Below are positions 1 through 64,000 of a DNA stretch of 64,000 nt, in pieces. Under the pieces are notes generated by a model. The model was not told the origin of the DNA, made no database searches, and saw nothing but the letters and a program-made list of their open reading frames with translations. The DNA comes from Bradyrhizobium amphicarpaeae (GTDB lineage Bacteria > Pseudomonadota > Alphaproteobacteria > Rhizobiales > Xanthobacteraceae). Both the position numbers and the translations under genes were made by a program. How positions within the stretch are numbered: position 1 is the first letter of the stretch; every line of letters starts with the position of its first letter. The stretch spans positions 2,262,001-2,326,000 of the forward strand of contig NZ_CP029426.2 of NCBI RefSeq assembly GCF_002266435.3, written 5' to 3'.

Positions 1-1
1 G

Positions 2-76
2 ATCATGACGGTGCGGAATGGGACCTGCGGGATTCAGACGGTGCTGCTGGAGCGCTCGCCCAAGCCGGTGGATTGA
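2..76 (+). CDS. C-terminal end of an unidentified protein (partial)
   Basis: An open frame enters the window from the left and ends at a TGA at 74-76. Its 24 residues end in SPKPVD. They read like a real protein terminus and are followed directly by an intergenic repeat. I do not recognise the family, and the rest of the gene lies outside the window. Any link to the TetR gene downstream is only positional. Confidence 0.45.
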   Translation: MMTVRNGTCGIQTVLLERSPKPVD

Positions 77-93
77 ACGGAGCGTACGGTAGC

Positions 94-230
94 GTGTCCC
101 GGACGCGCTGCAACGCCCTTGCGTTGCTGCGCCGAGCCGGGACCCAGAAGGCTGCGACCTCTCACTTGGAGACATGGGCCCCGGCTTTGCAGCGCACCGC
201 TGAAGAAGCGCTGCGCTGCGTCCGGGGCAC
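94..230. repeat. Palindromic intergenic repeat, family A copy 1
   Basis: A GC-rich element bounded by GTGTCCCGGACGC and GCGTCCGGGGCAC. Each half carries a further arm of the form GCCGGGACCCA or TGGGCCCCGGC. Three more copies lie in this window (1048-1175, 23686-23813, about 47811-47951). It fills most of the 220-base gap before the TetR gene. It is non-coding: each arm is rich in stop-free shadow frames but has no ribosome-binding context. Confidence 0.8.
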
Positions 231-296
231 GAGATCGTTCTCAAATGCGGGCTCCCATGTTACACGCATATTCCGACACCCCAGCGGGCACCCGGT

Positions 297-1007
297 TTGG
301 CGACTAAGGCAAAGCGAACTCTGAAATGGCAGCGCGACCCTGAAGGGATGCGGCTGCGCATTCTCGAAGCCGCCAAGCAGGAGTTTTCCGCCCATGGCCT
401 CGCCGGCGCGCGCGTCGATCGCATTGCGGTCAAGGCCGGCGCCAACAAGCGCATGCTGTACTATCACGTCGGCAACAAGGACGAGCTCTATCTCGCCGTG
501 CTCGAAGGCGCCTATGACAAGATCCGCAGCGAGGAGCGGGGGCTCGATCTCGAGCATCTCGATCCCCCCGAGGCGATCAGGCGCCTGATCGAGTTCACCT
601 GGAATTACTTCCTGCGCAATCCCGAATTCCTCTCGCTGCTGCAGACCGAGAACCTCGCGCGCGCAAAACACCTGAAGAGATCGACCAAGGTCAAGTCGAT
701 GCACTCGCCCTTCGTCGAGATGATCCGCACCGTGGTGCGCCGCGGCGTCGACAGCGGCGACTTCCAGGTCGCGGTCGATCCGGTGCAGCTCTACATCTCG
801 ATCGCGGGGCTCTGCTTCTTCTATCTCTCGAATTCGGCGACGCTCAGCGTGATCTTCGGCCGCGACCTCCTGGACAAGAAGGCCAAGGACGAGCGGCTGG
901 CGCATATGGTCGGCCTCGTGCTGGCTGCGCTGACGGGCCAGTCCGTGGCCCTGTTCGAGATTGCAAAGGCGCCAAAGGCGCGCGCCGCGGTGGCGCAGAC
1001 GGTTTAG
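297..1007 (+). CDS. TetR/AcrR family transcriptional regulator
   Basis: A 236-residue protein with a typical TetR N-terminal helix-turn-helix. Residues about 18-65 contain LRILEAAKQEFSAHGLAGA, then RVDRIAVKAGANKRMLYYHV and a downstream NKDELYLAVLE segment. The C-terminal half is a helical ligand-binding domain rich in Leu and Phe. The only start that keeps the whole HTH is TTG at 297; the first in-frame ATG (348) lies at the very edge of the first helix. It is the nearest regulator to the ABC importer that begins at 1284 in the same orientation, so it probably controls that operon. The ligand is unknown. Confidence 0.85.
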   Translation: MATKAKRTLKWQRDPEGMRLRILEAAKQEFSAHGLAGARVDRIAVKAGANKRMLYYHVGNKDELYLAVLEGAYDKIRSEERGLDLEHLDPPEAIRRLIEFTWNYFLRNPEFLSLLQTENLARAKHLKRSTKVKSMHSPFVEMIRTVVRRGVDSGDFQVAVDPVQLYISIAGLCFFYLSNSATLSVIFGRDLLDKKAKDERLAHMVGLVLAALTGQSVALFEIAKAPKARAAVAQTV

Positions 1008-1047
1008 CGCGTAAGTGCAGCGCGGATCGCGCTGCACTGGCGCTCTC

Positions 1048-1175
1048 GTGCCCCGGACGCAGCGCAGCACGTAAGTGATGCGCTGCAGAGCCGGGGCCCA
1101 TGTGACCCACAACACGAAACTTCTGGGCCCCGGCTCTGCGCCGCAGCGTTGCACGCTGCAGCGCGTCCGGGGCAC
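1048..1175. repeat. Palindromic intergenic repeat, family A copy 2
   Basis: Bounded by GTGCCCCGGACGC and GCGTCCGGGGCAC, with the same internal GCCGGGGCCCA / TGGGCCCCGGC arms as copy 1 at 94-230. It occupies about half of the 276-base gap between the TetR gene and the permease gene. The rest of the gap holds the candidate promoter at 1221-1249. Confidence 0.8.
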
Positions 1176-1220
1176 GGGCAGATGGCCCGGATCCGCCACA
1201 AAACGTCACATGAAAAGCTC

Positions 1221-1249
1221 TGGACAGTATTTATCCAACGGGTTAATTT
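1221..1249 (+). promoter_or_regulatory. Candidate sigma-70-type promoter of the ABC importer operon
   Basis: TGGACA at 1221-1226 and TAATTT at 1244-1249 are separated by 17 bases, in a locally AT-rich patch that contrasts with the GC-rich surroundings. The permease start is about 35 bases downstream. Assigned by eye only. Confidence 0.4.
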
Positions 1250-1283
1250 TTCCCCCGAAAAACAAGAATGCCGGGAGTGAGAC

Positions 1284-2093
1284 GTGGCTGAACTGAAGCC
1301 GCAGGGTGCGGTGTCCAAGATGCTGAACGCGGCCTGGATCCGGCCGTTCTTGTTCCTGGTCTTCATCGTGGTGGCCTGGGATCTAGCGATCCGGCTGTTC
1401 AAAATCCCCGCCTATCAGATCCCGTCGCCTCTCGATGTCGTCGCCGTGCTGCGCACCGACTGGCCGGAACTGCTGCGCCAGTCCTGGCCGACCACCTATG
1501 CGACCGTCTGTGGTTTTGCTCTGTCCGCGCTGTTCGGCATTCCCGTGGCCATGCTGATCGCGGGCTCGAAGACGGTTGAGAGCTACGTCTATCCACTGCT
1601 GGTGTTCTCGCAATCCGTGCCAAAGATCGCGATCGCGCCGCTGTTCGTGGTCTGGTTCGGCTTCGGCATCATTCCGAAAGTGATCTCGGCGTTCCTGCTC
1701 GGCTTCTTTCCCGTGGTGGTCTCGGCCGTGCAGGGCTTCAAATCTGTCGATCCTGACATGGTCGATCTCGCCCGCGCCATGCAGGGCAACAGGTTCCAGG
1801 TGTTTTGCGCGGTGAATCTGCCGCATGCGCTGCCCGCGATCTTCTCGGGTCTCAAAGTGTCGGTGACGCTTGCCGTGGTCGGCGCCGTCGTCGGCGAGTT
1901 CGTCGGGTCCAATTCCGGCATCGGCTACGTGATGCAGCGCTCGATCGGGACCTTCGACCTGCCGACGATGTTCGCAGCCCTGGTGATCCTCGCGCTGCTC
2001 GGCGTGATCCTGTTCTGGATCGTCGACCGGATCGAGAAGCTGGTCATTCCATGGCATGTCAGCCAGCGCGAGGATGTGATTTTCGCATCCTGA
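1284..2093 (+). CDS. ABC transporter permease, NitT/TauT (SsuC/TauC) family
   Basis: A 269-residue integral membrane protein of about six hydrophobic helices. It carries the binding-protein-dependent permease coupling loop of this subfamily, roughly residues 155-185 (DLARAMQGNRFQVF, then LPHALPAIFSGLK). It resembles SsuC and TauC permeases, which form the channel of importers for small anions or pyrimidine precursors. The start is a GTG at 1284 preceded by GGGAG at 1272-1276. It is followed by the matching binding protein and ATPase. The substrate cannot be read from the permease. Confidence 0.88.
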   Translation: MAELKPQGAVSKMLNAAWIRPFLFLVFIVVAWDLAIRLFKIPAYQIPSPLDVVAVLRTDWPELLRQSWPTTYATVCGFALSALFGIPVAMLIAGSKTVESYVYPLLVFSQSVPKIAIAPLFVVWFGFGIIPKVISAFLLGFFPVVVSAVQGFKSVDPDMVDLARAMQGNRFQVFCAVNLPHALPAIFSGLKVSVTLAVVGAVVGEFVGSNSGIGYVMQRSIGTFDLPTMFAALVILALLGVILFWIVDRIEKLVIPWHVSQREDVIFAS

Positions 2094-2148
2094 CTAAAGC
2101 AGCGAACGGCCACCAACGGCCGAAAGATAACGACGACAAGGGAGAGTG

Positions 2149-3144
2149 ATGATGAAGCGGTTGATCGGGGCTGTCTCAGCGGTGCTGATGGCGTTTGCAG
2201 TTGCGCCCGCGCAGGCGGCCGACAAGGTCGTGCTGATGCTCAACTGGTACGTCTATGGCGAGCACGCGCCGTTCTATTACGGCAAGGCCAAGGGCATTTA
2301 TGCTGCCGAGGGCATCGACCTCGAGATCCAGGAAGGCCGCGGCTCCGCTGCGACCACGCAGGCCGTTGCCGCCAAGACCGCCGATTTCGGCTATGTCGAT
2401 GTCCCCACCATGATGCGCGCCGCGATCAAGGGCGCGCCCGTGGTTGCGACCGGCGTGCTGCTGCAGACCTCGCCGATGTCCGCCATGGGCTTCGCCGACA
2501 AGAACATCAGGAAGCCCGATGACATCAAGGGCAAGACGGTGGCGATCACGCCGGCGGATTCCATGACCCAGATCTGGCCGCTGTTCCTGAAGAAAACCGG
2601 CCTGAAAGAGAGTGATTTCAAAACTGTCGCCGGCGACGGCCAGACCAAGCTCAATGCCGTCATCAACGGTCAGGCTGATCTCCTGCTCGGCTACGTCATG
2701 GACCAGTCGATGAAGATCAAGGACGCCACCGGCAAGGACGTCTACCCGATCAAGTTCGCCGACTACGGCATCAACATGGTCTCCTCGGGCATCATCGCCA
2801 ACACCGACTATGTGAAGGCCAACGCCGACCTGGTCCGCCGCTTCATGTCGGCGACGACCAAGGCGGTCGAAGCCGCGGAGAAGGAGCCAAAAGCTGCGGC
2901 GCAATCGATTCTCGATGCCAACCCCAAGGGCGGCAAGATCGACACGCTGACGCAGGGTTTTGAGCTGACCATTCCGCTGTACCGGACCGCCGAGACCAAG
3001 AGCAAGCGACCGTTCCAGGTCACCGACCAGAATATGACCGACAGCGTCAACCTGATGGTCGAATATGGCGGCCTCGATGCCAAGGCCAGGGAGAACCCGA
3101 AGGCGTTCTACACCAACGACTATCTGCCGAAGAGCGGCTCGTGA
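2149..3144 (+). CDS. ABC transporter substrate-binding protein, NMT1/THI5-like
   Basis: About 331 residues with a clear Sec signal peptide (MKR, then a hydrophobic stretch ending APAQA). The mature part begins DKVVLMLNWYVYGEHAPFYY, the usual start of the NMT1/THI5/SsuA family of periplasmic proteins. These bind hydroxymethylpyrimidines, sulfonates, nitrate or related small molecules. The ribosome-binding site AAGGGAGAG (2138-2146) overlaps the earliest possible GTG, so ATG 2149 or 2152 is the real start. The gene overlaps the ATPase gene by four bases. The catabolic enzymes downstream suggest an organic acid or sugar-derived ligand rather than thiamine precursor, but this is inference. Confidence 0.87.
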   Translation: MMKRLIGAVSAVLMAFAVAPAQAADKVVLMLNWYVYGEHAPFYYGKAKGIYAAEGIDLEIQEGRGSAATTQAVAAKTADFGYVDVPTMMRAAIKGAPVVATGVLLQTSPMSAMGFADKNIRKPDDIKGKTVAITPADSMTQIWPLFLKKTGLKESDFKTVAGDGQTKLNAVINGQADLLLGYVMDQSMKIKDATGKDVYPIKFADYGINMVSSGIIANTDYVKANADLVRRFMSATTKAVEAAEKEPKAAAQSILDANPKGGKIDTLTQGFELTIPLYRTAETKSKRPFQVTDQNMTDSVNLMVEYGGLDAKARENPKAFYTNDYLPKSGS

Positions 3145-3989
3145 AACCTGCGACAGCCATGAATGAAACCGCGCAGCCGGCCGCGCATCTGAGACTGGTG
3201 AGCGACCGGGCTGCCGGCGATACGTCGGGCATCAAGCTGTCGGGGGTGTCGAAGACTTACCGGACGCGGGACGGCGACGTGCCGTCGCTGCGTCCGCTCG
3301 ACTTCCACATCAATGACGGCGAGTTCTTCGTCGTGGTCGGCCCGAGCGGCTGCGGCAAGTCCACACTGCTCAAGCTGATCTCCGGTCTGCTGCCGCCGAC
3401 GTCGGGAGAGATCCTGGTCGAGGGCGAGAAGGTGACGAAGCCGCATGGCAATGTCGGCATCGTGTTCCAGAATGCGCTGCTCTTGCCGTGGCGCAACATT
3501 CTCGCCAACGTGATGCTGCCGATTGACATGAAGCGGCTGCCGCGGGACGAATATCTTGTCCGTGCCAAGGCGCTGTTGAAGCTGGTCGGGCTCGAGGGCT
3601 TCGAGAAGAAGCTGCCCTGGCAGCTCTCCGGCGGCATGCAGCAACGCGCCTCGATCTGCCGCGCGCTGGTGCATGACCCAAAAATCATGCTGATGGACGA
3701 GCCGTTCGGCGCGCTCGACGCGCTGACGCGCGAGCGCATGAATGTCGAGCTGATGCGGATTCAGCGCGAGACCAGGAAGACGGTGCTGCTGATCACGCAT
3801 TCGATTCCGGAAGCCGTGTTCCTCGCCGACCGCGTGCTGGTGATGACCGAGCGGCCCGGTGCGGTCGCCGCCATTTACGACGTGCCGCTGCCGCGCCCGC
3901 GCTCGCTGGATGTGATGGCCGACCCGGTATTCACCGAACTCGTGCAGCGCATCCGCAAGCATTTCTTCTCGCAGGGGACACTGGACTAA
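3141..3989 (+). CDS. ABC transporter ATP-binding protein, SsuB/TauB-like
   Basis: A 282-residue nucleotide-binding subunit. Visible motifs are Walker A GPSGCGKST (67-75), signature LSGGMQQR (from 162), Walker B IMLMDEPFGALD (from 182) and the switch region LLITHSIPEA. It starts at a GTG overlapping the stop of the binding-protein gene (GTGA); an ATG seven codons in (3159) is an alternative. It has an N-terminal extension of about 30 residues compared with minimal family members. It powers the importer made with the two preceding genes. Confidence 0.92.
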   Translation: MKPATAMNETAQPAAHLRLVSDRAAGDTSGIKLSGVSKTYRTRDGDVPSLRPLDFHINDGEFFVVVGPSGCGKSTLLKLISGLLPPTSGEILVEGEKVTKPHGNVGIVFQNALLLPWRNILANVMLPIDMKRLPRDEYLVRAKALLKLVGLEGFEKKLPWQLSGGMQQRASICRALVHDPKIMLMDEPFGALDALTRERMNVELMRIQRETRKTVLLITHSIPEAVFLADRVLVMTERPGAVAAIYDVPLPRPRSLDVMADPVFTELVQRIRKHFFSQGTLD

Positions 3990-4032
3990 GGCGATGGGAT
4001 TGGCCTTGACCGCAACCACGACGACGGTGCGC

Positions 4033-4156
4033 TCCCTCTCCCGCTTGCGGGGGAGGGTCGGGGAGGGGGTGTCTCGCCTCGCGAGGACCCCCAAGAGGAG
4101 AAAGCCCTCACCCGCCGTGCTTCGCGCGGCGACCTCTCCCGCAAGCGGGAGAGGTG
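4033..4156. repeat. Palindromic intergenic repeat, family C (CTCTCCCGC hairpins)
   Basis: Left arm CTCTCCCGCTTGCGGGGGAG and right arm CTCTCCCGCAAGCGGGAGAG are each hairpins, and they can also pair with each other across a 100-base centre. The element sits between the ATPase gene and the enolase-superfamily gene. It would be read through if the two halves form one operon. A spurious GTG start for the next gene lies inside its right arm. Confidence 0.75.
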
Positions 4157-4192
4157 ACCGTCCCCGCTGCAAGACTTCTGGGACCCATTAGC

Positions 4193-5590
4193 ATGTCTCC
4201 CCGCCTGAAGCTGCGAGACATCGCCTTTTTCGAACGTCCCGTGCAGTTTGCTCGGCCGTTCCGCTTTGGCGCCATCACGATCAACGCAACGCCGCAACTG
4301 TTCGTGCGGGTCGAAATCGAGGTCGAGGGCAAGGGAAGCGCCGTCGGCGCAGGCGCCGAGCTGCTGGTGCCGAAATGGTTCGACAAACGTCCGGAGCTGT
4401 CGCCGGCGCAAACCGTGGACGAGTTGCGCTGTTCGCTTCAGATCGCGCGCCAGCTCTATCTGGCGGAGGCGGGTTTTCGGCCGGCGTTCGGTCTGCATGC
4501 CTCGTGCATCAGCGCCCAAATCAGGGCATGTGCGAATGAGAACATTCCGCCACTTGCGGCGGCCTATGGTCCGGCGGAAATCGACAAGGCGATCCTCGAC
4601 GCGCTGCTGCGTGCAGTCGGCACCAGCTTCTTCGACGGAATGGCCGGCAACATCGCAGGGATCGACGGGCGCATGTCGCTCGATCTGACAGGCGCCGATA
4701 TCGCGGCATTTCTGAAAGAGTGCACCCCCTTGCCGCGCGTCGCCATCAGGCACACGGTTGGCCTCGACGACCAGATCGAGGGCAAAGGTGGCGTTGCCGA
4801 CGCAGGCGAAAATGCCGGCGCTCGCTACTTCAAGCTCAAGCTGTCGGGCAATCCGGAAGCAGACGCGGCGCGATTGGCGCTCATCGGCAAGGAGCTCGGC
4901 ACGCTCGGATTCGACTACAGCGTCTCGCTCGACGCCAATGAACAATATGCCGATCTGGTGGCGCTGCGCGCGTTGGTCGACCGGCTTGATCGCGATGCGA
5001 CGCTAAGCCCGATCGCGGCTCGGCTCCTCTACATCGAGCAACCTATGCCGCGCGACATCACGTGGGAGACCGCCCTGGGACCGCTTGCGGAGCGGGCTTT
5101 CATTATCGACGAGGCCGATGAATCTTATGATGCCTTCCTAAAGATGAGGCCACTCGGCTATCGCGGCATCTCTTCGAAATCCTGCAAGGGACTCTACAAG
5201 TCCATCGTCAACGCGACCCGCGCTGCAAAATGGACGACGGGTGCCGAGACCTTCTTCGTCACCGGCGAGGATCTCACCTGCCAGGCCGGCCTCGCCGTTC
5301 AGCAGGATCTCGCGCTCGGGGCCCTCATCGGGGTTACCCATGCCGAGCGCAACGGTCATCATTACGTCGACGGCTTTGGCGACACGCCTCTCGCCGAGGC
5401 GCGGGCCTTCGCCGCCGCGCATCCCGATCTCTATGCCGATGCCGGGCAGGGCATCCGCCTCTCGATTCACAACGGCGATCTCCGGACTAGATCGCTCAAC
5501 ACAAATGGCTTTGCGACGTCGGTCCATCCGGACTGGTCGGCGCTTCGCCCGCTCGAACAGCCGAAATCACTTCAGGAGTATCCGGCATGA
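4193..5590 (+). CDS. Enolase-superfamily protein (mandelate racemase/muconate lactonizing type)
   Basis: A 465-residue protein. The C-terminal barrel shows the superfamily pattern: KLK at 214-216 (second-strand lysines), the three metal ligands expected at D247 (SLDANEQY), E282 (YIEQP) and D306 (IDEADES), and a lysine-containing segment SSKSCKG at 328-333. Such enzymes abstract a proton alpha to a carboxylate, giving dehydration, racemisation or cycloisomerisation. I chose ATG 4193 because an earlier in-frame GTG (4154) lies inside a repeat. The gene overlaps the dehydrogenase gene by four bases (ATGA), so the two are translationally coupled. The substrate is unknown; a sugar acid or similar compound delivered by the upstream importer is plausible. 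Confidence 0.8.
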   Translation: MSPRLKLRDIAFFERPVQFARPFRFGAITINATPQLFVRVEIEVEGKGSAVGAGAELLVPKWFDKRPELSPAQTVDELRCSLQIARQLYLAEAGFRPAFGLHASCISAQIRACANENIPPLAAAYGPAEIDKAILDALLRAVGTSFFDGMAGNIAGIDGRMSLDLTGADIAAFLKECTPLPRVAIRHTVGLDDQIEGKGGVADAGENAGARYFKLKLSGNPEADAARLALIGKELGTLGFDYSVSLDANEQYADLVALRALVDRLDRDATLSPIAARLLYIEQPMPRDITWETALGPLAERAFIIDEADESYDAFLKMRPLGYRGISSKSCKGLYKSIVNATRAAKWTTGAETFFVTGEDLTCQAGLAVQQDLALGALIGVTHAERNGHHYVDGFGDTPLAEARAFAAAHPDLYADAGQGIRLSIHNGDLRTRSLNTNGFATSVHPDWSALRPLEQPKSLQEYPA

Positions 5591-6738
5591 CCACCCAACG
5601 TCTCGGCCTCATCATGAACGGCGTCACCGGCCGCATGGGGCTCAACCAGCATCTGATCCGCTCGATCGTCGCGATCCGGGAGCAGGGCGGCGTCCGCCTG
5701 AAGAACGGCGATCGAATCATGCCCGATCCGATCCTGGTCGGCCGCAGTGCCGAGAAGGTCGAGGCGCTTGCCAAGCGCTTCAACATCACGCGCTGGACCA
5801 CCGACCTCGATGCGGCGCTGGCCGACAAGAACGACACCATGTTCTTCGACGCCGCGACCACGCAGGCACGGCCGGGTCTTCTCACCCAGGCCATCAATGC
5901 CGGCAAGCACGTCTATTGCGAGAAGCCGATCGCGACCAATTTCGAGGAGGCGCTCGAAGTCGTCAAGCTCGCCAATGCCAAAGGCGTCAAGCATGGCACG
6001 GTGCAGGACAAGCTGTTCCTGCCAGGCCTGAAGAAGATCGCTTTCCTGCGCGATTCCGGCTTCTTCGGCCGCATCCTCTCGGTGCGCGGCGAGTTCGGCT
6101 ATTGGGTGTTCGAAGGCGGCTGGCAGGAGGCGCAGCGGCCGTCCTGGAACTACCGCGACGAGGACGGCGGCGGCATCATCCTCGACATGGTCTGCCACTG
6201 GCGCTACGTGCTCGACAACCTCTTCGGCAACGTCCAGAGCGTGGTCTGTATCGGCAACACCGACATCCCCGAGCGCTACGACGAGCAGGGAAAGAAATAC
6301 AAGGCGACTGCCGACGATTCCGCTTACGCCACCTTCCAGCTCGAAGGCGGCGTCATCGCCCACATCAACATGTCCTGGGTCACCCGCGTCTATCGCGACG
6401 ACCTCGTCACCTTCCAGGTCGACGGCACACATGGCTCGGCGGTCGCGGGTCTCACTGACTGTATGATCCAGGCGCGCCAGGCAACGCCGCGGCCGGTGTG
6501 GAATCCCGACGAGAAGCGGCTGCACGATTTCTACGGCGACTGGCAGAAGCTGCCCGACAACGTCAGCTACGACAACGGCTTCAAGGAGCAGTGGGAGATG
6601 TTCATCCGTCACGTCTACGAGGATGCGCCCTACAAGTTCACGCTGCTCGAAGGCGTCAAGGGCGTGCAACTCGCCGAATGCGCGCTGAAGAGCTGGAAGG
6701 AGCGACGCTGGATCGACGTCGCCCCGATCAAGGCGTGA
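5587..6738 (+). CDS. Gfo/Idh/MocA family oxidoreductase
   Basis: 383 residues. The N-terminal Rossmann domain opens LGLIMNGVTGRMG, and the family motif CEKP is at 111-114, where the lysine is the usual catalytic residue. The C-terminal part has the alpha/beta substrate domain with a conserved-looking histidine-rich stretch near DMVCHWRYVLDN. Family members oxidise or reduce hydroxyls on sugars, inositols and related compounds with NAD(P). The start codon is fixed by the ATGA overlap with the enolase-superfamily gene. Its place between that enzyme and the DUF993 protein makes it a step of the same pathway. Confidence 0.87.
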   Translation: MTTQRLGLIMNGVTGRMGLNQHLIRSIVAIREQGGVRLKNGDRIMPDPILVGRSAEKVEALAKRFNITRWTTDLDAALADKNDTMFFDAATTQARPGLLTQAINAGKHVYCEKPIATNFEEALEVVKLANAKGVKHGTVQDKLFLPGLKKIAFLRDSGFFGRILSVRGEFGYWVFEGGWQEAQRPSWNYRDEDGGGIILDMVCHWRYVLDNLFGNVQSVVCIGNTDIPERYDEQGKKYKATADDSAYATFQLEGGVIAHINMSWVTRVYRDDLVTFQVDGTHGSAVAGLTDCMIQARQATPRPVWNPDEKRLHDFYGDWQKLPDNVSYDNGFKEQWEMFIRHVYEDAPYKFTLLEGVKGVQLAECALKSWKERRWIDVAPIKA

Positions 6739-6772
6739 GAATTCTTGGACAAATGCCGATGTATGTTCAGCT

Positions 6773-6856
6773 GTCATTGCGAGCGAAGCGAAGCAATCCA
6801 GAATCCCTCCGCGTCGACGGTCTGGATTGCTTCGTCGCTTCGCGCCTCGCAATGAC
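6773..6856. repeat. Palindromic intergenic repeat, family B copy 1
   Basis: Bounded by GTCATTGCGAGCGAAGCG and CGCCTCGCAATGAC, with inner arms GCAATCCAGA / TCTGGATTGC. The same design recurs at 39781-39861, 53954-54038 and 58159-58236. It lies between the dehydrogenase and DUF993 genes of one apparent operon and has not broken the reading direction. Confidence 0.85.
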
Positions 6857-6874
6857 GGGGAGAGGTTCGAAGTC

Positions 6875-8065
6875 ATGAATAAGCCCGTCCAACCCATGTC
6901 GTCACTGTCGCTCAGGCTGCCGAAGGCCGACCGGTCGGTCGAGACCTATCGGCTCGCGGCGTCGCGAATCTTTCCGGCCAAGCTCGAAGGAGCGCTCAAC
7001 CGCATCGCGTTCTCCGCCGTGCACACGGTTGTCGATCCCTTCGCCGACAATGATCCCTGGCTTTCCGCGGCCGTCGATTGGGACAAGACCATCGCGTTCC
7101 GCGAGCATGTCTGGGACCTCGGTCTCGGTGTTGCCGAAGCCATGGACACCGCGCAGCGCGGTATGGGGCTGGACTGGCCGACCTCGCTGGAGCTGATCAC
7201 GCGTTCGGTCGGCGCCGCCAAGCGCCGCAACGCGCTGGTGTTCTCCGGCGCAGGGACCGACCATCTCGCGGTCGAGGATGCCAGGAGCCTCGACGACGTG
7301 ATCCGCGCCTATGAGGAGCAAATCTCGGCGGTGGAGAAGGTCGGCGGTCGTATCATCCTGATGGCGTCGCGCGCCCTTGCCAAGCTCGGTCGCAATGCCG
7401 ACGACTACGCCAAGGTCTACAATCGCGTGCTGTCGCAGGTCCGCGAGCCCGTGATCATCCATTGGCTCGGCGACATGTTCGATCCCGCCCTGACGGGCTA
7501 TTGGGGCACCAAGGATCTTGACGAGGCGATGGACATTGCGGTGGCCATCATCAACGGCAATGCCGGCAAGGTCGACGGCGTCAAAGTCTCGCTGCTCGAC
7601 AAGCAGCGCGAGATCGACATGCGCCGCCGCCTCGACAAGCGCATCAAGATGTACACCGGCGATGACTTCAATTACGCCGAGCTGATCGCCGGCGACAGCG
7701 AAGGCTTTTCACACGCGCTGCTCGGCATCTTCGACGCGATCGCGCCGGCGGCATCCTACGCGCTGTCGCGGCTGACGGCCGGCGACGAGGCCGGTTTCCA
7801 TGACGTGCTGGGGCCGACCGTGCCGCTGTCGCGCCATATCTTCAAGGCGCCGACGCGGTTCTACAAGACCGGCGTGGTCTTCATGGCGTATCTCAACGGC
7901 CACCAGGACCATTTCACCATGGTCGGCGGGCAGGAGAGTACGCGCTCCACGCTGCATCTGGCCGAGCTGTTCCGTCTGGCCGACAAGGCCGGCCTGCTCG
8001 CCAACCCTGAACTCGCGACGCAGCGGATGAAGACCGTGCTCGCCACCCACGGTATCGAATCCTGA
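6875..8065 (+). CDS. DUF993 family protein (dihydrodipicolinate-synthase-like TIM barrel)
   Basis: About 396 residues. The sequence matches my memory of DUF993, a family usually described as related to dihydrodipicolinate synthase: it has repeated beta-alpha units, a mid-protein lysine region (GKVDGVKVSLLDK) and a C-terminal NGHQDHFTMVGG segment. I cannot assign the lysine that would form a Schiff base. ATG 6875 is preceded by GGGGAGAGG; earlier in-frame codons run into repeat B. It overlaps the next gene by one base. An aldolase- or lyase-type reaction on the product of the two upstream enzymes is the natural guess, not an established role. Confidence 0.75.
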   Translation: MNKPVQPMSSLSLRLPKADRSVETYRLAASRIFPAKLEGALNRIAFSAVHTVVDPFADNDPWLSAAVDWDKTIAFREHVWDLGLGVAEAMDTAQRGMGLDWPTSLELITRSVGAAKRRNALVFSGAGTDHLAVEDARSLDDVIRAYEEQISAVEKVGGRIILMASRALAKLGRNADDYAKVYNRVLSQVREPVIIHWLGDMFDPALTGYWGTKDLDEAMDIAVAIINGNAGKVDGVKVSLLDKQREIDMRRRLDKRIKMYTGDDFNYAELIAGDSEGFSHALLGIFDAIAPAASYALSRLTAGDEAGFHDVLGPTVPLSRHIFKAPTRFYKTGVVFMAYLNGHQDHFTMVGGQESTRSTLHLAELFRLADKAGLLANPELATQRMKTVLATHGIES

Positions 8066-8928
8066 TGCGCGATTTCTCCTCCGACCATCGCTGGCTGTCG
8101 CTGAACACGGCGACGGTCCGCAAGCAGGGCGATCTCGTTGCGATCATCGATGCCTGCGCGAAGCACGGCATTCGCGCCATCGATCCCTGGCGAGACCAGG
8201 TCGCTGCCGTCGGCCTCGACCGTGCCGTGCGCGCGGTGCGCGAGGCCGGCCTCGCATTGTCAGGCTATTGCCGTGGCGGCATGTTCACCTCGGACGCATC
8301 GCGCCGGAGTGAAGTGCGCGACGACAACCGTCGCTGTGTCGATGAAGCCAAGGCGCTGGGCGCGCCCTGCATCGTCCTCGTCGTCGGCGGCCTGCCGCAA
8401 TATTCGCGGCCGGGCAGCGAGGCGTCAAAGGACATCGCGGCGGCGCGCGGGCAGGTCGAGGAGGCGCTCGCCGAGATGCTCGACTATGCGAGACAGGCAA
8501 ACCTGCCGCTGGCGATCGAGCCGTTACACCCGGCCTATGCGGCCGACCGCGCTTGCGTGAACACGACGAAGCAGGCGCTCGATATCTGCGATCGGCTCGA
8601 TCCGGCTCGCAGCGGCATGCTCGGCGTCGCGCTCGATGTTTATCACATCTGGTGGGACCCCGAGTTGATGGACCAGATCGCCCGTGCGGGCCGGGATCGT
8701 CTGCTCGCGTTCCACGTCTGCGACTGGCTTGTCCCGACCAAGGACATCCTTAACGACCGCGGCATGATGGGCGACGGCGTCATCGACATCAGATCGGTGC
8801 GTGCCGCCGTGGAAGCGCAGGGCTTTGCCGGCTATTCCGAGATCGAGATCTTCTCCAACGAATGGTGGGGCAAGCCGATGGACGAGGTGCTGCGCACCTG
8901 CATTAGCAGGCACAGGACGGCGGTTTAG
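8065..8928 (+). CDS. Sugar phosphate isomerase/epimerase (xylose-isomerase-like TIM barrel)
   Basis: 287 residues with the AP-endonuclease-2-type fold pattern. AIEPLHP gives a metal-binding glutamate and histidine, LDVYHIWWDPE adds an aspartate and histidine, FHVCDW a further metal histidine, and YSEIEIFSNEWW the final glutamates. Family members isomerise or epimerise sugars and keto-sugars, or dehydrate them. The start ATG shares one base with the upstream stop (TGATG). It is the last gene of the catabolic operon. The next gene is on the opposite strand, and I see no strong terminator hairpin in the 108-base gap. Confidence 0.82.
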   Translation: MRDFSSDHRWLSLNTATVRKQGDLVAIIDACAKHGIRAIDPWRDQVAAVGLDRAVRAVREAGLALSGYCRGGMFTSDASRRSEVRDDNRRCVDEAKALGAPCIVLVVGGLPQYSRPGSEASKDIAAARGQVEEALAEMLDYARQANLPLAIEPLHPAYAADRACVNTTKQALDICDRLDPARSGMLGVALDVYHIWWDPELMDQIARAGRDRLLAFHVCDWLVPTKDILNDRGMMGDGVIDIRSVRAAVEAQGFAGYSEIEIFSNEWWGKPMDEVLRTCISRHRTAV

Positions 8929-9036
8929 GTATTATATAACCGCGCTATGTGCCCATGATGCGCTTCAATTTATTCAGCGTTATCAAGGGTATGGCTACTG
9001 TGCATGGGGTTGTTTTCGCAGATTGCAGCACGGCCT

Positions 9037-10257
9037 TCAGCTGATGGCACACGGCACGCTCAGAAAGCCCCGAAACCGCACCCGTCCGCCGCGCGTCGGC
9101 TGGCCGCTCACGGCATAGTTCGGGAAGCGCGCCAGGAAGCGCGAGATCGCAATCGCGCCCTCTAATCGAGCCAACGCCATGCCGGCGCATTGATGCGCGC
9201 CGGTGGCGAAGGCGAGATGCCGGTTCGGGGTGCGCGCGATGTCGAAGCGTTCAGGGTCGGCAAATTGCGCGGGATCGCGGTTGGCAGCGCCAATGCACAG
9301 TGTCACCGATGTGCCGGCCTCGAGCATGACGCCGCCGAGCTCGACCTGTTCCGTGGTCATGCGGTTGCCGAGCTGGTTCGAGCTCTCGTAGCGCAGCACC
9401 TCCTCGACGGCGGTCTTGATCATGTCGGGATTGCCGATCAGGCGCTGCTTCTGGTCGGGATTGCGGTCCAGCGCGACGAGGCCGTTGCCGATCAGGTTGG
9501 TGGTGGTCTCGTGGCCGGCATTGAGCAGGAAGATGCAATTGTGCAGCAACTCCTTCTCGGTCAGCCGCTCGCCATTCTCCTCCCCCTGGATCAGTCGCGT
9601 CAGCACGTCGCGCTCGGGATTGCCAGGATTGGCACGCCTGCGCGCGACCAGCGTATCGAGATAAGCAAGGAAGTCCTTTACGGCGTTGTTGCCGCGCGTG
9701 GCGGCATCAGGCGACACGACGGGTTCGAGCGCGCCGAGGATCGCCAGCGACCAGTCGCGCAGCGGCCCGCGTTCCTCATGAGGCACGTCGAGCAGATTGC
9801 CGATCACCTCGATCGGAATGGACGACGCAAAGTCCTCGATCAGCTCGCAACGGCCCTTGGCGGCGATGGCATCAAGCAGCCCGTCGACCAGCTTGACGAT
9901 ATCGCCCTCCATGCCGGCAATCGCCCGCGGCGACAGCGCGCCCATGATCAGGCGGCGGACACGGGTATGCGATGGCGGATCGTTGAAGACGAGGCTCGTG
10001 GTGTGATGCTCGTAGAGCGGAGTGTCGCCGTATTTCGGCGCGAACTCGCGCTTCTTGTCCGAGCTGAACGATTTGGTGTTCTTGTAGGTGGTGACGAGAT
10101 CGTCGTAGCGGGTCAGGAACACGGTGCCGCTGCGCAGGCGCTTGACCGGCTCGTTCTCCCGCAGTGCACGATAGGTCGGGTAGGGGTCGTCGTAGAACTC
10201 GGGCGTCAGCTTCTCGAGGTCGAAGCCTGCCGCCAGTGCCTTCGCATCTGCGTTCAT
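9037..10257 (-). CDS. Cytochrome P450 (bacterial class I type)
   Basis: 406 residues, a soluble P450 without membrane anchor. Visible motifs are the I-helix AGHETTT, the K-helix ExxR in EEVLRYES, and the heme loop FATGAHQCAG with the axial cysteine at C357, followed by LARLE. The first heme-loop residue after Phe is Ala rather than the usual Gly, a tolerated variation that is nevertheless off-consensus. No ferredoxin or ferredoxin reductase gene is adjacent, so electrons come from elsewhere. The gene is divergent from the thiamine-diphosphate enzyme pair, sharing a 120-base control region. Substrate unknown. Confidence 0.92.
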   Translation of the reverse strand: MNADAKALAAGFDLEKLTPEFYDDPYPTYRALRENEPVKRLRSGTVFLTRYDDLVTTYKNTKSFSSDKKREFAPKYGDTPLYEHHTTSLVFNDPPSHTRVRRLIMGALSPRAIAGMEGDIVKLVDGLLDAIAAKGRCELIEDFASSIPIEVIGNLLDVPHEERGPLRDWSLAILGALEPVVSPDAATRGNNAVKDFLAYLDTLVARRRANPGNPERDVLTRLIQGEENGERLTEKELLHNCIFLLNAGHETTTNLIGNGLVALDRNPDQKQRLIGNPDMIKTAVEEVLRYESSNQLGNRMTTEQVELGGVMLEAGTSVTLCIGAANRDPAQFADPERFDIARTPNRHLAFATGAHQCAGMALARLEGAIAISRFLARFPNYAVSGQPTRGGRVRFRGFLSVPCAIS

Positions 10258-10377
10258 CCCGTTATACTCGCCGGTTAAAGCCGTTATGCCGTTTTTGTTG
10301 TTCTGGTCGGCGCATGCATGCGTCTACAGTCCTGGCATCTCAAGTCTTGGCACCTTGCTAGCCGACCGGACAGGAAA

Positions 10378-10920
10378 ATGCACGCCCACGCTGATGCCGC
10401 CGACACGGCCCCGAACTGGCCGGACGATATCTTCGCGACCCTGCAACGCTTCGACGTCAGGCAGGTGCCTTATGTGCCGGATGCCGGCCATTCGAAACTG
10501 ATCCAGCGCGTGCTGGCGTCGTCCACCATGCGTGGCATTCCGCTCACCACGGAGGAGGAGGGCGTGGCGCTGCTCGCCGGCGCCTGGGCCGGCGGCCAGC
10601 GCGGCGTCCTGCTGATGCAGTCGAGCGGTGTCGGCAATTGCATCAACATGCTGTCGCTGATCCCGATTCTGCGCTTTCCCTTCCTCACGCTGGTGACCAT
10701 GCGCGGCGAATGGGGCGAGTTCAATCCTTGGCAGGTGCCGATGGGATCGACCACGCAAGGCGTGTTCGAGCTCTCCGGCGTCCAGGTGCTGCGCGCCTCG
10801 AACGCGGCCGAGGTGCCGGCCGTGCTGGAAGCGGCTGCATCGCAAGCCTACAATGCGCTCACGCCCACCGCCGTCCTCCTGTCGCAGCGCCTGATCGGCG
10901 CCAAGGTTTTCACCAAATGA
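10378..10920 (+). CDS. Thiamine-diphosphate decarboxylase, pyrimidine-domain subunit
   Basis: A 180-residue protein corresponding only to the N-terminal (PYR) half of TPP decarboxylases. It has the activating glutamate region TTEEEGVALLAGAW, then GVLLMQSSGVGNCINML. This split architecture is known from sulfopyruvate decarboxylase (ComD/ComE) and resembles phosphonopyruvate decarboxylase. The start is ATG 10378 with AGGA just upstream; an in-frame ATG at 10318 would add 20 residues without domain homology. It overlaps the gene of its partner subunit (ATGA). The natural substrate is a 2-oxoacid that I cannot name. Confidence 0.8.
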   Translation: MHAHADAADTAPNWPDDIFATLQRFDVRQVPYVPDAGHSKLIQRVLASSTMRGIPLTTEEEGVALLAGAWAGGQRGVLLMQSSGVGNCINMLSLIPILRFPFLTLVTMRGEWGEFNPWQVPMGSTTQGVFELSGVQVLRASNAAEVPAVLEAAASQAYNALTPTAVLLSQRLIGAKVFTK

Positions 10921-11507
10921 GCAAGGCCAATCTCCTCGACCGCCGCCAGGTGGTGTCCACGCTGCTGGCGGACCGCAAGGACGTCGTCGCGATCGGCGGC
11001 CTCGGTGCCTCCACCAACGACATGTGCGCAGCCGGCGACCACGCCCGCAACTTCTACCTCTGGGGCGGCATGGGGGGGGCTGCGATGATCGGTCTGGGCC
11101 TTGCTCTGGCGCAGCCGAAGCTGCCGGTGCTGGTCATCACCGGCGACGGCGAAATGCTGATGGGCCTCGGCAGCCTGGCTACCATCGGCCTGCAGAAGCC
11201 GGCGAACCTGTCGATCGCAGTGCTCGACAACGAGGCCTATGGCGAGACCGGCGGCCAGACCAGCCACACCTCGGCCGCCGCCGACCTCGTCGGAGTCGCC
11301 AGGGCCTGCGGCATCAAGGACAGCCAGTCGATCTCGACCATGGCCGAGGTCGAGGCCTTCTCTACGGCCGTCCACGACGTCTCGGCCGGGCCGCGCTTTG
11401 CCAATATGAAGATCGACAGCGCCAGCCTGGAGCGAATTCTGCCGACCCGAGACGGCACCTACATCCTCAACCGGATCCGCGGCGACCTCGGCTTCCAGCC
11501 GATCTAG
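10917..11507 (+). CDS. Thiamine-diphosphate decarboxylase, diphosphate-binding subunit
   Basis: 196 residues carrying the TPP-binding signature. GDG is at 76-78 and the metal-ligand Asn is N105 (LDNEAYGETGG), 27 residues after the GDG. It is the C-terminal (PP) half missing from the preceding 180-residue subunit. Together the two make one active site across the interface, as in ComDE-type sulfopyruvate or phosphonopyruvate decarboxylases. Its ATG overlaps the previous stop. A longer in-frame reading from 10638 is only a shadow of the upstream gene. Confidence 0.85.
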   Translation: MSKANLLDRRQVVSTLLADRKDVVAIGGLGASTNDMCAAGDHARNFYLWGGMGGAAMIGLGLALAQPKLPVLVITGDGEMLMGLGSLATIGLQKPANLSIAVLDNEAYGETGGQTSHTSAAADLVGVARACGIKDSQSISTMAEVEAFSTAVHDVSAGPRFANMKIDSASLERILPTRDGTYILNRIRGDLGFQPI

Positions 11508-11617
11508 GACGGGCCCGTCCATTCCCACTGGCGATCAGGTCCTGCACGGACGCCGTGCAGGCAGGGCCAATTTCGACTGAATTTTCAACGCACTCAGGTT
11601 GCGATGCAACATAGTGC

Positions 11618-11653
11618 TTGACTCTGACGTGGGTGAGTGCTTACTCACCGCCC
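11618..11653 (+). promoter_or_regulatory. TetR-regulated promoter with palindromic operator
   Basis: GTGAGT (11633-11638) and ACTCAC (11643-11648) form a perfect six-base inverted repeat around GCTT. A possible -35 TTGACT lies at 11618-11623 and a weak -10 TTACTC at 11641-11646 (17-base spacer), so the palindrome would cover the -10. The translation start is 6-21 bases beyond the operator, hence the transcript may have almost no leader. This layout fits autorepression of the tetR-RND operon. Confidence 0.6.
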
Positions 11654-12355
11654 ATGAGCTCATTGCGTATGACGAGCGATCTGAGGCGTCAATTGATCCT
11701 CGGAGCCGCGAAGCGCTGCTTTTCCCGACACGGCTATACCGGCACCACGACCAAGAGCGTGGCGGCCGCCGCTGCCATTTCCGAGGCGTTGCTGTTCAAG
11801 CATTTCCCGTCCAAGGCGGCGCTCTACGCCGAGATCCTAAGCGACGAATGCGAAGCCGACCCGGCGCTCACCGAGCTGCTCGAACGGGAGCCTTCGACCG
11901 CCACCCTGGTTGAAGTCATCCGCGGCATGGTCGGGCATTTCCTCCACATCGCCGATGGGCCCGATCAGGAAGAGGCCCAGCGCCTGCGACTGATGACCAC
12001 CAGCCATTTGGATGACGGCGAGTTCGCCCGTTTGCTATATGCCAAGATCGAGACGCTGATCGGGGCGGTCTTCCTCGCCTCGCTCGAGCGAGCTGTTGCG
12101 GCGGGGGACGCGCGGCCATTCAGCGGCGACCCGCTCAACCTGTTCTGGTTTGCGCATCACACGGTGATGACTGCGGCGCTGACCAGGCTGCCGGCCGCGC
12201 CTTGCCTCGCTTACGGCAAGGCTGAAGACCTCGAGCGGCAGCTGTGTGAGTTTCTCCTGAGGGGTATCGGACTTAACGACGCCGCAATTGCTTCGCATCT
12301 AGGCCACAATCAGGCTGCGGATGCCGGCAAGACGGCGATTGCAGAGAGTGCATGA
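11654..12355 (+). CDS. TetR/AcrR family regulator of the adjacent RND efflux pump
   Basis: About 233 residues. The N-terminal HTH is LILGAAKRCFSRHGYTGTTT, then KSVAAAAAISEALLFKHFPS with KAALYAEIL, and the C-terminal ligand domain is helical. The longest reading begins at TTG 11618, but that would run through the operator palindrome. ATG 11654 or ATG 11669 is therefore more likely. It lies one base before the membrane-fusion-protein gene, the classic arrangement of a local efflux repressor. The inducer is unknown. Confidence 0.88.
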   Translation: MSSLRMTSDLRRQLILGAAKRCFSRHGYTGTTTKSVAAAAAISEALLFKHFPSKAALYAEILSDECEADPALTELLEREPSTATLVEVIRGMVGHFLHIADGPDQEEAQRLRLMTTSHLDDGEFARLLYAKIETLIGAVFLASLERAVAAGDARPFSGDPLNLFWFAHHTVMTAALTRLPAAPCLAYGKAEDLERQLCEFLLRGIGLNDAAIASHLGHNQAADAGKTAIAESA

Positions 12356-12356
12356 C

Positions 12357-13550
12357 ATGAACATCGTAACCGAACACAAGATTTCGGGCGAACCGATCGA
12401 CACCAAGGCTCCCAAGCGTCCGGTCCGGCCGGTGCTCTGGTTCATCATCGTCGGCACGCTCCTGGCGGTGCTCGTCGGTGGCCTCGTCTGGTTCAATTAT
12501 TTCCGCGGCCAGATGATCAAGCAGTTCTTCGCCAACAACAAGCCGCCGCCGACTGCCGTCAGTGCGGCCGAGGCCAAGTCCGAGGTGGTGCCGAACCTGC
12601 TCACCGCGGTCGGCGGCCTCGTTGCCGTGCATCAGGTCGACGTCAGCGCCGACGTCAACGGCCGCGTCACCGAGATCAAGTTCGAGCCGGGCACGCGTGT
12701 CGAGGCCGGCACGCCGCTGGTGCAAATGTTCGACGCTCCGGAGCAGGGCGATCTTGCCAATTACAAGGCCCAGGCGACCGTTGCGCAGCTGTCGCTCGAT
12801 CGCGCCAAGCAGTTGGCCTCGCGCCAGTTCGGTCCGCAGGCAACCGTCGATACCGCGCAGGCCGCCTACGACCAGGCGCAGGCCGGCATCGCCAAGACCG
12901 AGGCGCTGATCTCGCAGAAGCTGGTGCGCGCGCCGTTCTCCGGCGATCTCGGCGTCCGCAAGGTCGAGGTCGGCCAATATCTGACGGCAGGCACAGCGAT
13001 CGTGTCGTTGACCGATCTGTCGGAGCTGTGGGCCAACTTCACGGTGACGGAAAAGGATTCCGGCAACCTCAAGGTCGGCCAGACGGTCCGGCTCAAGGTC
13101 GACGCCTATCCGGGCCGCGTCTTCGAAGGCAAGATCACCACGATCGAGCCGCAGATCTCGGCCGACACCCGCAACATCCGCGTGCAGGCGACGATCGCCA
13201 ATCCGGAGAAGATCCTGAAGCCGGGCATGTTCGTCACCACCACGGTGGTGCTGCCGGACAAGCCGGCCGTGATCACCGTTCCGGAGACCGCGGTCGACTA
13301 CACGCTGTACGGCGACTCGGTGTTCGTGATCACCGAGAAGAAGGAAGCCGACGGCAAGACCAGCCTGTCCGCGGTGCGCACCTTCGTGCAGACCGGCAAC
13401 CGGGTCGACGGTCGCGTCGAAATCATCAAGGGCATCAAGCCGGGTGACAAGGTCGTCGCCGTCGGCCAGCTCAAGCTGCAATCGGGTGCGGCGGTGTCGA
13501 TTTCGACCGACCCTGCGCCGCAGATCCCGGCGCAGCCGCCGCGCTACTGA
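12357..13550 (+). CDS. RND efflux pump periplasmic adaptor (membrane fusion protein)
   Basis: 397 residues. A single N-terminal membrane helix (about 25-48) is followed by the biotinyl-lipoyl-like half (VDVSADVNGRVTEIKFEPG), a helical hairpin (about 130-180) and the beta-barrel domain (LVRAPFSGDLGVRKVEVGQY, then LWANFTVTEKDSGNL). It anchors in the inner membrane and bridges the RND pump to an outer-membrane channel. The ATG follows the tetR stop by one base. The inner-membrane pump gene follows, but no outer-membrane factor is present. Confidence 0.92.
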   Translation: MNIVTEHKISGEPIDTKAPKRPVRPVLWFIIVGTLLAVLVGGLVWFNYFRGQMIKQFFANNKPPPTAVSAAEAKSEVVPNLLTAVGGLVAVHQVDVSADVNGRVTEIKFEPGTRVEAGTPLVQMFDAPEQGDLANYKAQATVAQLSLDRAKQLASRQFGPQATVDTAQAAYDQAQAGIAKTEALISQKLVRAPFSGDLGVRKVEVGQYLTAGTAIVSLTDLSELWANFTVTEKDSGNLKVGQTVRLKVDAYPGRVFEGKITTIEPQISADTRNIRVQATIANPEKILKPGMFVTTTVVLPDKPAVITVPETAVDYTLYGDSVFVITEKKEADGKTSLSAVRTFVQTGNRVDGRVEIIKGIKPGDKVVAVGQLKLQSGAAVSISTDPAPQIPAQPPRY

Positions 13551-13625
13551 CACCGCACATGACGCAGCATGGTCCGGCACGGCCGGATCATGCGCTTGCA
13601 AGTCAACGAACCCGAGAAAGCCGCG

Positions 13626-16600
13626 ATGCGCTTTACTGATATTTTCATCAAACGCCCGGTCCTGTCGGTCGTTGTCAGCCTGCTGATCCTGCTGATCGGC
13701 CTGCGCGCGGCGATGGTGCTGCCGATCCGGCAATATCCCAAGCTGTCGAACACGGTCATCAACATCACGACCGTCTATCCCGGCGCGTCCGCGGACCTGA
13801 TCCAGGGCTTCATCACCACGCCGATCGAGCAGGCGGTCGCCTCGGCCGAAGGCGTCGATTACATGACCTCGTCTTCGGTGCTCGGCACCTCGACGATCCA
13901 GGTCTACATCAAGCTGAACTTCGATCCGAACCAGGCGCTCACCGAGGTGCTGGCCAAGACGAACTCGGTCAAATACCTGATCCCGAAGGAATCCAACGAC
14001 CCGATCGTCACCAAGACGACGGGCCAGACCACGGCGGTGATGTATCTCGGCTTCTCCTCCGAGGAGCTGTCGGGCTCGGCGATCTCCGATTATCTGACCC
14101 GCGTGGTGCAGCCGGTGCTGTCAACCGTCGACGGCGTCGCGTCGGCCGACATTCTGGGCGGCCAGACCTTTGCGATGCGGCTGTGGCTCGATCCCATGAA
14201 GATGGCCGGCCGCAACGTCTCATCGGCGGACGTCGCCGCGGCGATCCAGGCCAACAACTTCCAGTCGGCGGCGGGCCAGACCAAGGGCTATCTGATCGTT
14301 TCGAACATTTCGACGAACACCAGCCTGACCGACGTCAATCAGTTCAGGAAGATGATCGTCAAGGCCAAGGACGGCGGCTTCGTGCGGATGGAGGACATCG
14401 CCACCGTCGAGCTTGCCGCGCAGAGCACGGACGCGAGCGTCGCTTTCAACGGCGAGCACGCGATCTTCATCGGGGTGAACGCGACGCCGCAAGGCAACCC
14501 GCTGACGCTGGTCAAGGGCGTGCGCGGGCTGTTCCCGGAACTGGAGCGCAACCTGCCGCCGTCGATGAAGATGAAGGTCGCCTACGATTCGACCAAGTTC
14601 ATCCAATCCTCGATCGACGAGGTCGAGAAGACGCTGGGCGAAGCCATCATCATCGTCATCGTCGTCATCTTCCTGTTCCTGGCCTCGTTCCGCTCCGTCA
14701 TCATTCCGGTCGTCACGATTCCGCTGTCGATGATCGGCGTCTGCACCTTGATGCTGGCGCTGGGCTTCAGCTTCAACCTCCTGACGCTGCTCGCAATGGT
14801 GCTCGCGATCGGCCTCGTGGTCGACGATGCCATCGTCGTGGTGGAGAACATCCATCGCCATCTGGAAGAAGGGAAGACGCCGGTTCAAGCCTCGCTCGAG
14901 GGCGCGCGTGAGATTGTCGGGCCCGTCGTCTCGATGACGATCACGCTCGCTGCGGTGTACGCGCCGATCGGATTCCTCGGCGGCCTGACCGGCTCGTTGT
15001 TCCGCGAATTCGCCTTCACTCTGGCGGGCTCGGTCATCGTGTCGGGCGTGATCGCGCTGACATTGTCGCCGATGATGTGCTCGGTGCTGCTGAAGAACAC
15101 CGAAGAGGGCCGCTTCGCCAAGGGCGTCAACAAGGTGTTCGGTGCGCTGACGCGTTGGTATGGCCGCAGGCTCGATCGCTCGCTCGACTACAAGGCGATC
15201 ACAGGCCTGTTCGCGATCACCATCCTGGGCCTCGTCGGCTTCCTCTACATGCACACCTCGAAGGAGCTGGCGCCCGAAGAAGACCAGGGCATCGTGTTCG
15301 CGGTCACCAAGGCGCCGAAATACGCGAATATCGATTACGTCGACTTTTACGGCGAGAAGCTCGACAAGGAATTCGCGAAATTCCCCGAAACCGATCTTCG
15401 CTTCGTACTCAACGGCATCAACGGCCCGCAGGGCGGCATCGCCGGAATGCTGCTCAAGCCCTGGGACGAGCGTAAACGTTCGTCGATTGCGCTGAAGCCG
15501 CTGGTGCAGGCCGAACTCTCCAAGATCGAAGGCGTGCAGGCGTTCGCGTTCAACCTTCCGCCGTTGCCGGGTGGGCCGGGCGGCCTGCCGGTGCAGATGG
15601 TGATCAACTCGACCGCCGGTTTCCAGACGGTTTTCGAGCAGATGGAAAAGCTGAAGGACGCCGCGCGCAAGAGCGGCATGTTCATCGTTTCGGACAGCGA
15701 CCTCGCCTACAACCAGCCGAACGTGGAAGTCACCATCGACCGCACCAAGGCGCAGGATCTCGGCGTCAACATGCAGAACCTCGGCAGCACGTTGGCGGTG
15801 CTGCTCGGCGGCAACTACATCAACCGCTTCAATCTGGAAGGCCGTTCCTACCAGGTGATCCCGCAAGTGCCTCGCAGCAGCCGGCTGTCGCCGGAATCGC
15901 TCGGTGGCTATTACGTGACGAGCAACACGGGCCAGCAGATCCCACTCTCGACCCTCGTCTCGGTCAGGACCAAGACCGCTCCGAATTCGCTCACTCACTA
16001 CAACCAGCTCAATTCGGCGACGTTCTCGGCCGTGCCGATGCCCGGCGTGACCGTCGGTGCAGCGGTTGACTTCCTCGAAGGCGAGGCCAAGAAGCTGCCG
16101 GCCGGTTTCAGCCACGACTATCTCGCGGACAGCAGGCAGTACGTGCAGGAAGGCAACCAGCTCGCGATCACCTTCGGTTTCGCGCTGATCATCATCTTCC
16201 TTGTGCTCGCCGCGCAATTCGAGAGCTTGCGCGACCCACTGGTGATCATGATCTCGGTTCCGATGGCGATCGTCGGTGCGCTGATCCCGCTGTTCTTCGG
16301 CGTGGCGACCATGAACATCTACACTCAGGTCGGTCTGCTCACCCTGGTCGGCCTGATCACCAAGCACGGCATCCTGATGGTGGAATTCGCCAACGAACTC
16401 CAGATCAACGAGCGGCTCGACCGTCGTTCCGCCATCGAAATGTCGGCCCGCATCCGCCTGCGACCGATCCTGATGACGACGGCAGCGATGGTGACCGGCC
16501 TGATCCCGCTCCTGACCGCGACCGGCGCGGGCGCAGCCAGCCGCTTCTCGATCGGCCTGGTCGTCGTCGCCGGCATGTCGATCGGAACGCTGTTCACGCT

Positions 16601-16721
16601 GTTCGTGCTGCCTGCGGTCTACGTGGTGCTTGCGACCGACCATCGCGCGGCCGCAGATTCCGAACGGAACAAGCAGGTCAACGAGCTCGACCTCGGCTCC
16701 AAGGCCCTGCGGCCGACCTGA
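13626..16721 (+). CDS. RND multidrug efflux transporter, HAE1 (AcrB/MexB-like) family
   Basis: 1031 residues, full length for the family. The N-terminal cytoplasmic end FTDIFIKRPVLSVV is diagnostic. The proton-relay aspartates D400 and D401 appear in GLVVDDAIVVVENI, and the twelve-helix, two-repeat layout with large periplasmic loops is evident. The second-half repeat shows LVGLITKHGILMVEFANE. It exports hydrophobic or amphiphilic compounds with the preceding adaptor. ATG 13626 is chosen because the family motif starts there; a reading from 13569 adds 19 unsupported residues. An intrinsic terminator follows at 16748. Confidence 0.94.
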   Translation: MRFTDIFIKRPVLSVVVSLLILLIGLRAAMVLPIRQYPKLSNTVINITTVYPGASADLIQGFITTPIEQAVASAEGVDYMTSSSVLGTSTIQVYIKLNFDPNQALTEVLAKTNSVKYLIPKESNDPIVTKTTGQTTAVMYLGFSSEELSGSAISDYLTRVVQPVLSTVDGVASADILGGQTFAMRLWLDPMKMAGRNVSSADVAAAIQANNFQSAAGQTKGYLIVSNISTNTSLTDVNQFRKMIVKAKDGGFVRMEDIATVELAAQSTDASVAFNGEHAIFIGVNATPQGNPLTLVKGVRGLFPELERNLPPSMKMKVAYDSTKFIQSSIDEVEKTLGEAIIIVIVVIFLFLASFRSVIIPVVTIPLSMIGVCTLMLALGFSFNLLTLLAMVLAIGLVVDDAIVVVENIHRHLEEGKTPVQASLEGAREIVGPVVSMTITLAAVYAPIGFLGGLTGSLFREFAFTLAGSVIVSGVIALTLSPMMCSVLLKNTEEGRFAKGVNKVFGALTRWYGRRLDRSLDYKAITGLFAITILGLVGFLYMHTSKELAPEEDQGIVFAVTKAPKYANIDYVDFYGEKLDKEFAKFPETDLRFVLNGINGPQGGIAGMLLKPWDERKRSSIALKPLVQAELSKIEGVQAFAFNLPPLPGGPGGLPVQMVINSTAGFQTVFEQMEKLKDAARKSGMFIVSDSDLAYNQPNVEVTIDRTKAQDLGVNMQNLGSTLAVLLGGNYINRFNLEGRSYQVIPQVPRSSRLSPESLGGYYVTSNTGQQIPLSTLVSVRTKTAPNSLTHYNQLNSATFSAVPMPGVTVGAAVDFLEGEAKKLPAGFSHDYLADSRQYVQEGNQLAITFGFALIIIFLVLAAQFESLRDPLVIMISVPMAIVGALIPLFFGVATMNIYTQVGLLTLVGLITKHGILMVEFANELQINERLDRRSAIEMSARIRLRPILMTTAAMVTGLIPLLTATGAGAASRFSIGLVVVAGMSIGTLFTLFVLPAVYVVLATDHRAAADSERNKQVNELDLGSKALRPT

Positions 16722-16747
16722 AGCCGCTAGCGAACAAGCGAACCAGA

Positions 16748-16782
16748 GGGCGGCAGCGGGCGGATCCGCTGCCGCCCTTTTT
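16748..16782 (+). terminator. Intrinsic terminator after the RND operon
   Basis: A 12-base-pair perfect stem GGGCGGCAGCGG / CCGCTGCCGCCC with a six-base loop, followed by TTTTT. It closes the tetR-RND operon 26 bases after the pump stop codon. Confidence 0.9.
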
Positions 16783-16874
16783 CGTTGTGCCCGGCCGCCT
16801 GCGCCGCGCCACTGGCCGGTCTTATCCCGCGCTTGCGAAAGACAAGGCCGCGTCTTCTTGCTAGATTCCCGGCA

Positions 16875-19457
16875 ATGAGCCTTTCCCTCCATCCCGACAC
16901 CCCGCAAGCCAGGACGCTGCCGAGCCCGGCCTCGGATGGCGTCGCTGTCGGCGGGGGTACGGGGCGGGGAATCAGGACCCGGCTGTTCACCAAATATGTC
17001 GCGCTGTTCGTGGCCGTCGTTGCCATCGCGCTGCTGGCCAACGGCTTGTTCGAGGTGTTCTTCTATTATCGCGAGCACAAGGCTTCGCTGATCCGGGTCC
17101 AGCATGAGCAGGCCGAGGCGGCCGCGGCCAAGATCGGCCAGTTCGTCAAGGAGATCGAGAGCCAGCTCGGCTGGACCACGCAGCTGCCGTGGTCGGCGGG
17201 CTCGATCGAGCAGCGCCGCTTCGACGCGCTGCGGCTGCTGCGCCAGGTGCCTGCCATCACCGAGCTTGCCCAGGTGGATTCGACCGGCAAGGAGCGGTTG
17301 CGGGTCTCGCGGTTGGCGATGGACTCTCTCGAGAGCGGGGTCGACCTGTCCAATGATCCCAAGTTCACCGAAGCAGTCGCGCACAAGGTCTATTACGGCC
17401 CGGTCTATTTCCGCCGGGAGTCCGAGCCCTACATGACGTTGGCGCTGGCCGGCGCGCGCAAGGACGCCGGCGTCAGCATCGCCGAGGTCAATCTCAAGCT
17501 GATCTGGGACGTGGTCTCACAGATCAAGGTCGGCCAGCACGGGCATGCCTATGTGGTCGGCCCGGAAGGACGCCTGATCGCGCATCCCGACATCAGCCTC
17601 GTGTTGCGCAACACCGACATGTCCGGGCTCGCGCAGGTGCGCGCCGCACAGGCTGCCGGCGGCACCATGCCGGACGCGCTCGAGGAAGCGCGCAACATCC
17701 AGGGTGAGAAGGTCCTGACCGCCTCGGCGCCGATCGCGCCGCTGCACTGGACGATGTTCGTCGAGCTGCCGGTCGAGGAGGCCTATGCATCGCTTTATGC
17801 CTCGCTGCAGCGGCTCGCGATCGTGCTGCTCGCAGCATCCATCTTCGCGGTGCTCGCCGGGATATTCTTGGCGCGCCGCATGGTAGGGCCGATCCAGGCG
17901 CTGCGCAGCGGCGCCGAAAGGATCGGCGGCGGCGACTTCTCCCAGCGGATCTCGATCCGGACCGGCGACGAGCTCGAAGGGCTCGCCGACCAATTCAACG
18001 ACATGGGCGCGCGCTTGCAGGAGTCCTATGCGGACCTCGAGCACAAGGTGGAACGGCGGACAGCGGAATTGAGCGAGTCCCTGCAGCAGCAGACGGCGAC
18101 GGCCGATGTGCTGAAGGTCATCAGCCGTTCGGCATTCGACCTGCAAACCGTGCTGAACACGCTTGTCGGATCGGCGGCCCGCTTGTGCGACGCCGACGAA
18201 GGGACGATCTTTCGGCCTCGCGATGGCGTCTTCTATCTGGCGGCAAGCTGCGGGCTCGATGCGGAGCAGGAAAACAAGCTTCGTACGTTCGCTTCCGTAC
18301 CCGAACGCGGAAGTGTGGTCGGGCGCACGCTGCTTGACGCCAGGACCGTTCATGTCCCGGACGTGCAGGCCGACCCGGAATTCGCACCCTCGTCCGCGCG
18401 AAGGCGATCCAACGTGCGTACGATGCTCGGTGTGCCCCTGCTTCGAGAAGGATCGCCGATAGGCGTGTTCGTCCTGACGCGACATATGGTGCGCCCCTTC
18501 AGCGCAAAGCAAATCGAGCTGGCCACAACGTTTGCAGACCAAGCCCTTATCGCGATCGAGAATGTCCGGCTGTTCGAAGAGGTCCAGGAACGCACGACAG
18601 CGCTGTCGCGATCCCTCGACGACCTGCGTGCCGCCCAGGACCGACTGGTGCAGACCGAAAAACTCGCTTCCCTCGGCCAGCTCACCGCCGGCATCGCCCA
18701 CGAGATCAAGAACCCGCTCAACTTCGTCAACAATTTCTCCGCTCTCTCGACCGAGCTGATCGACGAGCTCAACGAGATCCTCGAAGCGGCGAGCCTCGAC
18801 GGTAAGACCAAGCAAGAAGTCGACGAGCTCACCCACATGCTCAAGGGCAACCTCGAGAAAGTGGTGCAGCACGGCAAGCGCGCCGATTCCATCGTCAGGA
18901 ACATGCTGTTGCATTCGCGCGCGGGCTCCGGCGAGCATCGGACCGTCGACATCAATGCGATCGTGGAGGAAAGCCTCAATCTGGCCTATCACGGCGCGCG
19001 CGCTGAACGGCCGTCGTTCAACGTCACGCTCGAGCGCGCGCTCGATCCTGCCGCCGGCATGATCGATATCTATCCGCAGGAAATCACGCGCGTCTTGCTC
19101 AACCTGATCTCGAACGGTTTCTATGCTGCCGCCAAGCGCAAGGAGAGCGCCGGCGAGGCCTTCGAGCCCACCTTGAACGCGGCGACAAGGAACCTCGGCG
19201 ACAGGGTCGAGATCCGGATCCGCGACAATGGCACGGGAATTCCGGCCGAGGTGAAGGAGAAGATGTTCAATCCCTTCTTCACCACCAAGCCGGCCGGCGA
19301 GGGCACCGGGCTCGGCCTGTCCATGAGCCACGATATCGTCGTGAAGCAGCACGGCGGCACCATCGACGTGGACACCACACAAGGTGTATTCACCGAATTC
19401 ATCATCACCCTGCCGCGCGTGATGGCGGTGGGCGGCACTTCCGGAGGCAAGTCGTGA
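16875..19457 (+). CDS. Cache-HAMP-GAF sensor histidine kinase
   Basis: About 860 residues. TM1 spans about 40-64, followed by a periplasmic Cache-type sensor to about 312, TM2 at about 313-337 and HAMP at 337-390. A coiled coil leads to a GAF domain (about 417-565). HisKA carries the phospho-acceptor H609 (GIAHEIKNP), and HATPase_c shows the N box LLNLISNGFYAA, DNGTGIP and GEGTGLGLSM. ATG 16875 is chosen because upstream codons fall in the gap after the RND terminator. It overlaps the receiver gene by four bases (GTGA), so its phosphoryl group probably goes to one or both receivers that follow. The periplasmic signal is unknown; Cache domains often bind small organic acids or amino acids. Confidence 0.92.
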   Translation: MSLSLHPDTPQARTLPSPASDGVAVGGGTGRGIRTRLFTKYVALFVAVVAIALLANGLFEVFFYYREHKASLIRVQHEQAEAAAAKIGQFVKEIESQLGWTTQLPWSAGSIEQRRFDALRLLRQVPAITELAQVDSTGKERLRVSRLAMDSLESGVDLSNDPKFTEAVAHKVYYGPVYFRRESEPYMTLALAGARKDAGVSIAEVNLKLIWDVVSQIKVGQHGHAYVVGPEGRLIAHPDISLVLRNTDMSGLAQVRAAQAAGGTMPDALEEARNIQGEKVLTASAPIAPLHWTMFVELPVEEAYASLYASLQRLAIVLLAASIFAVLAGIFLARRMVGPIQALRSGAERIGGGDFSQRISIRTGDELEGLADQFNDMGARLQESYADLEHKVERRTAELSESLQQQTATADVLKVISRSAFDLQTVLNTLVGSAARLCDADEGTIFRPRDGVFYLAASCGLDAEQENKLRTFASVPERGSVVGRTLLDARTVHVPDVQADPEFAPSSARRRSNVRTMLGVPLLREGSPIGVFVLTRHMVRPFSAKQIELATTFADQALIAIENVRLFEEVQERTTALSRSLDDLRAAQDRLVQTEKLASLGQLTAGIAHEIKNPLNFVNNFSALSTELIDELNEILEAASLDGKTKQEVDELTHMLKGNLEKVVQHGKRADSIVRNMLLHSRAGSGEHRTVDINAIVEESLNLAYHGARAERPSFNVTLERALDPAAGMIDIYPQEITRVLLNLISNGFYAAAKRKESAGEAFEPTLNAATRNLGDRVEIRIRDNGTGIPAEVKEKMFNPFFTTKPAGEGTGLGLSMSHDIVVKQHGGTIDVDTTQGVFTEFIITLPRVMAVGGTSGGKS

Positions 19458-19843
19458 ACGTTTACATCCTGGTCGTCGACGACGAGCCCGACGTCGAGGC
19501 GCTGTTCCGGCAGCAATTCCGGCGCGAGCTGCGCGCCGGCCGCTTCCAGATGGAGTTCGCCTCCTCCGCGCCTGATGCACTCAAGCGGGCGGCCGAGGTT
19601 CGCGATCCCTCGTTGATCCTGATCCTGTCCGACATCAACATGCCCGGCATGAGCGGGCTCGACATGCTGCCGAAAGTGCGTGCCGCACACCCGGACGTTC
19701 CCGTCATCATGATCACGGCCTATGGCGACGCCGAGACGCGGCGAAAGGCGATCGAGCGCGGCGCCGTCGGGCTCCTGACCAAGCCGATCGACTTCGCGTT
19801 GCTGCGGCAGGAGATCGACACGAGGCTCGAGCAAGCCGCATGA
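19454..19843 (+). CDS. Single-domain response regulator (receiver only)
   Basis: 129 residues that make one CheY-like receiver and nothing else. The acidic pocket is VVDDEPD, the phospho-acceptor is D60 (LSDINMPG), the conserved Thr lies in MITAYGD and the conserved Lys in LTKPIDF. It starts at a GTG overlapping the kinase stop and overlaps the next gene by four bases. With no output domain, it may be a phosphate sink, a relay intermediate or a protein-interaction switch. Confidence 0.92.
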
Positions 19844-21090
19844 GCGCGACCATCCTCTTCGTCGACGACGAGCCGGATCTCGAGGCGCTGGTCCTGCAGA
19901 AGTTTCGCAGGCAGATCCGCGACGGACAAGTCACCATCATATTCGCCCGCGACGGTCTCGAGGCGCTGGCCTCGCTCGAGCAGAATCCGCAAGTCGACAT
20001 GGTCGTCTCCGATATCAACATGCCCAGGATGGATGGCCTGTCGCTGCTCGCGAAACTCCAGGAGGCCGAGGAGAAGAAGTCGACCATCATCGTCTCGGCC
20101 TATGGCGACATGAGCAACATCCGCACCGCCATGAACCGCGGCGCGTTCGACTTCCTGACCAAGCCGATCGACTTCGCCGATCTGGAAGCCACGATCGAGA
20201 AGACCATCCGCCATATCGAGATGCTGCGCGAGGTGCGGCGCCGGCAGGCGGAAGCCGAGCGCGCGCACGCCGCGCTATCGCGTCATTTCTCGCCCGAGCT
20301 TGCCAGGCGTCTGGCGGCCAGCGGTGACGGCGAGGGAATCGAAGTTCAATGGCGCGATGTCGCCACCATCTTCACCGATATTACGGGCTTCACTTCCTTG
20401 GTCGAAACCGCCTCGCCCGAGACGTTGGGCAAGCTGCTCAACGAGTATGTCGGCGGCATGACCGAAATCGTGTTCGTACATGAGGGCACCGTCGCGAAGA
20501 TCATCGGCGATGCGATCCAGGTGCTGTTCAACGCGCCCGGCGATCAGCCGGATTATGCCACACGCGCGGTCGCCTGCGCCCATGAGCTCGACGCCTGGGC
20601 GCAGGACTTTCGCGCGCGCCAGAGCGCCATGGGCGTGAGCTTCGGTGCCACCCGCATCGGCATTCACGCCGGTTCCGCACTGGTCGGAAATTTCGGCGGC
20701 AATCGCTTCTTCGACTACACCGCGTATGGGGATTCCATCAACATCGCGGCGCGGCTGGAGGCCGCCAACAAGCAACTGGGCACCCGCATCTGCGTCAGCG
20801 CCAGCATCGCCGAGGCGGCCGAGAATTTTCAAGGCCGCCCCGTGGGCGAGCTGATGCTGCGCGGACGCAGCGAGCCGTTGCGCGCCTTCGAGCCGCTGCC
20901 AGCGGGCAAGTTCGCAGCGCCGGAAACGGCGCTGTATTCGGAGGCTTTCGCCAAGATGGCGGCCGGCGATGCCGCGGCCATGCCGGCCTTTGCCGCACTG
21001 GTCGGCATGCATGCCGAGGATTCCCTGGCCGGCTTTCACCTGAAGCGCCTGCTCAACGGCGCCAAAGGCATTCGTATGCAACTGGAATAG
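19840..21090 (+). CDS. Response regulator with class III adenylate/guanylate cyclase output
   Basis: 416 residues. An N-terminal receiver (1-125; acceptor D58 in VSDINMPR, Lys in LTKPIDF) leads through a coiled-coil linker (about 125-165) to a class III cyclase domain (about 170-350). The two metal-binding aspartates are D180 (FTDITGFT) and D224 (KIIGDAIQ), with the purine-specifying Lys just before it. The transition-state residues N301 and R305 occur in NIAARLE. All catalytic positions look intact. It should make cAMP (or, less likely, cGMP) under control of the upstream kinase. It is the output of this three-gene phosphorelay. Confidence 0.92.
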
Positions 21091-21099
21091 GAGTTCGTC

Positions 21100-21846
21100 A
21101 TGGTTCGCGAGTTCTCTGCCGGCAATTACCGCTTCATTCCGTCCGTGTTTCAATATTCGGCAGGTGCCGTCGCGGATGACGGCTACGAAGTCGAACGCGT
21201 CCGCTTCGACCGCCTGGTGCCGCTGGCGGAGGGGTTTGCGCTGGCCGCAAAGTTCATCCAGGAAGCAGGGCGTCCGCTGACTGCGTTCTGCGCCTGCGAG
21301 CTGCGTTCACCGGCAGCTTTCAGCGAAGAGGGCTTTCGTGCGTTCAACCTGCACTATGTGAAGACGCTGTCGGAATGGGGCATCTTCGACGGCACCACCA
21401 ATCCGGTGGCGCGCAGCAATGTCTGCCCGGAGATCGATCCGCCCGCCGAGCCGTCGTTCTATGCGTTCTCGTTCACGCGGCCGACGCGGTCGAAGGCACC
21501 GAGCTTCGTGATATCAGGCGGCGCCGAGGCGCGCGAAGGCAGCGGCACCTATGTCGAGCGTACCGTACGCTACCGCGACCTCAGCCCGGAGGGGCTGCGG
21601 GAGAAGGTGCGCTTCACCACGACGTCGCAGATGGAGAGCCGGATGGCGGCGTTCGGCTTCGGCTGGAAGGACACCACGGGTGTTCAGGCCTATTCCGTGC
21701 ACGATTTCCACCACGCGCTCGTCGACGAACTGGTCCGCCGCGGCGCGCTGCGCTCGGGCCTGACCTGGCATTTTGCCCGCCCGCCGGTGGTCGATCTCGA
21801 ATACGAGATGGATTGCCGGCGCGTGATGCGGGAGGTGGTGATTTAA
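21100..21846 (+). CDS. Uncharacterised 248-residue protein, possibly RidA/YjgF-fold
   Basis: It starts nine bases after the cyclase stop with TAGGAG upstream, so it is probably the fourth gene of the signalling operon. No signal peptide or membrane helix is visible. The middle holds a PPAEPSFYAFSFTRP stretch, then SFVISGGAEAREGSGTY. This combination reminds me of RidA-like or chorismatase-like folds, but I cannot name a family with confidence. There is no obvious catalytic motif. The 3' end overlaps the convergent permease gene by four bases. A small-molecule enzyme or sensor linked to the cyclase is one possibility. Confidence 0.65.
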   Translation: MVREFSAGNYRFIPSVFQYSAGAVADDGYEVERVRFDRLVPLAEGFALAAKFIQEAGRPLTAFCACELRSPAAFSEEGFRAFNLHYVKTLSEWGIFDGTTNPVARSNVCPEIDPPAEPSFYAFSFTRPTRSKAPSFVISGGAEAREGSGTYVERTVRYRDLSPEGLREKVRFTTTSQMESRMAAFGFGWKDTTGVQAYSVHDFHHALVDELVRRGALRSGLTWHFARPPVVDLEYEMDCRRVMREVVI

Positions 21847-22730
21847 CGCTGCCGTGGGTCCAGCGCATCGCGCAAGCCGTCGCCGAGCAGATTCAGCGAC
21901 AGCACCACGAGGAAGATCGCAAGCCCCGGCCAGATCGCCATCCACGGCGCCTGGGTCAGGAAGCGCTGCGCCGCATTGAGCATGCTGCCCCAGGACGGCG
22001 CCGGTGGCTGCTGGCCCAGTCCGAGAAACGACAACGCGGCCTCGGCGATGATGGCGGCGGCGATCGAGAGCGTGGCCTGCACCAGAAGTGTGGGCAGGAC
22101 GTTCGGCAGGATATGCGAGAACGCAATGCGCCAGGGCGGATTGCCGAGCGCGCGCGCGGCCTCGACATAATCCTCGGCCTTGACGACGAGCACCTGGCCG
22201 CGCGTCAGGCGGATGAAGATCGGCGTTGCGGAGATGCCGATCGCGATCATGGCATTGCCGAGGCTCGGCCCGAGGAATGCCGCCAGCGCGATCGCCAGGA
22301 TCAGGAACGGGCAGGCCAGCATCGCATCCGTGATCCGGCTGATCAGCGCGTCGACGAAGCCGCCGCGATAGCCGGCGAGAAGGCCGAGCGGCACGCCGAT
22401 GCCGAGCGCGATCGCGACCGAGATCAGACCCGCGAGCAGCGATGCCCGGGCGCCGTAGACGACGCGGCTCAGGATGTCGCGGCCGAGCTCGTCGGTACCG
22501 AACCAGTGCGTCGCAGTAGGCGGCTTGCGCACCAGGCTCCAGCTCGTCGCGATGGGATCATAGGGCACGACGAGCGGTGCGAAGGCCGCAAGCAGGATGA
22601 ACGCCGTGATCACGACGAGCCCGAACACGGCGGCCTTGCGCTTGAACAGCCGCCGCCGGGCCCGGCGTGCCGGGCTGTCCAGCTCGTAGGCCTGGACGGC
22701 AGGGCTGGCTGGCAGTGCAGCGTCGGTCAT
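21843..22730 (-). CDS. Peptide ABC transporter permease, DppC/OppC family (transporter 2)
   Basis: 295 residues. The N-terminal cytoplasmic segment precedes one helix, then FGTDELGRDILSRVVYGAR, the hallmark of DppC/OppC permeases, followed by about five more helices and the coupling loop EAARALGNPPWRIAFSHILP. It pairs with the DppB-type permease whose stop lies three bases upstream. It is the last gene of the long minus-strand peptide-transport run and overlaps the convergent 248-residue-protein gene by four bases. Confidence 0.92.
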   Translation of the reverse strand: MTDAALPASPAVQAYELDSPARRARRRLFKRKAAVFGLVVITAFILLAAFAPLVVPYDPIATSWSLVRKPPTATHWFGTDELGRDILSRVVYGARASLLAGLISVAIALGIGVPLGLLAGYRGGFVDALISRITDAMLACPFLILAIALAAFLGPSLGNAMIAIGISATPIFIRLTRGQVLVVKAEDYVEAARALGNPPWRIAFSHILPNVLPTLLVQATLSIAAAIIAEAALSFLGLGQQPPAPSWGSMLNAAQRFLTQAPWMAIWPGLAIFLVVLSLNLLGDGLRDALDPRQR

Positions 22731-22733
22731 CGC

Positions 22734-23675
22734 CTAGCCCCTCAGCCTGGGATTGACGAGGATATAGGCGATATCGGCGACGAGGTTCAGCGTGATGTAG
22801 ACCGTGGCCGTGACCAGCACGACGCCCTGCACCACCGCGTAGTCGCGGTTGAAGACGGCGTCCACGATCAGCTTGCCAAAACCGGGAATGGAGAAGATCT
22901 GCTCGGTCAGGACGGCGCCGGACAGCAGCGTGCCGAGCTCCAGCGCGCCGAGCGTGATGATGGGCGTCAGCGCATTGCGCATGGCATGCTTGAGGATCAC
23001 CGAGCGTTCGGAAAGCCCCTTCGCGCGCGCGGTGCGGACATAATCGCTCTCCAGCACCTGAAGCATGGCGCTACGGGTATGCCGCATCAGGACCGCGGAG
23101 ATCGCATTGCCGAGCACGAAGGCCGGCATGATGGTGGCGGCAAGGCTCGCGCGCCAGTTCTCGGTGAGCGGGACATAGCCCGATGCCGGCAGCCAGCCGA
23201 GCTTGATCGAGAACAGGAAGATCAGCATGATCCCGAGCCAGAAATTCGGCGTCGAGATGCCCCACAGCGCGAACAGGTTGGCGCCGTAGTCCCAGGCGGT
23301 GCCCTTCTTCACCGCGGAGATGATGCCGGCGGGAATGCCGATGAGGAAGGCGATCAGGATCGCCATCGAACCGAGTTGAAGCGTGACCGGCAATTTTTGC
23401 GCGATCAGCTCGCGCACCGGCATCTTGTTGCGCAAGGACTCGCCGAAATTGCCGGTGAGGACTCCCTTGAGCCAGTACAAATATTGCACCGGGATCGGCT
23501 GATCGAGCTTGTACTGCTGCCGGATCTGCTCGATCACGGCGGGATCGCGCTCCTCGCCGGCCATCACCAGTGCGGGGTCGCCCGGCAGCAATTGCTGGAG
23601 CGAGAAGATCAGCACCGACACGAAAAACAGCGTCGGCACGATCTGCGCGATGCGGCGTGCTAGGAAGTTCAGCAT
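22734..23675 (-). CDS. Peptide ABC transporter permease, DppB/OppB family (transporter 2)
   Basis: 313 residues opening MLNFLARRIAQIVPTLFFVS and containing LLPGDPALVMAGEE, typical of DppB-type permeases. The coupling loop is YVRTARAKGLSERSVILKHA and the C-terminus is NPRLRG. Start ATG 23675 matches the family N-terminus; a longer reading to 23813 is repeat A3 read as protein. It forms the channel with the DppC-type subunit. Confidence 0.92.
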   Translation of the reverse strand: MLNFLARRIAQIVPTLFFVSVLIFSLQQLLPGDPALVMAGEERDPAVIEQIRQQYKLDQPIPVQYLYWLKGVLTGNFGESLRNKMPVRELIAQKLPVTLQLGSMAILIAFLIGIPAGIISAVKKGTAWDYGANLFALWGISTPNFWLGIMLIFLFSIKLGWLPASGYVPLTENWRASLAATIMPAFVLGNAISAVLMRHTRSAMLQVLESDYVRTARAKGLSERSVILKHAMRNALTPIITLGALELGTLLSGAVLTEQIFSIPGFGKLIVDAVFNRDYAVVQGVVLVTATVYITLNLVADIAYILVNPRLRG

Positions 23676-23685
23676 GGCCGAGCCC

Positions 23686-23813
23686 GTGTCCCGGGCGCGG
23701 CGCAACATGCAATGTTGCGCCGCTGAACCGGGACCCATTGGCTCGAGCACGCTGCAGTCGTGGGTCCCGGCTCTGCGGTGCAGCGCTTGCGCGCTGCGCC
23801 GCGTCCGGGACAC
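23686..23813. repeat. Palindromic intergenic repeat, family A copy 3
   Basis: Bounded by GTGTCCCGGGCGC and GCGTCCGGGACAC, with internal CCGGGACCCA / TGGGTCCCGG arms. It is inserted between the binding-protein gene and the DppB gene of transporter 2. It makes a stable hairpin in that mRNA and might set binding-protein to permease stoichiometry. Confidence 0.85.
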
Positions 23814-23832
23814 GTGCTCATCGTCAGAACGA

Positions 23833-25350
23833 TCACTTGAACTTCAGCCCGACCACGCGCACCAGCCCGTCGGGCATCTGCTTGTAGCCCTGCAGCTTGG
23901 TCGTGTGGGCGATCAGCAGCGTGCGGTGATAGATGTAGATAATCGGCAAGTCGTCGAGCAGGATCTTTGTCAGCTTGGCGTAGATCGCCTTGCGCTCCTC
24001 GACATTGGACGTCGCCCGCCCGTCTTCCATCAACTTGTCGGCTTCCGGATTGGCGTACCCGCCGTCGTTCTGCGGTGCCTTGCTGCGCATGAAGATGTAG
24101 GAATTGCCGTCGGGGTCGATGCGGCCGCTCCAGTTGATCTGGAAGATCTGGAATTCGCCGGCCTGGGCCTGCTTGAAGGTCGTGGCGAATTCGACCGCGC
24201 GGATCTTGATGTCGAAGCCGGCTTCGGCGGCCATGGATTGGACGACCTGGGCCACGGCTTCGTTCTCCGCCCCCTTGGGGATCATGTAATCCACCGTCAC
24301 CGGCGTCGTGACGCCGGCCTCCTTCAACAGCGCCTTGGCCTTCGCGACATCGCGACCGTGGACCGGGAAGGCCTTCTGGTAATAGGGATGCGTCGGGCTG
24401 ACCCATTGGTTGCCGGGGGTGAACTCGCCGTTGAAGACGACCTGGTTGAGGGCCTCGCGGTCGATCGAGAGGTCGAGTGCCTGGCGCACCTTCGCCGACT
24501 GGCTCAGCGACCCCTTGGTCTTGTCGTTGCCGATATTGACGGTCAGGCCGAGATAGCCGAGCTCCGGCGCGGTCGACAGCACCAGCTTGGGATCGGCCCG
24601 GACGTCCTTGATGTCGGTGGCGAGCACGCGCTCGATCAGATCGAGACCGCCTGACTTGAGGTTCGCGAGCCGCACCGTGGCGTCGACGATCGGTTGGAAT
24701 ACGACGCGATCGATATGGACATTGTCCTTGTTCCAGTAATCGGCGAATTTCTCGAACACCATGCGGTCCTGCTGGACGCGTTCGACGAATTTGTAGGGGC
24801 CGGCGCAGACCGGATGCAGGCCGAACTTGTCGCCGGCCTCCTTGGCCGCCTTCGGTGACACCATCATGCCGGAGCGGTCGGTGAGCTGGGCGATCAGCGG
24901 CGAGTAGGGAGTTTTCAGCACCAGCTTGATCGTGAGGGGATCGACCACCTCGACATGGTCGACGCTGGCAAGCTCCGACTTGCGGAACGAGGTCGGCAGC
25001 ATCATGTGACGCTCGAGCGAGAATTTTGCGGCCTCCGCGTCCAGCGGCTCGCCGTCGTGGAATTTCACGCCCGGCCGGAGCTTGATCGTCATCTCCTTGC
25101 CGTCGGCCGAGGTCTCGTGGGACAGCGCGAGCTGCGGCACGATATTGAGCTTTTCGTCGATATCGAACAGCTTGTCGCAGAAGGCGGAGAACACGATGCG
25201 GCCGACATAGGTGCGGCCGATGCTGGGATCGAGGATATCAGGGTCCTCGGCGATGCCGATGCGAAGCGTGGTCTGGGCTTGAACCTGGGCTGCGCCCGCG
25301 AGCGACGTCAGCACGGCCGACGCCAGGATTGTCAAACGCATCAAACTCAT
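23833..25350 (-). CDS. Peptide ABC transporter substrate-binding protein (transporter 2)
   Basis: 505 residues with a Sec signal peptide (MRLTILASAVLTSLAG, cleavage near QVQAQ). The mature part is a family 5 extracellular solute-binding protein: LRIGIAEDPDILDPS, then TIKLRPGVKFHDGEPLDAE. ATG 25350 is chosen because GAGG lies at suitable distance; a TTG three codons upstream is possible. Family members bind di- and oligopeptides, opines, glutathione or nickel complexes. The gene lies between the ATPase genes and the permease genes of its own transporter, which is unusual. Confidence 0.9.
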   Translation of the reverse strand: MSLMRLTILASAVLTSLAGAAQVQAQTTLRIGIAEDPDILDPSIGRTYVGRIVFSAFCDKLFDIDEKLNIVPQLALSHETSADGKEMTIKLRPGVKFHDGEPLDAEAAKFSLERHMMLPTSFRKSELASVDHVEVVDPLTIKLVLKTPYSPLIAQLTDRSGMMVSPKAAKEAGDKFGLHPVCAGPYKFVERVQQDRMVFEKFADYWNKDNVHIDRVVFQPIVDATVRLANLKSGGLDLIERVLATDIKDVRADPKLVLSTAPELGYLGLTVNIGNDKTKGSLSQSAKVRQALDLSIDREALNQVVFNGEFTPGNQWVSPTHPYYQKAFPVHGRDVAKAKALLKEAGVTTPVTVDYMIPKGAENEAVAQVVQSMAAEAGFDIKIRAVEFATTFKQAQAGEFQIFQINWSGRIDPDGNSYIFMRSKAPQNDGGYANPEADKLMEDGRATSNVEERKAIYAKLTKILLDDLPIIYIYHRTLLIAHTTKLQGYKQMPDGLVRVVGLKFK

Positions 25351-25398
25351 CGCTCTCAACCTCTGTTTTGCGGCTATGCCGGGTCCGTTCCCAATGAA

Positions 25399-26474
<1,076 letters not shown>

Positions 26475-26475
<1 letters not shown>

Positions 26476-27464
26476 CACGACACCAGACGTTCGAGCGGCG
26501 CGCGGATGCAGCGCGAGAGGTGGTCTTGGCTGACTTCGATCAATGGCGGCGGGGCCTTGGTGCAGGCGTCCAGCACGAACGGGCAGCGCGCGGCGAAGCG
26601 GCAGCCGGCCGGCGGCTGCGCCATGTTCGGCACCATGCCTTCGATCGTTGCGAGCTGTTCGGCGCGATGGTCGAGCCGCGGGATCGAGCCGAGCAGGCCG
26701 ACCGTGTAGGGATGCTGCGGGGCGGAGAACAATTCGTCCACCGGCGCGCGCTCGACGATCTCGCCGGCATACATCACCGCGACCTCGTCGCAGACCTCGG
26801 CGACGACGCCGAGATCGTGGGTGATCAGGATGATGGCGGCGCCGCTTGCCGCCTTCAGCTCCCGCATCAGCTCCAGGATCTGGGCCTGCAGGGTGACGTC
26901 GAGCGCGGTGGTCGGCTCGTCCGCGATCAGCAGGCGCGGATCGCAGGCGAGCGCCATCGCGATCATGACGCGCTGGCGCATCCCGCCGGACAGCTTGTGC
27001 GGATATTCGTCGATGCGACGCTCGGGCGAGGGGATGTGGACCCGCCGTAACAGCTCGATCGCCCGCTCGCGCGCGCTCTTCCGCGAGCCGCCGCGGTGGC
27101 GCAGGATCGTCTCGATGATCTGGTCGCCGATGGTGAAGCTCGGGTTGAGCGAGGTCATCGGCTCCTGGAAGATCATCGCGAGCCGGTTGCCGCGCAAGTC
27201 GCGCAGCGTCTGGTCCGGTGTCTTCAGCAGGTCGAAACCGTCGAAGCGGATCGCGCCCGAAATCTCCGCGCTCTGCTTCGGCAGCAGGCCCATGATGGCC
27301 AGCGAGGTCACGCTCTTGCCGCAGCCGGATTCGCCGACGAGGCCGAGCGTCGCGCCATTGGCGACACTGAGATCGACGCCGTCGACGGCATGGGTAATGC
27401 GGCCGTCGTCGCCGTGAAAGCGGATATGCAGATCCGTGATCTCAATGAGAGGATCCGCGCTCAT
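26475..27464 (-). CDS. Peptide ABC transporter ATPase, DppD/OppD-like (transporter 2)
   Basis: 329 residues starting [16 protein letters not shown]. Walker A GESGCGKS, signature LSGGMRQR, Walker [13 protein letters not shown] and switch LITHDLGVV are all present. The C-terminal extension contains [18 protein letters not shown]. Its start overlaps the DUF1028 stop by four bases. Readings from 27653 only translate the DUF1028 gene in another frame. It works as a heterodimer with the DppF-like ATPase downstream. Confidence 0.92.
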
Positions 27465-28171
27465 GCCTGCCTTGCCCGTGCCGCGGCGATGGTGGCGTCG
27501 ATGACGCTGCGATCGGTATTGCCCGCCGGATTTTGCCGCGTCGGCATCGAGGGGCGGAAGTGCACCCAGAGCTCCTGGCTGACGCGTTCGAGCCGTTCGA
27601 GCTCGCCGAGCGGATCGGGATGGTCGTCGGCGCGGATATCCAGCGCCGGCCATTCCTCCTCGCCGTGGATCAGAAGCGCGGCGGACTGCTTGCCGCGCTT
27701 GTCGCCGCCGGCGGCTTCGCCCGCGCGCATCGCCGCGAGCAGGCGGCGCGGGAAGGGCAGGCTGTCATTGGCGAGATAGGTCTTCGCGGTCTCATCGAGC
27801 ACGTCGGCGCCGGCCAGCATGTTGCCGGCGATCGAAAAGCCGCTGCCCGCAATGTGGCCGCACCAGTCGACACAGTCGCGCCCGGTATGGGCGGCGATCT
27901 CGCCGCTGGCATCCATGATGTGGAGCTGCCGGCTCTCGCGGCCGTCGTCGGTGGCGAGCAGCGCGGCCAGAACGTCATGCACATTGAGGCCTTCACGCAG
28001 CAGCTTGAGGCCGTCGATGCCGTAATAGGGATTGACGAAGGCCTGGGTCGCGATGGCGCCGACGCCGGCCGCGATGTAGGGCACGCGCGCGCCGACGGCG
28101 AAGAATCGGGTCGCGACCGCGATGCCGAACTGGCCGGTGGCAGGGTCTTTCGCGATGATCGACCAAGTCAT
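27461..28171 (-). CDS. DUF1028 family protein (Ntn-hydrolase-like)
   Basis: 236 residues. The start MTWSIIAKDPATGQFGIAVAT, then FFAVGARVPYIAAGVGAIATQ, is the typical DUF1028 N-terminus, a domain related to N-terminal-nucleophile hydrolases. Near residue 110 lies CVDWCGHIAGSGFSIAGNML, also conserved in the family as I recall it. The catalytic role is not established. It lies ten bases downstream of the gamma-glutamyltransferase-like gene and overlaps the ATPase gene that follows. Both neighbours argue for a function in hydrolysing imported peptides or amides. Confidence 0.85.
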   Translation of the reverse strand: MTWSIIAKDPATGQFGIAVATRFFAVGARVPYIAAGVGAIATQAFVNPYYGIDGLKLLREGLNVHDVLAALLATDDGRESRQLHIMDASGEIAAHTGRDCVDWCGHIAGSGFSIAGNMLAGADVLDETAKTYLANDSLPFPRRLLAAMRAGEAAGGDKRGKQSAALLIHGEEEWPALDIRADDHPDPLGELERLERVSQELWVHFRPSMPTRQNPAGNTDRSVIDATIAAARARQA

Positions 28172-28180
28172 GTGCTGCCT

Positions 28181-29983
28181 TCAGCGTCCCGCGGCGTAGC
28201 CTTGCATGCCGCGCGGATTGGCGGCGGCGCGCCGGCGGACACCGACGCGCGAGGCGGCGGTGAGGCGGCCTTCCGACCAGTCCGGTCCGACCTCGACGAT
28301 GTGTCCGCGCTCGCGAAGATTATCGATGGTCGCCTTCGGCACGCGGTTCTCGACCACGAGCACGCCGGGACGCGCGGTGCGCGGCCAGAACGAGATCGGG
28401 AAATGCTCGGAGTGCCAGGCCGGCGCGTCGATGGATTCCTGGAGGTTGAGATTGCAATGGACGTGGCGCAGGAAGAATTGCGTGATCCATTGGTCCTGCT
28501 GGTCGCCGCCGGGCGAGCCCCAGGCGAGATAAGGCTCGCCGTCGCGGAGCGCCATGGTCGGCGACAGCGTGGTGCGTGGCCGCTTGCCCGGTGCGAGCGA
28601 ACTCGGTTGGTTCTCTTCCAGATCGAACATCTGTGCGCGGCTGCCGAGGCAGAAGCCCAGTTCGGGAATGACGGGCGAGGATTGCAGCCAGCCTCCCGAC
28701 GGCGTCGAGGACACCATGTTGCCGGCTTTGTCGATGATGTCGAAATGGACGGTGTCGCCGCGCACCTCGCCGAAGCGCCCCACGGTCGGCTCACCGGCTC
28801 CGAGCGCGCCAACGGCCTCACGCTGGCCTTCGGCGCGGCGCAGCTTGACCACGCCGCCGAAGCCCTCGACCGCGCCGGGCCGGAGATCGAGCGAAGCTTT
28901 CTCGGTCACCAGCTTGCGACGTTCGTCGTTATAGGCGTCCGACAGCAGCGTCGCGATCGGGATCTCGCTGAACTCAGGATCGCCGTAGAATTTCTCGCGG
29001 TCGGCAAAGGCGAGCTTGGCGCATTCGATCTGGAGATGGATGAACTCGGGTCCGGTCGGATCGAGCCCGTCGAGCGCAAAACCCTTCAGCAGCGCGAGCT
29101 GCTGCAGCGTCACCGGACCCTGGCTCCAGACCCCGGCCTTGCAGACCGTGTAGCGGCCGTAATCGTAGGTGAGCGGCGCCTCGACCGTCGGCAGCCAGCG
29201 CGCCATGTCGTCGGCGGAGAGCACGCCGCGATGCGGTGTGCCGCTGACGTCCATCACCTCCTGCGTCCGGCAGAACTTGTCGATGGCCTCCGCGACGAAG
29301 CCCTGCGACCAGGCTTTGCGCGCTCGCTCGATTTCGGCGTCGCGGCCACCGCCGCCGCTCTCGGCTTCACTGAGGATACGGGCGTAGGTCGCGGCCAGCG
29401 TTGTGTTGGTGAACAGCGTGCCGGGCTTCGGCACCTCCCCATTCGGCAGGTAGACGGCGGCCGAGGTCGGCCAATGCTTGCGGAACAGCTGCTCCACGGT
29501 CTGGATCGTGGCACAGGCGCGCTCCACCAGCGGATAGCCGTCGCGCGCATAGGAGATCGCGGGTTCCAGCACGTCGCGCAGGCGCATCGTGCCGTAGTCG
29601 CGCAGCAGCATCATCCAGGATTCGAACGTGCCGGGGACGCAGGCCGCGAGCAGGCCGGTGCCGGGCACCATGTCGAGGCCTTCGCTCTTGTAATGCGCGA
29701 TGGTGGCGCGCGCCGGGGCCGGGCCTTGGCCGCAGATCACCTCGGTGCGGCCGCGCTTGACGTCGTGGACGATAACAGGCACGTCGCCGCCGGGGCCGTT
29801 CAGATGCGGCTCGACCACCTGGAGCGTGAAGGCCGTGGCGACGCCGGCGTCGAAGGCGTTGCCGCCCTTTTCGAGGATGGCCATGCCGACGGCGGTCGCG
29901 ATCCAGTGCGTGGTGGCGACCACCCCGAACGTGCCCTCGATCTCGGGGCGCGTCGTGAACGGATCGGGATTGATGTTGGACAT
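28181..29983 (-). CDS. Gamma-glutamyltransferase-like Ntn hydrolase
   Basis: 600 residues with the GGT fold. The large-subunit part has EKGGNAFDAGVATAFTLQVV, then HLNGPGGDVPVIV. The expected nucleophile and autocleavage threonine is T411 in GDTVHFDIIDKAGNMVS, followed by the glycine-rich SSTPSGG. GGTs hydrolyse or transfer gamma-glutamyl groups, for example from glutathione. There is no signal peptide or lipobox, so this one should act in the cytoplasm on imported substrate, unlike classical periplasmic GGT. It lies between two peptide importers and next to the DUF1028 gene. The true substrate may be another gamma-glutamyl or amide compound. Confidence 0.88.
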   Translation of the reverse strand: MSNINPDPFTTRPEIEGTFGVVATTHWIATAVGMAILEKGGNAFDAGVATAFTLQVVEPHLNGPGGDVPVIVHDVKRGRTEVICGQGPAPARATIAHYKSEGLDMVPGTGLLAACVPGTFESWMMLLRDYGTMRLRDVLEPAISYARDGYPLVERACATIQTVEQLFRKHWPTSAAVYLPNGEVPKPGTLFTNTTLAATYARILSEAESGGGGRDAEIERARKAWSQGFVAEAIDKFCRTQEVMDVSGTPHRGVLSADDMARWLPTVEAPLTYDYGRYTVCKAGVWSQGPVTLQQLALLKGFALDGLDPTGPEFIHLQIECAKLAFADREKFYGDPEFSEIPIATLLSDAYNDERRKLVTEKASLDLRPGAVEGFGGVVKLRRAEGQREAVGALGAGEPTVGRFGEVRGDTVHFDIIDKAGNMVSSTPSGGWLQSSPVIPELGFCLGSRAQMFDLEENQPSSLAPGKRPRTTLSPTMALRDGEPYLAWGSPGGDQQDQWITQFFLRHVHCNLNLQESIDAPAWHSEHFPISFWPRTARPGVLVVENRVPKATIDNLRERGHIVEVGPDWSEGRLTAASRVGVRRRAAANPRGMQGYAAGR

Positions 29984-30067
29984 GGGAGTTACCTTATGTG
30001 TCGCGCGCGCAATTGATCACAGCCCGTGCTGGGATGCCAAATGCACAGGCCGCATGGCACGCGTGCG

Positions 30068-31057
30068 TCACGCCGGGACCGGCGCGGTGTTCACCGCATG
30101 GCAGGCGACGCCGTCGATCAGCTCGGGTGCTTGCTTGCGGCAGAGGTCGAACGCGAGCGGGCAGCGCGGATTGAAGGCGCAGCCGGGCGGCGGATTGATC
30201 GGGTTCGGGATCTCGCCCTTCACCGGAATGCGCTGTCGCCCGCTCATGGCGAGGTCAGGCACGGCGCCGAGCAGCATCTTGGTGTAGGGCATGCGCGGGT
30301 GGGCGAACAATTCCTTGCCTTCCGCGATCTCGACGATACGGCCGAGATACATCACGCCGACGCGGCTCGCCATGTGGCGGACCACGGCAAGGTTGTGGCT
30401 GATGAACATGTAGGTCAGGCCGAACTTGTCCTGGAGGTCGCGCATCAGGTTCAGGATCTGGGCCTGCACGGAGACGTCGAGCGCCGAGGTCGGCTCGTCG
30501 CAGACGATGAACTCTGCATCCGATGCGAGCGCCCGGGCAATTGCGATGCGCTGGCGCTGGCCGCCGGAGAATTCGTGCGGAAACTTGAATCGGTCGTCGG
30601 GATGCAGGCCGACGAGGCTGAGCAGCTCGCCGACGCGGGCCTGGATGTCGCGCTCGCCCTGGATCAGGTCGAAGGCGCGGATCGGCTCGGCGATGATGGC
30701 ATCGACGCGGAAGCGCGGATTGAGGCTGGCATAGGGATCCTGGAAGATCATCTGGATGCGACGGCGCAGCTTGCGACGCACCGGCGCCTGCCGCGGATCG
30801 GTCATCGAGACGCCGTCGATCAGCACGTCGCCCGAAGTTGGCGGCAGCAGGCCGACGACCATCCGCGCCACGGTGGTCTTGCCTGAACCGGATTCGCCGA
30901 CCAGGGCAAACGTCTCGCCCTTCCTGATGTCGAAGGTGACGTGATCGACCGCCTTGAGATATTCGAGATGCCCGCCTTCGAGCACGCGGTTGAGCCAGGG
31001 TTTTGAAACGTCGAACACCCGGCGCAGATTTGTGGCCTGGACGAAGGGAGCGCTCAT
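30068..31057 (-). CDS. Peptide ABC transporter ATPase, DppF/OppF-like (transporter 1)
   Basis: 329 residues. Walker A GESGSGKTT, signature FSGGQRQR, Walker B FIVCDEPTSALD and switch FISHNLAVV are present. The C-terminal NPPPGCAFNPRCPLAFDLC extension is that of oligopeptide transporters. Residues 15-38 carry an insert (VSKPWLNRVLEGGHLEYLK) before the first strand, as in many DppF proteins. The start ATG overlaps the stop of the DppD-like gene. It is 84 bases upstream of the GGT-like gene in the same direction. Confidence 0.92.
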   Translation of the reverse strand: MSAPFVQATNLRRVFDVSKPWLNRVLEGGHLEYLKAVDHVTFDIRKGETFALVGESGSGKTTVARMVVGLLPPTSGDVLIDGVSMTDPRQAPVRRKLRRRIQMIFQDPYASLNPRFRVDAIIAEPIRAFDLIQGERDIQARVGELLSLVGLHPDDRFKFPHEFSGGQRQRIAIARALASDAEFIVCDEPTSALDVSVQAQILNLMRDLQDKFGLTYMFISHNLAVVRHMASRVGVMYLGRIVEIAEGKELFAHPRMPYTKMLLGAVPDLAMSGRQRIPVKGEIPNPINPPPGCAFNPRCPLAFDLCRKQAPELIDGVACHAVNTAPVPA

Positions 31058-32040
31058 GCCGCGCTCTCCGCTGGTACGTCGTCATAGAGGTGGCAGGCGA
31101 CCGATTGTGCGCCGCGCGGCAGCGGTTCGGGCCGATCGACGCGACAGCGGTCGAACGCGAACGCGCAGCGCGGATTGAACGAGCAGCCGCGCGGGATCGC
31201 CGACAGCCGCGGCATCGAGCCGGGAATCTGCATGAGACGCTTGTCGTCGCCTGCCAGCGTCGGAATCGCGCCCATCAAGCCCTTGGCATAGGGATGCAGC
31301 GGATTTTGCACCACGTCCTGCACCGGACCGATCTCGGCGACGCGGCCGGCATACATCACGGCGACGCGGTCGGAAGTCTCCGCGATCACGCCCATGTCGT
31401 GCGTCACCAGCATCACGGCGGTGCCGTGGTCGCGTCCGAGCCGCTTGATCAGCGAGATGATCTGCGCCTGTACGGAGACGTCGAGCGCGGTGGTCGGCTC
31501 GTCGGCGATGATCAGCTCCGGCTCGGCGCAGATCGCAAGCGCAATCACGACGCGCTGGCGCATGCCGCCGGAGAATTCGTGCGGGTAGCCGTCGATGCGC
31601 TTGTCCGGCGCGGGAATGCCGACCTCGGCAAGCAGGTCGATGGCACGGCGGCGGGCGGCCGTCTCGGACAGGTTCAGGTGCGTCCTGATCGTCTCGACGA
31701 TCTGGTCGCCGACCCGGTAGAGCGGATTGAGCGAGGTGAGGGGGTCCTGGAAGATCATGCCGATCCGTTTTCCACGGATGCGGCGCATCTCCTCGGGCGG
31801 CAGATTGTCGATACGCAGCCCGGCGAGACGGATCTCGCCGCCGGCGATGCGGCCGGGCGGGTCGATCAGGCCGATCACGGCAAGGCCGGTGACGGACTTG
31901 CCGGCGCCGGATTCGCCGACCACGCCCAGCACCTCGCCCTTGGCGATGTCGAAGGAGACGCCGTCGATGGCGCGCAGCGTGCCGCGGCGGGAGGCGAACT
32001 CCACCTGAAGGTTGCGGACGGAGAGAATTGGTTCGGTCAT
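31054..32040 (-). CDS. Peptide ABC transporter ATPase, DppD/OppD-like (transporter 1)
   Basis: 328 residues starting MTEPILSVRNLQVEF. Walker A GESGAGKS, signature FSGGMRQR, Walker [13 protein letters not shown] and switch LVTHDMGVI are present, followed by a cysteine-containing C-terminal extension (GCSFNPRCAFAFDRC). The start follows the DppC stop by 13 bases. Partner of the DppF-like ATPase, which it overlaps by four bases. Confidence 0.92.
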   Translation of the reverse strand: MTEPILSVRNLQVEFASRRGTLRAIDGVSFDIAKGEVLGVVGESGAGKSVTGLAVIGLIDPPGRIAGGEIRLAGLRIDNLPPEEMRRIRGKRIGMIFQDPLTSLNPLYRVGDQIVETIRTHLNLSETAARRRAIDLLAEVGIPAPDKRIDGYPHEFSGGMRQRVVIALAICAEPELIIADEPTTALDVSVQAQIISLIKRLGRDHGTAVMLVTHDMGVIAETSDRVAVMYAGRVAEIGPVQDVVQNPLHPYAKGLMGAIPTLAGDDKRLMQIPGSMPRLSAIPRGCSFNPRCAFAFDRCRVDRPEPLPRGAQSVACHLYDDVPAESAA

Positions 32041-32053
32041 GAGCGCCGTATGG

Positions 32054-33013
32054 TCATCGAAGCTTCGGGTTGAGAGCGTCGCGCAGCCAGTCGCCGAGCA
32101 GATTGATCGACAGGATGAGCGCCGCAAGTGCAATGCCGGGGAATGCGACAATCCACCATTCGCCGGCGAACAGGTAGCCGTTCCCGATACGGATCAGCGT
32201 GCCGAGCGACGGCATGGTCTCAGGCATGCCTGAGCCGAGGAAGGACAGCGTTGCTTCGGTGATGATGGCGAGCGCGAGGTTGATGGTCGCGATCACCAGG
32301 ATTGGTCCCGTGGTGTTCGGAAGCACGTGGCGCAGCATGATCACCGGAGCCGGCAGACCGATCAATTGCGCGGCTGCGACATAGTCCTTGTTCTTCTCGA
32401 TCAGCACCGAGCCGCGCACCGTCCGCGCGTACTGGACCCAGAAGCTCAGGCCAATCGCGAACACCAGGACCGCCAGCATGCTCATCTCGTCGAGCTTGTT
32501 GCCAAAGACCGATTTGGCGATCCCGTTGATCAAGAGCGCGATCAGGATGGCCGGAAACGAAAGCTGCACGTCGGCAATGCGCATGATCAGCCCGTCGACG
32601 GCGCCGCCGAAATAGCCGGCCGTCAACCCGAGCAGGATGCCGATCGCACCGGAGAGGACGACGCCGAGCACGCCGACGAGCAGCGAGATGCGCAGGCCAT
32701 AGAGGATCGCGGACAGCACGTCGCGGCCTTGCTCGTCGGTGCCGAGCAGGAACGGGCTCTGGCCGTCTGCAGTCCAGAGCGGCGAGATGCGCGAATTCAT
32801 CAATTGCAGCTGTGCCGGATCGAATGGATTCTGCACCGACAGCAGCGGGGCGAAGATCGCGACCAGAAAGAACAGCAGCGTCACGCCGGCCGCGATCATG
32901 GTGATCTTGGAGCGGCGGAACGAGTAGAACAAATCGCCGTCGAGCGTGCGCCTGAACCAGTCAGGGGCGGCGGCACGTTTCTCGGCAGTGTGGGGAACGA
33001 CGGCCTCGCTCAT
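32054..33013 (-). CDS. Peptide ABC transporter permease, DppC/OppC family (transporter 1)
   Basis: 319 residues. A cytoplasmic N-terminus precedes the first helix (about 48-70), then LGTDEQGRDVLSAILYGLR, the DppC hallmark, and the coupling loop YVAAAQLIGLPAPVIMLRHV. The C-terminus LRDALNPKLR resembles that of the transporter 2 permease. Start ATG 33013 follows the DppB stop by one base. Confidence 0.92.
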   Translation of the reverse strand: MSEAVVPHTAEKRAAAPDWFRRTLDGDLFYSFRRSKITMIAAGVTLLFFLVAIFAPLLSVQNPFDPAQLQLMNSRISPLWTADGQSPFLLGTDEQGRDVLSAILYGLRISLLVGVLGVVLSGAIGILLGLTAGYFGGAVDGLIMRIADVQLSFPAILIALLINGIAKSVFGNKLDEMSMLAVLVFAIGLSFWVQYARTVRGSVLIEKNKDYVAAAQLIGLPAPVIMLRHVLPNTTGPILVIATINLALAIITEATLSFLGSGMPETMPSLGTLIRIGNGYLFAGEWWIVAFPGIALAALILSINLLGDWLRDALNPKLR

Positions 33014-33014
33014 C

Positions 33015-33995
33015 TCAATGCGCCTGACTGACCGTCGAGCGCAGCCGCGGATCGACGATCGTGTAGAGGATATCAACCACGAAATTGATGGTGACAAAGA
33101 TCAGGGACACCATCATCAGGTATGCCGCCATGATCGGGATGTCGACGTTCTGAACGGCTTGCACGAACAGGAGTCCCATGCCCGGCCATTGGAACACGGT
33201 TTCGGTGATGATCGCGAAAGCAATGACCGAGCCAAATTGCAGGCCGGCAACGGTGATGACGGGAACCAGGGTATTGCGCAGGGCGTGACCAAAGTGAACG
33301 GCGCGTGTGGTCAGCCCGCGAGCACGGGCGAAGCGGATGTAGTCGGTGCGCAAGACTTCCAGCATTTCTGCGCGAACCAGGCGCATGATCAGCGTCATCT
33401 GGAACAGGCCGAGCGTGATCGACGGCATGATCAGAGCTTTCAGGCCTGAAAGTGTCAGAAGGCCCGTCGTCCACCACCCGATGTGCACGACGTCGCCGCG
33501 ACCGAACGAGGGCAGCCAGCCGAGCGTCACCGAGAACAGGTAGATCATGAGAATGCCGATCAGGAAGGTCGGCAGCGAAATGCCGATCAGGGACACCGCC
33601 TGAAACAGATGCGCAAGCCAGCTGTCGCGGCGCAGTGCCGAATAGACGCCCATCAGGATCCCGCTGACCATCGCGAAGATCGTGGCGCAGATCGCGAGTT
33701 CCAGCGTTGCCGGCATCCGCTCCCTTAGCAGGTTGGCGACCGGCAGGCGGAACTGGTAGGACACGCCGAACTTGAACTGCGCGGCATTGCCGATGTAGCG
33801 GCCGAACTGCACGATCACGGGATCGTCGAGACCGAGGGATTTGCGGATCGCGGCACGTTCGGCGCCCGACGTGTCCATCCCGACCATCTGGTTCACGGGA
33901 TCGCCGGCGAAGCGGAACATCGAGAAGGAGATGATCCCGACAGCGATCATGACGCCAATGGCCTGGATGGCCCGGCGCAGTGTGAAAGCGAGCAT
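33015..33995 (-). CDS. Peptide ABC transporter permease, DppB/OppB family (transporter 1)
   Basis: 326 residues with the DppB start MLAFTLRRAIQAIGVMIAVG, the periplasmic RFAGDPVNQMVG segment, the coupling loop YIRFARARGLTTRAVHFGHA and the C-terminal DPRLRS. About six membrane helices. It follows the binding-protein gene after a 130-base gap that contains a long stem-loop, and it is directly followed by the DppC-type gene. Confidence 0.92.
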   Translation of the reverse strand: MLAFTLRRAIQAIGVMIAVGIISFSMFRFAGDPVNQMVGMDTSGAERAAIRKSLGLDDPVIVQFGRYIGNAAQFKFGVSYQFRLPVANLLRERMPATLELAICATIFAMVSGILMGVYSALRRDSWLAHLFQAVSLIGISLPTFLIGILMIYLFSVTLGWLPSFGRGDVVHIGWWTTGLLTLSGLKALIMPSITLGLFQMTLIMRLVRAEMLEVLRTDYIRFARARGLTTRAVHFGHALRNTLVPVITVAGLQFGSVIAFAIITETVFQWPGMGLLFVQAVQNVDIPIMAAYLMMVSLIFVTINFVVDILYTIVDPRLRSTVSQAH

Positions 33996-34065
33996 CTGTT
34001 CCTTTCACATCTCTTCAGCAGTACGCATTATCGCATTAGCCCGAAACGGCAGAGCTTGAAACAGC

Positions 34066-34109
34066 AAGTCCCGGAAGCCAGATCTTGAAAGCGATGGCTT
34101 CCGGGACTT
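34066..34109 (-). other. 15-bp perfect stem-loop between binding-protein and permease genes
   Basis: AAGTCCCGGAAGCCA (34066-34080) and TGGCTTCCGGGACTT (34095-34109) pair perfectly over 15 bases with a 14-base loop. It begins 17 bases after the binding-protein stop codon on the minus strand. No run of T follows, so it is more likely an RNA-stabilising or partial-termination hairpin than a full terminator. Such a hairpin would raise binding-protein output relative to the permease genes. Confidence 0.7.
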
Positions 34110-34125
34110 CACAACTTGTTGACGC

Positions 34126-35724
34126 TTACTCGTCCTGCTTGGTCGCCCAATAGAGCATGACCATGTTGTCCGCGCGCTGGGTCAGCTTCACCTTCTTCGA
34201 GACGCCCCACGCGAGCGCCTGCTGGTGCAGCGGGATATAGGCCCAGTCCTTCATCGAGACTTCGAAAGCCTGCTTGATCAAGAGATCGCGCTTGGTCTTG
34301 TCGGATTCGACGAGGACCTTGTCGGCGAGTTCGTCGAACTGCTTGTTGCAGTAGCCGGCGAGATTGGCTTCGCCGCGGTTGGGATCCTTGGGATCGTCGC
34401 GGCAACCCATGATGTCGTGCAGAACGTTCTGCGAATCCAGGGTGTCCGGGGTCCATCCCAGCATGAACAGCGAGGTCTTGTAGCCGCCGGGCTTCAGCAC
34501 CTTGGCGAAATACAGGGCCTTCGGTTGCGCCAGCAGATCGACCTTGATGTTGATGCGGGCGAGCATGCCCACGATCGCCTGGCAGATCGCGGCGTCGTTG
34601 ACGTAGCGATCGTTCGGGCAGTCCATCGTCACCTCGAAACCGCTGGCATAGCCGGCGTCGGCGAGGAGCTTCTTGGCGGCGTCGGGATCGAACTTCGGCC
34701 GGGTGAAATCCTTCGAGGGAAAGATCTCCGGTGCGACCATCAATGCGGACGGGGTGGAGAGCCCGCGCATGACGCGATTCTTGATCAGGTCGACGTCGAT
34801 GGCCCGGTAGACCGCTTCGCGGACGCGAACGTCCTTGAACGGGTTCTTGCCCTTGACGTTGGAGTACAGGAGCTCGTCGCGCGCCTGATCCATGCCGACG
34901 AAAATGGTGCGGAGTTCAGGTCCCGTCAGCACGGTGGCGTTCGGGCTCGCCTTGACGCGCTCGATGTCCTGCACCGGAACCGGCTCGATCACGTCGACTT
35001 CGCCCGACAACAGAGCCGCGACACGCGTGGCGGGGTTGGCGATCGGCGTGAAGATGATCTCCTTCAGATTATGTTCCGGTTTGCGCCACCAGTTCGGGTT
35101 CGCCTTGAAGACGGTCTTCACGCCCGGCTGATGGCTCTCGATCATGAAGGGACCGGTGCCGTTTTCATGGAGCGAGGCGTAGCTCGGGGTCGTCGCGGCT
35201 GCGGGCGTCGGTGCCACCGCATCGTTCGCCTCTGCCCATTTCTTGTCCATGATGTACCAGGTCGCCCACAGCGCCGTCAGGATGGGATTGGGCGAGCTCA
35301 GGATGAAATCGACGGTGTAATCGTCGACCTTGACGGCCTTGGCGTCGGCGGGAACGCGGCTCTGGAAATTCGAGCCTTTCGCTCGCACGCGCTCGGCCGA
35401 GAACACCACGTCGTCGGCCGTGAAGGGGTCGCCATTATGGAATTTCACGCCCTTGCGCAGGTGGAAGCGCCAGCGCGTCGGCTCCGGCGTCTCCCAGCTT
35501 TCGGCGAGCGCCGGGATGATCTTCAGGTCCTTGTCGCGGGCAACCAGTCCCTCATAGACATGGCCGAGATGTGCACTGGTGGTCGACTCGTTCAGCGTGT
35601 AGGGGTCGAGCGACTTCAGTTCGCCCTGGTTGGCGTAGCGCAGCGTCTGGCTCGACGCCGGCGAGACCGTCAACGCAAGCATACCGGCGAGCGTCGCCGC
35701 AAACAGACTTCGACTGACTGACAT
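34126..35724 (-). CDS. Peptide ABC transporter substrate-binding protein (transporter 1)
   Basis: 532 residues. The Sec signal peptide (MSVSRSLFAATLAGMLALTV, cleavage near ASSQT) is followed by the family 5 pattern LRYANQGELKSLDPYTLNE and FHLRKGVKFHNGDPFTADD. ATG 35724 has GGAGAGGG upstream; longer readings cross the intergenic region. It is the first gene of the minus-strand peptide-transport run, so the promoter for the whole cluster should lie in 35725-36102. The ligand is probably a peptide or gamma-glutamyl compound, judged from the GGT-like gene downstream. Confidence 0.92.
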   Translation of the reverse strand: MSVSRSLFAATLAGMLALTVSPASSQTLRYANQGELKSLDPYTLNESTTSAHLGHVYEGLVARDKDLKIIPALAESWETPEPTRWRFHLRKGVKFHNGDPFTADDVVFSAERVRAKGSNFQSRVPADAKAVKVDDYTVDFILSSPNPILTALWATWYIMDKKWAEANDAVAPTPAAATTPSYASLHENGTGPFMIESHQPGVKTVFKANPNWWRKPEHNLKEIIFTPIANPATRVAALLSGEVDVIEPVPVQDIERVKASPNATVLTGPELRTIFVGMDQARDELLYSNVKGKNPFKDVRVREAVYRAIDVDLIKNRVMRGLSTPSALMVAPEIFPSKDFTRPKFDPDAAKKLLADAGYASGFEVTMDCPNDRYVNDAAICQAIVGMLARINIKVDLLAQPKALYFAKVLKPGGYKTSLFMLGWTPDTLDSQNVLHDIMGCRDDPKDPNRGEANLAGYCNKQFDELADKVLVESDKTKRDLLIKQAFEVSMKDWAYIPLHQQALAWGVSKKVKLTQRADNMVMLYWATKQDE

Positions 35725-36102
35725 TCTTGACCCTCTCCACACCGCCGTGCCGGTGGTTTTTGATTGTTCGGCCGGCTGATCAATCCATGTTGCCCAGAGT
35801 TCTCGGCCCGTGCAAGCGCCATTCCAGCAAGGAACGCGCCAAGTTGCACTGCTGTGCAGCAATGCTGACCCGCAATCTGGCGATCAAAACTTCGCGGGGG
35901 ATATTCGACTTTCGGCCGTGGAGCCGCCGCGGGCCGGGCTGGAACACCCGTCGATGGCGCCGGGCACGTACAGCCGGTTTTGATTGACCATACCCGCCGA
36001 TTGCAGACGCCGGCCTCCCGCCGCCTGCATCAGGTCGCTTGCGTCGCACCACAACTCGCGGCGATACTCCGTCGGGCCACTCGAATCTCATCTGGAGGGG
36101 AC
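35725..36102. other. Divergent intergenic region (378 bases)
   Basis: It separates the peptide-transport run (minus) from the DUF6489/lipid-island genes (plus) and must hold promoters for both. Apart from the palindrome at 35844-35862 I see no gene and no clear -35/-10 pair. Short open frames here lack ribosome-binding sites. Confidence 0.6.
35844..35862. promoter_or_regulatory. Candidate PhaR-type operator (CTGC-N3-GCAG)
   Basis: TTGCACTGCTGTGCAGCAA contains CTGC TGT GCAG (35849-35859) nested within outer TTGC / GCAA ends. CTGC-N3-4-GCAG is the site I recall for PhaR, the polyhydroxyalkanoate-responsive repressor of Paracoccus. It lies about 240 bases upstream of the DUF6489 gene that opens the lipid/PHA island. 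No phaR gene is in the window, so assignment is by motif only. Confidence 0.4.
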
Positions 36103-36360
36103 ATGAAAGTTAATATTGAAATCGACTGCACCCCCCTCGAGGCCCGCCAGTTCTTTGGACTGCCCGATGTGATGCCGATGCAGACCGCCGTGATGGACAA
36201 GCTGCAGCAGCAGATGATGTCCAATATCGACAAGGTCTCGCCGGAATCGCTGATCCAGAGCTGGTTCACCTTCGATCCCAAGATCGCCGAGCGGTTTCAG
36301 GACATGTTCGTTACGATGGCGGGCCTCGGCGGCACGCGCAGCAACGACAAGAAGAAATAA
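36103..36360 (+). CDS. DUF6489 family small protein
   Basis: 85 residues starting MKVNIEIDCTPLEARQFFGL and ending in a lysine-rich tail. TGGAGGGG sits directly before the ATG, so it should be well translated. It has an amphipathic helical middle (MQTAVMDKLQQQMMSNID) and no signal peptide. I recall such proteins as DUF6489, function unknown. The stop overlaps the hydrolase start (TAATG), which couples the two. The neighbourhood suggests a role at PHA granules or in lipid metabolism. Confidence 0.7.
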   Translation: MKVNIEIDCTPLEARQFFGLPDVMPMQTAVMDKLQQQMMSNIDKVSPESLIQSWFTFDPKIAERFQDMFVTMAGLGGTRSNDKKK

Positions 36361-37160
36361 TGCCGTCCGGGCCGGACGGGCGGCAGGCGCCGGGCGGGCT
36401 TCGTCCGCCGGGCCTCGCTTTGCTGCTTGCAGAAGCGCGCGGCCTGTTCGAATTCAACGCGAGTCTGCTGCTGTCGCCGGTCCTGATGCGCGCGCCCAAA
36501 GGCGACGGTCATCCGGTGCTGGCGCTGCCGGGCTTTCTGGCCAGTGACCTCTCGATGGCGCCGATGCGGCGCTACCTCGGCGAGCTCGGCTATGAGGCAC
36601 ATGCCTGGCGGATGGGCCGTAATCTCGGCGGGCTGGGGCGGATGCGGGAGTCGCTGCGCGCCCGTCTTTCCGAAATCCATGCTGCGAGTGGACGCAAGGT
36701 CAGCCTGGTGGGATGGAGCCTCGGTGGCGTCTATGCCCGCGACCTCGCGCTCCAGGCGTCCGACATGGTCCGCTATGTCATCACGCTCGGTAGCCCGTTT
36801 GCCAACGATGTGCGGGCGACCAACGCCACGCGGCTCTACGAGGCGCTGTCCGGCGAGCGGGTCGAGGATTTCGCCGAACTGCGGGAGGCGATCGCCGGCG
36901 ATCTGCCGGTGCCGGCGACATCGATCTATTCGCGGGCCGACGGTGTCGTGAATTGGCGGACCTGCCTGTTGCGCCCGTCAGACCGCGCCGAGAACATCGA
37001 AATTCACTTGGCGAGCCATCTCGGGCTCGGCGTCAACCCCGCGGCGCTGTGGGCCGTGGCCGACCGCCTGGCACAACCCGAAGGGGAATTCTCGCCATTT
37101 GATCGGACGGGGCCGTTTGCCATTGCATATGCCCCGCCGGAACAGGCAATATCGGCCTGA
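36360..37160 (+). CDS. Alpha/beta hydrolase (esterase/lipase-like), paralogue 1
   Basis: 266 residues. The nucleophile motif is GWSLGG with S120, preceded by GDGHPVLALPGFLASD, which would form the oxyanion side. The C-terminal part has a histidine in LASHLGLGVNP, probably the catalytic base. No signal peptide is present. It is clearly paralogous to the protein at 49455-50225: both share GDGHPVL-LPG, ASD, GWSLGG-YAR and VITLGSPFA. The first 15 residues (Pro/Gly-rich) are not shared and the start depends on the TAATG overlap. Likely substrate: an acyl ester or short PHA oligomer. Confidence 0.82.
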   Translation: MPSGPDGRQAPGGLRPPGLALLLAEARGLFEFNASLLLSPVLMRAPKGDGHPVLALPGFLASDLSMAPMRRYLGELGYEAHAWRMGRNLGGLGRMRESLRARLSEIHAASGRKVSLVGWSLGGVYARDLALQASDMVRYVITLGSPFANDVRATNATRLYEALSGERVEDFAELREAIAGDLPVPATSIYSRADGVVNWRTCLLRPSDRAENIEIHLASHLGLGVNPAALWAVADRLAQPEGEFSPFDRTGPFAIAYAPPEQAISA

Positions 37161-37207
37161 CGAGAAGCGCCGGCCAAGGCGCCCGTCAAATTCTGCGGGA
37201 GGGAACT

Positions 37208-38758
37208 ATGGCTGACGGTAAGAAGCTGTCGTCGCTGGACGCGTCGTTTCTTTATCTGGAAACGCCGGAGATGCCGATGCATGTCGGGAGCATGGCGATC
37301 TTTCGCCTGCCCGACGACTACAAGGGCGACTTCTTCGAAGACTTCAAGGCGATGATCGTCTCGCGCCTGCAGATCGCGCCGATCCTCAAAGCGCGCCTGG
37401 AGAAGGCGCCGCTCGACATCGATCATCCCTCCTGGGTCGAGGACGATCAGTTCGACATCGACCGTCACATCTTCCGCGCCAGCCTGCCTCAGCCGCGCGA
37501 CCGCGCTACGCTGGAGCGCATCGTCGGCTGGATGCATGCGAAGCTGCTGAACCGGGCGCGCCCGCTCTGGGAATTCTACGTGTTCGAGGGCATGAAGGAC
37601 AACGAGGTCGGGCTCTATTCCAAGATGCACCATGCCGCCATCGACGGCGGCGCCGGCGCGGCACTCACCAACATGATCTACGACATCTCGCCGATCCCGC
37701 GGAAGGTCGAGCCGCCGGCGGCAGGCACCAAGTCCGGACAGGAGCCGCGCGACATCGCGGCGAACCTGCTCGATTCCTATCAGCAGCTCTTCACCCAGCC
37801 GCTCGATGCTTCGGCGGCCGCGAAGAACCTGCAGTTGCCGCGCACCGGCAAGAGCGACATCGGCTCGATCCTGTTCGACAACGCGATGTACCAGATCGAG
37901 AGCGCGGTGCGCTTCGCCGGCAACATCCCGACCGTGCTCAAGAGCGTGTCCGACGTGCTCGGCAAGGTCGCCGATCCCAAATCGCGCGAGAGCCTTGCCA
38001 GCATGGTGTCGCCGCCGACCATGCTCAACAAGACCATCTCCTCGGAGCGGAGCTTTGCCGGCGTGTCGATCCCGCTGTCGCGGGCGAAGGCGCTGGCCAA
38101 GCAGGCCGGCGGCAAGCTCAACGACGTCGTGCTGGCGCTCGCCTCCGGCGTGGTCCGGCGTTACCTGAAGGAGTACAGCACGCTGCCGGCGAAATCGCTG
38201 ACCGCGGCGGTGCCGATCTCGCTGCGCGAGGAGGGCAACACCGAGGCCAACAACCAGGTGTTCGGCATGATCTGCGCGATCGCGACCAACGTCGACGATC
38301 CCAAGGCGCGGCTGGAGACCATCATCGCGCAATCGACCAAGTCCAAGGAGATGTCGCACCCCCTGCGTGCGCTGATGCCCCAGGTCTCCAACATCTCGAT
38401 GCTGGGCGCGCCGATCATGGTGCAGATCCTGGCGCTGCTCTACAGCCGCTCTAACCTGTCGGACGTGCTGCCGCCGGCCGCCAACATCACCGTGTCCAAC
38501 GTGCCGGGGCCGCGGCAGACGCTTTATGCCGCCGGCGCGGAGCTGTTGCACATCTTCCCGGTCTCGATCTCGACCCACGGGCAGGCGCTCAACATCACCG
38601 TGCAGAGCTATCGCGACCAGCTCGATTTCGGCTTCATCGTCGGCGCCAACATCATTCCGCATGTGCAGGTGATGTGCGACATGTTGCCGGAGGAGTTCGC
38701 CGCGCTGGAGGCGGCCTACACGCCGCCGGTGGCGGATATCAAGGGCGCCGCCGAATAG
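37208..38758 (+). CDS. Wax ester synthase / diacylglycerol acyltransferase (WS/DGAT)
   Basis: 516 residues. The condensing-enzyme active-site motif HHAAIDGG begins at H141, with the catalytic second histidine at H142 and D146-G147. The family PLWEFYVFEG segment precedes it and NVPGPRQTLYAAGAELL lies in the C-terminal half. The enzyme transfers acyl-CoA to long-chain alcohols or diacylglycerol, making storage wax esters or triacylglycerol. The protein starts MADGKKLSSLDASFLYLE with GGGAGGG upstream. It shares the plus-strand run with a hydrolase before it and an epoxide hydrolase eleven bases after it. Confidence 0.92.
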   Translation: MADGKKLSSLDASFLYLETPEMPMHVGSMAIFRLPDDYKGDFFEDFKAMIVSRLQIAPILKARLEKAPLDIDHPSWVEDDQFDIDRHIFRASLPQPRDRATLERIVGWMHAKLLNRARPLWEFYVFEGMKDNEVGLYSKMHHAAIDGGAGAALTNMIYDISPIPRKVEPPAAGTKSGQEPRDIAANLLDSYQQLFTQPLDASAAAKNLQLPRTGKSDIGSILFDNAMYQIESAVRFAGNIPTVLKSVSDVLGKVADPKSRESLASMVSPPTMLNKTISSERSFAGVSIPLSRAKALAKQAGGKLNDVVLALASGVVRRYLKEYSTLPAKSLTAAVPISLREEGNTEANNQVFGMICAIATNVDDPKARLETIIAQSTKSKEMSHPLRALMPQVSNISMLGAPIMVQILALLYSRSNLSDVLPPAANITVSNVPGPRQTLYAAGAELLHIFPVSISTHGQALNITVQSYRDQLDFGFIVGANIIPHVQVMCDMLPEEFAALEAAYTPPVADIKGAAE

Positions 38759-38768
38759 GAATGTCTCA

Positions 38769-39764
38769 ATGATTGAAATGCCGCCGCTCAAGTTCGCGAC
38801 GACGAACGGAATCCGCATGGGCTATTACGAGGCGGGGCCTGTCACCGACAAGCCGCCGGTGGTGCTGTGTCACGGCTGGCCCGAGCTCGCTTTCTCCTGG
38901 CGCCACCAGATCAAGGCGCTGAGCGAGGCCGGCATTCGCGTGATCGCGCCGGACCAGCGCGGCTATGGCGCGACCGACCGGCCCGAGGCGGTCGAGGACT
39001 ACGACATGGAGCATCTGACCGGCGATCTCGTCGGGCTGCTCGATCATCTCGGGATCGACAAGGCGATCTTCGTTGGTCACGACTGGGGCGGCTTCGTGGT
39101 CTGGCAGATGCCGCTGCGCCACCCCTCGCGCGTCGCCGGTGTCGTCGGCGTCAACACCCCGCATTGGGACCGCGCGCCGATCGATCCCATCGCGCTGTTC
39201 CGCCAGCGCTTCGGCGACCAGATGTACATCGTCCAGTTCCAGGATCCCGCGCGCGAGCCGGACAGGATCTTCGGCAGCCGCGTCGAGCAGACATTCGACG
39301 CCTTCATGCGCAAGCCGATGGCGCGGCCCGCGGCGAAGCCGGACGAGCCGCCGATTGCCGGCGTCGGCGCCTCGGCGAAGACCAATCTCGCCTTCCCGCA
39401 GATGATCGCGGCTTATGACGCCAAGGTCGATCCGCGCACGCCGATCCTGTCGGCCGACGAGAAGAAGGTGTTCGTCGACACTTTCACGAAGACCGGATTC
39501 ACCGGCGGCATCAACTGGTATCGTAACTTTACCCGCAATTGGGAACGCGCAAAGGGACTGGATCATCACATCCATGTGCCGTCCTTGATGATCATGGCGG
39601 AGAACGATGCCGTGCTGCCGCCCTCGGCCGCCGACGGCATGGAAAAGCTGATCGGCGATCTTGAGAAGTATCTGGTGAAGGATAGCGGCCATTGGACGCA
39701 GCAGGAGAAGCCGGAAGAGGTCAGCGCCAAGCTGATCGAATGGCGTAGAAGGCGGTTTGGCTAA
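38769..39764 (+). CDS. Epoxide hydrolase-like alpha/beta hydrolase
   Basis: 331 residues. The HGWPE oxyanion motif is at 35-39. The nucleophile elbow VGHDWGG has Asp (D105) rather than Ser, as in epoxide hydrolases and haloalkane dehalogenases. RGYGATDRP is the typical loop that follows HGWP. Tyr in NWYRNFTRNW is a candidate ring-opening residue, and the C-terminal SGHWTQQEKPEEV supplies the catalytic His. It probably hydrolyses fatty-acid or aromatic epoxides. The CYP102-type oxygenase gene follows after one repeat, which suggests that it detoxifies an epoxide made by that P450. Confidence 0.88.
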   Translation: MIEMPPLKFATTNGIRMGYYEAGPVTDKPPVVLCHGWPELAFSWRHQIKALSEAGIRVIAPDQRGYGATDRPEAVEDYDMEHLTGDLVGLLDHLGIDKAIFVGHDWGGFVVWQMPLRHPSRVAGVVGVNTPHWDRAPIDPIALFRQRFGDQMYIVQFQDPAREPDRIFGSRVEQTFDAFMRKPMARPAAKPDEPPIAGVGASAKTNLAFPQMIAAYDAKVDPRTPILSADEKKVFVDTFTKTGFTGGINWYRNFTRNWERAKGLDHHIHVPSLMIMAENDAVLPPSAADGMEKLIGDLEKYLVKDSGHWTQQEKPEEVSAKLIEWRRRRFG

Positions 39765-39780
39765 TCGTTGTTGCGAGCTC

Positions 39781-39861
39781 GTCATTGGAGCGAAGCGACG
39801 ATGCAATCCAAGCTGCCTCCGCGGATACTGTTCTGGATTGCTTCGCTTCGCTCGCAATGAC
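39781..39861. repeat. Palindromic intergenic repeat, family B copy 2
   Basis: Left end GTCATTGGAGCGAAGCGACG and right end CGCTTCGCTCGCAATGAC, with inner GCAATCCA / TGGATTGC arms. It lies between the epoxide hydrolase and CYP102 genes. Confidence 0.85.
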
Positions 39862-39896
39862 GGCAGAGAATATCGAGGCAGGGGGAATCATTTTTA

Positions 39897-42800
39897 ATGT
39901 CATCCAAGAACCGTCTGGACCCGATCCCGCACCCGCCGACCAAGCCCGTGGTCGGCAACATGCTGTCGCTGGATTCGGCTGCTCCCGTGCAGCATTTGAC
40001 GCGGCTCGCCAAGGAACTGGGTCCGATCTTCTGGCTCGACATGATGGGTTCGCCGATCGTCGTCGTCTCCGGACACGATCTGGTCGACGAGCTCTCCGAC
40101 GAGAAGCGCTTCGACAAGACGGTGCGTGGCGCGCTGCGGCGCGTGCGCGCGGTCGGCGGCGACGGCCTGTTCACGGCCGACACCCGGGAGCCGAACTGGA
40201 GCAAGGCGCACAATATCCTGCTGCAGCCCTTCGGCAACCGCGCCATGCAGTCCTATCATCCGAGCATGGTCGATATCGCCGAGCAGCTCGTACAGAAATG
40301 GGAGCGGCTCAACGCCGACGACGAGATCGACGTCGTCCACGATATGACCGCGCTGACGCTGGACACGATCGGCCTGTGCGGTTTCGACTACCGCTTCAAC
40401 TCCTTCTACCGGAGCGACTACCATCCCTACGTCGAATCGCTGGTGCGCTCGCTCGAAACCATCATGATGACGCGCGGTCTTCCGTTCGAGCAGATCTGGA
40501 TGCAGAAGCGGCGCAAGACTCTCGTCGAAGACGTCGCCTTCATGAACAAGATGGTCGACGAGATCATCGCCGAGCGCCGCAAGAGCGCGGAGGGGATCGA
40601 CGACAAGAAGGACATGCTGGCGGCGATGATGACCGGCGTCGATCGCTCGACCGGCGAGCAGCTCGACGACGTCAACATCCGCTACCAGATCAACACCTTC
40701 CTGATCGCGGGCCACGAGACCACCAGCGGGCTGTTGTCCTACACGCTCTATGCGCTGCTCAAGCATCCGGAGATCCTCAAGAAGGCCTATGACGAGGTCG
40801 ATCGCGTCTTCGGGCCCAACGTCGATGCCAAGCCGACCTACCAGCAGGTGACCCAGCTCACCTACATCACGCAGATCCTGAAAGAGGCGCTGCGGCTGTG
40901 GCCGCCGGCGCCGGCCTACGGCATCTCGCCGCTCAAGGACGAGACGCTCGGTGGCGGCAAGTACAAGCTCCGCAAGGGCACCTTCACCACCATCCTGGTG
41001 ACGGCGCTGCATCGCGATCCCAGCGTCTGGGGGCCGAATCCGGATGCGTTCGATCCCGAGAATTTCAGCCGCGAGGCGGAAGCCAAGCGGCCGGTCAATG
41101 CCTGGAAGCCGTTCGGCAACGGCCAGCGCGCCTGCATCGGTCGCGGCTTTGCCATGCACGAGGCGGCGCTGGCTCTGGGCATGATCCTGCAGCGGTTCAA
41201 GCTGATCGACCATCAGCGCTATCAGATGCATTTGAAGGAAACGCTGACGATGAAGCCGGAAGGCTTCAAGATCAAGGTTCGTCCGCGCGCCGATCGCGAG
41301 CGCGGAGCTTATGGCGGGCCGATTGCGGCATCCAGTTCAGCGGCGAAGGCGCCGCGCCAGCCGACGGCGCGCCCCGGCCACAACACGCCGATGCTGGTGC
41401 TGTACGGCTCCAATCTCGGCACGGCGGAAGAACTCGCGACGCGCATGGCCGATCTCGCCGAGATCAACGGCTTTGCCGTGCATCTCGGCCCGCTCGACGA
41501 ATATGTCGGCAAGCTGCCGCAGGAGGGCGGCGTGCTGATCATCTGCGCCTCCTACAACGGTGCGCCGCCCGACAACGCGACGCAGTTCGTCAAATGGCTC
41601 GGCAGCGATTTGCCGAAGGACGCCTTTGCCGGCGTGCGCTACGCCGTGTTCGGCTGCGGCAACAGCGACTGGGCTGCGACCTATCAATCGGTGCCGCGCC
41701 TGATCGACGAGCAATTGTCGGCGCATGGCGCGCGCGCGGTTTATCCGCGCGGCGAGGGCGATGCGCGCAGCGATCTCGACGGCCAGTTCCAGAAATGGTT
41801 CCCGGCGGCCGCGCAGGTCGCGACCAAGGAATTTGGTATCGACTGGAATTTCACCCGCACCGCCGAGGACGACCCGCTCTATGCGATCGAGCCGGTCGCG
41901 GCGACCGCCGTCAACACGCTCGTCGCGCAGGGCGGCGCTGTCGCGATGAAGGTGCTCGCCAACGACGAGCTCCAGAACAAGGCTGGGTCCAATCCGTCGG
42001 AGCGCTCGACGCGCCATATCGAGGTGCAGCTGCCCTCCAACGTCACCTATCGCGTCGGCGACCATCTCAGCGTCGTCCCGCGCAACGATCCGACCCTGGT
42101 GGATTCGGTCGCCCGCCGCTTCGGTTTCCTGCCGGCCGACCAGATCAGGCTGCAGGTTGCCGAGGGCCGCCGCGCACAGCTGCCGGTGGGGGATGCCGTG
42201 TCAGTCGGCCGCCTGCTCAGCGAGTTCGTCGAACTGCAGCAGGTTGCGACGCGCAAGCAGATCCAGATCATGGCGGAGCACACCCGCTGTCCCGTCACCA
42301 AGCCGAAGCTGCTGGCCTTTGTCGGCGAAGAGGCTGAGCCGCTCGAGCGTTACCGCGCCGAGATCCTGGCCAGGCGCAAATCGGTGTTCGACCTGCTGCT
42401 CGAACATCCGGCCTGCGAATTGCCGTTCCATGTCTATCTGGAAATGCTCTCGCTGCTGGCGCCGCGCTATTACTCGATCTCGTCCTCGCCGTCGGTCGAC
42501 CCGGCGCGATGCAGCGTCACCGTTGGCGTGGTCGAAGGGCCGGCCGCCTCGGGGCGCGGCACCTACAAGGGCATCTGCTCGAACTATCTCGCCAATCGCC
42601 GCGTGGGCGATGCAATCTACGCCACCGTGCGCGAGACCAAGGCCGGCTTCCGGCTTCCCGACGATCCAACCGTGCCGATCATCATGATCGGCCCGGGCAC
42701 CGGCCTCGCACCGTTCCGCGGCTTCCTCCAGGAGCGCGCGGCGCGCAAGGCGAAGGGCGCCACCCTCGGACCCGCGATGCTGTTCTTCGGATGCCGCCAT

Positions 42801-43133
42801 CCCGACCAGGATTTCCTCTACGCGGATGAACTGAAGGCGCTGGCGGCGGGGGGCATCACCGAGTTGTTCACGGCGTTCTCGCGCGCGGATGGTCCGAAGA
42901 CCTATGTGCAGCACGTGCTTGCCGCGCAGAAGGACAAGATCTGGCCGCTGATCGAGCAGGGCGCAATCGTCTATGTCTGCGGCGACGGCGGCAGGATGGA
43001 GCCTGACGTGAAGGCGGCACTGGTCGCGATCCATCGCGAGAAGAGCGGCAGTGATGCAGCCGCCAGCGCACGCTGGATCGAGGAGATGGGTACGACGAAC
43101 CGCTATGTGCTCGACGTCTGGGCGGGCGGATAG
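39897..43133 (+). CDS. Self-sufficient cytochrome P450-reductase fusion (CYP102 type)
   Basis: 1078 residues, the size of P450-BM3-type enzymes. The P450 domain spans 1 to about 465: I-helix AGHETTS, ExxR in KEALRLWPP, heme loop FGNGQRACIG with C413. The linker is proline- and alanine-rich (about 470-495). The FMN flavodoxin domain begins MLVLYGSNLGTAEELATRM (about 500-640). The FAD/NADPH reductase has RYYSISSSPS, the NADPH-binding IGPGTGLAPFRGFLQER and YVCGDGGRMEPDV. Enzymes of this class hydroxylate or epoxidise fatty acids with NADPH. No start ambiguity: the ATG at 39897 precedes a standard N-terminus, although the ribosome-binding site is weak. The epoxide hydrolase upstream is a likely partner. 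Confidence 0.95.
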   Translation: MSSKNRLDPIPHPPTKPVVGNMLSLDSAAPVQHLTRLAKELGPIFWLDMMGSPIVVVSGHDLVDELSDEKRFDKTVRGALRRVRAVGGDGLFTADTREPNWSKAHNILLQPFGNRAMQSYHPSMVDIAEQLVQKWERLNADDEIDVVHDMTALTLDTIGLCGFDYRFNSFYRSDYHPYVESLVRSLETIMMTRGLPFEQIWMQKRRKTLVEDVAFMNKMVDEIIAERRKSAEGIDDKKDMLAAMMTGVDRSTGEQLDDVNIRYQINTFLIAGHETTSGLLSYTLYALLKHPEILKKAYDEVDRVFGPNVDAKPTYQQVTQLTYITQILKEALRLWPPAPAYGISPLKDETLGGGKYKLRKGTFTTILVTALHRDPSVWGPNPDAFDPENFSREAEAKRPVNAWKPFGNGQRACIGRGFAMHEAALALGMILQRFKLIDHQRYQMHLKETLTMKPEGFKIKVRPRADRERGAYGGPIAASSSAAKAPRQPTARPGHNTPMLVLYGSNLGTAEELATRMADLAEINGFAVHLGPLDEYVGKLPQEGGVLIICASYNGAPPDNATQFVKWLGSDLPKDAFAGVRYAVFGCGNSDWAATYQSVPRLIDEQLSAHGARAVYPRGEGDARSDLDGQFQKWFPAAAQVATKEFGIDWNFTRTAEDDPLYAIEPVAATAVNTLVAQGGAVAMKVLANDELQNKAGSNPSERSTRHIEVQLPSNVTYRVGDHLSVVPRNDPTLVDSVARRFGFLPADQIRLQVAEGRRAQLPVGDAVSVGRLLSEFVELQQVATRKQIQIMAEHTRCPVTKPKLLAFVGEEAEPLERYRAEILARRKSVFDLLLEHPACELPFHVYLEMLSLLAPRYYSISSSPSVDPARCSVTVGVVEGPAASGRGTYKGICSNYLANRRVGDAIYATVRETKAGFRLPDDPTVPIIMIGPGTGLAPFRGFLQERAARKAKGATLGPAMLFFGCRHPDQDFLYADELKALAAGGITELFTAFSRADGPKTYVQHVLAAQKDKIWPLIEQGAIVYVCGDGGRMEPDVKAALVAIHREKSGSDAAASARWIEEMGTTNRYVLDVWAGG

Positions 43134-43149
43134 GCGAAGATGACCCTCG

Positions 43150-43232
43150 TGGCGCCCGGATGAGCAAAGCGACATCCGGGATCTCGCGGCACGAGCGGTC
43201 CCGGGTATCGCGTCGCTCACCCGGGCTACGAA
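43150..43232. repeat. Palindromic intergenic repeat, family D (CCCGGATGAG)
   Basis: CGCCCGGATGAGCAAAGCGA faces TCGCGTCGCTCACCCGGGC across a short centre with further CCGGGA / TCCCGG arms. Only one copy occurs in this window. It occupies the 121-base gap after the CYP102 gene and may double as its transcription end. Confidence 0.6.
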
Positions 43233-43254
43233 GTATTCATGCTAAACGTCTCCC

Positions 43255-43929
43255 ATGATTCCCTGGGAAAAAATCGACACCGCCAAAATCCCCGGCTCCG
43301 ACGAAGAACTCCGCCTGATGCGGCGGGGCAAGGAGTTCTCCATCAAGCTCGGCACCAACGAGCTGATGAACAACCGGCTGTCGGGCTCGGAGGCCGCGCT
43401 CGCAACGCTCGCGGCGAAGCAGATCGAGAAGGTTGCAAAGCCCGCCGTCCTGATCGGCGGCCTCGGCATGGGCTTTACGCTGCGTGCAGCGCTGACCGTG
43501 CTCGGGCCCAAGGCGAAGATCGTGGTTTCCGAGCTCGTGCCCGCGGTGGTCGCCTGGGCGCGAGGCCCGATGGCCGAGGTCTTCGGCGACAGCCTTGATG
43601 ATGCCAGGGTGAAGATTCGGGAAATCGACGTCGGCGAAGTCATCCGTGCCAAGAGCTCGGCCTTCGACGCCATCCTCCTCGACGTTGACAACGGGCCGGA
43701 AGGGCTGACCCGCAAGGGCAATGATGCGCTCTACAGCGCGAGTGGATTGCAGGCGGCGAAGACGGCGCTGCGGCCGGGCGGGGTGCTGGCCGTCTGGTCA
43801 TCGGGACCCAATGATGCCTTCACCAAGCGCCTTCGCAGGGCCGGCTTCGACGTCAATGAAGTGGCCGTCCGCGCCACCGGCAGGGGCGGCGGTGCGCGCC
43901 ACGTAATCTGGCTCGCGAAGAAGGCCTAA
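43255..43929 (+). CDS. Spermidine-synthase-like methyltransferase-fold protein
   Basis: 224 residues. A Rossmann core with VLIGGLGMGFTLRAAL (SAM-type glycine loop, about 66-81), VVSELVPAVVAWAR, then AILLDVDNGPEGL at the substrate aspartate position, matches spermidine synthase-like proteins rather than true polyamine aminopropyltransferases, which are longer. The N-terminal tetramerisation sheet is short. It is monocistronic, between the CYP102 gene and a convergent hydrolase gene. Its substrate is unknown. Confidence 0.72.
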   Translation: MIPWEKIDTAKIPGSDEELRLMRRGKEFSIKLGTNELMNNRLSGSEAALATLAAKQIEKVAKPAVLIGGLGMGFTLRAALTVLGPKAKIVVSELVPAVVAWARGPMAEVFGDSLDDARVKIREIDVGEVIRAKSSAFDAILLDVDNGPEGLTRKGNDALYSASGLQAAKTALRPGGVLAVWSSGPNDAFTKRLRRAGFDVNEVAVRATGRGGGARHVIWLAKKA

Positions 43930-43938
43930 GCAGCAGCT

Positions 43939-44853
43939 TTACGCCGCCTGCGCCGTCGCGCTATGCGCGTGCTTGTCGATGGCCCCGATGATCTCCGGCC
44001 AGAACCGCATCGGCAGCGCGTGGCCCATGCCGTCGATCATCAGCAGTTTTGCGTTCGGAATCGACGCCGCCGTGTCCTTGCCGCCCTCCGGCCGCACCAG
44101 CGGATCGACGGTGCCGTGAATGACGAGCGTCGGCGTCTGCACGGCGTGCAGCCGTTCCTTGCGGCTGCCGGAGGCGAGCACGGCGCGGAGCTGGCGGCCG
44201 ACGCCGGCCGGATTGAGCCCGCGCGCGAACACGCGCTCGGCGCGTTCAGGGTCGAGCGCTTCCTCCTCCGGGAAATGTCCGGCGCGCAACACCTTCCAGG
44301 TCTGGCCGTAGCGAACGATGAACTCCTCCTTGCTGCGCGGTGGCGGCGCCATCAGCATTGCGGCGGCCTCGCGCGTCGGCGGCGGCACGCGCGGATTGCC
44401 TGTCGTCGACATGATCGACGTCAGTGAGCGGACACGGTGCGGAAACGACAACGTGACCTCCTGCGCGATCATGCCGCCCATGGATGCGCCGACCAGATGC
44501 GCCGATCTGATGCCGAGCGCATCCATCAGCCCGACCGTGTCTTTCGCCATGTCGATCAGCCTGTAGGTTGCGTCGACGGGAATCCTGAGGAAGCGCAGCT
44601 TCAGCAGCTCGAGCGGCGTCAACCGCTTGCCGCCGGTGAGATGACTGGACTTGCCGATGTCGCGATTGTCGAAGCGGATCACGCGAAAGCCGCGCGCGGC
44701 AAGCTGCTCGCAGAACGCATCGTCCCAATGGATCATCTGCGCCCCGAGCCCCATGATCAGCAGCAGCGGTTCGGCATTGTCGTTGCCGAAGATCTCGTAG
44801 CAGATGTCGATGCCGTTGGCGCGGACGGTCTGGGGCGGCTGATGGGCGGTCAC
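43939..44853 (-). CDS. Alpha/beta hydrolase (serine type)
   Basis: 304 residues. The nucleophile is S124 in GASMGG. LIMGLGAQMIHWDDAFC precedes it as the oxyanion region, and FDNRDIGKSS is the typical following strand. Near the C-terminus, GTVDPLVRPEGG supplies the Asp and DGMGHALPM the His. There is no signal peptide. It is divergent from phaE with a 160-base control region. Comparable proteins act on esters, lactones or PHA-derived oligomers; the substrate here is not determined. Confidence 0.85.
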   Translation of the reverse strand: MTAHQPPQTVRANGIDICYEIFGNDNAEPLLLIMGLGAQMIHWDDAFCEQLAARGFRVIRFDNRDIGKSSHLTGGKRLTPLELLKLRFLRIPVDATYRLIDMAKDTVGLMDALGIRSAHLVGASMGGMIAQEVTLSFPHRVRSLTSIMSTTGNPRVPPPTREAAAMLMAPPPRSKEEFIVRYGQTWKVLRAGHFPEEEALDPERAERVFARGLNPAGVGRQLRAVLASGSRKERLHAVQTPTLVIHGTVDPLVRPEGGKDTAASIPNAKLLMIDGMGHALPMRFWPEIIGAIDKHAHSATAQAA

Positions 44854-44938
44854 GGGCGTTCCCTCTCTGCTTGCTGATGCTGTATCGCACGGTTTCCTGT
44901 TGCAATGAAGCTACGCGACACTCAGCCGCTGACCCCGG

Positions 44939-44967
44939 TTGACCACTCCCTCGCAACGGTGTCGTAT
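44939..44967 (+). promoter_or_regulatory. Candidate promoter of the phaE-phaC operon
   Basis: TTGACC (44939-44944) and TCGTAT (44962-44967) with 17 bases between, 46 bases before the phaE start. Read by eye only. Confidence 0.3.
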
Positions 44968-45013
44968 GGCGGAAAGAAGGGGCATCGAAGCTCTCGATAT
45001 CAGGAGGACGCCG

Positions 45014-45397
45014 ATGACCGACAAGACCAACGACCCCGTTGCCATGTGGCAGAAGATGATGGGCGAGATGGAGAAGGGGTTCAACTCCTTCGCCAACCAG
45101 GCCATGTCCTCGCCCGAGTTTTCACAGGCGATGAACCGCGCGGGCGGTGTTGCTGCAGGTGCTCAGAAGCAGCTCGGCGAGCTCATGGAGAAATATCTGG
45201 TCTCGATGAACCTGCCGAGCCGGGAGCAGGTCACCGGTCTTGCCGAACGGCTGCAGTCGGTCGAAGCTCAGATCGGCGAGATCAAGTCGATGCTGAGCCG
45301 GATGGCTGCGAGTTCCGGGATCCCGTCGGACATGGACGGCGCGCCGCGACCACCGCGGACGAAGCGCCCGCCTTCCGAAAGCGGAGAGCCGACATGA
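45014..45397 (+). CDS. phaE: PhaE-like subunit of a class III polyhydroxyalkanoate synthase (short)
   Basis: 127 residues with AGGAGG at optimal distance. The sequence is helical (MWQKMMGEMEKGFNSFANQA, then a coiled-coil-like EQVTGLAERLQSVEAQIGEIKSML) and ends in a proline/basic tail. It is much shorter than classical PhaE (about 350 residues) and retains essentially the C-terminal helical part. The stop overlaps the phaC start (ATGA), so the two are made in a fixed ratio. Role inferred from this coupling and the helix pattern: activation and granule association of PhaC. Confidence 0.65.
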   Translation: MTDKTNDPVAMWQKMMGEMEKGFNSFANQAMSSPEFSQAMNRAGGVAAGAQKQLGELMEKYLVSMNLPSREQVTGLAERLQSVEAQIGEIKSMLSRMAASSGIPSDMDGAPRPPRTKRPPSESGEPT

Positions 45398-46476
45398 ACG
45401 CGCCGACGGGACTTGATTTCGCATCCATCCCGGAGCGCATCCAGTCCGAGGTGCAGCGCGCCATCCAGCGCAGCATCAAGGGCGTCGAGTATTTCTCGAC
45501 CTCCGGCCCATCGCTCGGCTCGACTCCGAAGGACGTGCTGCATACGCGCGGCACCATGAATCTCTATCACTACCGGCCGATGTCGGACGAGATCTACCGC
45601 GTGCCGGTGCTGATCGTGATGGCCACCACCAACCGCGGCTACATTCTCGACCTCGTGCCCGGCCAGAGCTTCATCGAATTCCTGCTCAAGCGCGGTTACG
45701 ATGTCTATTTGCTCGACTGGAGCGCGCCGCGGCCGGAGGAGAAGAGCCTGCGGATGGAGGACTACGTCCTCGACTTCATCCCCGATTGTGTCCGCCGGGT
45801 GCAGGTCGATTCGGGCGAGCGGGACGTCTCCGTGATCGGCTATTGCTTCGGCGGCGTGCTGTCGCTGCTCTACGGCGCGATCCACGCGGATGGGCCGATG
45901 AAGAACCTGATCTGCTTCACCACGCCGATCGATTTCCGCGAGATGAAGCTGTTCGCCAATTTCTCCGACCGCCGCTATTTCGACGTCGACCGCCTCGTCG
46001 ACAGTGTCGGCAACGTGCCGCCGGAGATGATCCTGTCCTCGTTCGAGATGCTGCGCCCCGCCTCGCGCACGGTGAGCCAGATCCAGCTCTGGGAGAACAT
46101 CTGGAACGACGAGTTCGTCAAATCCTACCGCATGTTCGACCGCTGGGCGACCGATACGCTGCCGCTGGCGGGCGAATATTTCCGCGGTATCACCAAGGAC
46201 CTGATGTGGGACAACAAGCTGTTCAACGACGCCATGTCGGTCGGCGGCCGCGCGGCGAATCTCGAAGATATCAAGGTGCCGTTCCTGCACGCGGTCGCCG
46301 AGCACGATCACATCGTGCCGTATGAGGCCGCCAAGCACCTGATCGCGAAGATCGGGTCCGAAGACAAGGAAGAGGTGATGCTGAAGGGCGGTCACGTCTC
46401 GCTCGTCGCGGGAGCCAACGCGGTTAAGCGGCTGTGGCCGAAACTGGATTCCTGGCTGGGAAAGAGGTCGACATGA
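45394..46476 (+). CDS. phaC: Class III-like poly(3-hydroxyalkanoate) synthase, PhaC
   Basis: 360 residues, the size of class III PhaC rather than the about 600 of class I. The lipase-like box is GYCFGG with the cysteine nucleophile C151; D305 (VAEHDHIVP) and H334 (GGHVSLVAG) complete the triad. The conserved LDWSAPRPEE and NIWNDEFVKSYR segments also appear. It polymerises 3-hydroxyacyl-CoA into PHA together with the PhaE-like subunit. ATG 45394 is fixed by the overlap with phaE. It overlaps the acetyltransferase gene by four bases. Rhizobia often carry several phaC genes, so this may be a secondary synthase. Confidence 0.9.
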   Translation: MNAPTGLDFASIPERIQSEVQRAIQRSIKGVEYFSTSGPSLGSTPKDVLHTRGTMNLYHYRPMSDEIYRVPVLIVMATTNRGYILDLVPGQSFIEFLLKRGYDVYLLDWSAPRPEEKSLRMEDYVLDFIPDCVRRVQVDSGERDVSVIGYCFGGVLSLLYGAIHADGPMKNLICFTTPIDFREMKLFANFSDRRYFDVDRLVDSVGNVPPEMILSSFEMLRPASRTVSQIQLWENIWNDEFVKSYRMFDRWATDTLPLAGEYFRGITKDLMWDNKLFNDAMSVGGRAANLEDIKVPFLHAVAEHDHIVPYEAAKHLIAKIGSEDKEEVMLKGGHVSLVAGANAVKRLWPKLDSWLGKRST

Positions 46477-47066
46477 GCGAGCAGCGTTCCTATCCGCGCC
46501 ACGTCAAGACCGACGCCGGCGATATCGAGATCCGCCTGATGTCGCCCGCTGATGAAGCCGCGGTGCTGGCCTTCGGCAAGGGCCTGCCGACCCACGATTT
46601 ATTGTTTCTTCCGCGCAACATCAGCGAGCCGAAGGTGCTGTCAGCCTGGGTCAAGGAGATCGAGCGGGGCGTGATCACGAGCCTGCTTGCGGTCAGGGAC
46701 GGCAAGGTGGTCGGCTGCGGCACGCTGGTGCGCGATCCGCACTCGTGGTCGCCCCATGTGGGCGAGATCCGCATGGTGGTCTCGCTCGACGTTCGCGGGA
46801 AGGGGGTAGGGCGGGCGCTGTCGCAGGAGACCTTCGCGCTCGCGCTCGGCGCGGGCCTGGAGAAGTTGTCGGTCCAGATGACGGTCGACCAGCAGGCCGC
46901 AATTGCCGTTTTCGAGAGCCTCGGTTTCAAGGCCGAAGCATTGCTGCGGGACCACGTCCGGGACGTCGACGGCAAGACCCACGACATAGTCGTGCTTGGC
47001 CACAACATCGCGCAGGTCCAGGCCCAGATGGAAGCCTACGGGCTGCCGGGGGCGGTCCAGCACTAG
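46473..47066 (+). CDS. GNAT family N-acetyltransferase
   Basis: 197 residues. The acetyl-CoA motif A is EIRMVVSLDVRGKGVGRALS, followed by LSVQMTVDQQAAIAVFESLGF, the typical motif B. The ATG overlaps the phaC stop, so it is the third gene of the phaE-phaC operon. A role in protein or small-molecule acylation connected with PHA metabolism is possible; no substrate can be named. Confidence 0.88.
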   Translation: MSEQRSYPRHVKTDAGDIEIRLMSPADEAAVLAFGKGLPTHDLLFLPRNISEPKVLSAWVKEIERGVITSLLAVRDGKVVGCGTLVRDPHSWSPHVGEIRMVVSLDVRGKGVGRALSQETFALALGAGLEKLSVQMTVDQQAAIAVFESLGFKAEALLRDHVRDVDGKTHDIVVLGHNIAQVQAQMEAYGLPGAVQH

Positions 47067-47171
47067 GCACGCCCGGCCGCCATCGAAAAATGGAAATCAA
47101 CCCCATGCACAGTAGGCCGCAACCCAAAAAGGCGGCAGCTTGCCCGAATTTAGCGCTGTTCACGGCTTCGT

Positions 47172-47225
47172 GATATCGCACTGCAACATTGATATTGCAT
47201 CGCACCATTAACTATGCCATATAAG
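47172..47225 (+). promoter_or_regulatory. Phasin promoter with tandem 19-bp repeat operator
   Basis: GATATCGCACTGCAACATT (47172-47190) is followed without a gap by GATATTGCATCGCACCATT (47191-47209), identical at 15 of 19 positions. Within them TGCAA and TTGCA form an inverted repeat (47182-47199). A possible -35 TTGCAT (47195-47200) overlaps it and TATAAG lies at 47220-47225. This fits a repressor such as PhaR covering the -35. Confidence 0.55.
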
Positions 47226-47291
47226 CCGTGCCCCGGGCCAATGCGGACGGGGTGAGCCCATAGCTCAAAGCAATGAGGATGGAGAAACCCC

Positions 47292-47747
47292 ATGACCACT
47301 GAAACCAACACCGCTTTCGAGGGCTTCAAGGACGCTTTCAAGGACATCCAGAATCTGGAAGTTCCCGAGGCTGCCCGCGAGTTCGTCAAGAAGTCCGCCA
47401 ACACCGCCAAGGACCGTACCGCCGAGGTGTTCGCTGGCTCCGAGCGCGTGACCGCCGCCGTCGAGAACGCGGTGACCGAATCCGTCGCCGAGGCCGGCAA
47501 GATCAGCCGCAACATCCAGCAGGCGATCTATGACGACGCCCAGGCGTTCTTCGCCGGCATCGACAAGCTTGCGTCCGCCAAGTCGTTCAGCGAGGCCGTC
47601 GAGATCCAGTCGAGCCTGCTGCGCTCCCGCGGCGAAGTGTTCGTCTCGCGCGCCAAGGCGACCGCAGACTATGTCGGCCAGCTCGCCGCCAACGGTGCCA
47701 AGTCCGCTCAGGACAATTTTGCCAAGGTCTACAACAAGACCGCCTGA
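47292..47747 (+). CDS. phaP: Phasin, PHA granule-associated protein
   Basis: 151 residues, nearly all amphipathic helix without cysteine or membrane segment. It contains NLEVPEAAREFVKKSANTAK, then AVENAVTESVAEAGKISRN and EAVEIQSSLLRSRGEVFVSR, the usual phasin_2 pattern. Phasins coat PHA granules and control their number and size. GATGGAG precedes the ATG after a leader of about 60 bases. It has its own promoter and terminator. It follows the PHA synthase operon by 225 bases. Confidence 0.93.
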   Translation: MTTETNTAFEGFKDAFKDIQNLEVPEAAREFVKKSANTAKDRTAEVFAGSERVTAAVENAVTESVAEAGKISRNIQQAIYDDAQAFFAGIDKLASAKSFSEAVEIQSSLLRSRGEVFVSRAKATADYVGQLAANGAKSAQDNFAKVYNKTA

Positions 47748-47777
47748 TCCGGCGCCCTGAGTTCAAACTGAATTTGA

Positions 47778-47802
47778 GGCCCGCTTCGGCGGGCCTTTTG
47801 TT
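47778..47802 (+). terminator. Intrinsic terminator after the phasin gene
   Basis: GGCCCGC TTCG GCGGGCC, a seven-pair stem with a UUCG tetraloop, followed by TTTTGTTTTG. It lies about 30 bases after the phasin stop codon. Confidence 0.92.
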
Positions 47803-47810
47803 TTGTCTGC

Positions 47811-47951
47811 TGCGTTCCCCGAATGCAGTGCAGCGCGCCCCTGGCGATGCGAAGCATCGTCCAGTGCGGCAAGGTGCTCTGCTGATCCGGGGTCCATGCT
47901 GGGTCCCGGCTCTGCGTCGCAACGCTGCGCGTTGCGCCTTGTCCGGGACAC
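47811..47951. repeat. Palindromic intergenic repeat, family A copy 4 (left end degraded)
   Basis: The right end GTCCGGGACAC and the inner TGGGTCCCGGCTCTGCG match the other copies. The left end (TGCGTTCCCCGAATGCAG) has diverged and would pair poorly. It fills most of the gap between the phasin terminator and the DUF445 gene. Confidence 0.7.
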
Positions 47952-47979
47952 GAAGAGACCGACGCGCTAAGTATCGCTC

Positions 47980-49266
47980 ATGACGCCACCCGCCACCTTC
48001 TCCTTCGACACCCCCGGCGATGCCGAACGCGCCGCCGAGCTGCGCCGCGTCAAGGCGCTGGCGACGCTGGTGCTGGCTTCGACGCTCGCGCTGTTCGTCG
48101 TCGCGAAATGGCTGCTTCCCGTGCATCCCGTGTTCGGCTTCATCGCGGCCTTCGCGGAAGCGGCGACCATCGGCGGCCTCGCCGACTGGTATGCCGTGGT
48201 CGCGCTGTTCAAGCGGCCGCTCGGCCTGCCGATTCCGCATACCGCGATCATCCAGAGCAACCAGGCTCGCATCGCCGACAAGCTCGGCGAGTTCATCCAG
48301 GTGCATTTCCTCTCGGCAGATCCCGTCGAGGCCAAGCTGAAGGAGATCGATTTCGGCTCCTTCGTCGCCGACTGGCTGCGCGATCGCAAGCGCAGCGATG
48401 ATTTGGCGCGGTTCGCGCTCCGTTTGTTGCCGGAAGCCGTCTCGGCGACCGAGAGCTCGGGCCTGATGACCTTCATCATCCGTCGGATGTCTTCACAGCT
48501 CCAGGCCGTCGACCTTGCGCCGCTTGCGGCCGGCACGCTGCGCGGCTTCGTGGCGGAGGGGCGCCACCAGATCCTGTTCGACGATCTCCTGCGCGTGATG
48601 CACGAGACGTTGAACCAGACAGAGACGATGGGGATGATCCGCGAGAAGGTGCGCGCGGAATTGCCGACCCTGCTGCGACTCTATCGCGCCGACAAGTTTC
48701 TGGTGAACAAGATCGTGGCCTCCGCCACCGCCTTCTTCAACGAGGTGCGCAGCGATCCCAAGCATCCGTTCCGCGGCGAGTTCGACCGCATGGTGCTGAG
48801 CTTCGTCGACCGGCTCGGCACCGACCAGGCCTATATCGACCGCATCGACGGCTTGAAGCGTGATCTCCTGGCGCGGCCCGAGCTCGCCGATCTCGCCCGC
48901 ACCGTCTGGGCCAACACGCGCTCTTTCATCGAGCGCAGCGCGAGCGGCGAGACACAGGTGCTGCAGCATCACCTCGCCGGCATGTTCGTCGCGGCGGGCG
49001 AGGCGCTTGCCGGCGATGCCGAGCTGCGCGGCGAGATCAACAAGGGGCTGGTCACGGTGCTGCGCAGCTTCGTCGCAGACCAGAAGAGCGGCGTTTCGAT
49101 CTTCATCTCCGACCAGGTCAAGGCGTGGGACATGGCGCAGTTGATTTCGCTGATCGAAATCAACATCGGGCGCGACCTGCAATACATCCGCTTCAACGGT
49201 TCGCTGATCGGCGGACTGGCCGGGCTCGGGCTCTACTCCGTAGAATTCCTGCTTCGATTGCTGTGA
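47980..49266 (+). CDS. DUF445 family membrane protein (YjiN-like)
   Basis: 428 residues. Hydrophobic segments at about 27-48 and 50-72 contain the family pattern AAFAEAATIGGLADWYAVVALFK. A long helical middle follows, and a C-terminal membrane helix (SLIGGLAGLGLYSVEFLLRL) closes the protein. The function of DUF445 proteins is not established; they resemble E. coli YjiN. It is probably transcribed alone. Confidence 0.88.
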   Translation: MTPPATFSFDTPGDAERAAELRRVKALATLVLASTLALFVVAKWLLPVHPVFGFIAAFAEAATIGGLADWYAVVALFKRPLGLPIPHTAIIQSNQARIADKLGEFIQVHFLSADPVEAKLKEIDFGSFVADWLRDRKRSDDLARFALRLLPEAVSATESSGLMTFIIRRMSSQLQAVDLAPLAAGTLRGFVAEGRHQILFDDLLRVMHETLNQTETMGMIREKVRAELPTLLRLYRADKFLVNKIVASATAFFNEVRSDPKHPFRGEFDRMVLSFVDRLGTDQAYIDRIDGLKRDLLARPELADLARTVWANTRSFIERSASGETQVLQHHLAGMFVAAGEALAGDAELRGEINKGLVTVLRSFVADQKSGVSIFISDQVKAWDMAQLISLIEINIGRDLQYIRFNGSLIGGLAGLGLYSVEFLLRLL

Positions 49267-49454
49267 CTTTTGCGTCACTGCCGTTGGCATTAACGTGCGG
49301 GGCTATTGTCGCCCCGCGACTCTCCCGCTTGAATGCAGGGAACCGGCCGCCTAGCTGATTCATGTTGCGCTGCGGAACGATCCGGAAGCCGGCTTGTTGG
49401 AAATCCATGCCTATTTGCCGGCCTCTCGACCGGCCCTTCTCAGAGGACACAGTG

Positions 49455-50225
49455 ATGACCGCTACTGCCCAGACGCTGCGTGCGCCGTCCAAAACTCTGA
49501 TGTTCTTGGAAGGGCGCGCGATCCACGAGTTCGGCGCGTTCCTCGGCGCACTGCCTCTGCTGAGTCTTGCGTCGCGTGGCGACGGGCATCCAGTGCTCGT
49601 GCTGCCGGGTCTCGTGGCCTCGGACGCCTCCACGCGCGCGCTACGCACGTTCCTGAGCAGCAAAGGCTACGCGGTGAGCGGCTGGCGCCAGGGCCGCAAT
49701 TACGGCCTGCGTGACGGCGTGCAGCACGCGATGGTCGATCTGGTCCAGGAGCTGAACGATACCCATGGCCGCAAGATCAGCCTGGTCGGCTGGAGCCTCG
49801 GTGGCCTCTATGCGCGTCAGCTTGCCAAGATGATGCCCGAGCGCGTGCGTCAGGTGATCACGCTCGGAAGTCCTTTTGCCGGCAATCCCCGTTCGACCAA
49901 TGCCTGGCGCGTCTATGAATGGGCCAGCGGGCAGAAGTCCGACGAGGTCGATCCCGAGTTCGGCGGCGAGCTCGCCGCTCCGCCGCCGGTGCCGACCACG
50001 GCCATCTTCAGCCGCACCGACGGCGTCTGCGCCTGGCAGGGCTGCATGGAGAAGGCGGGCGCGCAGACCGAGAGCATCGAGGTCGAGAGCAGCCATTGCG
50101 GCATGGGGCACCATCCGGCCGTGGTCTACGCGGTCGCCGACCGCCTTGCGCAGAAGGAGGGCCAGTGGCGCCCCTTCGACCGCAGCGGCTGGCGCAGCCT
50201 GGCGTATCCCGATCCGCATCGGTGA
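49455..50225 (+). CDS. Alpha/beta hydrolase (esterase/lipase-like), paralogue 2
   Basis: 256 residues with S114 in GWSLGG, the upstream GDGHPVLVLPGLVASD and the downstream VITLGSPFAGNPRSTNAWRVYE. A histidine-rich C-terminal motif ESSHCGMGHHP probably supplies the base. It is the paralogue of the protein at 36360-37160, sharing the oxyanion, nucleophile and GSPFA segments. ATG 49455 is chosen over longer readings; AGAGGA lies upstream. Two copies flanking the PHA/wax gene island suggest related ester substrates. Confidence 0.85.
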   Translation: MTATAQTLRAPSKTLMFLEGRAIHEFGAFLGALPLLSLASRGDGHPVLVLPGLVASDASTRALRTFLSSKGYAVSGWRQGRNYGLRDGVQHAMVDLVQELNDTHGRKISLVGWSLGGLYARQLAKMMPERVRQVITLGSPFAGNPRSTNAWRVYEWASGQKSDEVDPEFGGELAAPPPVPTTAIFSRTDGVCAWQGCMEKAGAQTESIEVESSHCGMGHHPAVVYAVADRLAQKEGQWRPFDRSGWRSLAYPDPHR

Positions 50226-50237
50226 ACGGGCCTGCAT

Positions 50238-50349
50238 GGTTTCGAGACGCGCGGCGTTGCCGCGCTCCTCACCATGAGGGTTGGGGACCGTTGACGCCAC
50301 ATGAAAGCCAGACCTCATCCTGAGGAGGCGGGAAGCGCCGTCTCGAAGG
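50238..50349. repeat. Palindromic intergenic repeat, family E (TTTCGAGACG)
   Basis: The outer arms GGTTTCGAGACG and CGTCTCGAAGG enclose CTCCTCACCATGAGG and CCTCATCCTGAGGAGG. It is one copy in this window. It lies in the gap before paaX and separates it from the hydrolase gene. Confidence 0.75.
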
Positions 50350-50424
50350 ACCGAGCCCGGGCCTCGCTTCCGTTGTCGCACCCGTCCATTGTCGCGCCCG
50401 CACCAAACGCGCTAAGCCTGCCGC

Positions 50425-51291
50425 ATGGCGCATCCGCTCTCCCGCATCATTGACCAGCTCAAGCGCGAGCCGTCACGCACCGGCTCTATCGTCATCACCG
50501 TGTTCGGCGACGCCATCGTGCCGCGCGGCGGTGTGGTGTGGCTTGGCACGCTGCTGGAATTCTTCGGGAGTCTGGACATCGATGCCGGCGTAGTACGCAC
50601 CGCGATGTCGCGCCTTGCCGCCGACGGCTGGCTCACCCGCGAAAAGGTCGGCCGCAACAGTTTCTATCGCCTGGCCGACAAGGGTCGCCAGACGTTCGAG
50701 GCTGCGACGCGGCACATCTACGATCCGCCACCGTCCGATTGGACGGGGCGCTTCGAGCTGCTGCTGATCGGCAACGGGGAGGATCGTGACGCTTCGCGCG
50801 AAGCGCTCCGTAATGCCGGCTTCGGCAGTCCGCTGCCGGGCGTGTGGGTCGCGCCGTCGGGCGTGCCGGTGCCGGATCAAGCCTCGGGCGCGATCCGCCT
50901 CGAAGTCTCGGCCGAGGACGACAGCGGCCGTCGCCTGCTCAGTGCGAGCTGGCCGCTGGATCGCACCGCGGATGCCTATCTGAAATTCATGAAGACGTTC
51001 GAGCCGCTGCGTGCCGTACTTGCGCGTGGTTCGGAGCTGTCCGAGGCCGACGCCTTCACCGCACGCATCCTCCTGATCCACCACTACCGCCGCGTCGTGC
51101 TGCGCGATCCGCTGTTGCCCGAAAGCCTGTTGCCGGCGGACTGGCCGGGCACGGCGGCACGGGAGCTGTGCGGCGAGATCTATCGCGCGCTGCTTGCCGC
51201 CTCGGAACAATGGCTCGATGAACATGGAACCAACGAGAAGGGGCCATTGCCGCCAGCGCGAAAGCTGCTGGAAAGGAGGTTCGGCGCCTGA
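50425..51291 (+). CDS. paaX: PaaX-family repressor of phenylacetate catabolism
   Basis: 288 residues. The N-terminal winged helix opens SIVITVFGDAIVPRGGVVWL, followed by AGVVRTAMSRLAADGWLTRE and KVGRNSFYRLADKG. The middle and C-terminal parts carry the PaaX pattern, including LIHHYRRVVLRDPLLPESLLP. PaaX represses paa genes and is released by phenylacetyl-CoA, the PaaK product. It lies 75 bases upstream of paaA in the same orientation. Confidence 0.93.
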   Translation: MAHPLSRIIDQLKREPSRTGSIVITVFGDAIVPRGGVVWLGTLLEFFGSLDIDAGVVRTAMSRLAADGWLTREKVGRNSFYRLADKGRQTFEAATRHIYDPPPSDWTGRFELLLIGNGEDRDASREALRNAGFGSPLPGVWVAPSGVPVPDQASGAIRLEVSAEDDSGRRLLSASWPLDRTADAYLKFMKTFEPLRAVLARGSELSEADAFTARILLIHHYRRVVLRDPLLPESLLPADWPGTAARELCGEIYRALLAASEQWLDEHGTNEKGPLPPARKLLERRFGA

Positions 51292-51294
51292 CTA

Positions 51295-51340
51295 TTATGT
51301 TACAGAAATATCTTGCACGACTTGATTCTTGTTATATATT
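51295..51340 (+). promoter_or_regulatory. Promoter and possible PaaX operator in front of paaA
   Basis: An AT-rich patch in GC-rich DNA. TTGCAC (51313-51318) and TATATT (51335-51340) have a 16-base spacer. GTTACAGAAAT on the left and ATTCTTGTTATA on the right form an imperfect inverted repeat around the -35, which would suit a dimeric repressor. The paaA start is 27 bases beyond the -10. Confidence 0.5.
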
Positions 51341-51366
51341 GCCTCCCAACAAACGGGAGGACGCGC

Positions 51367-52359
51367 ATGTATACCCAGGCGCTGAATACGGCCGAGACCG
51401 ATGATCGCGGTCTCGAGGACGCGGCCAAGGCTGCGCAATTCCAGGCCCGGATCGATGCCGAAGAGCGGATCGAGCCGAACGACTGGATGCCGTCGGCTTA
51501 TCGCAAGACGCTCACCCGCCAAATCTCGCAGCACGCCCATTCCGAAGTCGTCGGCATGCTGCCGGAGGGCAATTGGATCACCCGTGCGCCGACCCTGCGC
51601 CGGAAAGCCGCGCTGCTCGCCAAGGTGCAGGACGAGTGCGGCCACGGGCTCTATCTCTACGCCGCCGCCGAGACGCTCGGCTCCTCGCGCGAAGAGCTGG
51701 TCGATGCCATGCTCGCGGGCAAAGCCAAGTATTCCTCGATCTTCAACTATCCGACCTTGACCTGGGCCGACATCGGCACCATCGGCTGGCTGGTCGACGG
51801 CGCCGCGATCATGAACCAGATCCCGTTATGCCGCTGCTCCTACGGTCCCTATGCCCGCGCGATGATCCGTGTCTGCAAGGAGGAATCGTTCCACCAGCGC
51901 CAGGGCTACGAGATCATGCTGACGCTGTGCCGCGGCTCGGACGAGCAGAAGGCGATGGCGCAGGATGCGCTGAATAGATGGTGGTGGCCGGTGCTGATGA
52001 TGTTCGGCCCGCCCGATGCCACGAGCCAGCACAGCGACGCTTCGACGAAGTGGAAGATCAAGCGCTTCTCCAACGACGAGCTGCGCCAGAAATTCGTCGA
52101 CGCGACCGTGCCGCAGGCGCAATATCTCGGCCTCACCATTCCCGATCCTGGCATGACCCAGGATGCCGACGGACACTGGCGATACAGCGAGATCGACTGG
52201 ACCGAGTTCAAGCAGGTGCTCGCCGGCAACGGCCCCTGCAATCGCGACCGCATGGCCGCGCGCCGCAAGGCTCATGCGGAGGGCGCCTGGGTGCGCGACG
52301 CAGCGGCAGCCTATGCGGCAAAGCGCGCGCAGCGCCAGACCGCACAAGCCGCGGAGTAG
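51367..52359 (+). CDS. paaA: Phenylacetyl-CoA epoxidase, catalytic subunit PaaA
   Basis: 330 residues. The di-iron site is spread over a four-helix bundle: [12 protein letters not shown] carries a Glu-X2-His, and [12 protein letters not shown] carries the second. These match PaaA of the multicomponent 1,2-phenylacetyl-CoA epoxidase, which epoxidises the aromatic ring of phenylacetyl-CoA. It works with PaaB, PaaC, PaaD and the reductase PaaE, all encoded downstream. ATG 51367 lies after ACGGGAGGA. The protein is slightly longer than in E. coli, with an Ala-rich C-terminal tail. Confidence 0.96.
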
Positions 52360-52368
52360 GAGATCGAT

Positions 52369-52656
52369 ATGGCCACGCCGAACACGCCGCTGTGGGAAGT
52401 CTTCATTCGCAGCCGCAACGGGCTCGCGCACAAGCATGTGGGATCGCTGCATGCCAGCGACGCCACCATGGCGCTGCAGGCCGCCCGCGACATCTACACC
52501 CGCCGCGGCGAGGGCCTGTCGATCTGGGTCGTGCCGTCGAGTGCGATCACCGCCAGCGATCCCGCCGAGAAGGGCATGATGTTCGAGCCGGCGGAATCGA
52601 AGATCTACCGGCATCCGACCTTTTACGAGGTGCCCGAGGAAGTGGGGCACATGTGA
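52369..52656 (+). CDS. paaB: Phenylacetyl-CoA epoxidase subunit PaaB
   Basis: 95 residues. LWEVFIRSRNGLAHKHVGSLHA, then ALQAARDIYTRRGEG and LSIWVVPSSAI, is the typical PaaB sequence. It is a small structural subunit that links PaaA-PaaC units. Nine bases separate it from paaA, and its stop overlaps the paaC start by one base. Confidence 0.95.
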   Translation: MATPNTPLWEVFIRSRNGLAHKHVGSLHASDATMALQAARDIYTRRGEGLSIWVVPSSAITASDPAEKGMMFEPAESKIYRHPTFYEVPEEVGHM

Positions 52657-53432
52657 TGGCGACCGCCAACATCCAGGTCTCCGAAACGCCGCTGGTGCTC
52701 TACGCGCTGCGCCGTGCCGACGATGCGCTGATCCTCGGTCACAGATTGTCGGAATGGTGCGGGCATGCGCCGATGCTGGAAGAGGACATGGCGCTCTCCA
52801 ACATCGCGCTCGACCTGATCGGCCAGGCACGTGAGCTCTACACGTACGCGGCCAAAGCCGAAGACAAGGGCAACGACGAGGACAAGCTCGCTTACTTGCG
52901 GGACGTGCGACAGTATCGCAATTTGCTGCTGGTCGAGCAGCCCAACGGCGATTTCGCCCAGACCCTGGTGCGGCAGTTCTTCTATTCGGCGTTCGCGGAT
53001 CTCTACTGGCGCGCGATGATGAATTCGCGCGATACGACGCTGGCGGCGATTGCCGCCAAGTCGGAGAAGGAGAGCGCCTATCATCTGCGCCACGCCTCCG
53101 AGTGGCTCATCCGGCTCGGCGACGGCACTGATGAAAGCCATGCCCGTGCGCAAGCTGCGATCGATCACCTCTGGGCCTTCACCGGCGAGATGTTTGCCGT
53201 CGATGACGGCGAGCGTGCGCTGATCCACGCGGACATCGCGATTGATCCAGGCACCTTGCGCGGTCGCTGGTTGCAGACGCTCTCCGATGTCGCCAGCGAA
53301 GCCACACTGGTTTTGCCGCGGAATGACTGGATGCAGCAAGGCGGCCGCGCGGGCCGGCACAGCGAGCATCTCGGCCATCTCCTGTCCGAGTTGCAGTCGA
53401 TGCAGCGCACCTTCCCGGGGCTGGCATGGTGA
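52656..53432 (+). CDS. paaC: Phenylacetyl-CoA epoxidase structural subunit PaaC
   Basis: 258 residues, a PaaA-like helical bundle. RLSEWCGHAPMLEEDMALSN opens the core, and SEKESAYHLRHASEWLIRLGDG follows near residue 140. PaaC lacks catalytic iron and forms the heterodimer that carries PaaA. Start ATG 52656 shares one base with the paaB stop. The stop lies inside the paaD start region. Confidence 0.95.
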   Translation: MATANIQVSETPLVLYALRRADDALILGHRLSEWCGHAPMLEEDMALSNIALDLIGQARELYTYAAKAEDKGNDEDKLAYLRDVRQYRNLLLVEQPNGDFAQTLVRQFFYSAFADLYWRAMMNSRDTTLAAIAAKSEKESAYHLRHASEWLIRLGDGTDESHARAQAAIDHLWAFTGEMFAVDDGERALIHADIAIDPGTLRGRWLQTLSDVASEATLVLPRNDWMQQGGRAGRHSEHLGHLLSELQSMQRTFPGLAW

Positions 53433-53929
53433 GCGTGCTCGACCGCGACAGCGAGCTGCGCCAGCGCGCCTGGGACGCCGCGGCGGGCGTGGTCGATCCC
53501 GAAATCCCGGTGCTGACCATCGCCGACCTCGGCGTGTTGCGCGAGGTTGCACTCGACGGCGATCATGTCGAGGTCGCGATCACGCCGACCTATTCCGGCT
53601 GCCCGGCGATGAACATGATCGCGCTGGAAATCGAGGTTGCGCTGGAGCGCGCCGGCTTCCACCGTCCGAAAGTGCGCACCGTGCTGTCGCCGGCCTGGAC
53701 CACCGACTGGATGACCGAGGAGGGCCGCCGAAAGCTGCGCGCCTACGGCATCGCGCCGCCGCAGGCCTCGAGCTCGCGCCGGGCGCTGTTCGGCGAACAG
53801 GCGGTGGCCTGCCCGCAATGCGGCTCCGAGAACACCGAGCTGCTGTCCGAATTCGGCTCCACCTCGTGCAAGGCGCTGTGGCGTTGCAGGTCCTGCCGCG
53901 AACCCTTCGATTACTTCAAGTGTCATTGA
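53426..53929 (+). CDS. paaD: Phenylacetate degradation protein PaaD (iron-sulfur/maturation type)
   Basis: 167 residues. An N-terminal MIP18/DUF59 domain (VVDPEIPVLTIADLGVLRE, then TPTYSGCPAM with Cys 59) is followed by a C-terminal cysteine-rich ribbon: C129, C132, C148, C154, C157, C166. It is needed for full activity of the epoxidase, probably for metal-centre assembly. ATG 53426 overlaps paaC by seven bases; GTG 53429 is the alternative. Confidence 0.93.
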   Translation: MVSVLDRDSELRQRAWDAAAGVVDPEIPVLTIADLGVLREVALDGDHVEVAITPTYSGCPAMNMIALEIEVALERAGFHRPKVRTVLSPAWTTDWMTEEGRRKLRAYGIAPPQASSSRRALFGEQAVACPQCGSENTELLSEFGSTSCKALWRCRSCREPFDYFKCH

Positions 53930-53953
53930 GAAACGCGTGATGCTAGGCCCACC

Positions 53954-54038
53954 GTCATTGCGAGGAGCTCTTGCGACGAAGCAATCCAGGCTGCCTCCGT
54001 GGAGCGACTCTGGATTGCTTCGCTTCGCTCGCAATGAC
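53954..54038. repeat. Palindromic intergenic repeat, family B copy 3
   Basis: GTCATTGCGAGGAGC and CGCTTCGCTCGCAATGAC ends with GCAATCCAG / CTGGATTGC arms. It sits within the paa operon between paaD and paaE. Confidence 0.85.
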
Positions 54039-54067
54039 GGCGGTGAGACCAAGCTGGGGTATTTCTA

Positions 54068-55150
54068 ATGTCAGCCATCGCACCGCGCTTCCATCGTCTG
54101 GCCGTCAGCGACCTTCGCCGCGAGGCGTCCGACGCCGTCTCGATGACATTCGCCATCCCCGGCGAACTCGCGCGCGATTACGCCTTCACGCCCGGCCAAT
54201 ACCTCACGCTCCGCACCACGCTGGACGGCGAAGAGGTGCGCCGCTCCTATTCGATCTGCTCCGGCCCCGATGACGGTGAGATCCGCATCGCCGTGAAGAA
54301 GGTCGACGGCGGTGCGTTTTCGAGCTGGGCGGCGGACGAGCTGAAATGCGGCGACGAACTCGACGTGATGACGCCCACGGGCCGCTTTGGTGTGATCCCG
54401 CCGGCAGAGCGCGGACGCATCCATGTCGGCTTTGCCGCCGGCTCCGGCATCACGCCGATCCTGTCGATCGTCAAGGGCACGCTGGCGCGGGAGCCGGGCA
54501 GCCGTTTCTTCCTGTTCTACGGCAACCGCACCACCGACAACATCATGTTCCTCGAAGCGCTCGAGGAGCTGAAGGACCGCTTCATCGATCGCCTCTCCAT
54601 CTTCCACGTCATCTCCGGCGAGGACCAGGACATCCCGATCCTGCATGGCCGGCTCGACGGCGACAAGGTGAGGGTGCTGCTGCGCTCGCTGGTGCCGGCG
54701 GGCAGCGTCGATCATGTCTATGTTTGCGGGCCCCTCGGCATGAGCGAGGACATCGAGGCGACCTGCCGCGAACTCGGCATCGCGGAAGACCGCATCCACG
54801 TCGAGCGCTTCGTCTCCGAGTTCGGCGGCAAGCCGCGGCCGAAGAAGGCGGTTGCGCCCGACGCGCCGCCGAAGGCGATCGCCTCGCTGATCATCGACGG
54901 CAAGCGGCGCGACGTCCCGGTGGCCGAGGACGAGGCGATCCTCGATGCCGCGTTGCGCGCCGGCGTCGATCTGCCCTTCGCCTGCAAGGGCGGCATGTGC
55001 TCGACCTGCCGCGCCAAGCTGGTCGAAGGCGAAGCGCCGATGGACATCAACTACTCGCTGGAGCCGTGGGAACTGAAGGCCGGGTTCGTCCTGACCTGCC
55101 AGGCGAAGCCGTCGTCGGAGCGGGTCGTGGTCGATTATGATCATGTCTGA
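54068..55150 (+). CDS. paaE: Phenylacetyl-CoA epoxidase reductase PaaE
   Basis: 360 residues. The FAD-binding motif is RRSYSICS (58-65), the NADPH part contains FAAGSGITPILSIVK, then YVCGPLGMSEDIE. The C-terminal 2Fe-2S ferredoxin domain has cysteines C306, C311, C314 and C344 (CKGGMCSTC spacing). It passes electrons from NADPH to the PaaA di-iron centre. It follows paaD by 138 bases, the gap being a repeat B. Confidence 0.95.
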   Translation: MSAIAPRFHRLAVSDLRREASDAVSMTFAIPGELARDYAFTPGQYLTLRTTLDGEEVRRSYSICSGPDDGEIRIAVKKVDGGAFSSWAADELKCGDELDVMTPTGRFGVIPPAERGRIHVGFAAGSGITPILSIVKGTLAREPGSRFFLFYGNRTTDNIMFLEALEELKDRFIDRLSIFHVISGEDQDIPILHGRLDGDKVRVLLRSLVPAGSVDHVYVCGPLGMSEDIEATCRELGIAEDRIHVERFVSEFGGKPRPKKAVAPDAPPKAIASLIIDGKRRDVPVAEDEAILDAALRAGVDLPFACKGGMCSTCRAKLVEGEAPMDINYSLEPWELKAGFVLTCQAKPSSERVVVDYDHV

Positions 55151-55159
55151 ACAGGCGCC

Positions 55160-55188
55160 TGCGACGCTGACGATGCAAATGCGTCGCA
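55160..55188 (+). other. Stem-loop after paaE (weak terminator or operator)
   Basis: TGCGACGC and GCGTCGCA pair perfectly over eight bases with a 13-base loop, followed by TTATTTG. It begins ten bases after the paaE stop. The U-tract is poor, so it may only attenuate transcription. TTGACA at 55193-55198 just downstream could be the -35 of a paaI promoter. Confidence 0.4.
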
Positions 55189-55251
55189 TTATTTGACAGT
55201 CTTGGCCAACCAGCAGAACATCATGGGCAAACATCTCGCCGGGAGAAGCGC

Positions 55252-55701
55252 GTGAACCTCAAGACGGCCCTGGAGCCAGGGGATATTGCCCGCGCCTGCG
55301 CCGACGCGATGTGGGCGGAGGACGATGCCTCCAAGGGGCTCGGCATGGAGATCGTCGAGATTGGTCCCGGCTTCGCGACGCTCGCGATGAACGTGCGGCC
55401 GGACATGGTCAACGGCCAGCGCATTGCCCATGGCGGCTTCATCTTCACGCTCGCCGATTCCGCCTTCGCGTTTGCCTGCAATTCGCACAATGAACGCGTG
55501 GTCGCCGCGCAAGGCCAGATCACCTTCATCAAGCCGGGCAAGCTCGGCGACCGCCTTGTTGCGAAGGCGCGCGAGATCACGCGCGGCGGCCGCTCCGGCA
55601 TCTATGACGTGCGCGTCACGGCAGGCGATATCGTCATCGCCGAGTTCCGCGGGCACTCACGCGTCATTCCCGGCAAATGGCTGCCGGCGCAAGACGAATA
55701 G
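55252..55701 (+). CDS. paaI: Hotdog-fold thioesterase PaaI
   Basis: 149 residues. The hotdog active-site segment is NGQRIAHGGFIFTLADSAFAFA, with the catalytic Asp at D69, and GRSGIYDVRVT follows. PaaI hydrolyses stalled ring-hydroxylated phenylacetyl-CoA derivatives and so protects the CoA pool. The start is a GTG at 55252 after GGGAGAAG. The gene leads directly to paaK after 39 bases. Confidence 0.92.
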   Translation: MNLKTALEPGDIARACADAMWAEDDASKGLGMEIVEIGPGFATLAMNVRPDMVNGQRIAHGGFIFTLADSAFAFACNSHNERVVAAQGQITFIKPGKLGDRLVAKAREITRGGRSGIYDVRVTAGDIVIAEFRGHSRVIPGKWLPAQDE

Positions 55702-55740
55702 AAGATCAAGAAAAGTACAAAGCAATGGTGGGAAACGAGG

Positions 55741-57072
55741 ATGGCTTTGACGAAGCTCAAGGAAGGCGGCAGCACCTATAGCGCCGAGATGGATGCGCAT
55801 GAGCGCGCCTCGCGCGACGAGATCATGGCGCTGCAGAAGCAGCGGCTGGCCTGGTCGCTGAAGCATGCCTATGACAACGTCGCGCATTATCGCGGGGCTT
55901 TCGACGCGGCCGGCGTGCATCCGTCCGATTTTCGCGAGTTCTCCGATCTCGCGAAATTCCCGTTCACGGTGAAAACGGATCTGCGCGACAATTATCCCTT
56001 CAACATGTTCGCCGTGCCGCGCGAAAAGCTGGTGCGCGTGCACGCCTCGTCCGGCACGACCGGCAAGCCGATCGTGGTGGGCTACACGCAACGTGATATC
56101 GACACCTGGTCGGACGTGATGGCGCGCTCGATCCGCGCCGCCGGCGGCCGCACCGGCATGATCATCCACAATGCCTATGGCTATGGCCTCTTCACCGGCG
56201 GGCTTGGCGTGCATTACGGCGCCGAAAAGCTCGGCTGCACCGTGGTGCCGATCTCCGGCGGCATGACCGAGCGGCAGGTGCAGCTCATCAACGACTTCAA
56301 GCCGGATATCATCACGGTGACGCCGAGCTACATGCTGGCGATCCTCGACGAGTTCAAGCGCCAGAAGCTCGACCCGCGCCAGTGCTCGCTCAAGGTCGGC
56401 ATCTTCGGCGCCGAGCCCTGGACCAACGCGATGCGCGCCGAGATCGAGGACGCCTTCGACATGGACGCGACCGACATCTACGGCCTGTCCGAGGTGATCG
56501 GTCCCGGCGTCGCCCAGGAATGCATCGAGACCAAGGACGGCCTGCACATCTGGGAGGATCATTTCTATCCCGAGGTGATCGACCCCGAGACGGGCGCTGT
56601 GCTGCCCGACGGCGAGAAGGGCGAGCTGGTCTTCACCTCGCTCACCAAGGAAGCCTTTCCGGTGATCCGCTATCGTACCCGCGACCTGACGCGGCTGCTG
56701 CCGGGCACGGCGCGTCCGGGCATGCGGCGGATGGAGAAGGTGACCGGGCGCTCCGACGACATGATCATCCTGCGCGGCGTCAACCTGTTCCCGACCCAGA
56801 TCGAGGAGGTGCTGCTCGCGACCGATTGGTGCGGCGGCCACTTCATCCTGGAGCTGACCCGTGAAGGCCGGATGGATGAGCTCACCATCATCGCGGAGGC
56901 GCGATCCGAAAGCTGGGATGGCCGCGGTCTGCTCGACCATGCCGACCGGGTTTCGACCCACATCAAGAACACCATCGGGATCAGCTCCAGGGTGCAGGTG
57001 GTCCCGCCGGCCACGCTGGAGCGCTCGCTCGGCAAGGCGAGACGCCTCTTCGACAAGCGGCCCAAGGACTGA
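55741..57072 (+). CDS. paaK: Phenylacetate-CoA ligase PaaK
   Basis: 443 residues. The AMP-binding loop is SSGTTGKP (103-110), later YGLSEVIGPGVAQE, then RYRTRDLTRLLP and GRSDDMIILRGVNLFP, all typical of PaaK. It activates phenylacetate to phenylacetyl-CoA, the substrate of the epoxidase and the inducer sensed by PaaX. It is the last paa gene here; ring-opening and beta-oxidation genes (paaG, paaZ, paaH, paaJ) are not in this window. An intrinsic terminator follows. Confidence 0.95.
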   Translation: MALTKLKEGGSTYSAEMDAHERASRDEIMALQKQRLAWSLKHAYDNVAHYRGAFDAAGVHPSDFREFSDLAKFPFTVKTDLRDNYPFNMFAVPREKLVRVHASSGTTGKPIVVGYTQRDIDTWSDVMARSIRAAGGRTGMIIHNAYGYGLFTGGLGVHYGAEKLGCTVVPISGGMTERQVQLINDFKPDIITVTPSYMLAILDEFKRQKLDPRQCSLKVGIFGAEPWTNAMRAEIEDAFDMDATDIYGLSEVIGPGVAQECIETKDGLHIWEDHFYPEVIDPETGAVLPDGEKGELVFTSLTKEAFPVIRYRTRDLTRLLPGTARPGMRRMEKVTGRSDDMIILRGVNLFPTQIEEVLLATDWCGGHFILELTREGRMDELTIIAEARSESWDGRGLLDHADRVSTHIKNTIGISSRVQVVPPATLERSLGKARRLFDKRPKD

Positions 57073-57121
57073 TTTGATCTTAATCTTGGCCGATTGACTT
57101 GACCGGCTCCAAAGGCGACAA

Positions 57122-57147
57122 GGCCCGCGAGAAATCGCGGGTCTTTT
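57122..57147 (+). terminator. Intrinsic terminator after paaK
   Basis: CCCGCGA GAAA TCGCGGG is a seven-pair stem with a GNRA-type loop, followed by TCTTTT. It lies about 50 bases after the paaK stop and directly in front of the next gene. Confidence 0.8.
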
Positions 57148-57148
57148 C

Positions 57149-58153
57149 ATGTCGCCAGCCGAACCCAAAACCGTCGAAGCGCGCTGCGTGCGCCTCAATG
57201 CCAAGGCCGAGAACGCTGCCGCGGTCGCGCCGGTGGTCGAGCGTCATACGCTGACGCGCGGTTCGAACGATGTCCTGATCGAGGTGAAGGCGGCCGCCGT
57301 CAATCCCTCCGACGTGAAGGCAGCGACCGGGTTGATGCCCTATGCCGTGTTCCCGCGCACACCGGGCCGCGACTATGCCGGCGTGGTGATCGAGGGGCCG
57401 GCCGGCACCGTCGGCCGCGAGGTGTTCGGCTCCTCCGGCGATCTCGGTATCCGCCGTGACGGCACCCACGCAACCCATCTCGTCGTCGAAGCCGACGCGG
57501 TGGTGGAGAAGCCGACGACGGTGTCGTGGGAGGAGGCCGCCGGCATCGGCGTGCCCTTCGTCACCGCGATGGAAGGTTTTCGTCGCGCCGGCGTGCCGAA
57601 GAGCGGTGAGACCGTTCTGGTGTTCGGCGTCAATGGCAAGGTCGGCCAGGCTGCGGTGCAGATCGCGACCTGGCAGGGCGCGCGCGTCATCGGCGTGGTG
57701 CGCAAGGCGGAAGCCTACGAAGGCCATACCAATGCCCCCATCGAGGTGATCGACGCGTCCGCGACCGACGTCGCCGCGCGCGTGCGCGAATTGACCGGTG
57801 GCACGGGCGCCGACATCGTATTCAATACCGTCGGCGATCCCTACTTCCAGGCCGCGCACAAGTCGCTCGCCTTGCGCGGCCGCCAGATCCTGATCGCCGC
57901 GATCGATCGCATCGTGCAGTTCAACATCCTCGAATTTTATCGAGGGCAGCACACCTATGTCGGCATCGACACGCTGGGCCTGTCCTCGGCTGCGACCGGC
58001 GCGGTGTTGCGCGATCTCGGCCCGGGCTTTGCGAGCGGGCACCTGAAGCCGTTCCCGATCAAGGCGGGCGCCGTCTATCCGCTGGAGCGCGCCAGGGAGG
58101 CCTACGCTGCGGTGGCCGGCTCGTCGCGCGATAGGATCGTCCTGCGACCATGA
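57149..58153 (+). CDS. Zinc-free MDR-family quinone oxidoreductase
   Basis: 334 residues. GroES-like N-terminal half with LIEVKAAAVNPSDVKAATG and PRTPGRDYAGVV; Rossmann half with TVLVFGVNGKVGQAAVQIA as the NADPH-binding motif, then GTGADIVFNTVG. Structural zinc cysteines are absent, as in quinone reductases. The ATG at 57149 begins two bases after the terminator T-run, so a start further in (for example GTG 57188 before RLNAKAENAA) or a downstream promoter is possible. The physiological role is unknown. Confidence 0.85.
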   Translation: MSPAEPKTVEARCVRLNAKAENAAAVAPVVERHTLTRGSNDVLIEVKAAAVNPSDVKAATGLMPYAVFPRTPGRDYAGVVIEGPAGTVGREVFGSSGDLGIRRDGTHATHLVVEADAVVEKPTTVSWEEAAGIGVPFVTAMEGFRRAGVPKSGETVLVFGVNGKVGQAAVQIATWQGARVIGVVRKAEAYEGHTNAPIEVIDASATDVAARVRELTGGTGADIVFNTVGDPYFQAAHKSLALRGRQILIAAIDRIVQFNILEFYRGQHTYVGIDTLGLSSAATGAVLRDLGPGFASGHLKPFPIKAGAVYPLERAREAYAAVAGSSRDRIVLRP

Positions 58154-58158
58154 AGCTC

Positions 58159-58236
58159 GTCATTGCGAGCGCAGCGAAGCAATCCAGAGTCTTGCCGCAG
58201 CGGCAGCCTGGATTGCTTCGCTGCGCTCGCAATGAC
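58159..58236. repeat. Palindromic intergenic repeat, family B copy 4
   Basis: GTCATTGCGAGCGCAGCG and CGCTGCGCTCGCAATGAC ends are exact complements; the inner arms are GCAATCCAG / CTGGATTGC. It is the most symmetrical of the four copies and lies between the oxidoreductase and TsuA-like genes. Confidence 0.88.
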
Positions 58237-58266
58237 GGGAAATGGCGAGAGTTCTGAGAACAATCG

Positions 58267-59322
58267 ATGGAATCTGCCCAACTCGTCATTGTCGCCGGCC
58301 TAGCCATCGGCCTTGTCTACGGCGCCGTCGGCCTGCTCAGCGGCTTCTGCCTGATGAGCAGCATGCGCGGCTGGTTTGCGGGGGGAGACGGACGCCTGGT
58401 GCGGACTTATGCGCTGGCGATCGCGGTTGCGATCGCCGCGAGCCAGTTCCTTGCGGGCACCGGCATGGTCGATCTCGGCAAGTCGATCTATCTGCAACCT
58501 ACCTTTTCGGCGCCGGTGCTGTTCCTCGGCGGCCTGCTGTTCGGCTACGGCATGGTGCTGTCGAACGGCTGCGGCTCGCGTGCGCTGGTGCTGCTCGGCC
58601 GCGGCAATCTCCGCTCCTTCGTCGTCGTGATCGTGCTCGGCATCGCCGCGCAGATGACGCTCAAGGGCCTGATTGCGCCGGCGCGCATTGCCCTGGTTCA
58701 AGCCTCGCAAACCACCGTCAGCGTCAATTCGCTGCCGTCGCTGCTGGCGACGCTTGGCCCGGCGGAAGCGCTTTCGCGCGCGCTGGCTGCTGCCGTACTT
58801 GTCGTTGCATTGATCCTGTTTGCTTTCGCGCATCCGGCGTTCCGTCGCTCGCCGGGCCAGATCTTGGGGGGCGTCGTCGTCGGACTGCTGGTTGCGGGCG
58901 GATGGCTCGTCACCGGCCATCTCGGCGCCGACGACTTCAACCCGGTTCCGGTGACCTCGCTGACCTTCATCGCACCGATCGCGGACGCCCTGCAATACGC
59001 CATGCTCTCGACCGGCCTGACGCTGAACTTCGGCATCGCGACGGTCGCCGGCGTCTTCGCCGGCAGCCTGATCACCGCACTGGCCACGCGACGATTCCAT
59101 CTCGAAGGCTATTCCTCACCGCGCCACATGCTGCGCTCGGCCGGCGGCGCCGCGCTGATGGGGATCGGTGGCGTGATGGCGTTCGGCTGCTCGGTCGGGC
59201 AAGGGCTCACCGGCGTGTCGACGCTGGCGCTCGGGTCGTTCGTCGCCTTCGCCGGCATCCTGCTTGGCACGATGGCAGGCCTGCGCGGTGTTTTGCGCGT
59301 TCAGCCGCTCGCTGTGGCCTGA
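58267..59322 (+). CDS. YeeE/YedE family transporter (TsuA-like, sulfur compound uptake)
   Basis: 351 residues, about nine to ten membrane helices. Two conserved half-repeat cysteine motifs are SNGCGSRALVLLGRG with C102 and FGCSVGQGLTG with C308. These match the cysteines that pass thiosulfate through YeeE/TsuA-type channels. The protein probably imports thiosulfate or another reduced sulfur compound. The 3' end overlaps the convergent EamA gene by 22 bases. There is no adjacent TusA-like (YeeD) gene in this window. Confidence 0.9.
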   Translation: MESAQLVIVAGLAIGLVYGAVGLLSGFCLMSSMRGWFAGGDGRLVRTYALAIAVAIAASQFLAGTGMVDLGKSIYLQPTFSAPVLFLGGLLFGYGMVLSNGCGSRALVLLGRGNLRSFVVVIVLGIAAQMTLKGLIAPARIALVQASQTTVSVNSLPSLLATLGPAEALSRALAAAVLVVALILFAFAHPAFRRSPGQILGGVVVGLLVAGGWLVTGHLGADDFNPVPVTSLTFIAPIADALQYAMLSTGLTLNFGIATVAGVFAGSLITALATRRFHLEGYSSPRHMLRSAGGAALMGIGGVMAFGCSVGQGLTGVSTLALGSFVAFAGILLGTMAGLRGVLRVQPLAVA

Positions 59323-60215
59323 TTGCGCAGCAGGCGATCACCCAGCGTCGCAAGGCCGATGCCGGCGAGGATCAGCGCGGCTGCGACGACAAGGCTCTTG
59401 TCGATCGGTTCCCCCAGCAGGATCGCCGCGCTGGCGATGCCGACGAGCGGCGTCCCGGTGGTGCCGAGCGACGTCGTCAGCGCCGAGATGCTCTTGTTGA
59501 CCATCGACATTGCCCAATAGGCCAGCGCCGTTCCGATCAGGCCGGAATAGAGGAACAGCAGCACGAGCCTGCCCGACCACTCGGCGTGCGGCACGCCCTC
59601 CATGATGATCGCCGATCCCGTCAGCACGACGGTTGCCACGAGCAGCTGCCAGATCAGCAATTGGAGGGGAGACGCGATCCATCGATGCGCGCGGATATAG
59701 ATGATGTTCGCCGCCCAGGACATCGCGGCCAGAATGACCATTCCGGCGCCCAGTACGACGTTGGAATTGGTCCAGTCGATCGAATTCGGGTTCAAAATGA
59801 CGGCAAGGCCGATCAATCCAAGCAGCGCGCCGACAAGCTTCGGCGCGGTCAGCGTGTCTTGTCCGAGCAGCGGCGTCGCGATCGCGACCCAGAGCGGCGT
59901 CGTGTAGCCGAGCACGATGGCCTTGCTCGCGGGCAGGAATCGGACGCCGGCCGCAACCAGAACCGAGAATATCGTCATGTGCAGCAGCGCCACGCTGAGG
60001 ACCACGGGAATGTCGCGCCGCTCCGGGATCACAAGATTGTTGCTCAGTCCGAGGATCACGAACAATCCGGCGAGAGCGATCCAGCTCCGGATCGCCGAGG
60101 TCCACAGCGGCGGCAAGAACTGAACGAGCTGTTTCGTGACCGACCAGTTCACGCCCCAAGCCAGCACGACGATGAGGAACAGGCCGACTGCCGCGCGGGG
60201 TGAGAGGGAGTTCAT
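59301..60215 (-). CDS. EamA/DMT family transporter
   Basis: 304 residues with ten hydrophobic helices and the two EamA repeats (VLAWGVNWSVTKQLVQFLPP in the first, MVILAAMSWAANIIYIRAH in the second). Such carriers export amino acids or metabolites. ATG 60215 is chosen at the first helix, with AGAGGGAG before it. It is divergent from the MocR regulator, with an 82-base shared region, so it is the likely target of that regulator. Confidence 0.9.
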   Translation of the reverse strand: MNSLSPRAAVGLFLIVVLAWGVNWSVTKQLVQFLPPLWTSAIRSWIALAGLFVILGLSNNLVIPERRDIPVVLSVALLHMTIFSVLVAAGVRFLPASKAIVLGYTTPLWVAIATPLLGQDTLTAPKLVGALLGLIGLAVILNPNSIDWTNSNVVLGAGMVILAAMSWAANIIYIRAHRWIASPLQLLIWQLLVATVVLTGSAIIMEGVPHAEWSGRLVLLFLYSGLIGTALAYWAMSMVNKSISALTTSLGTTGTPLVGIASAAILLGEPIDKSLVVAAALILAGIGLATLGDRLLRNQATASG

Positions 60216-60260
60216 TGCAATATCCTTGAAGCAGTCCAGCTCGGCGGATAGCATCCGGAT

Positions 60261-60304
60261 TGGCACCTGAAAAAGTGCCAGATATGAAAGGAATAAGGTG
60301 CCAG
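60261..60304. promoter_or_regulatory. Candidate MocR operator between eamA and the regulator
   Basis: AAGTGCCAG (60273-60281) and AGGTGCCAG (60296-60304) are direct repeats 23 bases apart. TGGCAC (60261-60266) is the inverted form of the first, with eight bases between them. MocR-type regulators bind direct repeats about two helical turns apart near divergent promoters. The distal half-site overlaps the GTG start codon of the regulator, which suits autorepression. Confidence 0.6.
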
Positions 60305-61746
60305 TTTCGGAAGACGTGATTTCCGCGCTGATCGCGCTGAAGCGGACCGACGCCGAGGGACTGGCGGCGCAGCTGACCAGCCAGATCCGGGGCCTGATCG
60401 CGGACGGCCGTCTGGCCAAGGGGCGGACGCTGCCGTCGAGCCGAAGGCTCGCGAGCGATCTCGGCGTCTCGCGCAATACCGTCACCTATGCCTTCGAGCA
60501 ACTCGCCGCCGAGGGATATCTCGCGGCGTCGCACGGTCGTCGTCCCGTGGTCACGGTCGACGGCGGCGAACGTGTCGAAGGGACCGGCGCCGCCGCGTCC
60601 GGCGCGCGCTCGCGCAAGCCGCGGCTTTCACCCTGGGCCTCGAAGCTCAAGCAGGCCGACTGGCCGCTGTCCTACCAGGCTCCGCTCAAGCCGTTGCGTC
60701 CCGGGCACGGCGATTTCAGGGAGTTTCCGAACGAGATATGGGCGCGCTGCTTGCGCCGCAGCGCCGTGCAGGCGGCGAGGCGCCAACTCGGATCGGTCAA
60801 CCGGTCCCGCCTGCGCGAGGCTTTGGCGCATTATCTGGCCAACAGCAGGGGCGTCCGCGCAACGGCGGACCAGATCATGATCCTGCCGAGTGCACAGGCC
60901 GCGCTGACCCTGATTGCGGCTGCAATCATCACACCCGGCGACGGGGTCTGGGTCGAGGACCCCGGCTATCCCGGCGCAGCAGCCGCCTTCCGCGCGTCCG
61001 GCGCGCGGCTCACTGGCATCAGACTGGACGAGCAGGGCATGCAACGGATGCCGGGTCGCACGGCTCCAACGTTAATCTTCATGACGCCATCGCACCAGCA
61101 CCCGACCGGGCGGCTGATGTCGCTGGCCCGCCGCACCGAACTTCTCAGGCTGAGCAGGCCCGGCAAGACCTGGATCGTCGAGGACGATTACGACGGCGAA
61201 TTCCACTATGACAGCCGGCCGGTGCCCGCTTTGCAAGGCCTCGATGCCCATGGCCGGGTGTTCTATGTCGGCACATTCTCGAAGGCGATGACGTCGGATA
61301 TCCGGCTCGGCTATCTCGTCGTGCCGCCGGCACTGGTCGGCACGTTCGAGACCGCGCAGCGGCATATCGGGCTGATTGCCGCGAGCCACATCCAGGAGGC
61401 GTTGGCCGAATTCATTGCCGACGGGCATTTCCTGGCGCATCTGCGCCGCGTGCGCCGTCTCTATCACGCGCGCCGCGATCACCTCGTCGAGGGATTGCAG
61501 CGCCATCTCGGCGAGGTGTTGTCAGTCGAAGTTCCCTCGGGCGGCATTCAGCTTGTGGCCCGTCTCAAGCGCGGCCGCACGGATCAGGCGGCGGTCGAGC
61601 GGCTTGGCGCGGCCGGCGTCGTGACGCGCGCCCTGTCAAGCCTGGCCCTGGAACGCCCGCGCGATCACGGCCTGCTGCTCGGCTTTGCGGCTTGGCGCGA
61701 GAACGAGATCAGCGTCGCATTACGGACGATGGCGTCGTGCTTCTAG
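60298..61746 (+). CDS. MocR-family (GntR-aminotransferase) transcriptional regulator
   Basis: 482 residues. The N-terminal GntR winged helix (LTSQIRGLIADGRLAKGRTL, then SRRLASDLGVSRNTVTYAFE) is joined by an Arg/Ala-rich linker to an aminotransferase-I fold. The PLP lysine is K329 (GTFSKAM), with EDDYDGEFHYDSRP upstream. GTG 60298 is the start, with AAAGGAA before it. It should respond to PLP or an amino-group ligand and control the divergent EamA exporter. The stop overlaps the convergent hydrolase-OsmC gene by four bases. Confidence 0.92.
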   Translation: MPVSEDVISALIALKRTDAEGLAAQLTSQIRGLIADGRLAKGRTLPSSRRLASDLGVSRNTVTYAFEQLAAEGYLAASHGRRPVVTVDGGERVEGTGAAASGARSRKPRLSPWASKLKQADWPLSYQAPLKPLRPGHGDFREFPNEIWARCLRRSAVQAARRQLGSVNRSRLREALAHYLANSRGVRATADQIMILPSAQAALTLIAAAIITPGDGVWVEDPGYPGAAAAFRASGARLTGIRLDEQGMQRMPGRTAPTLIFMTPSHQHPTGRLMSLARRTELLRLSRPGKTWIVEDDYDGEFHYDSRPVPALQGLDAHGRVFYVGTFSKAMTSDIRLGYLVVPPALVGTFETAQRHIGLIAASHIQEALAEFIADGHFLAHLRRVRRLYHARRDHLVEGLQRHLGEVLSVEVPSGGIQLVARLKRGRTDQAAVERLGAAGVVTRALSSLALERPRDHGLLLGFAAWRENEISVALRTMASCF

Positions 61747-62972
61747 CGTGTTGAGTCCACGGCTCTGGTCACGATACGGATTTCCGAGGTCAGCGTCCGG
61801 TGTACCGGGCACTTGTCGGCGATCTCCATCAGCTTCTTGCGCTGGTCGGCATCCATCTCACCGTCGATTGCGATGTCGCGCTCGATCTGGTCGAGCATGC
61901 CCTCGCGCGTCTCGCACTCCGCGCAATCCCTGGCGTAGATCTTGGAATGCTTCAGCGTGACCGTGACGCGATCGAGCGGCAGCGACTTGCGGTCGGCATA
62001 GAGCCGCATGGTCATGGAAGTGCATGCGCCAAGGCCGGCGAGCAAGTAGTCATAGGGACCGGGACCAGCATCTTCGCCGCCGGCCGTAACCGGCTCGTCC
62101 GCCACCAGATGGTGCGGCCCAACGGTGATGGCCTGGTTGAACTTGCTCTTGCGGGTCTCCTGCACGACGACCTTGCGCGGTTCGGCGAGATCGATCGGCT
62201 TTGCGGGCTTTGCGGCGTCGATGTAGCGGCTCGCCCAGGCCGCGACCACATCAGCCGCGTAGAGCGCATCAGCCGGCTTGCTCAGGAGATGGTCGGCATG
62301 GTCGAGCGAGACGAAGCTCTTGGGATGCTTTGCCGCCACGAAAATCCGCGTCGCGTTGTCGATGCCGACGGTGTCGTCGATCGGCGACTGCATCACCAGC
62401 AGGGCCTTGTGCAGGCCGGTGATGTCTTTCATCAGTTCGTGCTCGGCTACGTCGTCGAGGAATTCGCGCTTGATCCGGAACGGGCGGCCCGCCAGCGAGA
62501 CCTCGACCTCGCCCTGCGCGCGGATGTTGTCGATATGCTCCTTGAAGAGGCCGGTCACATGCGCTGGATCGGATGGGGCCGCGATGGTCACGACCGCCTT
62601 GGCCTCGGGAATCCTTCCAGCGGCTGCGAGGATCGCGGCGCCGCCGAGGCTGTGGCCGATCAACAGCGACGGCGCCTTGCCGGCGTTGCGCAGATGGTCG
62701 GCCGCGCGCACGAGATCGGCGACGTTGGACGAAAACGTCGAATTGGCGAAATCGCCTTCACTGGAGCCGAGCCCGGTGAAGTCGAAGCGCAGGACCGCGA
62801 TGCCCCTGGCTGCCAACGCAACCGAGATGCGCTTGGCCGCGAGCGTATCCTTGCCGCAAGTGAAGCAGTGCGCAAACAGCGCATAGGCCGCAGGCTCGCC
62901 GTCCGGCAACTCCAGCGCGGCTGCAAGCTGATGGCCGCCTTCGCCCGTGAATTGAAAGCGTTCCGTCGGCAT
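61743..62972 (-). CDS. Bifunctional alpha/beta hydrolase-OsmC fusion
   Basis: 409 residues. The N-terminal hydrolase (about 1-255) has FAHCFTCGKDTLAAK and the nucleophile S108 in IGHSLGG, and His in LDHADHLL. The C-terminal OsmC/Ohr domain (about 270-409) carries the redox cysteine pair: GLGACTSMTM and DKCPVHRTLTSE. OsmC proteins reduce organic hydroperoxides with a thiol partner. The fusion is a known architecture and may de-esterify and reduce lipid peroxides in sequence. It is a single gene, 27 bases upstream of the sulfite-oxidase-like gene in map order. Confidence 0.92.
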   Translation of the reverse strand: MPTERFQFTGEGGHQLAAALELPDGEPAAYALFAHCFTCGKDTLAAKRISVALAARGIAVLRFDFTGLGSSEGDFANSTFSSNVADLVRAADHLRNAGKAPSLLIGHSLGGAAILAAAGRIPEAKAVVTIAAPSDPAHVTGLFKEHIDNIRAQGEVEVSLAGRPFRIKREFLDDVAEHELMKDITGLHKALLVMQSPIDDTVGIDNATRIFVAAKHPKSFVSLDHADHLLSKPADALYAADVVAAWASRYIDAAKPAKPIDLAEPRKVVVQETRKSKFNQAITVGPHHLVADEPVTAGGEDAGPGPYDYLLAGLGACTSMTMRLYADRKSLPLDRVTVTLKHSKIYARDCAECETREGMLDQIERDIAIDGEMDADQRKKLMEIADKCPVHRTLTSEIRIVTRAVDSTR

Positions 62973-62999
62973 GGGCGTCCCCTCGTTCCTGCTTGAATT

Positions 63000-63659
63000 C
63001 TAATCGTCGGAATAGCGCTGCTCGGCCCAGGGATCGCCGCGGTTATGATAGCCGCGGACTTCCCAGAAGCCCGGCGCGTCCTCGGTCAGGAATTCGATGG
63101 ACTGAAGCCATTTCGCGCTCTTCCAGAAATAGAGATGCGGCACGACCAGCCGCACCGGGCCGCCATGCTCTTCCGTCAGCGGCTGGCCGGACCAGCTATG
63201 GGCGAGCAGCGCATCCTCGGCGGCAAAGTCTTCCAGCGCGAGGTTGGTGGTGTAGCCGTCATGGGAATGCAGCGTCACGAAGCGCGCATCCTCCCGCGGC
63301 TGGCAGGCCGCGAGCAGCTCGCGCGTGGCAAGCCCTTCCCACTCATTGTCATAGCGCGACCAGGTGGTGACGCAGTGGATGTCGGAGGTGAACCGCGCCT
63401 GCTTCTGCGCGGTGAATTCGGCGAAGGTCCAGAACACGGGACTTTCGACCGCGCCGTAGACGTCGAGCCGCCAGCGGTCGCGCGATATGGGCGGCACCAC
63501 CCCGAGATCGAGCACAGGCCAGTCCTTGGTGAGGTGCTGGCCGGGCGGGAGTCTTTGGTCCTCCGGCCGCGTGATCTTCCCCGTGAGAAAGCGGCCCTCG
63601 CGCGCCCATTTCTCCTTGGTGCGCGTCAGCTTGCTGTCGGATGGTGTCTCGTCAGCCAT
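63000..63659 (-). CDS. Sulfite-oxidase-like molybdopterin oxidoreductase (cytoplasmic, single domain)
   Basis: 219 residues. The Mo-pterin fold of the sulfite oxidase family (YedY-like): the Mo-ligating cysteine is C96 in DIHCVTTWSRYDNEWEG. VTLHSHDGYTTNLALEDF and GPVRLVVPHLYFWKSAKWL follow. No Tat or Sec signal is visible and there is no dimerisation domain, so it should be a cytoplasmic enzyme, different from periplasmic YedY/MsrP. It is followed by the hydrolase-OsmC gene in the same direction, 27 bases later. The physiological substrate is not known. Confidence 0.88.
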   Translation of the reverse strand: MADETPSDSKLTRTKEKWAREGRFLTGKITRPEDQRLPPGQHLTKDWPVLDLGVVPPISRDRWRLDVYGAVESPVFWTFAEFTAQKQARFTSDIHCVTTWSRYDNEWEGLATRELLAACQPREDARFVTLHSHDGYTTNLALEDFAAEDALLAHSWSGQPLTEEHGGPVRLVVPHLYFWKSAKWLQSIEFLTEDAPGFWEVRGYHNRGDPWAEQRYSDD

Positions 63660-63662
63660 AGT

Positions 63663-64000
63663 CTACTCGTGCCGATGCATTGCGGAACTGTGCTTGGTGT
63701 CGCGCATGGTAGCATAGATGACCAGGGACAGGCAGATGATAGCGCTGAGGTAGAAGTAGAACCATTGCTCGTGCCCGATGCTCTTGAAATAAAGCGCGAT
63801 CGCCGGTGCCGTGCCGCCGAAGACCGACACCGTGATGGCGTAGGGCAGGCCGACGCCGAGCGCGCGGACATTGGTCGGGAACAGCTCGGCCTTCACCACC
63901 GCGTTGATCGAGGTGTAACCGGCGACGAACAGCCAGGCGCAGCAGATCAGGACGAACGCGACAAAGGGCGACTTGGTCTCCTTCAGCGTCATCAACAGCG
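63663..64000 (-). CDS. MFS transporter, C-terminal part (runs off the window)
   Basis: About the last 112 residues of a major facilitator protein. AELFPTNVRALGVGLPYAI is the conserved loop of metabolite:H+ symporters (KgtP/ShiA/ProP group), followed by two membrane helices and a short polar tail. The frame stays open to the window end, so the start is outside. It is three bases upstream of the sulfite-oxidase-like gene in the same direction, which suggests one operon. Confidence 0.85.
   Translation of the reverse strand, partial: LLMTLKETKSPFVAFVLICCAWLFVAGYTSINAVVKAELFPTNVRALGVGLPYAITVSVFGGTAPAIALYFKSIGHEQWFYFYLSAIICLSLVIYATMRDTKHSSAMHRHE

What the first reader, a model, noticed from the sequence alone, without database searches (positions are those of the whole stretch)
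1284..8928. A complete importer-to-catabolism operon around a DUF993 protein
A NitT/TauT-type importer is followed by an enolase-superfamily enzyme, a Gfo/Idh/MocA dehydrogenase, a DUF993 TIM-barrel and a xylose-isomerase-like protein, mostly overlapping. Transport, oxidation, dehydration, C-C cleavage and isomerisation are all represented, yet no known pathway fits this set as far as I can tell. Binding proteins of this class rarely serve sugars, so the substrate may be unusual. The gene order is seen; the pathway is inferred.
Basis: partly seen in the sequence, partly recalled or inferred. Interest (0 to 1): 0.72.

Follow-up and report, generated by a model that had tools for sequence, protein, structure and literature searches.

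The report
Widespread uncharacterised carboxylate-type catabolic operon
A soil bacterium of the Bradyrhizobium type carries a set of one importer and four enzymes that also recurs in distantly related bacteria and looks like the machinery for eating one particular, still unidentified acid- or sugar-like compound.

Summary
The operon is real: a TetR regulator (297-1007), a palindrome (1229-1248), an NMT1-type ABC importer (1284-3989), an enolase-superfamily enzyme (4193-5590), a Gfo/Idh/MocA dehydrogenase (5587-6738), DUF993 (6875-8065) and a xylose-isomerase-like protein (8065-8928). Two start sites are corrected; two junctions hold dispersed repeats. The set recurs. In the 80 best-scoring named DUF993 loci, 77 have the dehydrogenase, 75 the isomerase-like gene, 64 the TetR, 53 the enolase. 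In 289 Alphaproteobacteria, 22 of 26 genomes with the dehydrogenase and 17 of 21 with the enolase carry DUF993 (25 of 289 overall). The importer is exchangeable: NMT1-type permease in 29 of 80 loci, a tripartite carboxylate transporter in 20, both in none. DUF993 has a dihydrodipicolinate-synthase barrel with an invariant Schiff-base-type lysine (K237), but His aligns with the catalytic tyrosine (110 of 110 distinct sequences). The enolase is of the muconate-lactonizing/epimerase type. The palindrome is 99% conserved in 20 sequences; its relatives elsewhere all lie at starts of module-type genes (56 of 56 hits). I found no published function for DUF993 in the open-access library. Other DUF993 genes sit in a different, CoA-linked context. 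Substrate and order of steps remain unknown.

The parts
297..1007 (+). TetR-family regulator (TetR_N + TetR_C_29), probable repressor of the operon
   Evidence: Pfam; best NCBIfam hit RutR at 60 bits, far below its cut-off of 368; homologue in 64 of 80 DUF993 loci
1229..1248 (.). Palindrome ATTTATCCAACGGGTTAATT, probable operator of the TetR protein, ending 35 bp before the permease start codon
   Evidence: 99% identical over 20 aligned sequences (window included) against 51% for the whole intergenic region; the only match with at most 2 mismatches in the 7.03 Mb genome; related palindrome in 38 of 121 sequences scanned, 0 in the shuffled control, all 56 hits at starts of module-type genes. 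Protein binding not tested
1284..2093 (+). ABC importer permease (BPD_transp_1)
   Evidence: Pfam; NCBIfam SaoP/TauC/SsuC hits, all below cut-off
2146..3144 (+). Periplasmic binding protein, NMT1/THI5-like
   Evidence: Pfam NMT1 156 bits; nearest solved structures are an ABC binding protein 4nmy, THI5 and a formylaminopyrimidine-binding protein
3141..3989 (+). ABC importer ATPase
   Evidence: Pfam ABC_tran; overlaps the binding-protein gene by 4 bp
3990..4192 (.). Intergenic stretch with dispersed palindromic repeats
   Evidence: CCTCTCCCGCAAGCGGGAGAGG at window 4133-4154 and, with 1 mismatch on the other strand, at 4035-4056; 62 listed places in the genome, 0 in the reversed control
4193..5590 (+). 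Enolase-superfamily protein, muconate-lactonizing-enzyme-like, 465 aa
   Evidence: K214, K216, D247, E282, D306, K329, K332 in 68 of 68 distinct homologues
5587..6738 (+). Gfo/Idh/MocA-family dehydrogenase, close homologue of PDB 3oqb
   Evidence: Pfam; 885 bits to 3oqb; E112, K113, D200, H204 in 97 of 97 distinct homologues
6739..6874 (.). Intergenic stretch with a dispersed repeat
   Evidence: TGCGAGCGAAGCGAAGCAATCC at window 6778-6799; 93 listed places in the genome, 0 in the reversed control
6875..8065 (+). DUF993 protein, DHDPS/NAL-type TIM barrel with conserved K237, 396 aa
8065..8928 (+). Xylose-isomerase-like TIM barrel (AP_endonuc_2), homologue of SMc04130
   Evidence: Pfam; PDB 3ju2/3qc0, also 7vpf; putative metal ligands E152, D191, E261 in 97 of 97 and H217 in 94 of 97 distinct homologues

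Best explanation
This is a TetR-controlled catabolic operon dedicated to one small, probably anionic and polyhydroxylated compound (sugar-acid- or cyclitol-acid-like). Shown by sequence: an importer, four enzymes with intact predicted active sites, and a recurrent gene set with a conserved palindrome. Inferred: TetR represses from the palindrome until the substrate or a product binds it. The ABC importer (elsewhere a tripartite carboxylate or a sugar-type transporter) brings the compound in. The Gfo enzyme oxidises a secondary alcohol to a ketone with NAD(P)+. The enolase-type enzyme takes a proton from the carbon next to a carboxylate (epimerisation, cycloisomerisation or water loss). The xylose-isomerase-like protein moves or inverts a centre through a metal-bound enediolate. 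DUF993 forms a Schiff base between K237 and a keto-acid intermediate and either cleaves it into two central metabolites or dehydrates it. The order of steps and the substrate are not determined. Glycerate kinase or GarR-like genes in a minority of relatives hint that one product may end as glycerate.
For: Gene set and order. Recurrence: 77 (Gfo), 75 (XI), 64 (TetR) and 53 (enolase) of 80 loci, with the full importer-plus-four order in 29 of 121 sequences including the window, among them Microvirga, Chelatococcus, Ancylobacter, Azospirillum and Burkholderiales such as Variovorax and Polaromonas. Co-occurrence in 289 genomes: Fisher p 6e-26 (Gfo and DUF993) and 5e-18 (enolase and DUF993), not corrected for relatedness. 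Enolase and DUF993 genes co-occur even when far apart (about 1.7 Mb in G367). Palindrome conserved and placed at starts of module-type genes. Active-site residues invariant. DUF993 fold and lysine. Alternative importers include TctCBA and a sugar-type ABC. Glycerate kinase is annotated in 5 of the 13 annotated DUF993 plasmid regions I opened (L103, L105, L107, L108, L109), but only L105 and L108 of these have the Gfo partner; further homologues in L047, L104, L122, L134, L149. GarR-like gene in 6 of 80 loci.
Against: G335 has TetR, TTT importer, XI2, enolase, Gfo and XI but no DUF993 match in its genome. Rhizobium plasmids have the enolase with GH39, KduI and a 2-hydroxyacid dehydrogenase and without DUF993 in the stretch opened. 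Many DUF993 genes sit with CoA-transferase, acyl-CoA dehydrogenase or GMC oxidoreductase genes and without the Gfo partner. 27 of 80 loci show no enolase within the stretch held (up to 10 kb each side, less at contig ends). No ligand, transcript or phenotype supports a sugar acid; among annotated structures the window's binding protein is nearest to pyrimidine-type binders.
Confidence: 0.6

Rival explanations
1. The operon degrades an aromatic or dihydroaromatic acid (quinate- or phthalate-like). The Gfo enzyme would act as a dihydrodiol or quinate-type dehydrogenase, the MLE-like enolase as a cycloisomerase, and the XI-like protein as a 3-dehydroshikimate-type dehydratase.
For: The enolase is nearest in fold and profile to muconate cycloisomerases and related enzymes. 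The importer is replaced by a tripartite carboxylate transporter in 20 of 80 loci, whose receptor has terephthalate-binding proteins among its PDB hits. A ring-cleaving dioxygenase is annotated about 5 kb past the operon in one record (L101). That Gfo-, XI- and NMT1-type proteins serve aromatic pathways is recalled, not tested.
Against: None of the 10 neighbour-cluster representatives scanned is a ring oxygenase or ring-cleavage enzyme (other clusters were not scanned). A sugar-type binding protein, a tagatose/psicose-epimerase-like XI2 and, in some loci, KduI, GH39 or glycerate kinase occur instead.
Confidence: 0.15
2. The substrate is a nitrogen heterocycle or methylated plant compound. The NMT1 importer and RutR-like TetR would be the true guide, and PhyH and MetE-like genes of relatives would remove a methyl or alkyl group before the sugar-like part is degraded.
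For: The window's binding protein is nearest to THI5 and formylaminopyrimidine binders among annotated structures. TetR has weak RutR similarity. A MetE-like and a PhyH protein each lie in 7 of 139 loci scanned (6 distinct genomes each, since L082 and L156 are one contig), and in G367 and G236 the palindrome stands directly before the MetE-like gene.
Against: The NMT1-type permease is found in only 29 of 80 loci and unrelated transporters in others. The Bradyrhizobium genome has no close MetE-like homologue (best 34%).
Confidence: 0.15
3. The module is not a single pathway but a loosely co-inherited toolbox of promiscuous enzymes, each acting on different substrates.
For: Parts occur apart: enolase without DUF993, DUF993 without Gfo.
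Against: Strong co-occurrence even when unlinked, conserved order across Alpha- and Betaproteobacteria, and one palindrome upstream of modules that lie on separate contigs in G276.
Confidence: 0.1

Closest known systems
DHDPS / N-acetylneuraminate lyase superfamily (PF00701; DapA, KdgD, L-2-keto-3-deoxyarabonate dehydratase)
   Different: DUF993 does not match PF00701, is longer, and has His196 where DHDPS has its catalytic Tyr, in 110 of 110 distinct sequences.
PDB 4dnh (SMc04132), 3oqb, 3ju2/3qc0 (SMc04130)
   Same: Solved homologues of DUF993, the Gfo enzyme and the XI-like protein.
   Different: Named by their depositors only as uncharacterised protein, oxidoreductase and sugar isomerase; the one paper listed for these codes was unrelated.
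MLE subgroup of the enolase superfamily (muconate lactonizing enzyme, dipeptide epimerase, N-succinylamino acid racemase)
   Same: Fold, three carboxylate metal ligands, KxK on strand 2 and Lys at strand 6.
   Different: 465 aa against about 370, 12-20% identity in the 50 alignments listed, no Pfam match, conserved ERNGHH and EDLT blocks.
myo-Inositol (iol) and rhizopine (moc) catabolism (recalled)
   Same: Combine a Gfo/Idh/MocA dehydrogenase with a xylose-isomerase-like TIM barrel; iol also has an aldolase step.
   Different: The window's Gfo enzyme scores 71.9 bits against the IolG cut-off of 355; an enolase and DUF993 stand here instead of the other iol genes.
D-glucarate/galactarate pathway (enolase-type dehydratase plus KdgD; recalled)
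   Same: Enolase-superfamily enzyme plus DHDPS-type enzyme.
   Different: The window's enolase is MLE-like, and no protein of the operon matches KdgD.

Membership tests
DHDPS/NAL superfamily (fold and chemistry) for DUF993 | TIM barrel of the DHDPS type | tested here: met
   Foldseek and VIA-align: 4dnh, then DHDPS, HOGA and keto-deoxy-sugar-acid dehydratases
DHDPS/NAL superfamily (fold and chemistry) for DUF993 | Schiff-base lysine on strand 6 | tested here: met
   K237 lies in strand 233-239, aligns with the lysine of DHDPS (hhalign probability 89.7 on shallow alignments) and is K in 110 of 110 distinct sequences. Chemistry itself not tested
DHDPS/NAL superfamily (fold and chemistry) for DUF993 | Catalytic tyrosine (YN.P) on strand 5 | tested here: not met
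   His196 aligned with the Tyr; His in 110 of 110 distinct sequences
Pfam PF00701 (DHDPS family proper) | Score over the gathering cut-off | tested here: not met
   Only PF06187 matched at E 0.001
Enolase superfamily, MLE subgroup | Fold with three acidic metal ligands at the ends of strands 3-5 | tested here: met
   D247, E282, D306 in 68 of 68, at the strand ends of the model
Enolase superfamily, MLE subgroup | KxK on strand 2 and Lys on strand 6 | tested here: met
   K214, K216, K329 and K332 in 68 of 68; subgroup motif recalled
Mandelate-racemase subgroup (acid-sugar dehydratases) | His on strand 7 with Asp on strand 6 (recalled) | tested here: not met
   Strand 7 is followed by E359-D360, strand 6 by K329
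NitT/TauT (NMT1) ABC importer | NMT1 binding protein, BPD_transp_1 permease and ABC_tran ATPase | tested here: met
   All three over cut-off
NitT/TauT (NMT1) ABC importer | Nitrate, taurine or sulfonate specificity | tested here: inconclusive
   No NCBIfam cut-off reached among the hits shown; ligand not testable here
Inositol 2-dehydrogenase / levoglucosan dehydrogenase | Equivalog cut-off | tested here: not met
   71.9 of 355 bits and 56.3 of 650 bits
Hydroxypyruvate isomerase / 5-keto-L-gluconate epimerase IolO for the XI-like protein | Equivalog cut-off | tested here: not met
   21.6 of 353 bits and 25 of 300 bits

The most novel reading that the evidence does not exclude
A widespread and undescribed proteobacterial pathway for an unknown plant- or soil-derived acid. 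It is built from exchangeable modules (Gfo-DUF993-XI; epimerase-like XI2-enolase; SDR-GNAT-DapA-like; PhyH and MetE-like) tied together by one TetR regulon. DUF993 would be a new class-I lyase family that uses His in place of the canonical Tyr.
Probability: 0.35. Interest if true: 0.75.

Novelty: new variant of a known kind. Interest (0 to 1): 0.55.

Why it matters
If confirmed, it gives a function to DUF993, to an enolase branch without a Pfam match in the window's protein, and to PDB entries 4dnh, 3oqb and 3ju2/3qc0, for which I found no assigned function. It would also add a catabolic route found from root-nodule bacteria to Burkholderiales. The TetR palindrome and the binding protein make the substrate directly searchable.

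Tried and rejected
Substrate from transporter family: rejected as a sole guide, since importers of several families are exchanged. Substrate from the literature: DUF993 gave 0 papers and 7VPF 0. The codes PF06187, 3OQB, 4DNH, 3QC0, 3JU2 and IPR009334 gave one irrelevant mathematics paper, seen only as a listing. SMc041xx locus tags gave two papers, of which I saw passages: PMC12542648 lists SMc04132, SMc04133 and SMc04135 with negative values in a PhaR table, and PMC11387232 lists SMc04134 as a transcription factor. Searches gave nothing on point (listings only). A pathway of the glucarate type was dropped because the enolase is not of the dehydratase subgroup and no operon protein matches KdgD. 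A second target of the palindrome in the Bradyrhizobium genome was sought: besides the window site (2 mismatches) there are two places with 3 mismatches, and the reversed control has one place, so no second target is claimed. Actinobacterial neighbourhoods were only sampled through plasmid records, two of them without annotation. MetE-like gene in the window's genome: no close homologue. Alignment A1 held one row read on the wrong strand; it was replaced by A2 and not used.

Limits. Identity thresholds were my choice. 'In order' does not exclude extra genes in between (L058). The palindrome was defined on the same loci on which it was counted, and the shuffled control there keeps base composition only; its placement test (56 of 56 hits within 300 bp before or 60 bp after an estimated start of a homologue of my query genes, windows that cover 14.2% of the bases) uses query genes some of which I chose from these loci. 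The window site (14 of 16) was below the threshold of that count. In one search, 16 places were found in 14 genomes (9 with a match) against 7 for the reversed pattern. 11 of the 16 lie within about 4 kb of module genes or directly before a MetE-like gene, judged by me from coordinates; the other 5 do not, as far as opened. At least G282 is the genome of L082 and G016 of L121, so one search is not independent of the definition. Co-occurrence tests ignore shared ancestry. In the model library, absence of a family from a list is not evidence.
Full report
Observation. The window lies at 2262001-2326000 of a 7,025,930-base single-contig genome. Its DUF993 and enolase proteins are up to 96% and 93% identical to named Bradyrhizobium proteins. 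Reading the DNA moves the enolase start to 4193 and the DUF993 start to 6875. The stretches before these starts carry repeats that occur at 62 and 93 places in the genome (reversed controls 0). A TetR gene at 297-1007 precedes the importer.

Does the set recur? A scan of named genomes with a nine-member DUF993 alignment confirmed 590 relatives, and the tool kept the best 80. In the stretches held (up to 10 kb each side, less where contigs end), 77 of 80 have the same-subfamily Gfo enzyme, 75 the XI-like protein, 64 the TetR, 53 the enolase, 29 the NMT1-type permease and 20 the TctA permease; none has both permeases (Fisher p 3e-5). Several of the missing cases are contig ends. The complete order permease-SBP-ATPase-enolase-Gfo-DUF993-XI was found in 29 of 121 sequences scanned, the window included: Bradyrhizobium, Tardiphaga, Microvirga, Chelatococcus, Ancylobacter, Azospirillum, Polaromonas, Pseudacidovorax, Variovorax and another Comamonadaceae. 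The 121 contain a few near-identical stretches and some loci fetched because they lack DUF993.

A draw not chosen by DUF993 similarity: of 289 Alphaproteobacteria genomes, 25 have DUF993, 26 the Gfo subfamily (E 1e-90) and 21 the enolase (E 1e-40). Overlaps are 22 of 26 and 17 of 21 with DUF993, and 18 of the 21 enolase genomes have the Gfo enzyme. In 19 of the 22 shared genomes DUF993 and Gfo are neighbours; in the other three they lie on different contigs of drafts (coordinates). In a phylum draw, 14 of 200 genomes have DUF993. I opened one locus in each of 12 of these: 4 show Gfo-DUF993-XI and 8 show DUF993 without them. So the association belongs to a branch, not to the whole DUF993 family.

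Modules. In G367, G282 and G236 the enolase sits in a locus of its own with a tripartite transporter, a second xylose-isomerase-like protein (XI2) and another Gfo enzyme; the XI2 representative I tested (from L052) is nearest to D-tagatose/psicose 3-epimerases. G139 and G460 have XI2 and enolase with an SDR epimerase-like protein, a GNAT protein and a DHDPS-type protein (DapA-like) but no DUF993. In Desertibaculum (L082 and L156 are the same contig) the DUF993 module and that SDR-GNAT-DapA module lie together with an NMT1 importer, a PhyH oxygenase and a MetE-like protein; L121 has the same without detected SDR and GNAT genes. The window's own genome has the SDR-GNAT-DapA module with its own TetR and NMT1-type importer elsewhere, at about 3.354-3.361 Mb.

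Regulation. A palindrome with half-site AAKTVACH and a 4-base spacer, scored 15 or more of 16, occurs in 38 of 121 sequences (56 hits in 2.2 Mb, 0 after mononucleotide shuffling). All 56 hits lie within 300 bp before or 60 bp after the estimated start of a homologue of one of my query genes; these windows cover 14.2% of the bases. The window has ATTTATCCAACGGGTTAATT (14 of 16) at 1229-1248. In 20 aligned sequences of the Bradyrhizobium/Tardiphaga type, the window included, this 20-mer is 99% identical while the intergenic region averages 51%. It is the only site with at most 2 mismatches in the genome. In G276 the palindrome lies 1.9 kb before the enolase on one contig and 1.1 kb before Gfo on another, and in G367 and G236 it stands directly before the MetE-like gene. 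That the TetR protein binds it is inferred.

Interpretation. The coherent gene set, its palindrome and intact enzymes make a catabolic pathway by far the likeliest reading. The chemistry available is alcohol oxidation (Gfo), alpha-proton chemistry (enolase), epimerisation or isomerisation (XI-like) and Schiff-base lyase or dehydratase chemistry (DUF993). Glycerate kinase in 5 of 13 annotated DUF993 plasmid regions (only 2 of the 5 with the Gfo partner) and a GarR-like reductase in 6 of 80 loci suggest glycerate as an exit, but both are minority features. The substrate stays open; carboxylate- and sugar-type transporters as substitutes favour a sugar-acid-like compound.

Known or not. The searches (open-access PMC only) found no functional account of DUF993 or of the solved homologues. 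A subscription-only paper may exist.

Noticed in passing
G000:C1 about 3354500-3361000 (L157:7518-13830), outside the window: The same genome has a second operon of like design: TetR, NMT1-type permease, SDR epimerase-like, GNAT, DHDPS-like protein, ATPase, with a binding protein divergent. Its DHDPS-like, GNAT and SDR genes recur next to DUF993 modules in other genomes.
   Followed up: partly
L151:5718-6767, L153:988-2007; also L061, L062, L082 (= L156), L121: A MetE-like (Meth_synt_2) protein, 72-78% identical across six genomes, lies beside DUF993 modules or directly behind the shared palindrome.
   Followed up: partly
L064, L071, L080, L082 (= L156), L121, L155: A PhyH-type oxygenase gene lies in six related loci, in L082/L156 and L155 between the TetR and the permease.
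   Followed up: partly
L102, L103, L106, L107, L109, L115-L120, L122, L123: A second DUF993 context: CoA-transferase, enoyl-CoA hydratase, acyl-CoA dehydrogenase, GMC oxidoreductase, Dabb protein or glycerate kinase in various combinations, without the Gfo partner.
   Followed up: partly
L098, L099 (Rhizobium phaseoli and R. leguminosarum plasmids): The enolase occurs with an oligopeptide-type ABC importer, a KduI/IolB protein, a GH39 glycosidase, a TIM barrel and a 2-hydroxyacid dehydrogenase, hinting at a glycoside substrate.
   Followed up: partly
L126 (G335): TetR, tripartite transporter, XI2, enolase, Gfo and XI present, but no DUF993 match in that genome.
   Followed up: partly
window 9037-11507: A cytochrome P450 on the - strand, then a sulfopyruvate-decarboxylase-alpha-like gene (101.6 bits, below the cut-off of 147.95) and a further ORF that may be its partner.
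   Followed up: no
L025: A record titled Frankia sp. RB7 carries this operon's enzymes at 93% identity in DUF993, so the record is probably mislabelled or contaminated.
   Followed up: no
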